From Myxococcales bacterium (GTDB lineage: Bacteria; Myxococcota_A; Polyangia; Polyangiales; Polyangiaceae): a stretch of DNA of 46,123 nt. Below, piece by piece: positions 1-46,123 of this stretch. The notes below the pieces were generated by a model, which saw only the letters and a list, made by a program, of their open reading frames with translations, searched no databases and was not told where the DNA came from. How positions within the stretch are numbered: the stretch's first letter is position 1; the number at the start of each line of letters is the position of its first letter. The DNA lies in NCBI GenBank assembly GCA_013297655.1, contig JAAFHV010000042.1, positions 1 through 46,123 of the forward strand. The letters run 5' to 3'. The translations under genes were made by a program, and so were the position numbers.

Positions 1-48
1 CCGCGGCCCGAGATCGCGCCCGGCGCCGGGCGCGATCTCGGGCCGCGG
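1..48. repeat. Perfect 48-bp GC-rich palindrome
   Basis: The first 24 bases (ccgcggcccgagatcgcgcc plus cggc) are exactly reverse-complemented by bases 25-48, so transcripts of either strand could form a 20+ bp stem with almost no loop. No T-run follows on the plus strand. The left flank lies outside the window, so a T-run for a leftward transcript cannot be excluded. It could be a bidirectional terminator, a cruciform-prone site or a protein-binding palindrome. Bases 49-166 hold no supported gene. Confidence 0.8.
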
Positions 49-166
49 GGCGCTCCCGACGCGCGCGAAGGCCACGCGACGAATCACTTTTTGGACCGAC
101 GACCGATGAGTTTCGGTCCCGTGCGCCCTCTTAGGGGAAACGCTACGGCGCTCACGAGCGCGAAAG

Positions 167-592
167 GTGAACCCGATGAAAAAGACGTACCGAGGAAGCT
201 GCCATTGCGGAGCCGTCGCCTTCGAGGCCGACATCGATCTCTCGAAAGGGAGCACGCGCTGCAACTGCAGCTTCTGTCACAAGAACCGGTTCTGGATGAC
301 GCTCGTCGACATCGACGACGTGCGCGTCACGAAGGGAGCGGACGCGCTGACGGACTACCGGCAGGCGCCGGAGGGCAAAGAGGCGTTTCTCCACCTCACC
401 TTTTGCAGCCGCTGCGGGGTTCGGCCCTTCTCGCGCGGGGGATTTCTGCCTGCGATCGGGAACGCGTTTTACGCCGTGAACGTCGCGACCCTCGATCTCA
501 CGGACGACGAGCGGGACGCGATCCCCGTCACCTTCGTGGATGGAAGAAGGAACACCTGGGCTCCGCTCACGGAGCACACGAAGAACATGTAA
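167..592 (+). CDS. GFA/CENP-V family zinc-binding protein
   Basis: A 141-residue protein of the glutathione-dependent formaldehyde-activating (GFA, CENP-V) fold, a small zinc-binding beta-barrel. Visible cysteine clusters are C12-x-C14 (SCHCGAV), C32/C34/C37 (RCNCSFC) and C80-x-x-C83 (CSRCG), in the spacing expected for the two zinc sites. Length is normal for the family. The start could be GTG at 167 or ATG at 176; both precede the first motif by only a few residues. Most members have no proven substrate, so formaldehyde/glutathione chemistry should not be assumed. It is convergent with the lipid kinase at 627-1571, with 34 bp between the stops. Confidence 0.85.
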   Translation: MNPMKKTYRGSCHCGAVAFEADIDLSKGSTRCNCSFCHKNRFWMTLVDIDDVRVTKGADALTDYRQAPEGKEAFLHLTFCSRCGVRPFSRGGFLPAIGNAFYAVNVATLDLTDDERDAIPVTFVDGRRNTWAPLTEHTKNM

Positions 593-626
593 TTTACAAA
601 TTATCGCGCGTTCCGACCTCCGCGCG

Positions 627-1571
627 TCACACCGTGAGGAGGGTGAGCTCTTCGGCGAGGCCGACCTCGACCGAGGGGGCGGAGAGGAGCTCACCGTCGA
701 GCACGTAGGCGCGTCGATCGGAGGGGAAATTCACCGCGATCCGTGAAGCGAGGGCGTCGATCCCGGCGCCGACGAGGGGCTTACCTGCAAGCACGCGCGG
801 CATCTGCGGGCCGAGCTCGCGGGGACCGAGCGCGCTGCCAACAGCGTGGAACCGGTCGATGCGCTCCTCGGCGCGGTAGGTGAGGTGCATATGGAGCCCG
901 AGGTCGCGGACCACGCTCGCGACGAACAGGCTGTAACCCTCGTGCGGCACGGCGGCGCCGTCGACCTCGAGGTGCGCGGGCTGCGGCGAGAGCACACGCC
1001 CGGCGAGCGCGCCGCCCACGAACGAACCGGCGAACACCTCCGCGACGATGCGCGCGGCAGCCCCGAGACCGAGCGCTTCGCGCGAACGACCCGTGTAGTA
1101 TGCATCGAAGAAGCTGGCGACGAGACCGAAGCCGAAGATGAAACCGACCCGCGCCTCGCCGTTCGCCTCGGTGACGCGGAGGGGCCTCACGACGTGGCGC
1201 TTCGTGGTGCCGCGCTCGAGGGCGGCGAGGAGACGTTTGGCGTAGGCGGTGGGATTTCCTCGCACGCCGTAGGCTTTTCCGACGGTGCAGACGGTGCCGC
1301 CGGGCACGATCGCGACGTTCGGAAACGAGCCGTCACGGGCATACGAGAGCGCAGTGAGCCCCGCCATGAGCGTGCCGTCGCCGCCCGCGAGCACCACCGT
1401 GTCGTCCTCGCGGAGGCTCGTGCATACGTCGCGGAGCTCGAGGAGGGAGCGCGTCTCGCGGAGGACCACCGCGGAGGAGCGAAGGCCCCGCAGCGTGTCC
1501 ACGAGGCCCCCTTCGGCGCGAAGCTTCTTCGCGTTGCGGTTCACGACGACGACGATACGACCGGGCCTCAA
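627..1571 (-). CDS. Diacylglycerol kinase-family lipid kinase
   Basis: A soluble DAGK catalytic-domain protein, about 314 residues from a TTG at 1571. An N-terminal RIVVVVNRNAKK strand-loop is followed by the GGDGT nucleotide-binding motif (about residues 63-67) and PGGTVCTVGKAYGV, which corresponds to the PGGTxNDFA loop of DAGK/YegS/BmrU proteins but reads TVCTV, an atypical version. The family phosphorylates diacylglycerol, sphingoid bases or related lipids with ATP; the substrate here is unknown. The frame stays open to a GTG at 1832, which would add seven 9-residue repeats (EPLATLRRR) encoded by the 27-bp array. The kinase fold begins only after the array, and GGAAGGGG lies just upstream of the TTG, so I prefer the shorter form. 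Start choice is uncertain. Confidence 0.8.
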   Translation of the reverse strand: MRPGRIVVVVNRNAKKLRAEGGLVDTLRGLRSSAVVLRETRSLLELRDVCTSLREDDTVVLAGGDGTLMAGLTALSYARDGSFPNVAIVPGGTVCTVGKAYGVRGNPTAYAKRLLAALERGTTKRHVVRPLRVTEANGEARVGFIFGFGLVASFFDAYYTGRSREALGLGAAARIVAEVFAGSFVGGALAGRVLSPQPAHLEVDGAAVPHEGYSLFVASVVRDLGLHMHLTYRAEERIDRFHAVGSALGPRELGPQMPRVLAGKPLVGAGIDALASRIAVNFPSDRRAYVLDGELLSAPSVEVGLAEELTLLTV

Positions 1572-1624
1572 GCCCCTTCCGTAACATGAGCCGCCGCCTC
1601 GCGGAACCCTACCTCGGCGCGGAG

Positions 1625-1813
1625 GCTCGCGCCTACGGAGCGTCGCGAGAGGCTCGCGCCTACGGAGCGTCGCGAGAGGCTCGCGCCTACGGAGCGTCGC
1701 GAGAGGCTCGCGCCTCCGGAGCGTCGCGAGAGGCTCGCGCCTCCGGAGCGTCGCGAGAGGCTCGCGCCTCCGGAGCGTCGCGAGAGGCTCGCGCCTCCGG
1801 AGCGTCGCGAGAG
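1625..1813. repeat. 27-bp tandem repeat array, 7 copies, hairpin at each junction
   Basis: Seven consecutive 27-bp units begin at 1625, 1652, 1679, 1706, 1733, 1760 and 1787, with a partial eighth from 1814. Units 1-3 carry gcctacggag and units 4-7 carry gcctccggag; otherwise they look identical. Every junction contains cgcgag-agg-ctcgcg, a 6-bp stem with a 3-nt loop, so the array is a series of small stem-loops. The unit is a multiple of three without stops, which explains the long spurious reading frames across it. It lies between the lipid kinase start and the acidic-protein stop. This 270-bp gap holds no other feature I can support. Confidence 0.95.
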
Positions 1814-1841
1814 GCTCGCCGCTCCCGTCCACTCGATTGGC

Positions 1842-2506
1842 TCAGCAGTAAAAGCCCTTGAGGAGAACCTTCTTCTTCTCTCCACGCAGACGGGTGAGCA
1901 GCTCGGGCGAGAGGTACTGCCCGATCGAGGTGTCCTCCGACGAGGTCGTCTTCACGGGCTCACCATCCACGTCGCCGACGTGGATCTGTGCCACAGCCCA
2001 GTTCGCAGGCGCCAAAAAGAGCCCCGTCGAAGGCCCTTCGTCCTCGTCGTCGTCTTCTTCTCCGTCCGCGTCGTCTTCTTCGTCTTCTTCGTCTTCTTCC
2101 TCGTCGTCCCCATCGCCGCTCTTGGCGAAGAGAGCTTCGAGATCACGAAAGAAAGCGGCAGGAATCGTGGCGAGGGCCTCGGTGGTGAGCATGGCGGCGT
2201 CGATGACGGCGGGCTTCTTCTGATCCTGCGCGTGTGCGACGTGGAGCCCTGCAAAGAACCGCTCGCTCGCCATCTCGTCTTCTTCGCACTCGGCCGCGCC
2301 AGGGCTCACGAAGACGAGCGGGAGACCCGATTCTTTGCGGTGCCGCTCCGTGAGGGCGTGCGCCTTTTTCACCGCCTTCAGCGTGAGGTCGACATCGAAG
2401 CGCGGCCGAGGACCAGCACCGCGTACTGCCCCTTGTCGAGCCCGAACTTCGGGAGCTTCGTCACCGTGGCGGTCGCAGGCTTGGCTTCTGTGCGTGTTTT
2501 GGCCAT
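1842..2506 (-). CDS. Acidic hypothetical protein with an apparent frameshift near the N-terminus
   Basis: Family not recognised. The last ~185 codons (from about 2400 down to 1842) read as a coherent protein with an almost pure Asp/Glu run of about 30 residues (complement of 2042-2110) and a C-terminus ending LLKGFYC. The natural start appears to be ATG at 2506, opening MAKTRTEAKPATATVTKLPK, but that frame stops after 42 codons (2378). Joining it at about 2397-2409 to the downstream frame gives a smooth sequence, LVLGRA-FDVDLTLKAVKKAH, so one base looks missing. In the uninterrupted downstream frame the first ~38 residues are Arg/Gly/His-rich and look non-coding. This may be a real inactivating mutation or a sequencing error. 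Confidence 0.6.
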
Positions 2507-2551
2507 CGCCGAGCACCTACGCTCGTGACGACCTCGAGCTTCCCTTCCCCG

Positions 2552-2779
2552 TTACGAGGCGGAGTGGCGCGCACACACGTGCCGGTTGTTCGCCTTCGCG
2601 CGGGTGGCGGAGGCGAATTTCTGCGCCGCTTCGAGGGTGGGCTCCTCGTCGAACAGCTCCGGGAAATCGCGGAGGACGGCGTCTACGTCGACCGGGACGG
2701 TGCGCTCCGACGTGGGGCCGGTGAGCGCCTCGCGCGCGCAGACGAGGCACTGGGAAACGGGGTTCGCGGTCGCGCTCAT
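2552..2779 (-). CDS. Small Cys/His protein, possibly metal-binding
   Basis: A 75-residue protein of unknown family, from ATG at 2779 (MSATANPVSQ). It has CLVC near residue 11 and HVCARH near the C-terminus, together enough Cys/His ligands for one metal site. The acidic segment between them (DVDAVLRDFPELFDEEPTLE) looks helical. An in-frame extension upstream to 2935 exists, but its composition is Pro/Arg/Gly-rich and I consider it untranslated. The gene lies 45 bp upstream of the frameshifted acidic protein on the same strand and could be cotranscribed with it. Zinc binding is an inference from the Cys/His spacing only. Confidence 0.5.
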   Translation of the reverse strand: MSATANPVSQCLVCAREALTGPTSERTVPVDVDAVLRDFPELFDEEPTLEAAQKFASATRAKANNRHVCARHSAS

Positions 2780-3017
2780 GGTGGGCTCTTCGGGTGGGGG
2801 GCGTTGAGGAAAGAAGCGAGAGGCGCTCGCCTCGTACGCTTCGTCCTCCCAAGAGCATGACGCGTGCCCCACTGTGGTGATGCGATTTGCCGTAAAAATG
2901 GCGGTTCGCGGGCAGGGCGCCCCGGGCGCGCCCACAGGCCCACACGCCCACCGATGCGCCGAGCGGCCCGCAGATCACACGCGACCGGCGTCGGGACGGG
3001 CTGGTAAGCTCGCCGCC

Positions 3018-4406
3018 GTGCATCCACTGGCCTCGCGCCTCTCTCGTTGGCTCGCTGTTCCCGTCACGCTCGTGCTCGCCGCTTCCTCGACCGGGTGCGC
3101 GTCGGCGGCGGTAGGGTTCGCTGAACGAGGCGATTTTCCGGGGCTCAGGGCCGAGATCCAAAAGTCGCACGTGTTGGGAAAGCTCTCCAACGGCGAGGCG
3201 CGCGACATCGCGTCGGCGCTGCTGACCCGGGAAATCAAGGCGCTCCCGGAGGGCTCCGAGGGCCGCGTTCGCGAGCTCCGTGCCTGCGCGAAAGACCTCG
3301 GCTCGGCCCTCGAGTCGCGCGCCGAGAAGCGCGATCCGGTCGCGCTCGCGATCCTCCGGATGCTCGTCGAAGAAGAGGTGCTCTCGCCCGGAGACACGTC
3401 GACCTACAAGAACGATCCCGATCCCGCGTTTCGTGCGCTCGCAGCGCGCAGGCTCAACGCGAGCGACGACGGCGACGCACGGAGAGCCGCCCTCGTGCTC
3501 CGCGAGGTCATCGGTCGCGAGATGGCCGCCCTCGCCGCAGGAGAAGGCGCCACCCTCGGGGAGCTCGACGCGCTCTTCGAAGCGGCACGCCTCGATCCGG
3601 ACGACGAGGTCCGTCACCTCGCCCTCCGCGCCGCCGTCGATGCCGTCGCGCGGAAGAAAAAAGCGGTGCTCGCCGGCCTCCTCGGCGACGCCGACGACGA
3701 CGAGAAGCGCGACGCGATCGCTGGGAAAAACGCGCTCGATCGGCTGCGCGACGCGTGGACGACGGGGGGCAAGGGCATCCGCGACGACGTGGCTTCGGGG
3801 TTCGCGACCTCGCCGTTCTACGAGCTCGGCGGCCGCGATGCGCTTCGTACCCGCCTCGGCGAAGGCCCCGATCGGCTCCTCGTGGCGAGCGCGATTCTGC
3901 GGATGGGTCCCTCTCGGAAAGACGCGGAGGACACGTTCCTTCGCGAGAACGCGGCGCGGGTCGCGGTGAGCGTGCTCCGCGACGGCTCGACGATCGAACG
4001 AAGCTTCGCGGTGGTGCTCGTGCGCCCGGAGGGAGACGGCCTCGAGGCTCTCCGCGCCGCGGCGAAGGACGCCGATCGTGACGTCGCGCTCTCGGCGATG
4101 GGGAAGCTCCTCAACGTGCCCTCCGACGCGGAAAAAGCACGAATCGAGCTCGTTCGTGCGGCGGGTAACAAGGACGACCTCGTGCACGCGCCGCGCGCGC
4201 GGGGCATCCTCGCCGGCGCGCGGTACATGGCGGTCCAGCTCTGGCTCGAGGAGCAAGCGGCGCGCAAAGAGGCGGGCCTCAAGATCCGCGCGGCGGCCGG
4301 TCTCGCCGCGCTAGGTCGTGTCGCGCGCGCGGCTCCCCTCCTCGCCGACGACGATCCCCACGTGCGTTCGCGCGCGGCGTGCCTCGTGCTCGCGGTCACC
4401 CGATGA
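3018..4406 (+). CDS. HEAT-repeat lipoprotein
   Basis: A 462-residue lipoprotein starting at GTG 3018 (VHPLASRLSR). The basic N-terminus, hydrophobic LAVPVTLVLAASS and lipobox STGC form a type II signal peptide. The frame is open to 2874, but that extension does not resemble a leader. The mature part is built from alternating charged and Ala/Leu helices with recurring patterns such as DPDPAFRALAARRL, DPDDEVRHLALRAAVDA and DDDPHVRSRAACLV, typical of HEAT/armadillo scaffolds. No catalytic motif is visible. Its TGA overlaps the ATG of the TatT gene (ATGA, 4403-4406), so the two are probably translationally coupled. A role as a partner of the TRAP-type binding system downstream is an inference from the operon. 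Confidence 0.8.
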   Translation: MHPLASRLSRWLAVPVTLVLAASSTGCASAAVGFAERGDFPGLRAEIQKSHVLGKLSNGEARDIASALLTREIKALPEGSEGRVRELRACAKDLGSALESRAEKRDPVALAILRMLVEEEVLSPGDTSTYKNDPDPAFRALAARRLNASDDGDARRAALVLREVIGREMAALAAGEGATLGELDALFEAARLDPDDEVRHLALRAAVDAVARKKKAVLAGLLGDADDDEKRDAIAGKNALDRLRDAWTTGGKGIRDDVASGFATSPFYELGGRDALRTRLGEGPDRLLVASAILRMGPSRKDAEDTFLRENAARVAVSVLRDGSTIERSFAVVLVRPEGDGLEALRAAAKDADRDVALSAMGKLLNVPSDAEKARIELVRAAGNKDDLVHAPRARGILAGARYMAVQLWLEEQAARKEAGLKIRAAAGLAALGRVARAAPLLADDDPHVRSRAACLVLAVTR

Positions 4407-5341
4407 TCACGATAGGCGGTAAAATCGCTCGCGCCGCGCTCGTCGGGCTCCTCGCGTTCGCGTCGTCGGGGTGCCTCCGCGGATACATGATGGATGCACG
4501 TATCGCGGAGGCGAAGGCGAGCGCAGAGGCCCTCGAGACGCTCGGAGATCCCGAGATCGCGCGCGCGGGAACGGAGGCGCAGCTCGCCGAGCTCGAGGGC
4601 CTCTACCGCCTCGCGCCGCACGAGGACGACCTGCTCTTCGCCCTCGTGCGCGGGTGGACGATGTACGGCGCGCAGTTCCTGCAAGATGCACGCGAAACGG
4701 CGGAGGCTTCGGGAGACACGAGCGGGGCCGCCGCCCTCGACCTCCGCGAGCGTCACGCGCTCGAGCGCGCGGCGGGCTTCGGCCTCTTCGCGCTCGAGAA
4801 AAAAGCGGCCGGCCTCGAAGAAGCACGCCGCACGAAGGACACCTTCGCGCGCTGGGTCGAAGAGCACGTCACGACCCCCCGCGACGCCGAGATGGCCTAC
4901 TACGTGGGCCGCGCGTGGCTCTTGCGCTCACGACGCGGAAAGGGCGATCCGCAGGCGCGCCCGTTCGACGCGTTCGTGGGCACGGTGCTGCTCGATCGAT
5001 CACGACGCCTCGCCCCGGGCTACGCGCACTACGGCGCCGAGATTTTCCTCGCCGGCGCGATGGCGGAGTCGCGCGAGACGGTGGAGGACGCGCGCCGCAC
5101 GTTCGAGGTCGTGATCGAAAAGACGCAAAAGAAGGCGCTCTTCGTGCCGCTCGAATATGCGCTCCGGATCGCGTGCCCCACCGGCGACATGCTCCTGTAC
5201 GAGCGGCTCTTGAACGAGGTGATGTCGTCGTCGGACCCCGGCCTCGACGAGCGCCTCGCCAACGTGTTCGCCAAACGACGCGCGCGACGCGCCCTCGCGC
5301 CCGAGGCGATGCGCGCGTGCAAAGCTCCGCCGAAGCCCTGA
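4403..5341 (+). CDS. TRAP transporter TatT-like lipoprotein
   Basis: A 312-residue lipoprotein. The signal peptide is MITIGGKIARAALVGLLAFA followed by lipobox SSGC. The mature part is helical and TPR-like (for example LYRLAPHEDDLLFALVRGW, YGAQFLQDARE), matching the T component (TatT) of tetratricopeptide-associated TRAP transporters, first described for Treponema Tp0956. TatT proteins form a porous helical scaffold that binds the periplasmic binding protein TatP. The next gene is such a binding protein, which supports the call. It begins with a 4-nt overlap with the HEAT lipoprotein. The assignment rests on recalled family features, not an alignment. Confidence 0.7.
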   Translation: MITIGGKIARAALVGLLAFASSGCLRGYMMDARIAEAKASAEALETLGDPEIARAGTEAQLAELEGLYRLAPHEDDLLFALVRGWTMYGAQFLQDARETAEASGDTSGAAALDLRERHALERAAGFGLFALEKKAAGLEEARRTKDTFARWVEEHVTTPRDAEMAYYVGRAWLLRSRRGKGDPQARPFDAFVGTVLLDRSRRLAPGYAHYGAEIFLAGAMAESRETVEDARRTFEVVIEKTQKKALFVPLEYALRIACPTGDMLLYERLLNEVMSSSDPGLDERLANVFAKRRARRALAPEAMRACKAPPKP

Positions 5342-5408
5342 AACGCACCGCGATCGACGCGCGCGGGCCGAGCTTGCTCCGCGGGCGCGCGTTCCGTACC
5401 GTAAATTC

Positions 5409-6446
5409 GTGCGCTTTTGCGATCGTGTGTTGGTCGTCCTCGGCTTCTTCGTCGCCGTGCTCGTGGTCCCGCGGGAGGCGCTCGCGATCGACGAGATCCG
5501 GGTCGGCACTCTCGCGCCGCGCGACTCGGTGTGGGGCAAGACCCTCGCCGCGTGGGCAGCCTCCGTGCAGCAGGAGAGCGGCGGCCAGCTCAAGGTGAGC
5601 CTCTACTTCGGCGGCTCCCAAGGCGACGAGCCCGAGCTCGTGCAGAAGGTCCGCGACAAGACGATGGACGGCGCCGCCCTCTCCGGGACCGGGCTCGCCG
5701 CGTTCTCGCGCGACGTGGCCGCCCTCGAGCTGCCGTGCGTGCTGCCGAGCTACTCGCGCCTCGATCGCGCACGCAACGCGGTGCGCGCGAAGGTGGCAGA
5801 GGGCTTCGATCGCTCCGGGGTGCGGCTCCTCGCCGAGGGAGACACCGGCACGATGCGCCTCTTCTCGCGCGAGGCAGAGGTCAAATCTCCCAAAGATCTC
5901 GCTCGGATGAAGCCTTTTCTGCGCCCCGACGACCTGCTCGCCAAGTCGTATTTCGACGGAGGATCGCTCTTTCCGCGGCCGCCCGTCGTCACCGTCGCGC
6001 AGGTGCTCGGCGCGCTCATGCCGAACCGGCCCGCCCCGCCGCCGGACGCCGGTCCGGGCGTGCCACACGTGAACGTCGTGTTCGCGTCGTCCCTCGCGGT
6101 GACGGAGCTGAAGTGGTCCGACATGCTCGACTACGTCACTCCGCAGCCCGTCGCGTTCGGGATCGGCGGCATCGTCATCCACGCGGGGAGGCTCGACGGG
6201 CTCCCGCCGGAGGCACGCGCGATCTTGAAACGCACCGCCGAGGCGACCGGCTCGCTCTTGTCGCAGCGTGTCCGCGCCGCGGACGACCTCGCCTTCGCGA
6301 AGCTGCGCTCCGAGAAGAAGAACGTAGACCTCACCGACGAGACCCGCGCGGAGTGGGTCGCGCTCTGCCAGAACATCCGCGACAGGTTCAAGGCGCGCTC
6401 TCCCCATCCCGAGGTCGTCGATATGGTCGTCGCGGCGGGCCAGTGA
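5409..6446 (+). CDS. TRAP transporter solute-binding protein, DctP/TatP type
   Basis: A 345-residue periplasmic binding protein starting at GTG 5409, with signal peptide MRFCDRVLVVLGFFVAVLVV and likely cleavage after EALA. The mature start IDEIRVGTLAPRDSVWGKTL, the segment VRDKTMDGAALSGTGLAAFSRDVAALELP and a C-terminal AFAKLRSEKKNVDLTDETR region are typical of DctP-family proteins, which capture carboxylate-type ligands for sodium-driven TRAP import. It lies 67 bp after the TatT gene and overlaps the next lipoprotein gene by GTGA (6443-6446). No small (DctQ) or large (DctM) membrane subunit gene is present nearby, so the transport partner must be elsewhere or the protein serves another role. 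Ligand unknown. Confidence 0.8.
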   Translation: MRFCDRVLVVLGFFVAVLVVPREALAIDEIRVGTLAPRDSVWGKTLAAWAASVQQESGGQLKVSLYFGGSQGDEPELVQKVRDKTMDGAALSGTGLAAFSRDVAALELPCVLPSYSRLDRARNAVRAKVAEGFDRSGVRLLAEGDTGTMRLFSREAEVKSPKDLARMKPFLRPDDLLAKSYFDGGSLFPRPPVVTVAQVLGALMPNRPAPPPDAGPGVPHVNVVFASSLAVTELKWSDMLDYVTPQPVAFGIGGIVIHAGRLDGLPPEARAILKRTAEATGSLLSQRVRAADDLAFAKLRSEKKNVDLTDETRAEWVALCQNIRDRFKARSPHPEVVDMVVAAGQ

Positions 6447-7378
6447 AGGGCCTCTGCGCTTCGCTCGTGTGCGCCGCGCTCGTGCTCGCGTGCGAAACGA
6501 AGGGCGACGAGACGGACCCGACGAACCCAACCCCCGATCCGGCTCTCGCCGACGCAGGCCCGGTCGACCCGGCAAGCTGCCGCGCGTGCGCCACCTGGGG
6601 CGACCCGGAGGACACCGGCTACGTCGAGTCGACCGCGCTCGCCGAGCTCTCCGGTCTCGCCGCGAGCCGCGTCACGAATGGTGTATATTACACACACAAC
6701 GACTCCGGCGACACCGCGCGCTTCTTCGCGATCTCGGAGGCAGGCGCGTTGCAGGCCGAGTACCGCCTGCAGGGAGTGACCGCGGAGGACGTAGAGGACG
6801 TCGCGACCGGGCCTTGCCCGGAGGGGACGTGCGTGTTCCTCGGTGACATCGGCGACAACGAGGAGAAGCGCAAATCGATAGCGATTTACCGGGTGGCAGA
6901 GCCCGCGCTCGCGAACGCGACGTTGACCCCGGCGGTGCTGGTGCTCCGCTACCCCGACGGCGCCCACAACGCGGAGGCGATGATGGTGTCGCCCGCGGGT
7001 GAGCTCGTGATCGTGAGCAAATCCGAGACCGGGACGAGCGGCGTGTACACCCTCGATCGCGCGACCCTAGGCTCGGCAAAAGAGGCGACCCTCGTCAAGG
7101 CGGGCTCGGTGGTGGTCCCGAAGGAGGGCGGCGCGCTCGTCACCGGGGCGAGCTTTCACCCTTGCGAGAAGCGGGTCGTGCTTCGCACCTACAGCGCGCT
7201 CTTCGAGTACCGCTTCACGGGCGGCATCGAGTCGCTGTTCGCGAACGAGCCAACGCTCCTCCCCGCCGGACGGGAGGGCCAAGGCGAGGCCGTCGCGTAC
7301 TCCGCAGACGGCGCGACGATCGTGACCGTGAGCGAGGGCAAGCGCCCGATGGTGCACGCGAAGCGCTGCGCGCCTTAG
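6443..7378 (+). CDS. Beta-propeller-like lipoprotein
   Basis: A 311-residue lipoprotein beginning at GTG 6443, overlapping the previous TGA by four bases. The leader is VKGLCASLVCAALVLAC with lipobox VLAC, followed by an Asp/Pro/Thr-rich linker and a small Cys cluster (SCRACATWGD). The remainder contains repeated beta-strand/turn patterns such as GLAASRVTNGVYYTHNDSGD, VFLGDIGDNEEKR, MMVSPAGELVIVSKS and AVAYSADGATIVTVSEG, as in SdiA-regulated or YncE-like propeller proteins. No enzyme motif is certain. It is last in the HEAT/TatT/TatP operon. Its stop lies one base from the stop of the convergent amidotransferase gene, leaving no space for a dedicated terminator. Confidence 0.65.
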   Translation: MKGLCASLVCAALVLACETKGDETDPTNPTPDPALADAGPVDPASCRACATWGDPEDTGYVESTALAELSGLAASRVTNGVYYTHNDSGDTARFFAISEAGALQAEYRLQGVTAEDVEDVATGPCPEGTCVFLGDIGDNEEKRKSIAIYRVAEPALANATLTPAVLVLRYPDGAHNAEAMMVSPAGELVIVSKSETGTSGVYTLDRATLGSAKEATLVKAGSVVVPKEGGALVTGASFHPCEKRVVLRTYSALFEYRFTGGIESLFANEPTLLPAGREGQGEAVAYSADGATIVTVSEGKRPMVHAKRCAP

Positions 7379-7379
7379 C

Positions 7380-8159
7380 TCACGCGGCGAGGGTGGCGAT
7401 GCGACGGCCCTTGCGGAAGACCCACATCTCGCCGGGGATGCCGGTGACCCACTCTTCGTCGCGGGTGAGGGGCGCGGTGGCGACGACCGCCACGCGATCG
7501 TTCGGGGTCGTGACGCTCGCGAAGTCGACCCGGATCTCGTCGTCGGCGAGGGTGGCCGCTTTGAAGGGCGCCTCGCGAATCACGTAAGAGAGCTTCGTCG
7601 CGCAGCGGGCGAAGAGGTGCTCGCCATCGCCGAGGAGAAAATTGAAGCTGCCCTTCGCCCCGATCTCGGCGCCGGCCTCCGCGATCGCGCGGTAGAGCTC
7701 TTTTCGCGCACGCGGGTAGTCGGTGAACGACGACTCGAGGCGGGCGAGGAGGGCACAGAACGCGCGCTCGCTGTCGGTGTCGCCGACGGGACGAAAACGA
7801 CCGAGGGTGAGCTTCTTCGCCGATCGAACCGTGCCGTTGTGGGCGAACACGAAGCTGCGGCCCCAGAGCTCGCGCACGAACGGATGCGTGTTCTCGAGCG
7901 CGACGCGACCTCGTGTCTTTCGCCGCACGTGCGCTATCGCGAGCAACGTCTTGATGGGATGGTTTCGGACGAACGTGGCGAGCGGAGAGAGCGACGCGGC
8001 CGCGGGCTCCAAGAACGTGCGCACCGCACGCCCTTCGTAGAGCGCGAGACCCCAGCCGTCGGAGTGAGGACCCCGAAGCCCCCCGCGGAGCGCGAGGCCG
8101 GAGAACGAAAACACGATGTCAGTCGGGACGTTGCACTCCATCCCGAGGAGCTCGCACAT
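7380..8159 (-). CDS. Class II glutamine amidotransferase, YafJ-like
   Basis: A 259-residue Ntn-type glutamine amidotransferase. It begins MCELLGMECNVPTDIVFSFS, so Cys2 becomes the N-terminal nucleophile after Met removal. Family motifs include GPHSDGWGLALYEG, IAHVRRKTRG, NTHPF, SFVFAHNGTV and GDTDSERAF. These match the stand-alone YafJ/EgtC-like group, which hydrolyses glutamine or a gamma-glutamyl compound; no ergothioneine genes are adjacent, so the YafJ-like label is safer. It appears monocistronic, convergent with the TRAP operon and separated by 164 bp from the ABC module on the same strand. The start is fixed by the required Cys2. Confidence 0.85.
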   Translation of the reverse strand: MCELLGMECNVPTDIVFSFSGLALRGGLRGPHSDGWGLALYEGRAVRTFLEPAAASLSPLATFVRNHPIKTLLAIAHVRRKTRGRVALENTHPFVRELWGRSFVFAHNGTVRSAKKLTLGRFRPVGDTDSERAFCALLARLESSFTDYPRARKELYRAIAEAGAEIGAKGSFNFLLGDGEHLFARCATKLSYVIREAPFKAATLADDEIRVDFASVTTPNDRVAVVATAPLTRDEEWVTGIPGEMWVFRKGRRIATLAA

Positions 8160-8323
8160 GGCCCACCTCTACCAGGTTCGTCGCGTGCTCGGTCCTCCGG
8201 ATCTCCGGTCCGCGCATCGCCTCCGGGTTCGCGCGCGGCTTCGCGACCCGCGCTCCGGTGGTCGACCAACGCGCGGCCCCCATCGCATTTCACGGGCGTG
8301 GGTCACGCCGGGACGACGCCGCT

Positions 8324-9004
8324 TCAGCGACGTGAGCGCGAACGCAGGGTGGAAAGGAGGAGGAAGAGCACGAGCATCACCGCGAGCGCGACGTAGCTAC
8401 CTCGCGGCGAGAGGCGACCGGCCAGATCGCCCCCGAAGAGCGCGCGGACATGGGCCCGCGGCGTGAGCACCGCGCCTACGCCGAACCCACCGAGCATGAC
8501 GTCCATGACGAGAAAAATGCCACGCGCATGGGCTCCGAAGTATGCGGAACCAAACGAGAAATAACCAGCGTAAGCTGCGCCACCGAGGGCGCCGACGGCG
8601 GCGGTGGTGAGCAGATCGGCGCCGAGGGATGGGTCTTTCGGGCCGTGCGCGATCGCGACGACCGCGGCCCCGAGCGCGGCGCACACGAGGGCGGACACGA
8701 TCGCGACGGTGAGCATGATCGAGACCGCGGCTCGACGCGCGGGCGCCCCGAGGAACACGAGCGGACGCGCCGCCGCGACGACGGTGCCCTCCGGGCACAC
8801 GAGCCCGAACACCGCGAAAACGACGAGCGGCATCGACACCGCGCCGAACCCTCGCGACAGCGCGACGTAGACGGCGTGATCTTGCCGCCGCGAGAGCACC
8901 GCGACGAGGATCGCGAGCGCGGACCAGGCGAGCACCGGCAGCCACCGTGCACGGCCCGAGAGCACGCGCGAGAGCGGATGACGAAAGACCGCGAGCGCGC
9001 TCAT
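8324..9004 (-). CDS. ABC-2-type membrane protein, second permease of the module
   Basis: A 226-residue integral membrane protein from ATG 9004 (MSALAVFRHPLSRVLSG). About six hydrophobic segments are visible, including WLPVLAWSALAILVAVLS, MPLVVFAVFGLVCP, IMLTVAIVSALVCAALGAAV, GIFLVMDVMLGGFGVGAVL and YVALAVMLVLFLLLSTL, ending in a basic tail. Sequence motifs are weak. The ABC permease call comes mainly from position: its ATG overlaps the stop of the ATPase-like gene (ATGA on the minus strand, 9001-9004), so the two products should be made in fixed proportion. Substrate unknown. The frame extends upstream to 9466 but only as a shadow of the ATPase gene. Confidence 0.65.
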   Translation of the reverse strand: MSALAVFRHPLSRVLSGRARWLPVLAWSALAILVAVLSRRQDHAVYVALSRGFGAVSMPLVVFAVFGLVCPEGTVVAAARPLVFLGAPARRAAVSIMLTVAIVSALVCAALGAAVVAIAHGPKDPSLGADLLTTAAVGALGGAAYAGYFSFGSAYFGAHARGIFLVMDVMLGGFGVGAVLTPRAHVRALFGGDLAGRLSPRGSYVALAVMLVLFLLLSTLRSRSRR

Positions 9005-10023
9005 CGATGCCCTCCCGGGTCTTGCGCCGTCGCCACGAGATCGCGAGCCGAGGGATCGGAAGGCTCGGGAGGTGGCGGGGCGAGAGAGGTGAGCTTTCGC
9101 GCCGCTTCGCCCATGGTCTTCTCCGCCATTCGCCCGTCGCGGACGTAGGCGCCCGCGCCGGAGCTGCTCATCGAGACGACCGCGAGCGATTCGGCGAGGG
9201 CTGCGCGGGCCACCATTTCGGCCGCGGCGACGAGATCGTTCGTGTGAATTTCGACTGCGGTCGCGGTGGCCGTAACCGTGAGCGCGCCGCCCTCGGTCGC
9301 GACCGCCGCGGCGAGGCGCATGGGATCGGAGACGACCACGACGAGCACGAAGTGCTCTGTGCCGGCGCCGTAGGTGGCAGGTACGAGCCGCTCGTTGACG
9401 AGGCCGTGAACCTCCGCGCCGAGGGCCTTCGCGTCGCGTTGCGAAGCCGTCGCGACGAGCACGCACCGCTCCGCGCCCCCCGCCGCGAAGGCGCGAACCG
9501 CCTCCGCGACCCGACCCGCGGCCTCGCCGGTGATACGCACGAAGGGCTCGTCGAGGAGGAGCACCTTCGCCGACGAAGTGACCGCGATCGCGAGCGCGAC
9601 CGAGCGGCGCTCCTCCGGGGTGAGCGTGCGAACCGGGCGCTGCGCGAAGCGCTCGAGCCCGAGGGTGCGGAGGCGCGCGAGCGGCTCGCGCGCACCGCCG
9701 CGAAGCTGGCCCTCGAGCGCCGCGATCGCGAGGGGCGTCATGTCTTCCGGCAGAGCCACGTCGCGATCGACGTACGCGATCGCTTGCGTCGCTTTTGCGC
9801 TGCCGGCGGCGTAGCCGAGGATCGCTACCTTGCCACGCGAAGGCTTGATTTGACCCGCGAGCACCTCGAGCAAGAGCCGCGCGACGTCGGGATCGGTGCC
9901 GCCCCCGGAGATGGCGTGGCAGCCCTTTCCGAGATGGAACGTCACGTTCGTGCAGAGTGCACCCATTCGGCGGAGGGCCGCGTTGGGGAGCGATTTGGCA
10001 GCGACGCCTTCGACGTGGATCAT
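9001..10023 (-). CDS. Degenerate ABC ATPase-like protein
   Basis: A 340-residue protein from ATG 10023 (MIHVEGVAAKSL). The first ~230 residues follow an ABC ATPase: VTFHLGKG, then LLLEVLAGQIKPSRGKVAILGY, the signature-helix region LTPEERRSVALAIAV and an intact Walker B, KVLLLDEP. Key residues are altered. The Walker A position (about residues 40-48) reads GGGTDPDVA with no Lys; the Q-loop position reads YVDRD rather than YVPQD; LSGGQ is LTPEE; and the H-loop region reads ATASQRD with no His. About 110 C-terminal residues follow with no recognised domain. ATP hydrolysis is therefore doubtful. It sits between two membrane-protein genes and is preceded by the tandem mini-ORF repeats, with gggagggcgcc just upstream of the ATG. 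Confidence 0.7.
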   Translation of the reverse strand: MIHVEGVAAKSLPNAALRRMGALCTNVTFHLGKGCHAISGGGTDPDVARLLLEVLAGQIKPSRGKVAILGYAAGSAKATQAIAYVDRDVALPEDMTPLAIAALEGQLRGGAREPLARLRTLGLERFAQRPVRTLTPEERRSVALAIAVTSSAKVLLLDEPFVRITGEAAGRVAEAVRAFAAGGAERCVLVATASQRDAKALGAEVHGLVNERLVPATYGAGTEHFVLVVVVSDPMRLAAAVATEGGALTVTATATAVEIHTNDLVAAAEMVARAALAESLAVVSMSSSGAGAYVRDGRMAEKTMGEAARKLTSLAPPPPEPSDPSARDLVATAQDPGGHR

Positions 10024-10218
10024 GGCGCCCTCCCTCCGGTCGGTTGCCATCGACATGCCGTTCGCGTGCCGCTCACTCGCAGGTTCATGGCGCCCTCCCT
10101 GCGGTCGGTTGCCATCGACATGCCGTTCGCGTGCCGCTCACTCGCAGGTTCATGGCGCCCTCCCTGCGGTCGGTTGCCATCGACATGCCGTTCGCGTGCC
10201 GCTCACTCGCATGGTCAT
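10020..10218 (-). repeat. Three tandem 65-bp repeats encoding a chain of coupled 22-codon mini-ORFs
   Basis: The 65-bp unit occurs at 10021-10085, 10086-10150 and 10151-10210 (the last slightly short), nearly identical apart from one base (ccctcc versus ccctgc). Read on the minus strand, each unit gives a 22-residue ORF: 10150-10218, 10085-10153 and 10020-10088. Each ORF stop overlaps the next start as ATGA, and the last overlaps the ATG of the ATPase-like gene at 10023. The first overlaps the stop of the upstream permease at 10215-10218. Each 69-nt ORF minus the 4-nt overlap equals the 65-bp period. The peptide contains VSGTRTACRWQPT, and its end overlaps the gggaggg Shine-Dalgarno of the next ORF. 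Whether the peptides are made is not known. Confidence 0.85.
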
Positions 10219-11003
10219 TTCGCTTGCTCCGCGTCGAGGCGGAGGAGCTCGGCGCGAACGAGCAACCCGAGCACGAGCATCGAGCCGAAGATCGCGGCGA
10301 ACGCGCGCACCAGGAGGGGGCCGTCGAAGGTGCCGGGGAGGAGCGCGACGCGCATGGTGGTGAGCATGCCGGGGAGCGACACGAGGCCGGCCCACGCCCG
10401 CGGGACGAGCGTGCCCGTGAACGACGAGAGCATCTCGGGGAGACCGAAGAGCGCAAGCAGCACGAGATAACCACCCGCGCGGTTGCGCGCGCCGAGCGCA
10501 GCGAGCGAGACGAGCGACACGAGCACCGAGAACGCGAGCCCGAACAGCACGCCGACCGCGACCCCACGCACGACCTCGGGCAGAGCAGCGGCGCGGTGCG
10601 CGACGAGCATCGACGCGAGCCCAATCGCGAGGGTGCCTCCGACCGTGGGGAGCGCGACCGCGACGATGAGGCCCCCCGTCCGTGCGAAGAGGTAGTCGGA
10701 CGTTTTCACGCCGCGGAGGCGCAGGAAATCACGGATGCCTTCGTCGCGATCGCGACGGAAAGCCTGCGCCGCGCCGCCGAACGCGACGAGCACGCCGGTG
10801 CCGTAGGCGAGCGCGTCTTCCATGAGCGAGAGCCACGGGAGGAACGGGGGCTTCTCTCCCTCGTGCGCGAGCACGACCGCGATCGCCATGCCCGCGAGGG
10901 CGGTAAGGGCGGCGAGGCCCCACGCGAGCTTCACGACGAAGCGGGTCTTCACGAGGTGAAGGGCGAACGAAAAGGCCGCCTTGCTCGAAAAGAGGATCGT
11001 CAT
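10215..11003 (-). CDS. ABC-2-type membrane protein, first permease of the module
   Basis: A 262-residue membrane protein starting MTILFSSKAAFSFALHLVKT. About six transmembrane segments are seen, including LAWGLAALTALAGMAIAVVLA, GTGVLVAFGGAAQAF, TGGLIVAVALPTVGGTLAIG, GVAVGVLFGLAFSVLVSLVS, GYLVLLALFGLPEML and FGSMLVLGLLVRAELL. The cytoplasmic stretch FRRDRDEGIRDFLRLRGVKTSDYLFART, between the second and third segments, resembles the coupling region of ABC-2 or export permeases, where a conserved helix contacts the ATPase. Its stop overlaps the first mini-ORF start. It is the likely first gene of the minus-strand module that ends at 8324. No substrate can be inferred. Confidence 0.7.
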   Translation of the reverse strand: MTILFSSKAAFSFALHLVKTRFVVKLAWGLAALTALAGMAIAVVLAHEGEKPPFLPWLSLMEDALAYGTGVLVAFGGAAQAFRRDRDEGIRDFLRLRGVKTSDYLFARTGGLIVAVALPTVGGTLAIGLASMLVAHRAAALPEVVRGVAVGVLFGLAFSVLVSLVSLAALGARNRAGGYLVLLALFGLPEMLSSFTGTLVPRAWAGLVSLPGMLTTMRVALLPGTFDGPLLVRAFAAIFGSMLVLGLLVRAELLRLDAEQAK

Positions 11004-11336
11004 GAGGGGATTCGACCGGCAGCCTAGCGCGTGCCGAGCCCCCGAGTCACGATCATGGAGAAACGCGAATAGCGCGCCCTGGCAACCGTTGCACCTCGGC
11101 CTCCACCCGCTCCTGCTCGTCCGTGCCCGACCTCGGATCCCCCCCCGCCATCCGGCGCCGCCGCGAGATCCCCCTTGCCGGCCGTGGTCCTGAAGGTTCC
11201 CTCGCGATTCGCCTCCGTGCCGCTCACGATTCGCGTGCGTGCCGCCACGATTCGCGTGCGTGCCGCTCGCGATTCGTATGCCGATTCGCCTACGTGCCCT
11301 CGAGGCTCTTTGTTGCTCGATAGAACCGAATAAAGT
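11004..11336. other. Intergenic region with degenerate ~21-bp repeats
   Basis: No convincing gene lies in these 333 bp. From 11205 to about 11302 there are five degenerate direct repeats starting cgattc (11205, 11227, 11248, 11270, 11282), most of them continuing gcgtgcgtgccgct. The 12-mer cgtgccgctcac in the first unit recurs exactly in each of the three 65-bp repeats at 10020-10210, so the two repeat groups seem related and flank the permease gene. A 74-codon minus-strand frame (11024-11248) looks like low-complexity read-through. A promoter for the ABC module should lie here, but I cannot point to it. Confidence 0.7.
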
Positions 11337-12203
11337 TCAGGGGTTACGCATCACGAAGAAGACAACGATGCCGAGCACGATCCGGTAATAGCCGAAGGGC
11401 TCGAGTCCGTTCTTTTGCAGGTACTTGATGAAGACCGCGATGACCGCCCACGCGACGAAGAAGCTCACGACGAGGCCGATGAGGATGCTCGAGAGGCCGA
11501 CGTCGGCGGCGAGCTCCTTTCGCTCTTTGATTGCCTCGTAGGCGCAAGCGGCCCCGAGGGTGGGGAGGCCGAGGAGGAACGAGAACTCCGCGCTCGTGGT
11601 GGTGGAGAGGCCCGTCGCGCGGCCGGTCAGGATCGTGCACATCGAGCGCGACGAGCCGGGCCACATCGCGATGCACTGACCGAACCCAATGAGGAGCGCG
11701 CGCTTCGGGGTGACGTGCTCGAGGCCGACCAGGCCCTCGCCCTCCTCGGGATTTCGCGTCCTGCGCGCCTTCGCGACACGCTCGACGACGATCATCACGA
11801 CGCCGCCCACGATGAGCGCGAGCGCGACCGGGAGAGGCCCGAAGAGGTAGGCTTTGATGACCTTTTTGAGGAGGAGGCCGACCACCGCGGTAGGCAAAAA
11901 TCCGAGCACGAGCGCCGTGAGGAGCTGCACACTCGCGCGCTCGCGCTTGAAGAGACCGACCGTGCGCTCGAGGAGGAGCTTCCGGTAGTGCACGACGACC
12001 GCCAAAATGGCGCCGAGCTGGATGACGACGTCGAACGCCTTCTCACCACTGCCAGACTTGGCGAAGATCTCCATCATCGGGACGTGCCGCGCCGCCACTT
12101 CGGCGACGTGCGGGACCAAGATCAGGTGACCCGTCGACGACACGGGCAGGTACTCGGTGAGACCCTCGACGACCCCGAGGAGCGCGGCTTTGGCGGCGTG
12201 CAT
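11337..12203 (-). CDS. uppP: Undecaprenyl-diphosphate phosphatase UppP/BacA
   Basis: A 288-residue polytopic membrane enzyme that dephosphorylates undecaprenyl pyrophosphate to recycle the lipid carrier for peptidoglycan and other envelope polymers. Diagnostic motifs are EGLTEYLPVSSTGHLIL (about residues 13-29), with the catalytic Glu and Ser-rich loop, and PGSSRS (182-187), with the catalytic Arg. Multiple hydrophobic helices run through the protein, and it ends KYLQKNGLEPFGYYRIVLG as typical members do. Length is slightly longer than average because of a charged insert (ARRTRNPEEGEGLVGLEH). Start at ATG 12203 is supported by TAGGA five bases upstream. It appears to be a single-gene unit. 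Confidence 0.95.
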   Translation of the reverse strand: MHAAKAALLGVVEGLTEYLPVSSTGHLILVPHVAEVAARHVPMMEIFAKSGSGEKAFDVVIQLGAILAVVVHYRKLLLERTVGLFKRERASVQLLTALVLGFLPTAVVGLLLKKVIKAYLFGPLPVALALIVGGVVMIVVERVAKARRTRNPEEGEGLVGLEHVTPKRALLIGFGQCIAMWPGSSRSMCTILTGRATGLSTTTSAEFSFLLGLPTLGAACAYEAIKERKELAADVGLSSILIGLVVSFFVAWAVIAVFIKYLQKNGLEPFGYYRIVLGIVVFFVMRNP

Positions 12204-12271
12204 GAATTCCTAGAGCTATCACGGGCTCGACCGCGCGAGGAGCCGGCGTGTGACGACGAATAACGTAGCGT

Positions 12272-12284
12272 TAACCTAAGGTTA
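12272..12284. promoter_or_regulatory. Inverted repeat taacct-a-aggtta upstream of uppP
   Basis: A perfect 6+1+6 inverted repeat lies 69 bp upstream of the uppP start, in an otherwise GC-rich region. It could be an operator or part of the uppP promoter region. There is no other evidence for function, and a match this short can occur by chance. Confidence 0.3.
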
Positions 12285-12367
12285 GCACGAGGTGAGCTTG
12301 GGCCGGCGCGGGCCGCGCGCGCTCGCGAGGCGGGAGCAACGCACCGCCTAACTGCGGACGACTTCGC

Positions 12368-13579
12368 TTACTCGGGGAGCAAGACCGGCATCGGCGTGGA
12401 CGTGCCCGTGGTGATCACGTCGATCCCGCGGAACCTCACGAAGCCGGGCGCGCCGCCGCCACCGCCACCGCCGCACTGCCCCGCGCTCGCGTCGGCTCCC
12501 GGTCCGCCCGTGAGGCCAGAGCCACCATTCCCGTCGCAAGGCGGAGCTGCACGGCCCCCCGCTCCTCCCTCGCGACCGCTCGCCCCCGGGCCCGCGTCGG
12601 TGATGTTCGCGTCGGAGCTTCCGCCACCGCCGCCGCCGCCACCGATGGCATAAACGGCGCCCTCGAGCCGCAAGTGCGCGCCTTCGAGGAACACGGTTCC
12701 CCCCGAGCCTCCGCCGCCTCCGCCGCCTTGCGCACAACCCTGGCGCCCAGGCTCGCCCGAGGCGGAGACGACGCCCGTCGCGCTGACGCGGAGATCGCGG
12801 GCGAATACCTGGAGCCCACCCGCTCCGAGCCCGCCGAAGCCACACCCGGGCATTGGACCGGCGGTGACGACCGCGGCTCCGCCGTTCATGCCGTTCGCGG
12901 GAAGCTTGACCGGCGATAGAGCTGCGCCGCCGTCGCTGCGGGGGCTCCCTGCTGCCCCGGCCGCTGGCAGGTCGGGGACCGCGCCGCCACCACCACCGGT
13001 CGTCGCGGCACCGCCGCCCGCGGCACCGCCCTGCGAGCCGTCGCCCTTGGGGGCGGTCTTTGCGCGGTTGGAGACGACACGAACGAGGCCCTCGATGCGC
13101 GCCTCGCCGCTCGCCACGATGACCAGCGGTCGCTCCGTCGTGATCGTGACGGTCATCCCCGCGGGCACGACCCAATTTTTGACCGAGACGACGACACAAT
13201 CGCAGTCCGGATCGTGGACGATGTCGCTGTCCGGAATGGAGACCGCCCCGGCCTCCGTGAAAAACTCGGCAGCCGCGGCCGAAACCACGATGCGGACCAC
13301 GTTGGTGAGCTCCGTCGAAGCGTCGAAATGATACGCGTCGGACGCGGCGTCGAGGTTCGACGGGAAAAATGCGGAAGAGTCGAGCGCTACGCCTCCCTCG
13401 GCGTCCTTCACGTCGGCGTCCGGGCGAGCGGAGTCGATGTCGGGACGGCTCGTGACGTCGGCCGCGACGCCGGCGTCGAGAGGCCCGCTAGGATCGACGC
13501 TCAGGCTGAGCCCGCAGCCTACGCCAGCCAAGACCAACGCCACGACGACCGCGGCTGCGTTTCGGTGCCTCGCCCTCAT
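12368..13579 (-). CDS. Glycine-rich lipoprotein
   Basis: A 403-residue lipoprotein from ATG 13579 (MRARHRNAAAVVVALVLAG, lipobox GVGC). An in-frame extension upstream is possible but weaker. After the leader comes an Asp/Pro/Ala linker, then a region with short beta strands (VVVSVKNWVVPAGMTVTIT, LVIVASGEARIEGLVRVVS), followed by about 230 residues with many Gly-rich loops such as GGGGGAV, QGGGGGGGSGG and AIGGGGGGGGSSD. The pattern of strand, Gly-rich loop, strand with paired Cys suggests a parallel beta-helix-like surface protein, as in many myxobacterial lipoproteins. No enzyme motif is seen. It is divergent from the SpoU gene, with 83 bp between the starts. Confidence 0.7.
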   Translation of the reverse strand: MRARHRNAAAVVVALVLAGVGCGLSLSVDPSGPLDAGVAADVTSRPDIDSARPDADVKDAEGGVALDSSAFFPSNLDAASDAYHFDASTELTNVVRIVVSAAAAEFFTEAGAVSIPDSDIVHDPDCDCVVVSVKNWVVPAGMTVTITTERPLVIVASGEARIEGLVRVVSNRAKTAPKGDGSQGGAAGGGAATTGGGGGAVPDLPAAGAAGSPRSDGGAALSPVKLPANGMNGGAAVVTAGPMPGCGFGGLGAGGLQVFARDLRVSATGVVSASGEPGRQGCAQGGGGGGGSGGTVFLEGAHLRLEGAVYAIGGGGGGGGSSDANITDAGPGASGREGGAGGRAAPPCDGNGGSGLTGGPGADASAGQCGGGGGGGAPGFVRFRGIDVITTGTSTPMPVLLPE

Positions 13580-13662
13580 GGCCGGCATCATACGTGAGAT
13601 CGCCCCGAGGCTCGAAGATCCGGCGCGCATTCGGGACGCCCCCCGCATGATAAGAGGCAGAA

Positions 13663-14208
13663 GTGGCTCTCCCAGTTCCAATCGACGCCTCGGCCGACGA
13701 GGTCCGGCGCACCCTCGCTCCGCTGCGAAACGGGATATCCGTCGCCCTGACCAGCCTCGGGAACGCGTTCGCCGCCGGCGCGATCGTGCGAGTGGCGCAC
13801 AGCTTCCTCGTCCGCGAAATCGTGCTCGTAGGCACAGCGCCGCACTACGAAAAAGCCTCGATGGGAATGGAGAAGTACGAAAACGTGGTTCGCGTCGCCG
13901 ACGTGGATGCGCTCTTCGTGCACGCAGCGGGGCGGCCCGTGTACGCGATCGAAAAGGACCACGCGACCCGCTCCCTCTACGATCCGAGGCCCTTCCCCGA
14001 CGACACGATCCTGCTCTTCGGGAGCGAGCGATTCGGTGTCCCCGAAGAGGCGATCGCGCGCGCCGCCGCCGTCGTCGGAGTGCCGATGTACGGCGTGAAT
14101 CACTCGTTTCCCGTCGCCATCACGGCCGGAATGGTGCTCTCCGAGTGGGCACGCCGCAGGTACGCCCCGGGCACGGTGGTCGTCCCGCGTCCGCCTCGCG
14201 ACCCGTGA
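13663..14208 (+). CDS. SpoU/TrmH-family RNA 2'-O-methyltransferase
   Basis: A 181-residue SPOUT methyltransferase. The knotted C-terminal half carries LLFGSERFGVPEEAI (SAM/RNA-binding motif 2) and VPMYGVNHSFPVAITAGMVLSEWARRRY (motif 3), the signature of SpoU enzymes that methylate a ribose 2'-OH in tRNA or rRNA using S-adenosylmethionine. The N-terminal part, NGISVALTSLGNAFAAGAIVRVAHSF, corresponds to the first Rossmann-like strand and motif 1 region. There is no added RNA-binding domain, so the target nucleotide cannot be assigned. The start is GTG at 13663 with agagg about seven bases upstream. Gene symbol left blank because TrmH, TrmL and RlmB relatives cannot be separated here. Confidence 0.85.
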   Translation: MALPVPIDASADEVRRTLAPLRNGISVALTSLGNAFAAGAIVRVAHSFLVREIVLVGTAPHYEKASMGMEKYENVVRVADVDALFVHAAGRPVYAIEKDHATRSLYDPRPFPDDTILLFGSERFGVPEEAIARAAAVVGVPMYGVNHSFPVAITAGMVLSEWARRRYAPGTVVVPRPPRDP

Positions 14209-14210
14209 TC

Positions 14211-14237
14211 GCTACGCATGCATACTACATACGTAGC
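14211..14237. promoter_or_regulatory. Imperfect inverted repeat after the SpoU gene
   Basis: Arms gctacgcatg (14211-14220) and catacgtagc (14228-14237) pair with one mismatch around a 7-nt loop. The repeat begins three bases after the SpoU stop and ends 45 bp before the next start. It has no following T-run, so it could be a weak terminator, an mRNA-processing hairpin or an operator for the downstream lipoprotein gene. Confidence 0.4.
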
Positions 14238-14281
14238 AAGGATGCCGCGTCGGGCGGGGATCTGCGGTAAAAGGACGGGCG

Positions 14282-15568
14282 ATGGTCCTTCGTCGCGCGC
14301 TGCTGCTCGTGGTCCCTGCCCTGGTCGGTGTTGCGTGGATCGCCGCCTGCAGCGCTGCGGCGCCGGCCTCCGCGGTGGCAGACGCATCGACGCCCCCGGA
14401 AGAAGAGCCCGACGCCGCGCCCCCACCGCCCCCGAAGGTGGAGCTCGGCCGCCACGCCGTCGCGGTCGTCGACCATAGGCGGGTGGTGCCAGCCGCGGAT
14501 CTGCCGAGGGAAGCGGTCGCCGGGAACTCGAACAACAACCTCGACGTCGTTCGCTTCGACGGGCGGGTGTACTTCGCGTTCCGAAGCTCGAAGGATCACT
14601 ACGCGTCCGACACGACGGCGGTCTACGTGGTGAGCTCTCCGAACGAGCGCGACTGGCGTTTCGAGGCAAAATTCACGGCCGAGAGCGACCTCCGCGAGCC
14701 GCGTTTCCTCGCCCTCGGCTCGAAGCTGTTCTTCTACTTGGCGCGCCTCGGCAAAGACCCGCTGAAGTTCGAGCCGAAAGGCACGAGCGTATCGGTGCGG
14801 GGAGACGACGGCGCCTGGGGCCCCCTCGTGGACATCCAGAAGCCGGGATACATCGCGTGGCGCACGAAGGTGGAGCGCGACGTCCCGTACATGACCGCGT
14901 ACCTCGGCGGAGAGCATATTTACGACTTCTCCGGATTGCCACTCTCGGTCGAGCTCCTCACCACGAAAGACGGTATCGCGTGGACGCCGCTCCCCGGCGC
15001 CGAGGCGGTGGTATCGCGCGGGGGAGGAAGCGAGACCGATTTCACGATCGACGACGACGGCTCGCTCTACGCCGTGATCCGCAACGAGGCCGGTGACGAG
15101 ACCGGCTTCGGCTCCAAGGTTTGCCGCGCCGCCGCGGGCAGCCTCGGGACCTGGACGTGCAAACACGACAAGAAAAAGTACGACTCCCCGCTCGTCTTCC
15201 GCGTCGACGACGAGATTTATCTCGTGGGCAGGCGGAACCTCACCGAGACAGGCAACTACGACCTCGAGCGCCGCGATCTCACCATCCCCGGCCAAGAGCT
15301 CACCTACCAGCTCGACTACCGCGGAAAGCCGAAACGTTGCTCGCTCTGGCGCTGGGTCAAGGGCGAAGACCGCATCGCCTACGTGCTCGACCTCCCGTCC
15401 AAAGGCGACACCTGCTTCGCGAGCGTGATCCAGGGCGAAAAGCCGAACGAGCGAATCATCTACAACTACAGCTCCGAGCTCGATTTGCCGGGCGAGCCTA
15501 CGTGGGGCCAGGGCCAGATCGGTCCGACGAGCATCTACCGTGAGGTGCTCGCGTTCACGCCGCGCTGA
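14282..15568 (+). CDS. Lipoprotein with sialidase/beta-propeller-like fold
   Basis: A 428-residue lipoprotein. The leader is MVLRRALLLVVPALVGVAWI and the lipobox AAC lies near residue 23, followed by a Pro/Glu/Asp linker (TPPEEEPDAAPPPPPK). The mature domain contains repeated beta-hairpin patterns such as VRFDGRVYFAFRSSKDH, SDTTAVYVVSSPNERDWRF, DLREPRFLALGSKLFFYLARL, DFTIDDDGSLYAVIRNEAGD and SPLVFRVDDEIYLVGRR, typical of five- or six-bladed propellers of the sialidase/arabinanase type. No complete catalytic set is identified, so a glycosidase role is only a possibility. It stands alone on the plus strand; the next gene starts 105 bp downstream. Confidence 0.65.
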   Translation: MVLRRALLLVVPALVGVAWIAACSAAAPASAVADASTPPEEEPDAAPPPPPKVELGRHAVAVVDHRRVVPAADLPREAVAGNSNNNLDVVRFDGRVYFAFRSSKDHYASDTTAVYVVSSPNERDWRFEAKFTAESDLREPRFLALGSKLFFYLARLGKDPLKFEPKGTSVSVRGDDGAWGPLVDIQKPGYIAWRTKVERDVPYMTAYLGGEHIYDFSGLPLSVELLTTKDGIAWTPLPGAEAVVSRGGGSETDFTIDDDGSLYAVIRNEAGDETGFGSKVCRAAAGSLGTWTCKHDKKKYDSPLVFRVDDEIYLVGRRNLTETGNYDLERRDLTIPGQELTYQLDYRGKPKRCSLWRWVKGEDRIAYVLDLPSKGDTCFASVIQGEKPNERIIYNYSSELDLPGEPTWGQGQIGPTSIYREVLAFTPR

Positions 15569-15672
15569 ACCGAGCCGAGCTTGGCAGGGTGCTGGCAGCC
15601 GCGGCCGTCGTTCGCGTCCGGGTCGAGGAGATGCAGCGAGGCGTTCTCTCCGACCGAGAGGCGCGGTACACC

Positions 15673-16041
15673 ATGGTGATGCGACTTTCCTGGTTGCCCT
15701 TCGCCGTCGCGCTCGCCGCGGTGGCCCTGTCCGCCGCGTGCGGAAGCGACGACGCAGACTGCCGCGCCCTCGGCGAGACGATTTGCAAGAAGGCTTGCGC
15801 GTGCAACGGAGGCACCACGTGCCGCTTCTCGCAGGCCCCCGCCGGGACCACGTCGACCAGGACGGAAGAAGGTTGCAACCAGTACTTCGAGGAGGCCTGC
15901 CAAAGCCCCGCGTTCCAGCGTATCGACTCCGCCAAATGCGGCGCGGAGGTGGAGGCGGCGGAGTGCGTGGTCGACAACAATCCGCTGGATGGAGTGGCCA
16001 AATCGGCCAAGCTCCCGGAGGCGTGTGCCACCAAGCCCTGA
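15673..16041 (+). CDS. Small Cys-rich lipoprotein
   Basis: A 122-residue secreted lipoprotein from ATG 15673 (MVMRLSWLPFAVALAAVALS, lipobox AAC). The mature part has a dense Cys pattern: DCRALGETICKKACACNGGTTC, then GCNQYFEEAC, KC and EC, consistent with several disulfides in the periplasm or at the cell surface. Short Cys-rich lipoproteins like this are common in Myxococcota and mostly have no assigned function. The frame is open upstream to a GTG at 15589, but that part lacks leader features. The gene overlaps the following hydrolase gene by 17 bases or more. Confidence 0.7.
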   Translation: MVMRLSWLPFAVALAAVALSAACGSDDADCRALGETICKKACACNGGTTCRFSQAPAGTTSTRTEEGCNQYFEEACQSPAFQRIDSAKCGAEVEAAECVVDNNPLDGVAKSAKLPEACATKP

Positions 16042-16888
16042 CCCGATCCGAAGGGTCCGCGACGCGACGCCATCGGAGAGGTGGCGGCGCGTCCTCCGCT
16101 TCGTCGCGCCCTTCGTCGTGCTCTACCTCGGGCTGTGCCTGGTCGCGCGGCTCATGTACCCGAGCGCGCTCTATCCCGCTCCCCACGGTGCCGCCCCTCG
16201 CCTACCGAGCACGTGGTCCGAGGTCTCCCTCGGCACGAACGAGAGCCCCGTCGTCGCGGTCCGCAGACGGGGAGCGAGGGGCGCGCCGACCGTCGTGTGG
16301 TTTCACGGCAACGCGGAGGTCTGCGAGGACCAAGTCTCGCGCGGGGACCATTTCGCGGCGCAGGGCATCGGCTTCGTCGCGATGGAGTATCGGGGGTATG
16401 GCAAGGTGGGAATGCTCACCCCGAGCGAGGCGGGTATCTACGCCGACGCCGAGACGCTCGTGAAGCACCTCGAGGCAGAGGTCCGCGACGCGGACGGCGG
16501 CGGGAGCCTCGTGCTCGTGGGGTATTCGCTCGGCTCGGCCATCGCCGCGGAGATGGCTGCGCGAGGGCACGGCGCGCGCGTCGCGCTCGTCGCGCCGTTC
16601 ACGTCGATGCACAACATGGGCCGTAAGTTCGCGCCCTTCCTGCCTATTTCGATATTGATGACCGAGCGGTACGACACCCTCTCGAAGGCCCCCGCCATTC
16701 ACCAAGCGGCCATCGTGTTCCACGGCGAGCACGACGAGCTCGTGCCGTTCGGGATGGGAAAAGCCGTCGCCGCTGCGCTCCCGAACGCGCGGTTTTCGCC
16801 CGTCGCCGCGGCAGGCCACGCGGGGATCTTCACGACGAGCCCGAGCGCCCTCGCGGAGCTCGACGCGTTCGTGGCGGCCGCGCGCTGA
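16025..16888 (+). CDS. Membrane-anchored alpha/beta hydrolase
   Basis: About 287 residues, from GTG 16025 or from ATG 15989 (299 residues). One N-terminal transmembrane anchor, VLRFVAPFVVLYLGLCLVAR, precedes an alpha/beta hydrolase domain. Motifs are VVWFHGNAE (oxyanion region), the nucleophile elbow GYSLGSA, the acidic residue in FHGEHDELVPFGMG and the catalytic His in AAGHAGIF. This matches BEM46/ABHD13-like serine hydrolases, esterases or thioesterases of unknown substrate. Both start options overlap the Cys-rich lipoprotein, suggesting coupled translation. The active site would face the periplasm if the anchor orients N-in, which is an inference. Confidence 0.8.
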   Translation: MPPSPDPIRRVRDATPSERWRRVLRFVAPFVVLYLGLCLVARLMYPSALYPAPHGAAPRLPSTWSEVSLGTNESPVVAVRRRGARGAPTVVWFHGNAEVCEDQVSRGDHFAAQGIGFVAMEYRGYGKVGMLTPSEAGIYADAETLVKHLEAEVRDADGGGSLVLVGYSLGSAIAAEMAARGHGARVALVAPFTSMHNMGRKFAPFLPISILMTERYDTLSKAPAIHQAAIVFHGEHDELVPFGMGKAVAAALPNARFSPVAAAGHAGIFTTSPSALAELDAFVAAAR

Positions 16889-16976
16889 CCCCGAGCCACG
16901 CGTCGCGTCGCGAGCGCACGAGAGCAACTCGCCGCGGAGGTTGCGGAGGTACGCCATTCGCCCGCACAATCTCGGC

Positions 16977-18518
16977 ATGCACCCCGCGCAAAACGCCAAG
17001 GTCATCCTCCGTCATTGCGACTCGTACGATCCCGAGCGCATCCGTCAGATCGTGAGAGAGGGCATTCGCGAGCTCGGCCTCTCGCCCAAGGGCCGCACGT
17101 TGCTCAAGCCGAACGTGGTCGCGGCGGGGCCGCTGTTCGAGCACGCGCACACGCGGAAGGAGCTCGTCGAAGGCGTGCTCGGCGCGCTCCGCGATTGTGA
17201 CGCCGGCATCACCGAGCTCGCGGTCGGCGAGCGCTGCGGGATCACGGTGCCGACCCGCTTCGTGTTCGAGGAGGCGGGATACCTGCCGATGCTCGAGCGC
17301 GCGGGGGCCAAACACTACTACTTCGAGGAGGTGCCGCAGGTGGAGATCCCGCTTACGCACGAGGGGCGCCTCCGCGACTACATCTTCACCCCGGAGCCGG
17401 TCGCGAAGGCAGACTTCTTCGTGAACTGCCCCAAGTTCAAGAGCCACCCCTGGACCACCGTCACGTTCTCGATGAAGAACTACATCGGTATCCAAGACGA
17501 CCGTCACCGGCTCATCGACCACGACCACGCGCTGAACCGCAAAGTGGCCGATCTGCAGTACATCGTGCAACCGCAGCTCATCGTGATCGACTGCATCATC
17601 GCCGGTGAAGGCCGCATGTTGACGCCCATTCCGCGCGACATGAACATCATCATGATTGGCAATAACCAAGTCGCGATCGACAGCGTAGGGTGCCACATGA
17701 TCGGGCTCGATCCGCGCTCGGTGGAGCACATCGCCCTCGCCCACGAGCGAGGCTTCGGGCCGATCGAGCTCTCGGAGATGACGATCACGGGCGACGTGAC
17801 CCTCGACGAGGCGAAGAAGCGCGCCGAGGGCTTTCAAGTGGGGCTCGTGCGGGTGGAGAAGTATTTCGAGGGCACGAGCATTTCGGCCTACGCCGGCCCC
17901 CCACCGGAGCACGACCACGATCCGGACGCCTACTGCTGGGGCGGCTGCCCGGGGGTCATGGAAGAAGTGATCGAGGTTTTGCGCCTCTACGACAAGGAGT
18001 GCGACAAGAAGCTCCCCAAGATTCACCTCGTGTTCGGGCACTACAAAGGGCCCCTCGACATCTCCTACGGCGAGAAGGTCGTGTTCATCGGCGACTGCGT
18101 GTCGTGGGAGGGAATGCTCGGCGGGGAGCTCGTGCAGATTTCGGATAAGTACAAAGGCCGCGACACCAAAGATCCGTATACGGCCGAGCACCAAGACATG
18201 TACGCCAAAATGGCGAAGACGTCGCTCCACCTCCTCGAAGCCAAGACGCGCCCTTGGATTCGACTCGAGGGGTGCCCGGTGAGCGTGGCCGAGCTCGTGC
18301 TTTTGCTCTCGGAGCTGGGGGGAATTCAAAACCCCTATTTCGATCCGGGGCAGGCGATCGGGTTCAATCGCGCCTACATCGCTTGGCGCGCGGCGACCAC
18401 GTTGAAGCGGCTCCGCGGAGAGCCCTATCAAATCGCGGGGAACACCGCCCGCGGCTCGGCCGCCCCGGAGGTCACGCCCGTGCGCGCGGAGTCGGCGGCG
18501 GGAGCGGCAGAAGAATAA
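16977..18518 (+). CDS. DUF362 domain-containing protein
   Basis: A 513-residue protein from ATG 16977 (MHPAQNAKVILRHCDSYDPE); a TTG at 16941 would add 12 residues. The N-terminal ~290 residues match DUF362: LKPNVVAAGPLFEHAHT, FVNCPKFKSHPWTTVTFSMKNYIGIQDD, LIVIDCIIAGEGRM and NNQVAIDSVGCHMIGLDP. The C-terminal ~200 residues hold a Cys pair (YCWGGCPG), VFIGDCVSWEGML and a further Cys in RLEGCPVSVAEL, suggesting a metal or Fe-S site. DUF362 proteins are often linked to iron-sulfur or redox proteins, but no function is firm. The stop shares one base with the start of the next gene (TAATG), so they are probably coupled. Confidence 0.8.
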   Translation: MHPAQNAKVILRHCDSYDPERIRQIVREGIRELGLSPKGRTLLKPNVVAAGPLFEHAHTRKELVEGVLGALRDCDAGITELAVGERCGITVPTRFVFEEAGYLPMLERAGAKHYYFEEVPQVEIPLTHEGRLRDYIFTPEPVAKADFFVNCPKFKSHPWTTVTFSMKNYIGIQDDRHRLIDHDHALNRKVADLQYIVQPQLIVIDCIIAGEGRMLTPIPRDMNIIMIGNNQVAIDSVGCHMIGLDPRSVEHIALAHERGFGPIELSEMTITGDVTLDEAKKRAEGFQVGLVRVEKYFEGTSISAYAGPPPEHDHDPDAYCWGGCPGVMEEVIEVLRLYDKECDKKLPKIHLVFGHYKGPLDISYGEKVVFIGDCVSWEGMLGGELVQISDKYKGRDTKDPYTAEHQDMYAKMAKTSLHLLEAKTRPWIRLEGCPVSVAELVLLLSELGGIQNPYFDPGQAIGFNRAYIAWRAATTLKRLRGEPYQIAGNTARGSAAPEVTPVRAESAAGAAEE

Positions 18519-19120
18519 TGAGCGCCGAGGTCGAGCTTCGGCACGAGGGCTCGGTGCTGCGCGGCGTGCTCACCCACGACGAGCGCGGGCTCGTATTCGA
18601 GGGCGAAGGGCGCTCCGTCGTCATCGAGCGTGCCTCGGTGCACGACGCGCGCGACGAGGGAGGCATGCTCGCCGTCCGAACGACGCGTGGACTCTACACG
18701 TTTTCCCTGGGTGACCTCGGCAAGCTCTGGGAGGCGCGCACGAAGGACCCGCGGGCGGTAGGCGAGAAGCTCGCTGTGAGCGCGGGACAGAGCGCGGTGG
18801 TCGTCGGCCGCGACGTGGTGGGGCTCACGTCCGACCTCGTGGCCGCCGGGGGGACGCTCGTGAAGAAGCCGAAGGCCGCGAGCGTGGACCGGGTGGTGCT
18901 CGTGGTCGACTCCGCGCCCGAGATCGCGCTCGCCGACGAGGCCCGCGCGCTCCTCGCCCCGGACGGCATTTTGTGGCTCGTCGCGCGCGCCAAACCGCAA
19001 GGCTTCCGCGAGATCGACGCGCTCCTCGCGCTCCGCAAGACGGGCCTCCGCGACTCGCGCGGCATCAAGCTGACCGAGGCCTGGAAGGCGACCCGGTTCG
19101 CCCCTCCGCGGGGCAAATAG
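18518..19120 (+). CDS. Hypothetical protein coupled to DUF362 gene
   Basis: A 200-residue protein with no certain family. It starts at ATG 18518, within the TAATG overlap with the DUF362 gene. The first half (VELRHEGSVLRGVLTHDERGL, RGLYTFSLGDLGKLWEART) looks like a small beta-barrel. The second half (DRVVLVVDSAPEIALADEAR, LLAPDGILWLVARA, KTGLRDSRGIKLTEAWKATRF) has a Rossmann-like alternation that reminds me of DUF3052-type proteins, but the match is tentative. No signal peptide or membrane segment, so it is probably cytoplasmic. It is convergent with the acetoacetate decarboxylase-family gene, with 27 bp between the stops. Confidence 0.6.
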   Translation: MSAEVELRHEGSVLRGVLTHDERGLVFEGEGRSVVIERASVHDARDEGGMLAVRTTRGLYTFSLGDLGKLWEARTKDPRAVGEKLAVSAGQSAVVVGRDVVGLTSDLVAAGGTLVKKPKAASVDRVVLVVDSAPEIALADEARALLAPDGILWLVARAKPQGFREIDALLALRKTGLRDSRGIKLTEAWKATRFAPPRGK

Positions 19121-19147
19121 CGCGATTCGCGCGGCGCTCGGCCCGCG

Positions 19148-19909
19148 TCAGCCCTGGAGCGCGCCGACGTCTTTTCCTTCGGGGAGGCGCGCGCGAAAGG
19201 TGTCCGCGCGAAACGCCGCGACGATGCGGGCGCGGTCGAGGCCGAGGCGGCGCGCGAGGCGCTCGGTCGGGCCTTCGGCGCGGAGCTCGAGGTGGGCGCC
19301 CTGGCCGAGGCCCCAGCGGACGCGATGATCGACGTCGATTCGCGTACGAAGGAGGCGCCCCTCCCGTGTCGTGTACGTGACCACCGGCTGCGCGGCGACG
19401 CGAGGACCGGAGAGCTTCGCGACGCGGAGGGTGAGCTCCTCCCCGAGACGGACCGAGCACTCGTCGGCGACGAACGTCGTCTCGATGGGAGCGACGTATT
19501 TGGGGTATCCCCAAATTTCCACTCCCGCGATGCGCGCGGCTTCGGTCGACACTGGCAGGGACGCGACCCAAATGCCCTGATCGTCGTTCGCGCCCATGTC
19601 GGTGCCGAGCTTCAGCAGCGAAGGCCGCGTACCCTTGCGACGGCACTGCACCCCGAGTCCGACCTCGGCGTAGGCCCCGACCGTGCTGTCGCGGTACTCC
19701 CACGCGTAGATGGCGGCGACCGCTTTGCCGAGCACGGGCCAGGGCTCGATGCTCGCGTCGCGACCGACGACGTCGCGCGCGCTCGCGAGATCCACGCGGA
19801 AAAATACGCCGAACTGGGAGGCGTCACGGTAGAGGATCGGCAGATCGCACGGGCCGGCGGACGTGGGCTTCGGGGTCCTCGCGACCGCGTCGAGAAACGC
19901 ATCGGACAT
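19148..19909 (-). CDS. Acetoacetate decarboxylase-family protein
   Basis: A 253-residue protein from ATG 19909 (MSDAFLDAVARTPKPTS). The segment GVEIWGYPKYVAPIE contains the Gly-Tyr-Pro-Lys that corresponds to the Schiff-base lysine of acetoacetate decarboxylase, and the upstream Glu that normally lowers its pKa is also present. Other family-like stretches are FFRVDLASARDVVG and YRDSTVGAYAEVGLGVQC. Acetoacetate decarboxylation is possible, but family members include enzymes on larger keto acids, and no acetone or ketone pathway genes are nearby. A GGAGGG lies directly before the ATG, which is too close for a normal spacing, so a start upstream (for example MALMVPLRAV) cannot be excluded. Confidence 0.75.
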   Translation of the reverse strand: MSDAFLDAVARTPKPTSAGPCDLPILYRDASQFGVFFRVDLASARDVVGRDASIEPWPVLGKAVAAIYAWEYRDSTVGAYAEVGLGVQCRRKGTRPSLLKLGTDMGANDDQGIWVASLPVSTEAARIAGVEIWGYPKYVAPIETTFVADECSVRLGEELTLRVAKLSGPRVAAQPVVTYTTREGRLLRTRIDVDHRVRWGLGQGAHLELRAEGPTERLARRLGLDRARIVAAFRADTFRARLPEGKDVGALQG

Positions 19910-20181
19910 CCCTCCAAGATGGCACAACCACGAAGGGCTTGGCGTCGCGACCGCGCGCAACGGCACCATGAGCGCCATCGGGGCACCCCCAGCCGCGTTC
20001 GTGCCACGCCGAACCGGCGACGCGCACGTCGGGCCGCGCGGGCGTTGCCTATTCTCGTCGAGCCGCGAGGCGCGCGAGCCGAACGACCCCGCCTCGTTTC
20101 GCGAGCAGCGGAGCAAGTCGAGCAGGTCCGCAGGACAGAAAAGCCGACCGCGACCGACGTTCGGTGCTCAATTCGCGCGCG

Positions 20182-20652
20182 ATGACTCGGCTCAAATTGG
20201 CGCGTGCGCTCGCGGCTCCCCTCCCCTCCACCGGCGCGATCGAGGCTCGCACTCCAGACGACGGCGACCGCGCGACCTTGGGCGAGATCCTCTACCTTGC
20301 TTACCTCGGTGGGCCCGACCAAGAAGAGAACGACGCGATCGAAGGCCGCGCCGAGATCGATCGCACGATGAATGGCCACTATGGCCCGTACCTCCCCGCG
20401 GCGAGCTTCGTCACCAGCGACGAAGAAGGTGTCGTCGGGGCGAGCCTCGTCGTGATGCACCTCGAGCACGTGTTGCTCGCGCACGCCGTGGTTCATCCCC
20501 GCGCGCAGGGCCGTGGGCTCGGGGCTGCCCTCGTCACGAAGTCCCTCGCCGCGCTCGCGGCCGAAGGTCACCGCGAGGTGCTCCTCGCGGTGCACGCGGA
20601 GAGCCGCGCGAAGGGCCTCTACGAGAGGCTCGGTTTCGTTCGCGTCCCGTGA
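20182..20652 (+). CDS. GNAT-family N-acetyltransferase
   Basis: A 156-residue protein from ATG 20182; a GTG at 20164 would add six residues. The acetyl-CoA pyrophosphate-binding motif A reads VHPRAQGRGLGAALV, and motif B has the typical AESRAKGLYERLGFVRV ending. N-terminal strands (AIEARTPDDGDRATLGEIL) are standard for GNAT domains. Acceptor unknown: GNAT enzymes acetylate proteins, antibiotics or small amines. It ends in a GTGA overlap with a possible 55-residue downstream ORF. The divergent neighbour at 19909 leaves about 270 bp upstream with no further gene. Confidence 0.8.
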   Translation: MTRLKLARALAAPLPSTGAIEARTPDDGDRATLGEILYLAYLGGPDQEENDAIEGRAEIDRTMNGHYGPYLPAASFVTSDEEGVVGASLVVMHLEHVLLAHAVVHPRAQGRGLGAALVTKSLAALAAEGHREVLLAVHAESRAKGLYERLGFVRVP

Positions 20653-20816
20653 TTCGCATGCACTCGCCTCGAGACGACGACCCGAGGCGCCCCCTCGAGC
20701 GCGCCGTCATCGCGACGACCGGGGCCGCGGCGTTGCGCTTCGGTCGGATTGGCAGGATCTCGCGCCTCGCGTTCGAGGGCCTCGACGCCCTCGGGCCGAA
20801 ACCAACGGGGTACTAA
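20649..20816 (+). CDS. Possible small protein coupled to the GNAT gene
   Basis: A 55-codon frame starts at GTG 20649, overlapping the GNAT stop by four bases, and ends at 20816, overlapping the convergent HD-GYP gene stop by a few bases. It reads VIRMHSPRDDDPRRPLERA and then a hydrophobic and basic stretch ending LDALGPKPTGY. The GTGA overlap matches the habit of other operons here and composition is plausible, but the family is unknown and the frame could be chance. Confidence 0.35.
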   Translation: MIRMHSPRDDDPRRPLERAVIATTGAAALRFGRIGRISRLAFEGLDALGPKPTGY

Positions 20817-22372
20817 ACGAGGAGGCCTAGCTCGGAGGCACGGAGGGCTGCACCGGCGCGGCTACGTACGCCAAGCTTGTCGTACGATCGAATCGTGTGC
20901 GATTGCACAGTGCGGTCGGAGATGCCGAGCCGCCCTCCGATTTCTTTGTTGGAGAGCCCACGCGCGACGAGGGTGAGCACCTCGCGCTCGCGGTGGGTGA
21001 GCTCCTCTACCGTGACGGCGGGCTTCGACTCGAGCGGGCTGCCGTCCACGGCGAGCACGGCGTCGACGGCTTCGCGAGGGAGCCTCCCGGCGGTCACCTC
21101 GGCGGCGAGGGCACGGTGGCGCTCTTCGGTCGCTAGGCGTGGCCGGTGCGGCCGATCCTCGCCTATCGCGGCGAGGACATCGGCGGCGGCGAGGAGGCAG
21201 GTCAAATCGTCCGGGCGGCGCCCGGTGGGATACCCGGTTCCATCGAGGCGCTCGTGGTGCGCGCCGACGAGCTTGGCGACTCCCGGATCGAGGTGCTGCG
21301 CAATGCGCTCGCCGACATAGGGATGAAGCCGTACTTTTTCCCACTCGATCGGGCCGAGTGGGCCCTTCGTGAAGAACACTCGATTGGGCACGCTGACGCG
21401 CCCGAGGTCGTGGAGCCAGGCCGCACGGACGAGGCAACGTGTCCGCAGCGCGTCGATCCCGAGCCGCTGCGCGGCCCCCTGGACGAGGCTCGCGACCCGC
21501 CGCGCATGACCGAGGAACAGCGGGCACTTCTGGTCGGCGAAATCGCCCATGACCTCGACGACGTCGTCGAGCGAAGGCACCCGCGCGCACGCAAGATCGA
21601 GCGAGGCGTCGAGCGCCGCCGTCACGTTGTCCCACAACGGCTCTTCTCGAAACGCGGCGAGGAACCGCTCACTCGTGGCGAGGGCGGCGCACATCGACGG
21701 ATCGAGTTGCTTCTTCGCGCGGCTCTCCAAACACTTCACCGCGCCGACCTCGCCGCCGCGAAGCACGAAATGCACGGTCGCTTCACGCGCGAGGTGCACC
21801 ACCCGCGCCGCGAGCGGGATCGCTTCTTGGGAGAGCCTCGCCGGCCCGCCGTGGCCGTCCCAGCGCTCGTGGAGCACGGTGAGCACGTCGAGCACGCGAG
21901 GGTGCGCTCCGAGCCGCGACGCGAGCAGCTTCGCGCCCTCGCAGTGGCTCTGTTCGTAGCCCTCGCGAAAGCGCTCTCCCTCCACCATGAGGCGCGCGCC
22001 GCGCACCGCGCGCTCGAAGGCCGTGCCGCTCAGATCCTGCAAAATTGCCTTCGCGAGCGGCCCCGCCTCCTTCTTGTCGATGGGGGCGAGGGCGCGCGCG
22101 GCTTCGTGCTCGTCACCGAGGAGTCGCGACTCCTCGAGTGCGTACGAGGTGCACCCGAGGTATCGGAAGAGGGCCCCGAACGTGGCCGCCGCGGTGGTCT
22201 CCGCGTCGAGCCCGAGCTCCTTCGCGGCGACGACGGCGACCCAAGTACCGCGGAGGACCGTGGTCTCCGGGGAGCCGTTCGCCATGTCGATCGCGAGGCC
22301 GAGCGATGCGAGCGCGGCGAGCAGGCTTTCACGTTTCTCGTTTGGTTCTCTCTCTTTCGTCGCGAGCTTCAT
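20813..22372 (-). CDS. Tandem HD-GYP phosphodiesterase-like regulator with LuxR HTH
   Basis: A 519-residue regulator. The central HD-GYP domain keeps HD (residues 321-322), HHE (372-374) and GTGYP (378-382), the hallmarks of metal-dependent phosphodiesterases that hydrolyse cyclic di-GMP. Residues ~40-200 contain a second, degenerate copy: SHCEGAKLLASRLG and LHERWDGHGGP align with the normal helix and HHE-GYP region, but the metal ligands are incomplete. The C-terminus (456-519) is a LuxR-type DNA-binding domain, LTHREREVLTLVARGLSNKE and RTVQSHTIRSYDKLGV. Direct coupling of c-di-GMP turnover to transcription is the natural inference. No receiver or PAS domain is present. It is a single gene, divergent from nothing obvious. 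Confidence 0.85.
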   Translation of the reverse strand: MKLATKEREPNEKRESLLAALASLGLAIDMANGSPETTVLRGTWVAVVAAKELGLDAETTAAATFGALFRYLGCTSYALEESRLLGDEHEAARALAPIDKKEAGPLAKAILQDLSGTAFERAVRGARLMVEGERFREGYEQSHCEGAKLLASRLGAHPRVLDVLTVLHERWDGHGGPARLSQEAIPLAARVVHLAREATVHFVLRGGEVGAVKCLESRAKKQLDPSMCAALATSERFLAAFREEPLWDNVTAALDASLDLACARVPSLDDVVEVMGDFADQKCPLFLGHARRVASLVQGAAQRLGIDALRTRCLVRAAWLHDLGRVSVPNRVFFTKGPLGPIEWEKVRLHPYVGERIAQHLDPGVAKLVGAHHERLDGTGYPTGRRPDDLTCLLAAADVLAAIGEDRPHRPRLATEERHRALAAEVTAGRLPREAVDAVLAVDGSPLESKPAVTVEELTHREREVLTLVARGLSNKEIGGRLGISDRTVQSHTIRSYDKLGVRSRAGAALRASELGLLV

Positions 22373-22419
22373 TGGTAGATCCTCTCGCGAGCATACTTCG
22401 TTTCGCGGAGGTTCTTCCC

Positions 22420-23715
22420 TCAGGGAGTGGGCTCTTTACGCTCGGCGTCGCGAAAGCTCGCGCTCGACGGGAGCACGACACGACGCGCGCGCATCACGTT
22501 CCCGAGCGGGCGGTGCGCATCGATCGTGTGCCACGGACGGAACGAGAAGTCGTCGCACCTCTCGCGCGCGGCGACCACGTCCGCCGCGTCGAGATTTCGC
22601 TTCTCGAACGTGATCCTGCCCACCTTCGTGAGCTTCGTGAGCCAGGGCACGGAGACGTCCTCGATCGGCTCCGTCCGCGGGTTCTCTTGCATCTGTACGA
22701 ACACGTCGGCGCACACGGTGTCGCCCGCGAAGTGCTTCTCGAGATCGTTGCGCAGGAACGCGACGTCGGTCGTCGAGGGGGCCGCGCTCACCGGCACGCA
22801 GCGATTGCCAGAGAGCACTCCCGTCTTCACGACGAGCTTGAATGCCGCCTTTGCGCGCGCCGTCTCTGCGCTTCCCGCCTCGAGGCCGAGCGCGTTGGGC
22901 GCTCCGGTGGAATAGGTATCGCCGAGGAGGCTGCCGACCTTCTTGGTCTTGTCGAGCGCACGATTCGCGAGAAAATCGACGATTCGCACGTTCTCGTCGC
23001 GGGTGAGGAACGACCCGGCCTGAATCAGATTGTCGATTTTGCCCAAGATCGTGCCGCTGTCTTTGGCGCCCATCATCGCCTCGCCGAACGCCATCATGTG
23101 GCGCACGTCGGACGCGGGGCCCACGTCTTGGTTCGCGAGGAGGAAGTCCTGCGTCGTCGCGGTCTCGTCGCCGGGAGTGGTGACGATGCGAGCGCCGCGC
23201 ACACCCATGATCTTGATCGCGAAGCCGCGCATATCGAGCTTACGGTCGGACTGCTTTTGCCCGACTCCGTTGGAGAAGCGCACCCACGTGGGGTAGCTCG
23301 CCGCCTCCGCGAAGAGGCCGACCCGCGCTGCGGGAGCCAGCTCGGCGGGATCGATCTGGAGCGAGCCCAACGTACACGCGTGCGACTTCGCGTGGAACGC
23401 GCGCTCCAGCTTCGGCGCGTTCGACTCCTTGCGCGCGTGATCCTGGAAGCGGTTCACGAGCTTCGCGATTTCGGCGAACTCGGCGTCCTCGGCGGGGAGG
23501 CGGTTCTCCTCGCCGAGCGCGAGGTCCTTTTGCGCCCAAGGGTTCGCGGGATCCACCTTCGAGCGGTCGATGGTGCCGCGCGCGACGCGATAGAGGTTCG
23601 AGATGGAGATCGCGTCTTGGCTCTCCTCGGTATCGGGGTCGTCGGCCGCCGCAGCCGAGCAGGCCGCGAGAGCGCCAAAGAGCACATAAGGAACCATCGA
23701 ACGAGCACGCGCCAC
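22420..23715 (-). CDS. Catalase-like lipoprotein, heme peroxidase family
   Basis: A 431-residue exported protein. The leader MARARSMVPYVLFGALAAC ends in a lipobox. The domain resembles the small catalase-related family: RAFHAKSHACTLGSLQI contains the distal-side His (H108), followed by YPTWVRFSNGVGQ and DMRGFAIKIMG. The C-terminal CDDFSFRPWHTIDAHRPLGNVMRARR is typical of catalase-like proteins that lack the full tetramer-forming arms. A Tyr ligand motif of classical catalases is not obvious, so activity may be peroxidase-like, altered or absent. It is likely extracytoplasmic. The nearest upstream gene on the strand is the hybrid kinase, 153 bp away, so cotranscription is possible but uncertain. 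Confidence 0.75.
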   Translation of the reverse strand: MARARSMVPYVLFGALAACSAAAADDPDTEESQDAISISNLYRVARGTIDRSKVDPANPWAQKDLALGEENRLPAEDAEFAEIAKLVNRFQDHARKESNAPKLERAFHAKSHACTLGSLQIDPAELAPAARVGLFAEAASYPTWVRFSNGVGQKQSDRKLDMRGFAIKIMGVRGARIVTTPGDETATTQDFLLANQDVGPASDVRHMMAFGEAMMGAKDSGTILGKIDNLIQAGSFLTRDENVRIVDFLANRALDKTKKVGSLLGDTYSTGAPNALGLEAGSAETARAKAAFKLVVKTGVLSGNRCVPVSAAPSTTDVAFLRNDLEKHFAGDTVCADVFVQMQENPRTEPIEDVSVPWLTKLTKVGRITFEKRNLDAADVVAARERCDDFSFRPWHTIDAHRPLGNVMRARRVVLPSSASFRDAERKEPTP

Positions 23716-23868
23716 AGGTCACCTCCGTCGTGTGGGAGGTGGTGTACGAGGCGCGTCGCACCCGAGGTATCCGCCAGATGGCGGAGCCGTCAAGGCCATG
23801 AATACATTCGTTAAATTAGGCGGCCGCGGCCAGCCTTGCTCCGCCGCTCGACCTCCGCCGCGCCGGCC

Positions 23869-26800
23869 TCAGCGAAGTCCCGCGATGGTGCGCACGAGCT
23901 TCCCCGGATCGACCGGCTTGCCGACGTGCTCGTCGAAGCCCGCGCGACGTGCGTTCTCTACGTCCTCGCGGCGCGTATACGCTGTGAGCGCGATCGCGGG
24001 CAGCTTGGGGAACAGCTTGCGGACCTCGCTCATGAGCCAGTATCCGTCTTTCCCCGGCATCCCGATGTCGCTCACGAGCACGTCGGCACGAAACACCGCG
24101 ATCTTCTCGAGGGCCTCCTCCGCCGAGCCGGCAGTCTCCACGATCGCGCCCTCGGCCGAGAGGAGCAGCTCGATGAGCTCGCGCGAGTCGCAGTCGTCCT
24201 CCACCACGAGCAGACGAAGACCCGCGAGCGAGCTCCGCGCGGAGGGCGCCTCGGCGGCACCTCTCGGGGACTCTTCGACCGGCGTCGGCAGCGCGACGGT
24301 GAACGGTTTCACTGGCAAAAGTACGGTAAACGACGCGCCGTGCCCCACGCCCGCGCTCGCGGCGGTGACGGTGCCGCCGTGCATCTCCACGAGGTGACGA
24401 ACGATGGCGAGTCCCAACCCCAAACCGCCCGCGCTCCGCCGAATGCTGCCCTCCGCCTGACGGAAGCGATCGAAGACGAACGGCAAAAACGCGGGCGCGA
24501 TTCCTTGTCCGCTGTCGACCACACGCAAGGCGAGGCTACCGGAGACCTGGCCGAGCTCGACGCGCACATACCCGCCTTCGGGGGTGAACTTGATGGCGTT
24601 CGAAAGCAGGTTCCAGGCGATTTGGCGTAGACGCTCGGGGTCGGCGACGAGACGATGGGAGGAGTCGCTTCGCGCGAGCTCGAGGCGAATGCTCTTCGCG
24701 TCTGCCGCGTGCTTGACCGAGTCGAGCACGTCGAGGACGATCGTCGCGAGGTCGACCGGCTCGGTCTCCACGCGGAGCTGGCCACGAACGATCCGCGACA
24801 CGTCGAGAATGTCCTCGATGATGCGGAGCTGGGAGCGCGCGTTCCGCTCGATGACCTCGATGCCCTTGCGGACCGCGCTCGTGTCGCCGCGCGGCTCGCT
24901 CGCGAGCATCGCGGACCAACCGAGGATGGCAGACAAGGGGGTGCGTAGCTCGTGCGATACGGTCGTGAGAAACTCGTCTTTCAGCCGACTCGCCTCTTCC
25001 GCTTGGCGGCGAGCGCCCCCCTCGCGCTCCGCGAGCTCCTCGATGTGTCGCCGCTGGAGGACCTGCTCCGTCACGTCGACCGCGACGGTGAGAATGGTGT
25101 CTACCCGCCCCGCGTCGTCGACGATCGGTTGGCACGTAAACATGAAATAAACGTCTTCGTGGACTCCGTCACCGCGGCGATCGAGGCTGACGCGATACTC
25201 GTTGGCGCCGAAGGGCTCGCCCGTAACGCGGACACGCTCCATCATTTGGAATACGGGCGCGTCGGCCGCGAGCTCCGGATACGCGTCGCGTAGTGTCTTC
25301 CCTACGAGGCCGGTGCGACCGACCATGGCTTCGTATCGTGCGTTCGCGAGCTCGAACACGAAGTCGGGGCCGCGGATCACGGACACGCCGACCGGAGCCA
25401 ACGCGAAGATCGAGTGGAGCCTCTGCTTCGCTGCTTGCTCGGCGGCGCGGCTCTTCCCGAGCGCCAAATGGGTCGCGACCCGCGCGACCAGCTCCCGCGA
25501 GGAGAAGGGCTTCACCAAATAGTCGGCGGCGCCGGCGGCGAGCCCTTCGACGGCCGCCTCTTCACCCGCGCGCGCGGACAATAGAATGACGGGAGTGCCG
25601 GCGAGCGCCTCGCATGTTCGCATCTTCGCGAGCAACTGGAAGCCATCGAGCCCCGGCATCATGACGTCGCTGACGACGAGGTCGGGGCGCGCGGAGAGGA
25701 TATCGTCGAAGGCGGTCGCCCCGTCGCTCGCGACGCGCACCTCCCACCCCTGCTCCGACAAGAGTCGCTCGACGAAGGCGCGCATGTCGGCGTTGTCGTC
25801 CACGAGCACGATGCGACCCGTCGGCGGGAGGGTCGCGGTCGACGCCGGGGCGCCCGACGGCGGGCCTCCCGACGACGTCGACGCGCGGTCCCACCGGAGC
25901 ACTTCGTTCACGTAGGGGGCGGCACGGTCCGTCGACGACGACGAGGCGCGTGGGGCGCCGACGCGCTCGGCGGGGAGGTGCTCGCGCCCTCGTGGGACAC
26001 GCACGGTGAAGGTGGTGCCGCTGTCGACCGCGCTGTCGACCTCGATGGTTCCGGCGTGGAGGCGCACCAACTCGGCGACGAGGGCGAGGCCGATTCCGGT
26101 GCCTTCGTGGCTCCGCGATCGGGCGCCCCGAACCCGACGAAACCGCTCGAACAGGTGAGGGATCTCGGATTCTGGAATACCTATTCCGGTATCCCGAACG
26201 ATCAACACCACCTCACTTTCTTTGCTATCTACGGAGACCACGATCTTGCCCTCGAACGTGTGTTTGAGCGCGTTCGAGAGCAGATTGAAGACGATCTTTT
26301 CCCACATCTCGCGGTCGACGTACGCGTCGGCGGCCTTCGCCCCCTGGCTCACCACCAGCGCGAGCCCGGCCCTCTCCACCGCCGCGCGGAAGATCGCGGC
26401 GAGATCGGCGGTGAGCGCGCCGAGGTCGGTTGGCTCGTAGGTGGCTTCGATCCGACCGGCTTCGATCCGCGCGAAGTCGAGGAGGGTGTTGACGAGCTTG
26501 AGCAGCCGCGTGCCGTTGCGACGAGCGAGCACGAGGTGCTCACGCACGGGCGGCGAGACTGACTCGGGGTCCGCGAGAAGATCGTCGAGCGGACCGAGGA
26601 CGAGGGTGAGCGGGGTGCGGAACTCGTGGCTCACGTTGCCGAAGAACGCGGTCTTGGCGCGATCGAGCTCCGCGAGGCTCTCCGCCCGCTCTCTCTCCGT
26701 CTCGTATGCAGTCGCGTTGGCGAGGCTCGAGTCGATTTGCCCTGCGACGAGATCGGCGAACCCGACGATGGACTCGTCGACCGGGCGATGAGGGTTGAGC

Positions 26801-27699
26801 CCCCCCACGAAGAAGCTCGCGGCTTCGGATCCCTGGTGACGGAGAGGCACGACGACGGCCTTGCTGGGAGCTTGGGCCCATGGCCCCTTCGGCCAGTCGA
26901 AGTCGCTCGGGAGCGACACGACCCGTGTCCCGTCGAACGGCGTCGCGACGCACGAGGCCCACGGGAGAAGTGCGTCGTCGAGCGAGAGCAGCGCGGGCGC
27001 CCCAGGGTGGCCCTCGACGAACATCGTCTGCGAGACCCGTCGCGCGGTGCGGCGATCGGGCTCCGCAACGTAAACGAGCGAAAAGCAGAGATCTCGCGCC
27101 TCCCTCGTGAGCGCGTCGCGCGCGGCGGCGAACACGTCGGCGCGTGTCTTCGTCGCGCTCAAAGACGACGCGAGGTCACGTAACGACTTGATTCGTCGCT
27201 CACCAATCGTGCGTTCGGTCTCCTCGATGACTACGCAAAAGAGACCCGCCGGCTCTCCCGCGTCGTTCGGAGCCGGGCTGTAGGAGAACGTGTGGTACGT
27301 CTCTTCGGAGAACCCGCTGCGCTCCAAAAAGAGCAAGAGGCCTTCGTCCCAAGTGGACTTTCCTCCACGAAGGACGCCATCGACCCGCGGGCTGATGTCG
27401 GTCCAGATCTCTGCCCAAACGTCCTTCGCTTTGCTCGCGAGCGCCCACGGATGCTTGCTGCCGAGGGTCTGCTCTCGGTACGCGTCGTTGTACAGAAAGA
27501 CGAGATCGGGGCCCCAACCCATCCACATCGCGTAACGCGACGAAAGCATCAATCGTACGACGGTGCGGAGACTGAGAGGCCACGACTCGGGCGGCCCGAG
27601 CGACGTCTGTCGCCAGTCTTTGGACCGCATCAACGCGGCGACCTCGCCGTCGCCGGAGAAGAGCGAGTCGCTCGCGGGGGCGCCGTCAGGGGCGATCAT
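23869..27699 (-). CDS. Double-core hybrid sensor histidine kinase
   Basis: A 1276-residue cytoplasmic-looking kinase; no transmembrane segment or signal peptide seen. Order: PAS-like domain (about 25-160), GAF-like region (170-330), first HisKA with NVSHEFRTP (H358) and HATPase (NLLSNALKHT, DTGIGI, GTGIGLAL), receiver 1 (VDDNADMR, D678, K730), PAS (760-880), second HisKA with TVSHELRTP (H916) and HATPase (NLLSNAIKFTPEGG), receiver 2 (VVEDDCDSRE, D1211, K1261). Both kinase cores look complete, so intramolecular phosphorelay from core 1 through receiver 1 and from core 2 to receiver 2 is possible. No separate response regulator is adjacent. Start ATG 27699 is supported by agaagg before the codon; the longer frame to 27861 overlaps a divergent gene. 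Confidence 0.9.
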   Translation of the reverse strand: MIAPDGAPASDSLFSGDGEVAALMRSKDWRQTSLGPPESWPLSLRTVVRLMLSSRYAMWMGWGPDLVFLYNDAYREQTLGSKHPWALASKAKDVWAEIWTDISPRVDGVLRGGKSTWDEGLLLFLERSGFSEETYHTFSYSPAPNDAGEPAGLFCVVIEETERTIGERRIKSLRDLASSLSATKTRADVFAAARDALTREARDLCFSLVYVAEPDRRTARRVSQTMFVEGHPGAPALLSLDDALLPWASCVATPFDGTRVVSLPSDFDWPKGPWAQAPSKAVVVPLRHQGSEAASFFVGGLNPHRPVDESIVGFADLVAGQIDSSLANATAYETERERAESLAELDRAKTAFFGNVSHEFRTPLTLVLGPLDDLLADPESVSPPVREHLVLARRNGTRLLKLVNTLLDFARIEAGRIEATYEPTDLGALTADLAAIFRAAVERAGLALVVSQGAKAADAYVDREMWEKIVFNLLSNALKHTFEGKIVVSVDSKESEVVLIVRDTGIGIPESEIPHLFERFRRVRGARSRSHEGTGIGLALVAELVRLHAGTIEVDSAVDSGTTFTVRVPRGREHLPAERVGAPRASSSSTDRAAPYVNEVLRWDRASTSSGGPPSGAPASTATLPPTGRIVLVDDNADMRAFVERLLSEQGWEVRVASDGATAFDDILSARPDLVVSDVMMPGLDGFQLLAKMRTCEALAGTPVILLSARAGEEAAVEGLAAGAADYLVKPFSSRELVARVATHLALGKSRAAEQAAKQRLHSIFALAPVGVSVIRGPDFVFELANARYEAMVGRTGLVGKTLRDAYPELAADAPVFQMMERVRVTGEPFGANEYRVSLDRRGDGVHEDVYFMFTCQPIVDDAGRVDTILTVAVDVTEQVLQRRHIEELAEREGGARRQAEEASRLKDEFLTTVSHELRTPLSAILGWSAMLASEPRGDTSAVRKGIEVIERNARSQLRIIEDILDVSRIVRGQLRVETEPVDLATIVLDVLDSVKHAADAKSIRLELARSDSSHRLVADPERLRQIAWNLLSNAIKFTPEGGYVRVELGQVSGSLALRVVDSGQGIAPAFLPFVFDRFRQAEGSIRRSAGGLGLGLAIVRHLVEMHGGTVTAASAGVGHGASFTVLLPVKPFTVALPTPVEESPRGAAEAPSARSSLAGLRLLVVEDDCDSRELIELLLSAEGAIVETAGSAEEALEKIAVFRADVLVSDIGMPGKDGYWLMSEVRKLFPKLPAIALTAYTRREDVENARRAGFDEHVGKPVDPGKLVRTIAGLR

Positions 27700-27793
27700 G
27701 GCGCCCTTCTGGCAAAGATCCACGAGCACGGAGGGATGCGTTGACGCACTCGTTCCATCTCTCCTACGTACACCGCGTGAACCCTCGGACGCC

Positions 27794-28120
27794 GTGACAA
27801 ATTGCCTCAGCATCGGCGCCGCGAATTCACGCCGCCGCGTGAGGGTGCTCGCGTCGCGCACGCATATCGTCGTCGACTACGACAAGGGGACGCTCGCGCT
27901 CCGGCGCAACCTGCTGCTTCCGGCGAAGACCTACCCGCTCTCGTCGATCGCGAGCGTCGTGCTCGACTCGGAGGAGGACGACGGCACGACGATGACCGCG
28001 CCAATGCTCGTGTTCCGCGACGGCACGAGGCTCGCGTTGCGCACCCCCTCGAACGTGGAGCTCGCGCTCAAGGAGCGGCTCGTCGCGGACCTCTCTGCTG
28101 CGCTCGGGGAGCCTTCGTGA
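27794..28120 (+). CDS. Small hypothetical protein
   Basis: About 108 residues from GTG 27794 (VTNCLSIGAANSRRRVRVL); a later GTG near 27839 would shorten it to about 93. The sequence has alternating hydrophobic strands, HIVVDYDKGTLAL, TYPLSSIASVVL and TMTAPMLVFRDGTRLALRTP, then a helical tail ALKERLVADLSAALG. The pattern resembles a small beta-roll or PH-like domain, but no family is recognised. It is divergent from the hybrid kinase and 74 bp upstream of the charged protein at 28195. Confidence 0.5.
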   Translation: MTNCLSIGAANSRRRVRVLASRTHIVVDYDKGTLALRRNLLLPAKTYPLSSIASVVLDSEEDDGTTMTAPMLVFRDGTRLALRTPSNVELALKERLVADLSAALGEPS

Positions 28121-28194
28121 CGCGCCTTCGTCTCGTCGCGAACCTCGAGACCATCCGCGTCCTCGACGATCGTCGGCTCTGCTACCCTTCTTAC

Positions 28195-28566
28195 ATGGGT
28201 ATCTTCGACGACCTCAAAAAGAAGGTCCAAGACAAGCTCGCCGAGCGCGCGCAAGAGGCTGCCGTCGAGCAGAGCAAGGCCGCGGCGAAGGCCTTCGCGA
28301 AGAAGAGCGTCGAGCAGGCGAAGGGCCTCGGGAAGAAGATCGAAGAAGAGCTCTTCGGCCCGGGGCCGGAGAAAGAACGCGAGTCCACCCCGGAGGAGCG
28401 CACCCGCGAGACCGGCGAAAAGCTGCGCGCGTCTGCCAAATCGATCGCCGACCGCGAAGAGCGCGAAGCTCGCGAAACGAAAGAGCGCGCCGAGAAGGCC
28501 GCCAAGGTCGAGCGCGAGGTCGACGCCGAGCTGGCCGCGCTCAAGGCTCGATTGAAGAAGCCTTGA
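28195..28566 (+). CDS. Highly charged helical protein
   Basis: A 123-residue protein from ATG 28195 (MGIFDDLKKKVQDKLAERAQ). Nearly the whole sequence is Lys, Glu, Arg and Ala, with heptad-like hydrophobics, and is expected to be a long helix or coiled coil. No signal peptide, Cys or known motif. Such proteins may be stress or structural partners, but I cannot assign a function. The 3' end overlaps the convergent ABC exporter stop by 26 bp. Confidence 0.6.
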   Translation: MGIFDDLKKKVQDKLAERAQEAAVEQSKAAAKAFAKKSVEQAKGLGKKIEEELFGPGPEKERESTPEERTRETGEKLRASAKSIADREEREARETKERAEKAAKVEREVDAELAALKARLKKP

Positions 28567-30256
28567 GCGTACCGCGCTCGAGATCGAGCACACGGTCGCA
28601 GATGAGCAGCGCGTCGCGCCGGTGGGTCGCGAAAAGTACGGTGTGCTTTCCGCGCAGCGACCGAAGCGCGCCGAGCACCCGCGCCTGACTCGCGGCGTCG
28701 AGTCCGTTCGTGGGCTCGTCGAGAAGGAGCACCGGGCGACCCGCCGCGAGCGCACGCGCGAGGCCGACCCACTGACGCTCGCCTCCCGAGAGCGCGCGCG
28801 TTCCGCGAAGCACGTCGCGATCGGCGAGCGTCAAGTCCGTCGCGCCGACCGCCGCGAGCGCAGCGTTCGCCTCGATATCCAAGTTCGTTTTCGCGTTGGC
28901 GGTCGCGCCGAGGGCGACGTTCTCCGTCACGCTCCCCGCCACGAGCGGCGCGTCTTGAGGCGCCCACGCGAACGGACGGGCGCCCGGACCATCGGAGCTC
29001 GCGAGCGCGCGCGCTCCGTAACGAACGACGCCGCTCGCGGGAGGCTCGAGGCCGAGCAGCACGCGGAAGAGGGTGGTCTTCCCCGTCCCCGTCGGCGCGA
29101 CGATGCCCACGATCTCCCCTGCCGCGATCGTGAGGTCGAGCGCCGGCACCTCCGAGTGAGGAAGGCGCAGCGCTTCGAGCACGAGCGAGTCGAGCGCGAA
29201 CGATGGAGGGGGATCGCCCCCGTCGACGAGGACCGGTGCCCCCATATCGTCGGCGAGCGGTGTACTCGAGGCGATCGCGTCGAGCGCAGCCTCCCCCTTG
29301 CTCCACGCCACGCGCCCGTCCGAAAAATCGCGGATCGGCTTGTAAGCCAAGAAGAACACGACCGAAAAGGGCACCAGGGCGGCGCGCTCGGTGGGGAGGA
29401 ACAGGGACGATCCCGCGACCACCACGAGCAGCGCGAGCGCGCCGAGCACCTCGTTCCCGCTCGAGAGGAGCGCCGCCCGCGTCGTCACGAACCGACTCGC
29501 CTCAGCGATACGTGCCGCCAGCGCGCGGAGGGTGCCGCGCGCGCGATCTTCCGCCCGAAACACGCGAAAGAGATCGGCGTGGGTGACCGCGTCGTCGGCC
29601 GCAGCCAACAGCGCCTCGGACTCGCGGAGCGCGCGAGCTTGTCGCGTCTTCAGGCCTCGACGGAGACGCGAGAGCGCCCAGGCAAATGGCGCGAGCACCA
29701 CCAGCGCGCCCGCGGCGAGCTTCGCGTCGACGACGACGAGCGCGACGACCACGGGGACGAGCTCAGCCATCGATCTCAGCGCGCGGAGCACACCTTGATC
29801 GAGGCCCACTTCGACCTCGCGCACATGTGTGGTGAGCGACGCGAGCTCGCGAGCGGGTCGCGGGGCTGCCAACTCCGATGACGCCCCATGATCTTCTTGC
29901 CCTGGGTGGCGCATGTGGCCGCGAAGGCGCGCTTCGAGCACCGAACAACGTACACGTTCCACCGTGTGGGACACGAGCGTGGCCCTCGTGTGCGCCGCCC
30001 CGACGTTCGTCGCCAGCTTTCCCAGCGCCGAAATCACGCCGATGCACGCGAGCGCGAGCGACCCGACGCCGAAGGTGGATCTTCCGTCCATTGGCCCCAG
30101 CGCGAGCCCACGCACGAGGGCCCCCGCCGCGAGCGCCATGATCCCATGCGCAACTCCGTGCGTGACCGTGCAAAAAAGGAAGACCGCGCCCACCGCAGGC
30201 AGCTCCGAGGCCGACCGCACGAGCTGCGCGTAGAGTCGGTTGGCACGCCCGTTCAT
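28541..30256 (-). CDS. ABC exporter, fused membrane and ATPase domains
   Basis: A 571-residue half-transporter from ATG 30256 (MNGRANRLYAQLVRSASELP). The N-terminal ~330 residues contain several transmembrane segments such as GAVFLFCTVTHGVAHGIMAL, ELVPVVVALVVVDAKLAAG and LGALALLVVVAGSSLF. The C-terminal ATPase has Walker A APTGTGKTTLF, Q-loop WAPQDA, signature LSGGERQWVGLARAL, Walker B PVLLLDEPTNG and H-loop ATHRR, so it should be active, unlike the ATPase-like protein at 9001. It resembles ABCB/CydC-type exporters, with no recognisable substrate. It is probably a homodimer because no partner half-transporter is adjacent. Confidence 0.85.
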   Translation of the reverse strand: MNGRANRLYAQLVRSASELPAVGAVFLFCTVTHGVAHGIMALAAGALVRGLALGPMDGRSTFGVGSLALACIGVISALGKLATNVGAAHTRATLVSHTVERVRCSVLEARLRGHMRHPGQEDHGASSELAAPRPARELASLTTHVREVEVGLDQGVLRALRSMAELVPVVVALVVVDAKLAAGALVVLAPFAWALSRLRRGLKTRQARALRESEALLAAADDAVTHADLFRVFRAEDRARGTLRALAARIAEASRFVTTRAALLSSGNEVLGALALLVVVAGSSLFLPTERAALVPFSVVFFLAYKPIRDFSDGRVAWSKGEAALDAIASSTPLADDMGAPVLVDGGDPPPSFALDSLVLEALRLPHSEVPALDLTIAAGEIVGIVAPTGTGKTTLFRVLLGLEPPASGVVRYGARALASSDGPGARPFAWAPQDAPLVAGSVTENVALGATANAKTNLDIEANAALAAVGATDLTLADRDVLRGTRALSGGERQWVGLARALAAGRPVLLLDEPTNGLDAASQARVLGALRSLRGKHTVLFATHRRDALLICDRVLDLERGTLKASSIEP

Positions 30257-30748
30257 CGCGCGTTTTCCAGACCACGAGCGCGGCCGAGGCGCGAGTCCAT
30301 TCCGTAGCGGAAAGTTCGGACGTCACGGAACGAGGATTGCAAGACGAAACCACACCGACGCGCTGCATCCATGGCAGCGCGGGCTCTTCTTCGTTCGCGA
30401 TCTTAGCGCTTGGCGGTCTTGGCCCCGAACAGCCCTACCCCTGGCCACAGCCCCGCACTTTCGCTTCTTACGCTTCTACGCTTGCTCCGCTTACGCTTTG
30501 CCCCCGGCGGCCCTTGACCTCCGCCGCGTTTAGCTCTGACCTCGAAGGCAGCCCTTGTCAAAGCCTTCCGCGCTCAATTCCACGCTCGATTCCGCGCCCG
30601 CTTCTTTCGCAAGATTCGGCCTGAATCACACGAAGACTGGTTCTTGCGCCCAAGTACGTAGAAGACACCGCGCGCCAGGTCTTCGTTCCTCGCTTTCTCG
30701 CTTCCTCGCTTGACCGCCTCCTCCCTCCCCGCCCCGAAGGTCCCCCCC
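30257..30748. other. Intergenic region between ABC exporter and sigma factor
   Basis: No gene is supported in these 492 bp. An 8-bp stem with a 7-nt loop, cgcgctgc-atccatg-gcagcgcg, lies at 30360-30382. A run of loosely repeated acgctt elements occurs at about 30470-30500. The sigma factor promoter must be here, given the divergent neighbour, and the AT-poor context makes -10/-35 assignment unreliable. A tentative ttgacc near 30513 lacks a good partner. Confidence 0.5.
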
Positions 30749-32215
30749 ATGAGCAAGAGCAAGAGCACCGCAGCAGCCCACGCCGCGAAACCTGCCGGTC
30801 TTGCGCCCGCGGCGGCCGTGGAGGAGGACGAGTCGACCGAAGAAGAAGGGGTCGCTCCCGTCGAGGTAGCGCTCGAGGACGAGTTCGAGGCCGAGGTCGA
30901 GACCGAGGCGACCGGGATCGAGCTCGACATCGATCCTGCGAGCCTCGCGCCGCCGCCGAAGGAAAAGGCTGCCGACGAAGGCAGCGGCGACTCCATGCTC
31001 GCCCGTTACTTCCGCGAGATGGCGACCCACAACGTGATGGGGCCGGACGAGGAGCTGGAGACGGCGATCGAGGTGGAGCAGGCCGAGGTCAACCACTGGG
31101 TCGCGATCCTCTCTTACATGCCGTCTGCCGGTTTTGCTCTCGACTCCCTCGAGGCGGATCTCCCCACCGGCGACGAAGCGCTCGATTTGCCGCAGATCGA
31201 GGAGCTCCGTAAGATCCGAAAAGGCTGGGACAAGTCTGCCAAGCTCACCAAAGAAGCCGAGAAGAAGTGGGCACAAAAGACCACCTCCCTCGCGCGCGCC
31301 ATTCGCCTCGCGGACAGCGATCGCCTCTGGATCCTCCACGCGGAGCAGACGGTGCGGAAGCTCGGTGAGGCTCCCCAGGACCGGGAAGAGGATCGCGAGG
31401 AAGAGGGCGTCGCGGTCGTCCCCGACTCGCAAGTATCGCTCAGCGCAAAGATCCCGGCGACTCCTCAGTACAAGAAGTTTCTTTCCAGCATCAGCACGGC
31501 GAGCATCAAAGCGAAGCTCGTAAAGAACAAGTTCGTCAAAGCGAACCTTCGCCTCGTCGTGTCCATCGCGCGCCGTTACAACCGCGGTCGGCTCCCGCTC
31601 ATCGACCTGATTCAAGAGGGCAACATCGGCCTCATGAAGGCGGTCGAGCGCTTCGATCACACCCGCGGATACCGATTCAGCACGTACGCTTCGTGGTGGA
31701 TTCGCCACGCGATCAGCCGCGCGTTGGCGGACAAGGGCCGCGCGGTGCGCATTCCGGTCCACATGCTCGACACCCACAACCGCGTCGCACGCGCCACGCA
31801 AGCGGTCATCGCGCGGATGGGTCGCGAGCCCACCCTCGCCGAGCTCGAGCACGAGACGGGCATTCCGCAGGAGAAGCTCGACAAGGTCAAAGGCTCGTGG
31901 GCGGAGACGCCGTTCTCCCTCGATCGCCCGGTCGGCGACGAGGACGGCCGCAAGTTCATCGATTTTCTCCAGGACGAGAACATGGTCTCGCCTTACGAGA
32001 ACCTCGTGTCCCAGAAGTGGGGCGAGGAGGTTCGTCGTCTGCTGTCTACGCTTACGCCGATCGAGTCGCGGATCATCCGTTGGCGCTTCGGTCTCGACGA
32101 CGAGGACGAGCTCACGCTGAAGGAGATCGGTGACAAGTACAACTTGTCGCGCGAGCGCATCCGTCAGCTCCAAGAGCAAGCCTTGAGTAAGCTACGCAAA
32201 CACATGCGCGACTAG
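30749..32215 (+). CDS. RpoD-like RNA polymerase sigma-70 factor
   Basis: A 488-residue sigma factor from ATG 30749 ([20 protein letters not shown]), with gaagg eight bases upstream. An acidic, Ala/Glu-rich N-terminus (residues 20-70) is followed by region 1.2 ([20 protein letters not shown]), an insert of about 150 residues, and region 2 ([60 protein letters not shown]). Region 3 is [20 protein letters not shown], and region 4 is [20 protein letters not shown] with the [23 protein letters not shown]. It is shorter than the major RpoD of proteobacteria and may be a primary-like group 2 factor. Which one cannot be decided without comparison to the rest of the genome. Confidence 0.85.
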
Positions 32216-32361
32216 AAACCGGGCGCTTTTCGCCGATACCTTCGGCCTGGCGGCGTCGGGCGTGCTCACCGACAGGAAGTCGGTTCCGCGCGTCCCTTCC
32301 TTGCCAGGCCTCGGTCTCGACGAAAATCGTCCCGGTTTCCACTCGTTGCGTCTTGGGGGGC

Positions 32362-32399
32362 GGCGCTCGAAGACTCGCGGGGGCGCTCGAAGACTCGCG
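32362..32399. repeat. Two 18-bp direct repeats
   Basis: ggcgctcgaagactcgcg occurs at 32362-32379 and 32382-32399, in the 210-bp gap between the convergent sigma factor and Ser/Thr kinase genes. No strong hairpin with a T-run is present in that gap, so a terminator is not supported. Confidence 0.7.
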
Positions 32400-32425
32400 C
32401 GCGGGCGACGTGGGTCGCTCGCGGG

Positions 32426-33478
32426 TCAGTCGGTGAGGAGCTTGGTGACGGCGAAGACGAGGGCGGCGGCCAAGAGGAAGCCTACGATGACCCCTACGAC
32501 GAGCTTGGTTTGGCTCGGGGGTCGGTCGAGGGTGAAGGAGTCGGCAGGGGGCGGCTTGATCGAGACGCGCGCGCTCCCTTCGGGGGCGCGGTTACCCGAG
32601 ATGGGCTTCACCCCGGATTGCGACGGGGATCGCTCTGCCCCCTCGGCACGCGCAGGGACGTAGGGCGCGAGCGCGTCGATCATTTCTTCCGCGGTCTGAA
32701 AACGCTGCGCGGGCTGGAGCGCGAACGCCTTGTGTACGAGATCGGCGAGACCAGCCGGCAAATCGCGCCGGTAAAACGTGATCTCTTTGCAAATGCCCAT
32801 CTCGATCGCCGCGATCGTCTCGTGGACGTTGTTGCGCGTGAACGGACGTTTGCCGGTAAGTGCAATATACATACATACGCCGAGCGCGTAGATGTCGCTT
32901 CGCTCGTCCACTTCGGAGGCGAGCGCTTGCTCGGGCGACATGTAGTTGATGGTCCCCACCATGTCGCCGGCGCGGGTGAGGGGGGCTGCCTCGCGGAGCT
33001 TCGCGATGCCGAAATCGAGCACCTTCACGACCACGCCGAGCGGCGAGTGAACGAGGAAGATGTTCGCCGGCTTGATGTCGCGATGAACCACACCGGCGCG
33101 ATGCGCCGCAGAGAGCGCAGAGAGCACCTGGCGCGCGATCGTGACGACCATCTCGACGGGGAGCTTGTCGCCCTCGTGAAGGGCCTCCGCGAGCGTGCGC
33201 CCACGAAGCAGGTCCATCACCAAGAACGGGCCCTTTTGGTCTTCCCCGAAGTCGTGCACCCCGACGATGTGCGGGTTGTCGAGGCGGGCGCAGATCTGCG
33301 CCTCGCGCTTGAAGCGCTCGAGCGGCTCGCCCATCGCTTGATGCGGATGAAGCCGCTTCACCGCGACGGTGCGCCCGAGCTCGTTGTGCACCGCCTCGTA
33401 GACGACACCGTAGCTGCCCTCGCCGAGCGTGCGAACCACCGTGTACTTGCCCCCGAGCTCGGGGTTCGCCGCCATCAT
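32426..33478 (-). CDS. Membrane-anchored Ser/Thr protein kinase
   Basis: A 350-residue eukaryote-like kinase. Glycine loop LGEGSYGVVYEA, catalytic Lys in VAVKRLHP (K41), VVHRDIKPANIF (H132-D134), DFG in VLDFGIAKL (155-157), the activation-loop end GTINYMSPEQAL, and the DIYALGVCMYIALTGKRPF region are all canonical, so it should be an active Hanks-type kinase. A Pro/Ser-rich linker leads to one C-terminal transmembrane helix, KLVVGVIVGFLLAAALVFAV, with only a few residues after it and no extracytoplasmic sensor domain. ATG 33478 overlaps the stop of a 75-codon frame (ATGA) whose reality is doubtful. Bacterial relatives phosphorylate regulatory and cell-envelope proteins. Confidence 0.9.
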   Translation of the reverse strand: MMAANPELGGKYTVVRTLGEGSYGVVYEAVHNELGRTVAVKRLHPHQAMGEPLERFKREAQICARLDNPHIVGVHDFGEDQKGPFLVMDLLRGRTLAEALHEGDKLPVEMVVTIARQVLSALSAAHRAGVVHRDIKPANIFLVHSPLGVVVKVLDFGIAKLREAAPLTRAGDMVGTINYMSPEQALASEVDERSDIYALGVCMYIALTGKRPFTRNNVHETIAAIEMGICKEITFYRRDLPAGLADLVHKAFALQPAQRFQTAEEMIDALAPYVPARAEGAERSPSQSGVKPISGNRAPEGSARVSIKPPPADSFTLDRPPSQTKLVVGVIVGFLLAAALVFAVTKLLTD

Positions 33479-33966
33479 CGGTGCAAGTCGCCTTCGGCCG
33501 AGAGCCGGGTATCGTCAGGGGTTGGTCGCATCGGTTCACTAGGATCGTACGCGGCAATGGAACGCGAGACCATCCCGATGGCCATAGCCGAGCCGCCCGA
33601 TGCACGGGCGTGTTCACACGGCGCCAACACGTGCCACGCGAGGCTCTCCGAGGCGCTCGAGGTGCCGCCCTTGGAGGTCGCGCCCGGAGGCACGTGCAGC
33701 ATGCACCGATGTTCGCGGGGAGCGAGCGGTCGTGCGCGGTGCCGGGTCGATGAGGTTGAAGGACCGAGGATTTCGCGCGGTTAGCAAGCTGCGCCACCAG
33801 ATGCGCGCGACGACGACGCCCCTTGGAAGTCCCCGACGACGGACGGTTAGTTTTTTGCCCAAGACGCATCGCAGACACGCCGCTGAACGTGCGAAAGCCG
33901 ACGCCCCTTGGAAGTCCCTGACGAGGGACGGGATTCAACCTGTTCGGTGCTCTAGCTACGTCGCGG
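33479..33966. other. Intergenic region with a duplicated hairpin element
   Basis: No gene is confidently supported in these 488 bp. A 75-codon minus-strand frame (33475-33702) ends as an ATGA overlap with the kinase start but has weak third-position GC bias, so it is only a candidate leader ORF. Two copies of an approximately 33-bp element (about 33813-33846 and 33899-33931) share cgacgccccttggaagtccc. The second contains a clear hairpin gtccct-gacg-agggac and lies in the 3' flank of the carboxypeptidase gene; the first is followed by a run of six T on the plus strand. These could be a small RNA, a processing site or a dispersed repeat. Confidence 0.5.
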
Positions 33967-35451
33967 TCAGCGCGACCAGAGGCGATCGTGGATCTTCTCG
34001 ACGAGCTCGTCTGCGGCGGAGCGGGCCGCGCCGCCCTTGCCGGCGACCTTGTTGAACATGATCGAGAACGCGACGGGGCTCTTTCCCGGCGGCGCGAGCA
34101 CGTAACCGGAGAGGGCGATCACGTCGTCCAACGTGCCGGTCTTCGCGCGAATCGCCATGTGCTTCGAGCGGCTCTTGAAGCGCTTGTGGAGGGTGCCATC
34201 CACGCCGCCAATCGAGAGCTGCGCCACCATCTCGGCGCGGCGAGTGGGGTCGTTCCACGCGTCGCGGAGCACGAGCGCGACGCCGTGGGCGGTGACCCGG
34301 TTCGCGTCGAAGAGACCAGAGCCGTTCTTGATGACGGTGCCCGGCTCGAGCATGTTGCCGTCCTGGAGCCACTTGGTGACGACCCCGGCGGCGTCGACGC
34401 TCTTCGCGGGGCGCCCCTTTTTCTCGCCCCCGAGAGTCTTGAAGACCATCTCGGCGTAGAAGTTGTCGCTCTGTTTTCCTAGCGAATACAAGAGTGTAGA
34501 GAGGGGCAACGACTCGTGGTGGGCGAGGGTGTTTGCCTTCCCGCCGCCTTGCCCCGCCTTCACCTCACCCGTCACCTTGATGCCGCGATCCTCGAGCACT
34601 GCCTTGAGCGCGTAGCCGGCGAGGAGGGTGGGGTCCTCCACTCTGCGCACGTAGTGAAGGAGCTTGGCGTCCTCCGCGACGGCGCCGGAGAGCTTGGCCG
34701 AGAGGCGCTTTCCGTTCGCGGAGAGCGCGAGGCCCACCGTGTCGGCGCCCTCGCCTTTCGTCTTTACCGCGCCCTCCGCGTCGACGAAGCCAGGAGGGTC
34801 GAACGAGACGACCGCGTTCTGCCCCTCGGACGTGGGGCGAACGTGGAGCGTGATCGTGTTCTCGTTTACCGCGACGGCGCTCACCGGGGCGCGGAAATAG
34901 GCCCACTCGTTGGGCTGCTGCTCGAAGGCGGGAGGCGTATTTTCACCGTCGAAGAACCGCTGATCGACGACGATGTCGCCCTCGATCTTCTTCACGCCGC
35001 GCGCGACGAGATCGCGCACGAGCCCATAAAGATCTTCGGTCGCGAGCGATGGGTCGCCGTTGCTGCGGAGCACGAGCGGGCCGTCGACGGAGCTTCCTTT
35101 CAGCGCGCCGCTCAGTGTGGTCTGGTATCGAAACGACCCGTGAAGGAGCGCGAGCGAAGCGGCAGCGGTGAACACCTTGGCGTTCGAGGCCGGGTTGAGC
35201 GGGGTGTGCTCGCCGTACGCGGCCCACACGGTGCCGCTGTCGATCTCCATGACCTCCACGCCGACCTCGGCGTCGCGGATCGACTTGTCGCGGGCCATCG
35301 CGCGCACGACGGTGACGAGCTCGGGCACGCTCCCTCCGCTCTCCTTGGCGCTTTTTTGCGCCTGCGGAGCGGGATCGGCGCCTTGCGACGCCGCGTCGGT
35401 GACCACGAGGAGGACGACCGAAACGAGCCCCAAAAAAGCCGCGCGACGCAT
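33967..35451 (-). CDS. dacB: D-alanyl-D-alanine carboxypeptidase/endopeptidase, PBP4 type
   Basis: A 494-residue penicillin-binding protein with an N-terminal signal (MRRAAFLGLVSVVLLVVTDA). Catalytic motifs: SxxK at PASNAK (S89, K92), SxN at SDN (328-330) and KTG at 437-439, with an inserted ~200-residue region between the first two motifs that is typical of the PBP4 (DacB) class. It trims or cleaves peptidoglycan cross-links in the periplasm. Length fits the family. It is divergent from the peptide-binding lipoprotein gene with only about 40 bp between starts, so the two promoters must overlap the coding starts. The duplicated hairpin element lies just after its stop. Confidence 0.92.
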   Translation of the reverse strand: MRRAAFLGLVSVVLLVVTDAASQGADPAPQAQKSAKESGGSVPELVTVVRAMARDKSIRDAEVGVEVMEIDSGTVWAAYGEHTPLNPASNAKVFTAAASLALLHGSFRYQTTLSGALKGSSVDGPLVLRSNGDPSLATEDLYGLVRDLVARGVKKIEGDIVVDQRFFDGENTPPAFEQQPNEWAYFRAPVSAVAVNENTITLHVRPTSEGQNAVVSFDPPGFVDAEGAVKTKGEGADTVGLALSANGKRLSAKLSGAVAEDAKLLHYVRRVEDPTLLAGYALKAVLEDRGIKVTGEVKAGQGGGKANTLAHHESLPLSTLLYSLGKQSDNFYAEMVFKTLGGEKKGRPAKSVDAAGVVTKWLQDGNMLEPGTVIKNGSGLFDANRVTAHGVALVLRDAWNDPTRRAEMVAQLSIGGVDGTLHKRFKSRSKHMAIRAKTGTLDDVIALSGYVLAPPGKSPVAFSIMFNKVAGKGGAARSAADELVEKIHDRLWSR

Positions 35452-35490
35452 GGGAGCGGGTTTACCCCGCCTCGCGCCGGGGGGAAAGCC

Positions 35491-37002
35491 CTGGGCTCGT
35501 TCGCGCGCGCGCTCGCGCCCCTCACTGTCGCCGCCGCGACGATGATTGCAGGATGCAGCCATCGCGAAGAGTCCGCCGAGCGGCCCCTCGAGGTGCTCGT
35601 GTCGACGCCCCCCGAGACGCTCGATCCACGCTACGCGACGGACGCGGTGGGCCTCCGCGCGACGCGGCTCCTCCACGCCGGCCTCTTCGGTCTCCACGCC
35701 GAAACGCTCGCCCCGGTGCCGCTCCTCGCCGAGTCGTATCGCTTCGAGGGCCCGCTCGAGCTCCACGTGAAGCTGCGCGAGGACGTGCGTTTTCACTCCG
35801 GGAAGGCGCTCGACGCGAACGACGTGGTGGCGACCCTCGACGCGTTTCGTAGCGCGAAGGTGGGCTCTCGCCACGCGAGCGTGCTCACGAGCATGGGCGC
35901 GGTGACGGCCGAGGGGCCGCACGCGGTGAAGATCCTGCTCACGAAACCGCACGCCACGTTGCTCACCGATCTCGAGCTCCCGATCTTGCGCGCCGACGAG
36001 GCCGCCGGTCCGCCCGCTCCCGCGGGCACGTTGGATGGCCTCGGGCCTTTTCGTGTCGCGGCCACCGGGGAAGGGTTCGTCACGTTGTCTCCTGCCGACA
36101 CACGCGCAGGTCCCCTCGCGAAGCACGCCGTCACGCTGCGGGTCGTCCGCGACGAGAACGCACGCGCGCTCCGCCTCCACGCCGGTCGCGCCGACGTCGT
36201 GCAAAACGGGTTCTCCCCTGCTCTTCTGCCTTCGTTCGGCGACGCGACGGCGGGCACCGGGCTCGCGGTGATCTCGCGGCCGGGGGTGAGCCTCACCTAC
36301 GTCCTCCCACGATGCGATCGAGGACCGTTGCAAGACGCACGCGTTCGTCGCGCCGTCTCGCTCGCGATCGATCGTGATCGTTTGGCGCATACGCTGTTCG
36401 GCGATCACGCGCGCTCGGCGGCGACGCTGCTGCCCCCCGGCCACTGGGCTCGCCCGGAGGGGATCGCGACCGAGCCGCGCGACCTGGCGAAGGCGCGCGC
36501 GCTCCTCGCCGAAGCGAACGTGACGGAGCTCCGCCTCACGATGCTCGTGTCGACGGACAGGGCGCGCAAAGTGCTCGCGCGGGTGCTCGCGGACGCGCTG
36601 AAAGAAGCGGGGATTTACCTCGAAATCGTGCCGCTCGAGCTCGGTGCGATGCTCGCGCGTCTCGGCGCGGGCGACTTCGAGCTCGCGATGCTCCAGCTCC
36701 CCGAGCTCATCGAGCCGAACGTGCTTCGTACGTTCATTCACGGAGATCTCGTGCCCCCGCGAGGATCGAACCGCGGGCGCGTCCACGATCGTGAGCTCGA
36801 CGCGCTCCTCGACGAAGGCGACGCCACCCTCGACCAAGATGCGCGCGCGCGGACCTATGCGAAGCTCGAAGCGCTCGTGCGAGAGCGGGCCTACGTGGTG
36901 CCGCTCGTGCACGAAGACCACGTGGCGGTGCTGTCGCCGCGCGCGGCCACGTATGCGCCGAACCGCGACGGTCGATACGGAGCGCTCGTGGGTTTGCCCT
37001 GA
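35491..37002 (+). CDS. Peptide-type ABC transporter substrate-binding lipoprotein
   Basis: A family 5 (peptide/nickel) extracytoplasmic binding protein. The mature body has PLEVLVSTPPETLDPRYATD, LHAGLFGLHAETLAPVPLLA, VRFHSGKALDANDVVATLDA and ARVRRAVSLAIDRDRLAHTL, standard SBP_bac_5 features. A lipobox IAGC follows the hydrophobic ALAPLTVAAATMIAGC. The start is unclear: the only in-frame ATG (35541) leaves no leader, and the frame has no ATG or GTG upstream near the leader. A CTG at 35491, preceded by ggggggaaag, gives a leader of about 20 residues and is my best guess. No permease or ATPase genes are adjacent, so the transporter partner is unlinked. Confidence 0.75.
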   Translation: MGSFARALAPLTVAAATMIAGCSHREESAERPLEVLVSTPPETLDPRYATDAVGLRATRLLHAGLFGLHAETLAPVPLLAESYRFEGPLELHVKLREDVRFHSGKALDANDVVATLDAFRSAKVGSRHASVLTSMGAVTAEGPHAVKILLTKPHATLLTDLELPILRADEAAGPPAPAGTLDGLGPFRVAATGEGFVTLSPADTRAGPLAKHAVTLRVVRDENARALRLHAGRADVVQNGFSPALLPSFGDATAGTGLAVISRPGVSLTYVLPRCDRGPLQDARVRRAVSLAIDRDRLAHTLFGDHARSAATLLPPGHWARPEGIATEPRDLAKARALLAEANVTELRLTMLVSTDRARKVLARVLADALKEAGIYLEIVPLELGAMLARLGAGDFELAMLQLPELIEPNVLRTFIHGDLVPPRGSNRGRVHDRELDALLDEGDATLDQDARARTYAKLEALVRERAYVVPLVHEDHVAVLSPRAATYAPNRDGRYGALVGLP

Positions 37003-37005
37003 GCC

Positions 37006-37047
37006 GATTTCGCGCGCGGCACTTGCGACGGAATCACTCGCGAAATC
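37006..37047. promoter_or_regulatory. Inverted repeat gatttcgcg/cgcgaaatc
   Basis: Perfect 9-bp arms at 37006-37014 and 37039-37047 lie just after the binding-protein stop and upstream of the gene at 37099. A tataga hexamer (37049-37054) directly follows the right arm and could be part of a promoter. It may act as a weak terminator or operator; both are inferences. Confidence 0.3.
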
Positions 37048-37098
37048 GTATAGATACCCACGACGCGACGTGGGCGCCCTCATGGTAGATTCCTGGGG

Positions 37099-37743
37099 AT
37101 GAAGCTCTCTTCTGCCATCTCCGATCCGGGCATCCAGCTCGGCGCGCTCGACGCCCTCTTGCACGCCGGCATCCTCGACACCGCTCGCCTCGAGCCCGCC
37201 CTCGTCGCCGCGAAGGCCGCGATCGAGGCCGAGCCTTCGTTTTGGAACGGCGACGAGCTCGATCTCGACGACGACCACGATTACGAGATGCTCGCGCTCG
37301 CGGTGGTAGCCCTCGGCGACACCGAGGTCACGGAGGCAGAGCTCGGATCGGTGACGTCGCTCTCGTTCGACGGCGGCAACGATATCTACATGTGGCTCGA
37401 GCCCGGCCTCGCCGGCGCGCTCGGACTCGAAGACTATCGCCTCGACACGGGCGGCGAGAGCGAGACCTACGTCGTGAAATCACTCGAAGGCGTCGCGGGG
37501 CTACCCGCCCTCGAGCAGCTCTCGCTCGACGCTTACGGTTATTCGAGATCCACCCGCACCCTCGCGCCGCTTCGTGGCCATCCGGCACTGAAACGAATCG
37601 TGCTCGCAGGGAACTTCACCGACCAGGAGGCGCTCCTCGCGTGTCCGGCGCTCGCCCGTGTGCAGTTCGCGGCCCACGAGCCACTCGACGCCAAAGTGGT
37701 GGACGAGCTCCGCAAGAAGGGCGTCGAGGTCGTCCAACAGTAA
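37099..37743 (+). CDS. Leucine-rich-repeat-like cytoplasmic protein
   Basis: A 214-residue protein from ATG 37099 (MKLSSAISDPGIQLGALDAL). The N-terminal ~85 residues are acidic and mostly helical (DELDLDDDHDYEMLALAVVA). The C-terminal half shows three or more LRR-like strands: GVAGLPALEQLSLDAYGYSR, APLRGHPALKRIVLAGNFTD and ALLACPALARVQFAAHEPLD. No signal peptide. Function unknown; LRR-like repeats usually mediate protein binding. It stands alone, followed after 80 bp by the minus-strand terminator of the dioxygenase gene. Confidence 0.65.
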   Translation: MKLSSAISDPGIQLGALDALLHAGILDTARLEPALVAAKAAIEAEPSFWNGDELDLDDDHDYEMLALAVVALGDTEVTEAELGSVTSLSFDGGNDIYMWLEPGLAGALGLEDYRLDTGGESETYVVKSLEGVAGLPALEQLSLDAYGYSRSTRTLAPLRGHPALKRIVLAGNFTDQEALLACPALARVQFAAHEPLDAKVVDELRKKGVEVVQQ

Positions 37744-37822
37744 CGCTCGAACGCTATTGGGCCGCCGGCGCGATGGGCGATCACGGCGGCCCGAGCGACA
37801 CGTCGAGCATGGTTCCACACGG

Positions 37823-37853
37823 AAAAAAGCCGCGCCCCGGGAGGAGCGCGGCT
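37823..37853 (-). terminator. Intrinsic terminator of the dioxygenase gene
   Basis: An 8-bp stem, agccgcgc (37828-37835) pairing with gcgcggct (37846-37853), has a 10-nt loop and is followed on the minus strand by six T residues (37823-37828). It lies 36 bp after the hpd stop in the transcription direction, a textbook rho-independent terminator. Confidence 0.85.
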
Positions 37854-37888
37854 CTCGTACCGATGCCTCGATCGAGGCGTTCTCGGTG

Positions 37889-39058
37889 TCAGCCCGCGAC
37901 GGACTTCTGCGCGCGCTCGATGCTCTCGAAGAGGGCGCGGAAGTTCCCGTAGCCGAAGCCCTCGTCGCCGGCGCGCTGGATGATTTCGTAGAAGAACGGG
38001 CCGGCGCGGTTCTCGTCGTACATCGCCGCCGCTTCGCGCATGAAGATCTGCAGCATGTACTTGTCGTGCGCGCCGTCGACCAAGATCTGGAGGCGCTCGA
38101 GCTCGGCCAGCTCCGCCGCGACGTTCGTGATCCCCAAGCTCGCGAGGCGCTCCGGGAGGTGCGTGTAGTATGCAGGGTGGGTCGGCATGAACTCGACCGC
38201 GCGGGCCTTGAGCTCCTCGACGGACCAGAGGATGTTCGTGACCGCGAACGCGATGTGCTGGACGCCGTTACCCTGGTTGTCCTCGACGAACTTCGCGATC
38301 TGAGAGTCGCGGAAGAACGGGCGGAGGGGCTCGTTCGTCGCGAACTTCACGTTGCTGCCCGGGTCCCACATCACGATCGACTTGAGGCCGGATCCGGAGA
38401 CACGCTCCTTCGCGACGTCTTTCGTGTGGAAGCTCACGTCCCAGAAGGGCTCGAAGCCGAGCACGTCGCGGTACCACGCGATGATCGGCTGCATGGTGAG
38501 GCCGTTCGACGTGACGTGGTCGATGTTGCGGATTCCATACATGTTTTCGGGCTGGCTCGCGTTGCCGGTGCCCACGTCCGCGAACCCGGGCGCGAACCGC
38601 GCGTAGCCGTTTCGCTCTACGAAACGAAAGGCGACGTCGCCGAGTGGCGTCGCGATCTCGACGGAGCGATAGGTGCCGCCTTTTTCGTCCTTGTCCTCGA
38701 GCACGTCGGCGAGGAAGGTGCCGCCGCGTTCCTCGAGGAACGCCATGGTCTCGTCGAGGTTCTTCACTCGGAACGAGAGGCTCATCACCCCGGCGGGGTG
38801 CCGCTTCAAGTAGCGCGCGGCCTTCGAGCTCTGCGAGAGCGGCGTGGAAACGCAAACACGAACTTCGCCCGCACCGAACACGCTCGAGGCCTGGCCCCCA
38901 CGCGCGACGAGCTCGTCGCCAGCGCGCGCGACCTCCTTGAAATCGAGCCGATCCACGTAAAAGTTACGGGATCGCTCCATGTTCTCGACCACGAAGTGGA
39001 ACGAGTCGTACCCGACGATCCCCGACCGGCTCTTTCGCTCTTCCGCGCTCTTCTCCAT
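37889..39058 (-). CDS. hppD: 4-hydroxyphenylpyruvate dioxygenase
   Basis: A 389-residue Fe(II) dioxygenase that converts 4-hydroxyphenylpyruvate to homogentisate in tyrosine catabolism. The start ATG 39058 gives MEKSAEERKSRSGIVGYDSF. Metal ligands appear as H181 (NIDHVTSNG), H268 (GVQHIAFAV) and E358 (FFYEIIQRAGDEGFGYGNF), and the C-terminal GFGYGNF loop is diagnostic. Length is normal for the family. No homogentisate dioxygenase or fumarylacetoacetase gene is in the window, so the rest of the pathway is elsewhere. It is a single-gene unit ending in a clear terminator. Confidence 0.95.
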   Translation of the reverse strand: MEKSAEERKSRSGIVGYDSFHFVVENMERSRNFYVDRLDFKEVARAGDELVARGGQASSVFGAGEVRVCVSTPLSQSSKAARYLKRHPAGVMSLSFRVKNLDETMAFLEERGGTFLADVLEDKDEKGGTYRSVEIATPLGDVAFRFVERNGYARFAPGFADVGTGNASQPENMYGIRNIDHVTSNGLTMQPIIAWYRDVLGFEPFWDVSFHTKDVAKERVSGSGLKSIVMWDPGSNVKFATNEPLRPFFRDSQIAKFVEDNQGNGVQHIAFAVTNILWSVEELKARAVEFMPTHPAYYTHLPERLASLGITNVAAELAELERLQILVDGAHDKYMLQIFMREAAAMYDENRAGPFFYEIIQRAGDEGFGYGNFRALFESIERAQKSVAG

Positions 39059-39176
39059 GCGCGCGACTCTGCCACGAACCCACGAAAGGAGCGAGCACCG
39101 TAGGCGTGCGCCTCGTCCGACCTGCCCCTGGTCGTGCACTCCACTCGCGGAGCGAGCCGCATCGCATCGCGCCGCG

Positions 39177-41561
39177 TCAACCCGCGAGCGGCGGAGGGGG
39201 CTGCGTGATGCGCTCACCCGAGGGCGGAGCGCCCACTTCGCGGAGGGCTGCCTCGGCGGCGGCGAGGATCGGACCGCGCAGAGACGCAACCGGAACCCGG
39301 CTCACGATCGCGCGCAGGATGGGCACGAACCGGAGGGCGCCGTTCGTCTGCACGAGCACGATTTCCAGGAGATTTCGCCGCGGAACGCCCTCCGTCTCCA
39401 CCAAACCTTCCACGTGCAACAGCGCGTCGGTCACCTCGACGAGCCCCACCGCGTCGCGCGAGCCTCGGACCACCCTCACCGCGTAGCCCTTCGCGCGCTC
39501 CACGTCGCGGCGCGCGCGCGCCAGATCGCCCTGCGTGAGCGCGACCATCGCCCTCGCGACGAGCGCGTGCGCGGCGGTTCGTGCCTCGCAGGCCGCGAGC
39601 CTCGGCTCGACAAGCTCGGCCGCGAGGGTCGAAGCGCGATCCGTGACCCCCACCGCGAGCTCCGCGAGCACGAGCCCCGCCGACGAGAGCACGAGCTCGT
39701 CCATGCGCCCTTCGTCCGCGATGACGGCGCGCGCCTTCGTGTACTCGCGGATCGCCTCCTCGTAGAGACCACGAAGCAGCGCCGCGTCGCCTCGGTCGTG
39801 GTGGCTCGCGTGCGCGAACGTGGGAGCCTCGCCGTGGGCGGAGAGCACCTCGACCCGCACGAGCCACCCGAGGCCGAGCTCGCGCGTCGCCGGATCGGAG
39901 CACGCGAGGCGCCCCAGCTCCGAGAGCACGCGCGCTTCGATGATCGCGCTCTTCGCCTCGAGGGCGATCGCGGCCGCGATCTCGAGCTCCACCCGCGAGA
40001 GCTCCGGATCTTCGTGGAGCGCGATCGCGCCGAGGAGCAGCCCTCGTGTCACCCGATCGAGCGGGCTCGGGCCTGCCTTCGGTGTCTCCTTTCCGATCGC
40101 GGCGCGCACGTCGGCGATCGCGGAGCGCGCAGGACGATCCTCGCAGAACACGGACAGCGCGACGTCGGCGACGTGGAGCGTGGTGAGCAGCGTCTTCGGG
40201 GCCTGCGGATCGTCGCGAAGACGTGCGCTCGCGCGACGCACGACCGAAAGAGCATGGCGCGCAGTGCCGGGTGTGGCGAGGAGCGCAGAGAACGTCGCGA
40301 GCATCGCGTGGGTCTCCGGATCGAGCGCGTCGAAATCGGCCTCCGGCGAGACGGCGAGCGAGCGCTCGGCGCGGGCAGACAGCAACGCGGCCGCGAACGG
40401 CGCGCTCTCCGGCGACGCGCGCGCGTGGGCATGCGCCGCCCGGAGCCCGAGCGCGAGCGCCTCGCGCGCCACCTTCGCGGCGACGAACGTGGGCTCGCGT
40501 CGCACGAGCGCGTCGAGGAGCACCGTGTCGAGCGCCGCGAGGCACTCCCGGAGGGCGACGAGCGGATCGTCCGCGAGGCGAAATAGCCTTGGAAACCCAG
40601 CGGTCGAGGCCTTCGGTGGGCTCGAGCGCGGCGAAGCGGGAGCGACGCGGGGATCGACGCCGTCCTCGATCGGCGCAGTGTCGAGGTCGAGCACCACGGC
40701 GAGGGCGTCGCTCGCGGTCGCGAACCTACGCGAGGGGTCGATCGCGACCATGCGCTCGAGCAGCGTGGAGAGCGGCTTCGGCACGAGCCCGAGGGGCACG
40801 GCCAGCCCTTCGGCTTCGTGATCGCCCCCGCGGAGGAGCGGCAAGCCGAGCAGCTCGTAGAGCAACATGCCGGCCGAGAACACGTCGCTGCGGGTGTCTC
40901 CCATCCGCCCCGCGAGGCGCTCCGGCGCGGAGTAGCGGCGGGTGCCCCACACGTCCTCGTCGTCCCCGACGGCGATGTTCGACACGTCGAAATCGACGAG
41001 CACGGCCGACTCGAGGCGGTCACCCGGCACGATGACGTTCGCGGGGCGTACGTCGTGATGAACGACCCCCGCGCCGTGCGCCGCGGCGAGCCCGGAGAGC
41101 AGCCCTCGCGCCGCGCGGAGCACTTCGTGCGGGAAAAAAGGCCGCCCGAGGAGATCCGGTCCGAGCGCGGAGCCCTCCACCAGATCGAGGACGAGGAACG
41201 CGCCGTACGAAGGATCGACCCCGTGGTCGTGCGCGCTCACCACGTGGCGCGACGCGATTTTCCCGAGCGCCGTCGCCTCGAGGGCGACCCGTCTCGCGTC
41301 CTCCACCGCGCCCCGGAGCGAGCTTACGAGCTTTACCGCAACAGGAAAACCGGTTCGACGGTCACGCGCGCGGAGCACCGACGACGAGGCGCCGCTCGAG
41401 ACGACATCGGCCAGCTCGTAGCGCCCCGCGACGACACTTCCACGCGGATACGTGTCGGCCTCGGCGAGCATCGTCGGCATCCGCTCGCGCGCCGAGACCG
41501 ACGCTGCGCGGGGCTCGGGTGGAAGCGAGCTCGGATCGCCGGCGTCGTTCTCGGGGGGCAC
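39177..41561 (-). CDS. Large Ser/Thr kinase-like protein with altered catalytic motifs
   Basis: A 794-residue protein from GTG 41561; ATG 41480 is an alternative. The N-terminal kinase domain has the catalytic Lys in FPVAVKLVSS (K77) and an activation-segment end GTRRYSAPERLAG, but the catalytic loop reads HHDVRPANV rather than HRDLKPAN, and DFG reads DFD (190-192). The catalytic Asp170 and first Asp of DFD remain, so weak activity is possible. The C-terminal ~450 residues are all-helical, TPR-like (ALVRREPTFVAAKVAREALA, GLYEEAIREYTKARAVIADE, LVARAMVALTQGDLARARRD), suggesting protein binding. No transmembrane segment. It follows a Cys-rich lipoprotein gene and a CHAP-like lipoprotein gene on the same strand. 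Confidence 0.75.
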   Translation of the reverse strand: MPPENDAGDPSSLPPEPRAASVSARERMPTMLAEADTYPRGSVVAGRYELADVVSSGASSSVLRARDRRTGFPVAVKLVSSLRGAVEDARRVALEATALGKIASRHVVSAHDHGVDPSYGAFLVLDLVEGSALGPDLLGRPFFPHEVLRAARGLLSGLAAAHGAGVVHHDVRPANVIVPGDRLESAVLVDFDVSNIAVGDDEDVWGTRRYSAPERLAGRMGDTRSDVFSAGMLLYELLGLPLLRGGDHEAEGLAVPLGLVPKPLSTLLERMVAIDPSRRFATASDALAVVLDLDTAPIEDGVDPRVAPASPRSSPPKASTAGFPRLFRLADDPLVALRECLAALDTVLLDALVRREPTFVAAKVAREALALGLRAAHAHARASPESAPFAAALLSARAERSLAVSPEADFDALDPETHAMLATFSALLATPGTARHALSVVRRASARLRDDPQAPKTLLTTLHVADVALSVFCEDRPARSAIADVRAAIGKETPKAGPSPLDRVTRGLLLGAIALHEDPELSRVELEIAAAIALEAKSAIIEARVLSELGRLACSDPATRELGLGWLVRVEVLSAHGEAPTFAHASHHDRGDAALLRGLYEEAIREYTKARAVIADEGRMDELVLSSAGLVLAELAVGVTDRASTLAAELVEPRLAACEARTAAHALVARAMVALTQGDLARARRDVERAKGYAVRVVRGSRDAVGLVEVTDALLHVEGLVETEGVPRRNLLEIVLVQTNGALRFVPILRAIVSRVPVASLRGPILAAAEAALREVGAPPSGERITQPPPPLAG

Positions 41562-41680
41562 GGACCGATGATAGCTCGACGCGCACGTTCGAGGGCGCGC
41601 GCGTCGATCGAACGGAATTCCCCAGCGACCGCGACCGCGACGACGGCTCGAGCGATGCCACCGCCTGCGATCGTGAGCCG

Positions 41681-42178
41681 TCAGAGCTTGGCTTGGCAGC
41701 GCTCCACGCAGCTCGCGAGCGAGGTGCAGCCGGCGTTCTTGGAGCAGGCTTGCGCTTCGGCGCAGCACGAGCGCGCGAGGCAGCGGTCGCGCTCGACGAG
41801 ACCATACGAGATCTGCGCCGCGCCGGAGCCGATCGCAGAGCAGCTCGCCTCGGCCGTGTTGTCGTCCTCCTCGTCGCCGTAACACTTCTCCGTGTTGCAA
41901 TCGTCGAGGTTCTGGAGGAGCTGCGCGCCATCGGCGAAGTCGACGAAACACTGCGAGGCGCAGACCTCGTCGGCGTTGTAGGGCGCTTGATCTTGCGGCG
42001 ACACGGGCTGCACCGCCTCGCCTTCGTTGAGCGGGACGCCGGTGGTGTTGCCGCCGTTCGTCGTCGGGAGCGGCGCCGGATCGCTCGACGACGAGCACGC
42101 GAAGACGACGGCGCCCGCCGCGAGGAAGAGGGCAGGAACGAGGGCGATACGAGCTCGGCTCTTGTCGATCAGCGGCAT
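41681..42178 (-). CDS. Cys-rich lipoprotein
   Basis: A 165-residue lipoprotein from ATG 42178 (MPLIDKSRARIALVPALFLA, lipobox VFAC). A Ser/Pro/Thr/Asn linker is followed by a C-terminal Cys-rich part: CASQC, DDCNTEKC, ARSCCAEAQAC, GCTSLASCVERC, giving about a dozen Cys likely in disulfides. The CCxxxxxCxxxxxCxxxxxC spacing recurs in many myxobacterial lipoproteins of unknown function. The start overlaps the end of the upstream CHAP-like gene by 10 bp, and the kinase gene begins 119 bp downstream. Confidence 0.7.
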   Translation of the reverse strand: MPLIDKSRARIALVPALFLAAGAVVFACSSSSDPAPLPTTNGGNTTGVPLNEGEAVQPVSPQDQAPYNADEVCASQCFVDFADGAQLLQNLDDCNTEKCYGDEEDDNTAEASCSAIGSGAAQISYGLVERDRCLARSCCAEAQACSKNAGCTSLASCVERCQAKL

Positions 42179-42990
42179 TGGGGCAACCCGTTCTCCAAGA
42201 CCGCCGTCCGGCCTTGACCCGAGGACACACACTTCTTGCCAGTCGCGCACTGGTATCCCAGGGCGACCACCTCGTTGGCGCACTTATAGGAGCCGAAGTC
42301 GCGCTTCTCGCTGCAGTACCAGCCGTCGGTCTTCCCAGCGCACGACTCGTCGTCCGAGGTGCAACCGGGGGCCGCTTGGCCATCGGCGCGAACGGGGATG
42401 AATACGTCGGGGATGCCGCACCTTCGCGAAGTTTTCACCCGGCCGCAGAAGTCGCTGCACGCGCGGCTTCCGTCGTCCGTGTTGACGACCTCGATGTGGC
42501 CGTGGCTCTTGCTGTAGCCGCACTCGCCACGGCCCCAGACGATGATGGCGCCCTTGGGGGGAGCCTCGCCGAGCTTGAGCTTCACCTCTTTGAACCCGAG
42601 GCGACGGAGCGCGTCCGGGTTTTGGCGCGCCCACGTGGTGAACATGTAGGCGCTGCCCGAGTAACGGCCGCCGGGAGCGACCGCCGCCGGGACCGGATAG
42701 CCCGAGTTCGTGAGGTGGTTCTTCACGTAGCGGTAGCAGCGCTTCTGCGAGCGGAGGCCTTCACGCTTCCCCGCTGTGGTCGCGAGCTTCTGCGCGGCGG
42801 TGGGATCGTAGCCCTCGCACGCGAGCTCCTGCGCCGTGAGATCTTGCGCGGTCTCGTCCACGAGATCGTCTGGGCTCGGGGTGTTCGCTGCGCATCCTGC
42901 GCCCACGAACGAGACGAAGACGAGTGGAACGATCGCGAAGAGCGCTCGGTACGCTCCTGCTCGGTGTCGTCCTGAAGATCTTTCCGCCAT
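42169..42990 (-). CDS. CHAP/NlpC-like lipoprotein
   Basis: A 273-residue lipoprotein from ATG 42990 (MAERSSGRHRAGAYRALFAI, lipobox GAGC with C33). The central domain contains KRCYRYVKNHL (candidate nucleophile C85) and KGAIIVWGRGECGYSKSHGHIEVVN (candidate catalytic His 163 or 165), the order and spacing of CHAP/NlpC-P60 Cys-His amidases that cut peptidoglycan or amide bonds. The C-terminal ~90 residues are Cys-rich (CTSDDESCAGKTDGWYC, KCANEV, QCATGKKC) and may form a disulfide-bonded binding domain. The assignment is by motif order and not certain. Its 3' end overlaps the Cys-rich lipoprotein gene. Confidence 0.55.
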   Translation of the reverse strand: MAERSSGRHRAGAYRALFAIVPLVFVSFVGAGCAANTPSPDDLVDETAQDLTAQELACEGYDPTAAQKLATTAGKREGLRSQKRCYRYVKNHLTNSGYPVPAAVAPGGRYSGSAYMFTTWARQNPDALRRLGFKEVKLKLGEAPPKGAIIVWGRGECGYSKSHGHIEVVNTDDGSRACSDFCGRVKTSRRCGIPDVFIPVRADGQAAPGCTSDDESCAGKTDGWYCSEKRDFGSYKCANEVVALGYQCATGKKCVSSGQGRTAVLENGLPQCR

Positions 42991-43161
42991 CGAAAAAGGA
43001 AAGCGCGGCAGGCGCGCTCGAGCAAGGGCTAAAGTATCGAATTCGCTATGGATCTTTGACGCATCGGGCCGGTGGATCGCGCGACCGACGATGCCTCGGA
43101 TCACGTGGACGTACAGGTGACCACCTTCCTATCTCGGGCTGGCTTTGCCATTCTGCGGCGC

Positions 43162-43734
43162 ATGAAAACCCGCGTCGGACTCGGCCTCGCCCTCGTTATC
43201 GCTGGCTTTTCCACCACGTTCTTCGCAGAGGGCAGCGCCCACGCGGCGAACTCGAACCGCGACTCGCTCTACGTCGGCGGCACGATCCTCGGCTTCGGCG
43301 CGCCCCTCAACTCGGGATTCCGGGGCAACACCACACCCTACCGCCTCGACTTCGACTTCGGCGGCCACGTGAACGGGCGCCACGACGGCTTCGTGATCGG
43401 CTTCCGCCAGGCGTTCCTCTTCGGCGGCGGCTTCGACGGAGGCATCACGCAGCTCCGCATGGGCGGGGACATCGCGATCCCGATCCGCGGCGGCCGGATG
43501 GAGCTCACGATCGCGCCCTACGGAGCGGGCGGCATCTATTACAACTTCAACGGGGCGGACCCTCGCGCCGCGATCTCGTTCGGCGTCGAAGGAAAGTTCT
43601 TCCCGATCGAGAACAACGGATTTTTTGCGATGGCGCGCCCGTTCGAGATCACGCTCCTCCCAGGCAACGGTCAGTTCGGGACTGGCGTGCCCGCTCTCTA
43701 CGGCTTCGGCGTCGGCGCCGGTTACGCCTTCTGA
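43162..43734 (+). CDS. Outer-membrane beta-barrel protein, paralog A
   Basis: A 190-residue exported protein from ATG 43162 (MKTRVGLGLALVIAGFSTTF, cleavage after AHA). Amphipathic strands with alternating aromatic and Gly residues (SLYVGGTILGFGAPLN, GFVIGFRQAFLFGGGF, AISFGVEGKFFPI) and a C-terminal GVGAGYAF ending in Phe are typical of small outer-membrane barrels. It is paralogous to the gene at 43942: FGFV/FGGNF, DIAIPI and VEGKFFP/VEGRFFP segments correspond. Role unknown. Confidence 0.75.
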   Translation: MKTRVGLGLALVIAGFSTTFFAEGSAHAANSNRDSLYVGGTILGFGAPLNSGFRGNTTPYRLDFDFGGHVNGRHDGFVIGFRQAFLFGGGFDGGITQLRMGGDIAIPIRGGRMELTIAPYGAGGIYYNFNGADPRAAISFGVEGKFFPIENNGFFAMARPFEITLLPGNGQFGTGVPALYGFGVGAGYAF

Positions 43735-43941
43735 GTGCCGAGGCCGGCGGACGCGGAGCGGGCGGGCGACGCGGCGAGCTTCGCGGGCAGACCCGCCGCG
43801 CTTCCCGCGCGGCCTAGAGGCCCGGCGCGCGCGCGACCTGCGCGACGTGCGCACTCGCGCCGCGGTAGGCCGTTTTGGGGACGCTCGTGAGGCATTTTGC
43901 TGCTTCCCTCGCCTTCCGAGAGGAAGGTATGGTGCCCGCCC

Positions 43942-44505
43942 ATGAAAGCTCTCTCGCGTCTCTTGGTTTCGTCGCTCCTCGTGGGCGCGGTCGCTCTCGC
44001 CTCGTCAACCGTGTCGTCCACGGCGCACGCTCAGTCGACGCGCGGCGCCGGTTACGTCCAGGGCAACGTGCTCGGCTTCACCGCGTTCTTCAACACGGGC
44101 GGCGGCGCGGCGTACCCCATGGAACTTTCGGGCGGCTACCACATCAACGGCACCCACGAGGGCTTCGTGATCGGTGGCGCCCAGAAGTTCATCTTCGGCG
44201 GTAACTTCGGCGGCTTCATCGGCGCCACGGTCCTTCGTATGGGCTACGACATCGCGATCCCGATCAAGGACATGGAGCTCACCGTCGCCCCCTACGGCTA
44301 CGGCGGCATCGCTTACGGCGACGCCGATCTCCGCGCGCATTTCGGGTTCGGCGTCGAGGGTCGGTTCTTCCCCCTCACCGAGGGGGCAGGCAAGGGCTTC
44401 TTCGCTGTCGCGCGCCCGCTCGAGGTCGGCTTCATCCCTATCGGCGGCGGCGCTGGCACTCTGATCCCGTACACGTTCAGCCTCGGCGCCGGCTACGCAT
44501 TCTGA
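43942..44505 (+). CDS. Outer-membrane beta-barrel protein, paralog B
   Basis: A 187-residue exported protein from ATG 43942 (MKALSRLLVSSLLVGAVALA, likely cleavage after AHA). It shares the paralog A pattern: VQGNVLGFTAFFNTG, HEGFVIGGAQKFIFGGNFGG, MGYDIAIPI, FGFGVEGRFFPLTE and the C-terminal SLGAGYAF. The two genes are a tandem duplication separated by 207 bp and probably have related surface roles. A strong terminator follows. Confidence 0.75.
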   Translation: MKALSRLLVSSLLVGAVALASSTVSSTAHAQSTRGAGYVQGNVLGFTAFFNTGGGAAYPMELSGGYHINGTHEGFVIGGAQKFIFGGNFGGFIGATVLRMGYDIAIPIKDMELTVAPYGYGGIAYGDADLRAHFGFGVEGRFFPLTEGAGKGFFAVARPLEVGFIPIGGGAGTLIPYTFSLGAGYAF

Positions 44506-44529
44506 GAGCCCACGCGGGCGATGCACGAT

Positions 44530-44571
44530 CGAGGCGAGGGTCCAACGGATCTTCGCCTCGTCACTTTTTTG
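44530..44571 (+). terminator. Intrinsic terminator after paralog B
   Basis: An 8-bp stem, cgaggcga (44530-44537) pairing with tcgcctcg (44553-44560), has a 15-nt loop and is followed by a six-T run at 44565-44570. It ends transcription of the outer-membrane gene upstream of pyrG. Confidence 0.8.
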
Positions 44572-44614
44572 TGGCCGATCGGCACACAAGCGTCGCGATC
44601 CGCGACGGTGCTGA

Positions 44615-46123
<1,509 letters not shown>

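Follow-up and report, generated by a model that had tools for sequence, protein, structure and literature searches.

REP- and MITE-type repeats are short, non-autonomous sequences that are present in many copies per genome. For mycobacterial MIRUs, the 1997 paper of Supply et al. reportedly described DTGA sites and elements without dyad symmetry. In a 2025 review (PMC12548453), MIRUs are described as short, apparently mobile repeats that insert at start codons and carry an ORF coupled at -4, a coupling that likely limits their effect on expression. The same review treats short-ORF (uORF) translational coupling, in which a short ORF could deliver ribosomes to an overlapping downstream gene. An earlier study (PMC2734929) gives MIRUs a length of 40-100 bp and 41 locations in H37Rv, and describes a rnc-fpg1 junction of 1-54 bp in species outside the M. 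tuberculosis complex; in M. tuberculosis, fpg1 mRNA was higher with longer repeats upstream. Our search of the open-licence literature found no paper on MIRU-like elements outside mycobacteria. Here we follow up an array of three tandem units in the window, by which we mean the whole 46,123-nucleotide stretch of DNA that was analysed, and compare its architecture with these systems.

Results

Organization of the array

The array lies between the first two genes of a three-gene ABC operon that is conserved in relatives (Table 1). As the original prediction had it, three 65-bp tandem units each form a 22-codon minus-strand ORF, on which sequence, translations and TRF (period 65, 3.1 copies, 97% matches, 0% indels) agree. 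ATGA is read on the minus strand at all four proposed junctions (10215-10218, 10150-10153, 10085-10088 and 10020-10023), and the mini-ORF chain has, as far as the sequence can tell, the geometry of translational coupling. Because the period equals the ORF length minus four, every junction stays coupled upon duplication, a rule already seen in the window that also holds for the longer unit of a relative described below. By eye, a Shine-Dalgarno-like GGAGGGAGG is found in mini-ORF 3 just 5' of the ABC ATPase start. The next junction of the operon, between the ATPase and the third gene, is an ordinary -4 overlap without a repeat. The downstream gene, called ATPase-like at the outset, does encode an ABC-transporter ATPase. 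The name permease for the upstream gene is a fair guess, because its product looks hydrophobic by eye and the gene belongs to the conserved operon, although a Pfam scan of that product matched nothing; nor did a Pfam scan of the third gene's product.

Table 1. Coordinates of the array and of the operon around it in the window
Feature	Position	Strand	Remarks
MIRU-like array: three units, 3 x 65 bp + closing ATGA	10020..10218	-	permease/ABC junction
Mini-ORF 1, 22 codons	10150..10218	-	ATGA overlapping upstream gene's stop; translation MTMRVSGTRTACRWQPTAGRAP*
Mini-ORF 2, 22 codons	10085..10153	-	translation MNLRVSGTRTACRWQPTAGRAP*
Mini-ORF 3, 22 codons	10020..10088	-	stop overlaps ABC ATPase ATG; translation MNLRVSGTRTACRWQPTGGRAP*
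Upstream gene, 262 aa, probable membrane part of ABC operon	10215..11003	-	kept in relatives
ABC-transporter ATPase gene, 340 aa	9001..10023	-	PF00005, E 2e-8; syntenic homologues
Third gene of the operon, 226 aa	8324..9004	-	start ATGA 9001-9004

Two other repeats occur in the window. A 22-bp tandem repeat (11201-11276, 3.5 copies) between a uppP/bacA gene and the permease gene resembles part of the MIRU-like unit and is possibly a fragment of the family. A 27-bp tandem array (1618-1819, 7.5 copies, 98%) at the start of minus-strand ORF 627-1832 reads in frame as PLATLRRRE repeats; since these form the N-terminus of the ORF, its true start may lie downstream of the array.

Copies elsewhere in the genome

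Is the unit confined to this junction? When the genome of the window (9.9 Mb in 546 contigs) was queried with the 199-bp array, 13 matches came back, among them those of the window. We then used a sequence-only model, R1, built from 16 units, among them the window's three, which consequently match by construction. R1 returned 67 matches at E<=1e-3; in 44 of these E was below 1e-6. One of the 67 (C40:22037) lay outside the stretches examined, and the remaining 66 matches, at 55 sites, were analysed. Two or three model matches stand in tandem at 8 of the 55 sites. Mean identity among 18 copies from different loci is 0.71, compared with pairwise identities of 95-98% among the window's three units; the triplet therefore looks like a recent tandem expansion of one older insertion.

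When 200 nt on each side were compared among all sites (E<=1e-4), 51 of the 55 proved to be without common flanks, so the dispersed part there is the element alone. The remaining four (C525:54222, C92, C528 and C479:20828) have flanks in common on both sides and, by their sequence, represent a second and longer repeat whose core is related to the unit; none of them ends on a called gene start. The longer repeat, which may have given rise to the short element or derive from it, is located at L064 ~2460-2650 (C525), L069 ~400-580 (C92), L072 (C528) and L080 (C479). In C528 a possible hairpin, ACGAACTCCTGTTCGT, was seen by eye directly 3' of its core.

Genes were called with a codon score trained on 144 ORFs from the stretches around the matches. 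By these calls the 3' end of the element is a predicted gene start at 33 of the 55 sites, and takes the form NTGA at 30. A stricter test asked in addition that either a poor coding score or a stop be found immediately upstream of the start; 27 of the 55 sites passed it, as did 163 of 20,000 positions drawn at random from these stretches. Read in reverse orientation, none of the 66 elements passed it. Grouped by match strength, the sites coupled through NTGA number 15/21, 6/11 and 9/23. At the other border, 18 of the 55 sites have a predicted upstream gene whose end falls in the interval from 50 bases before to 5 bases after the match start; nine of these genes stop with ATGA or GTGA on the first bases of the element, as in the window. 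A mini-ORF of 19-23 codons ends on the start codon at 26 of the 30 coupled sites (taking for each the in-frame start nearest 22 codons) and at 10 of 78 control NTGA starts (accepting any start at 19-23 codons), a contrast that is descriptive because the copies are homologous.

No start is predicted at the 3' end in the other 22 sites, among which broken frames occur in C87 (+1), C23 (+1) and C421 (-2); our reading is that these sites are decayed copies or undercalled genes. The two tandem copies in C87 (L010 2512-2650) have a 66-bp period owing to the +1 insertion, and their frames are fused. They have called genes on both sides, on the opposite strand, and are likely inactive.

What kinds of genes follow the element? 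Besides the ABC ATPase, 19 downstream proteins from the 33 sites were scanned. Their products include acetate kinase, PheT, glutathione S-transferase, inositol monophosphatase, two aldehyde dehydrogenases, glycerol-3-phosphate dehydrogenase, a CtaA-like protein and a metallophosphatase, along with others; three had no Pfam match, and two matched only below the curated cut-off. No common pathway was apparent among these 19 proteins and the ABC ATPase, which are mostly unrelated. Before pheT (C446, L019 2170-2205) stands a shortened copy that has kept just the beginning of the unit; its mini-ORF, 11 codons long, nevertheless terminates on the pheT start ATGA. In C182 (L060 2900-4600), each of two consecutive aldehyde dehydrogenase genes has element copies in front, in order a tandem pair of shortened units and one diverged unit.

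Constraint on frame, peptide and structure

The original prediction allowed that the mini-ORFs might encode a real small peptide. The commonest form of the 22-mer is MNMRVSRRRTACLCQPTEGRAA, and the parts ACLCQPTEGRAA recur at several sites. Substitutions were examined in the 18 of the 30 coupled units that are exactly 69 nt long, with ungapped identity of at least 0.64. Changes from the consensus comprised 164 nonsynonymous and 52 synonymous ones, where random placement would give 57.7 synonymous (P 0.87), and diversity at codon positions 1, 2 and 3 (0.169, 0.285 and 0.215; 13 copies) showed no third-position excess. Both tests speak against the small-peptide proposal. In-frame stops are a different matter: the 18 ungapped copies have none, against 3.9 expected (P 0.012). 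Diverged copies likewise keep the short frame open with changed residues, as in MTERACGRRTPSLPTEGTTA. The net length offset from the consensus is a multiple of three in 27 of the 30 gene-start copies. Among length-changed copies alone the multiple of three holds for 8 of 11 at gene starts and 9 of 19 elsewhere, a weak contrast in which the leading unit of each of three tandem pairs (C13, C182 and C540) was counted as "other". By these sequence measures, selection on the family appears to keep the frame and not the peptide.

RNAalifold found a weak 12-pair structure (-6.5 kcal/mol) in the first 16 copies and no consensus pairs in 51 copies, and Rfam gave no match for the unit.

The same junctions in related species

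What do these junctions look like without the element? The permease/ABC pair is adjacent in all 11 best relatives (seven genera), and in 10 of the 11 an in-frame start on RTGA allows a direct -4 overlap; a relative is counted under "-4" here if it has an in-frame start codon at that distance. With the array taken out by eye, the window reads GCGAAATGATCC, the arrangement of the relatives.

Four other junctions were compared in 19 relatives each. A start at -4 exists in 16 of 19 at the inositol monophosphatase junction (C52), where in 10 of these 16 no other start lies closer to the expected one, and in 15 of 19 at an epimerase junction, where the other four lie within 2 nt. At the second aldehyde dehydrogenase it exists in 9 of 19, most others being a few nt off. 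At the first aldehyde dehydrogenase (C182) it exists in only 2 of 19; spacers there measure 3-18 nt in 11 relatives and at least 50 nt in 4, so not every target was an overlapping pair. Behind these counts stand a few relatives with gaps: a start was missing from one at C52 and from one at C182, the upstream homologue from one at C182, and around the expected position no start could be used in one relative at C52 and in one at C182b.

Occurrence in other genomes

Outside its own genome the element is rare. R1 matched in 1 of 38 relatives at E<=1e-3. At E<=1e-5 it matched in 2 of 182 other genomes of the order, with one match each, and in 1 of 376 other genomes drawn from the phylum, under stricter filters that lose weak matches and recovered only 26 and 13 in the own genome. 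The relative, order and phylum sets overlap, and none of the 38 relatives or 182 order genomes is listed as the same genus. Scoring of more candidates gave three matches in G120 and one in G027, below 1e-3. A second model, R2, found 10 weak matches in 6 of 13 chosen relatives at E<=0.01; the weakest own-genome matches are near the level of the relatives, in one of which the best R2 E was 4e-4. An element pattern scan gave 0 matches in the genome contigs collection and 0 in viral contigs. A scan with the ABC protein brought up 40 pattern stretches and confirmed none, in a collection from which records of the own genome may be missing.

G120 belongs to another genus of the same family. Its contig C140 (L107 ~1440-1570) carries two diverged units before an hpf-like gene (PF02482). 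The first is without an intact mini-ORF; the second is 68 bp long, with a 23-codon ORF that ends on the ATGA of the hpf-like gene. Given these diverged units, the element family may predate the genus and may have expanded greatly in the genome studied here.

Discussion

How would a repeat settle at so many gene starts? We consider it highly probable that the 65-bp unit represents a small element, dispersed through the genome by insertion at NTGA starts, that its ORF bridges ribosomes to the displaced gene, and that tandem triplication came later in the window. Insertion would occur at an NTGA start and leave ATGA at each border. The old start codon, together with the old ribosome supply from a coupled upstream gene or an old leader, would now begin the element's 22-codon ORF. 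At the end of that ORF, ribosomes would meet a purine-rich stretch of the Shine-Dalgarno-like type noted above and a TGA that shares bases with the ATG of the displaced gene; they would terminate and re-initiate there, and the displaced gene would stay translated. Insertion of this kind could be neutral to the host gene. Slippage or unequal recombination would later have produced the three tandem copies.

Could the repeat instead insert anywhere, the start-codon copies being survivors kept as ribosome-binding leaders whose number adjusts expression? The 22 sites away from a called start would suit such a history, as would the fpg1 association in M. tuberculosis, yet the exact -4 geometry at 30 of the 55 sites and the matching empty sites fit targeted insertion more simply, and we regard insertion at random places as unlikely. 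Least probable of all is a native operon leader that was duplicated locally without any mobile element. Local duplication clearly accounts for the near-identity of the three copies, and as an explanation of copy number this account holds; as a full account we reject it, in view of a unit found at about 55 genome sites and of the relatives. The original prediction had named duplication of a ribosome-binding leader as an alternative. Its tandem duplication stands, but what was duplicated would be an inserted dispersed element and no native leader, because 10 of 11 relatives could join the two genes there by a -4 overlap alone.

Two further readings place the function in the product or in the nucleic acid. 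A conserved 22-mer acting as a protein, or as a sequence-dependent regulatory leader peptide, would explain why the length of 22 and parts of the peptide recur at several sites. The synonymous and codon-position tests disfavour it, diverged copies lose residues while keeping the frame open, and the downstream genes have no evident common pathway; a role for the peptide is very improbable. We give slightly less credence still to the idea that the repeat acts as a structured RNA or DNA (riboswitch, REP or terminator-like) and contains an ORF only by accident. The weak structure of the first 16 copies and the four sites where a longer repeat with a related core lies away from gene starts would be at home in such a repeat, but the pairing vanishes in the larger set, Rfam is silent on the unit, and the NTGA-start position and geometry are far above chance.

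If targeted insertion with translational bridging is the right explanation, has such a repeat evolved more than once? On balance we lean towards the view that a start-codon-targeting, translation-preserving repeat arose independently outside mycobacteria. It would consist of a 61-bp insert plus ATGA, without evident structure, that came to occupy dozens of gene starts of the form NTGA within a single myxobacterial lineage, selection keeping only its frame. It would then be a second, apparently non-mycobacterial, mobile repeat made tolerable by translational coupling. The MIRU idea would become testable in non-pathogens, where nature would offer many genes preceded by a single coupled mini-ORF or by arrays of two or three. 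A word of caution would follow for annotation: a short ORF that looks conserved and sits in a coupled position can belong to a repeat element instead of encoding a small protein.

Like REP- and MITE-type repeats, the unit is short, non-autonomous and present in many copies in one genome; it differs from them in its absence of consensus pairing across 51 copies, its strict orientation at gene starts and an ORF whose ends fit gene ends. As in short-ORF coupling, the mini-ORF could feed ribosomes to an overlapping gene, with the difference that the short ORFs in front of many unrelated genes all come from a single dispersed repeat family. The likeness to MIRUs extends further. The 65-bp unit falls within their size range, occupies dozens of sites as they do in H37Rv, and forms tandem arrays at some loci. 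It shares with them the start-codon position and, in geometry, an internal ORF at -4 nt, and in both systems the junctions of related species are short or overlapping. Dyad symmetry, said to be absent from MIRUs, is also not evident here, apart from the weak structure in 16 copies. The present element would differ in its host, inferred to be a member of the Polyangiaceae (Myxococcota), and differs in having a 65-bp unit with a 22-codon ORF. Since the likeness concerns features of architecture and not sequences, we call the unit MIRU-like and claim no descent; by analogy, it would work as a MIRU does.
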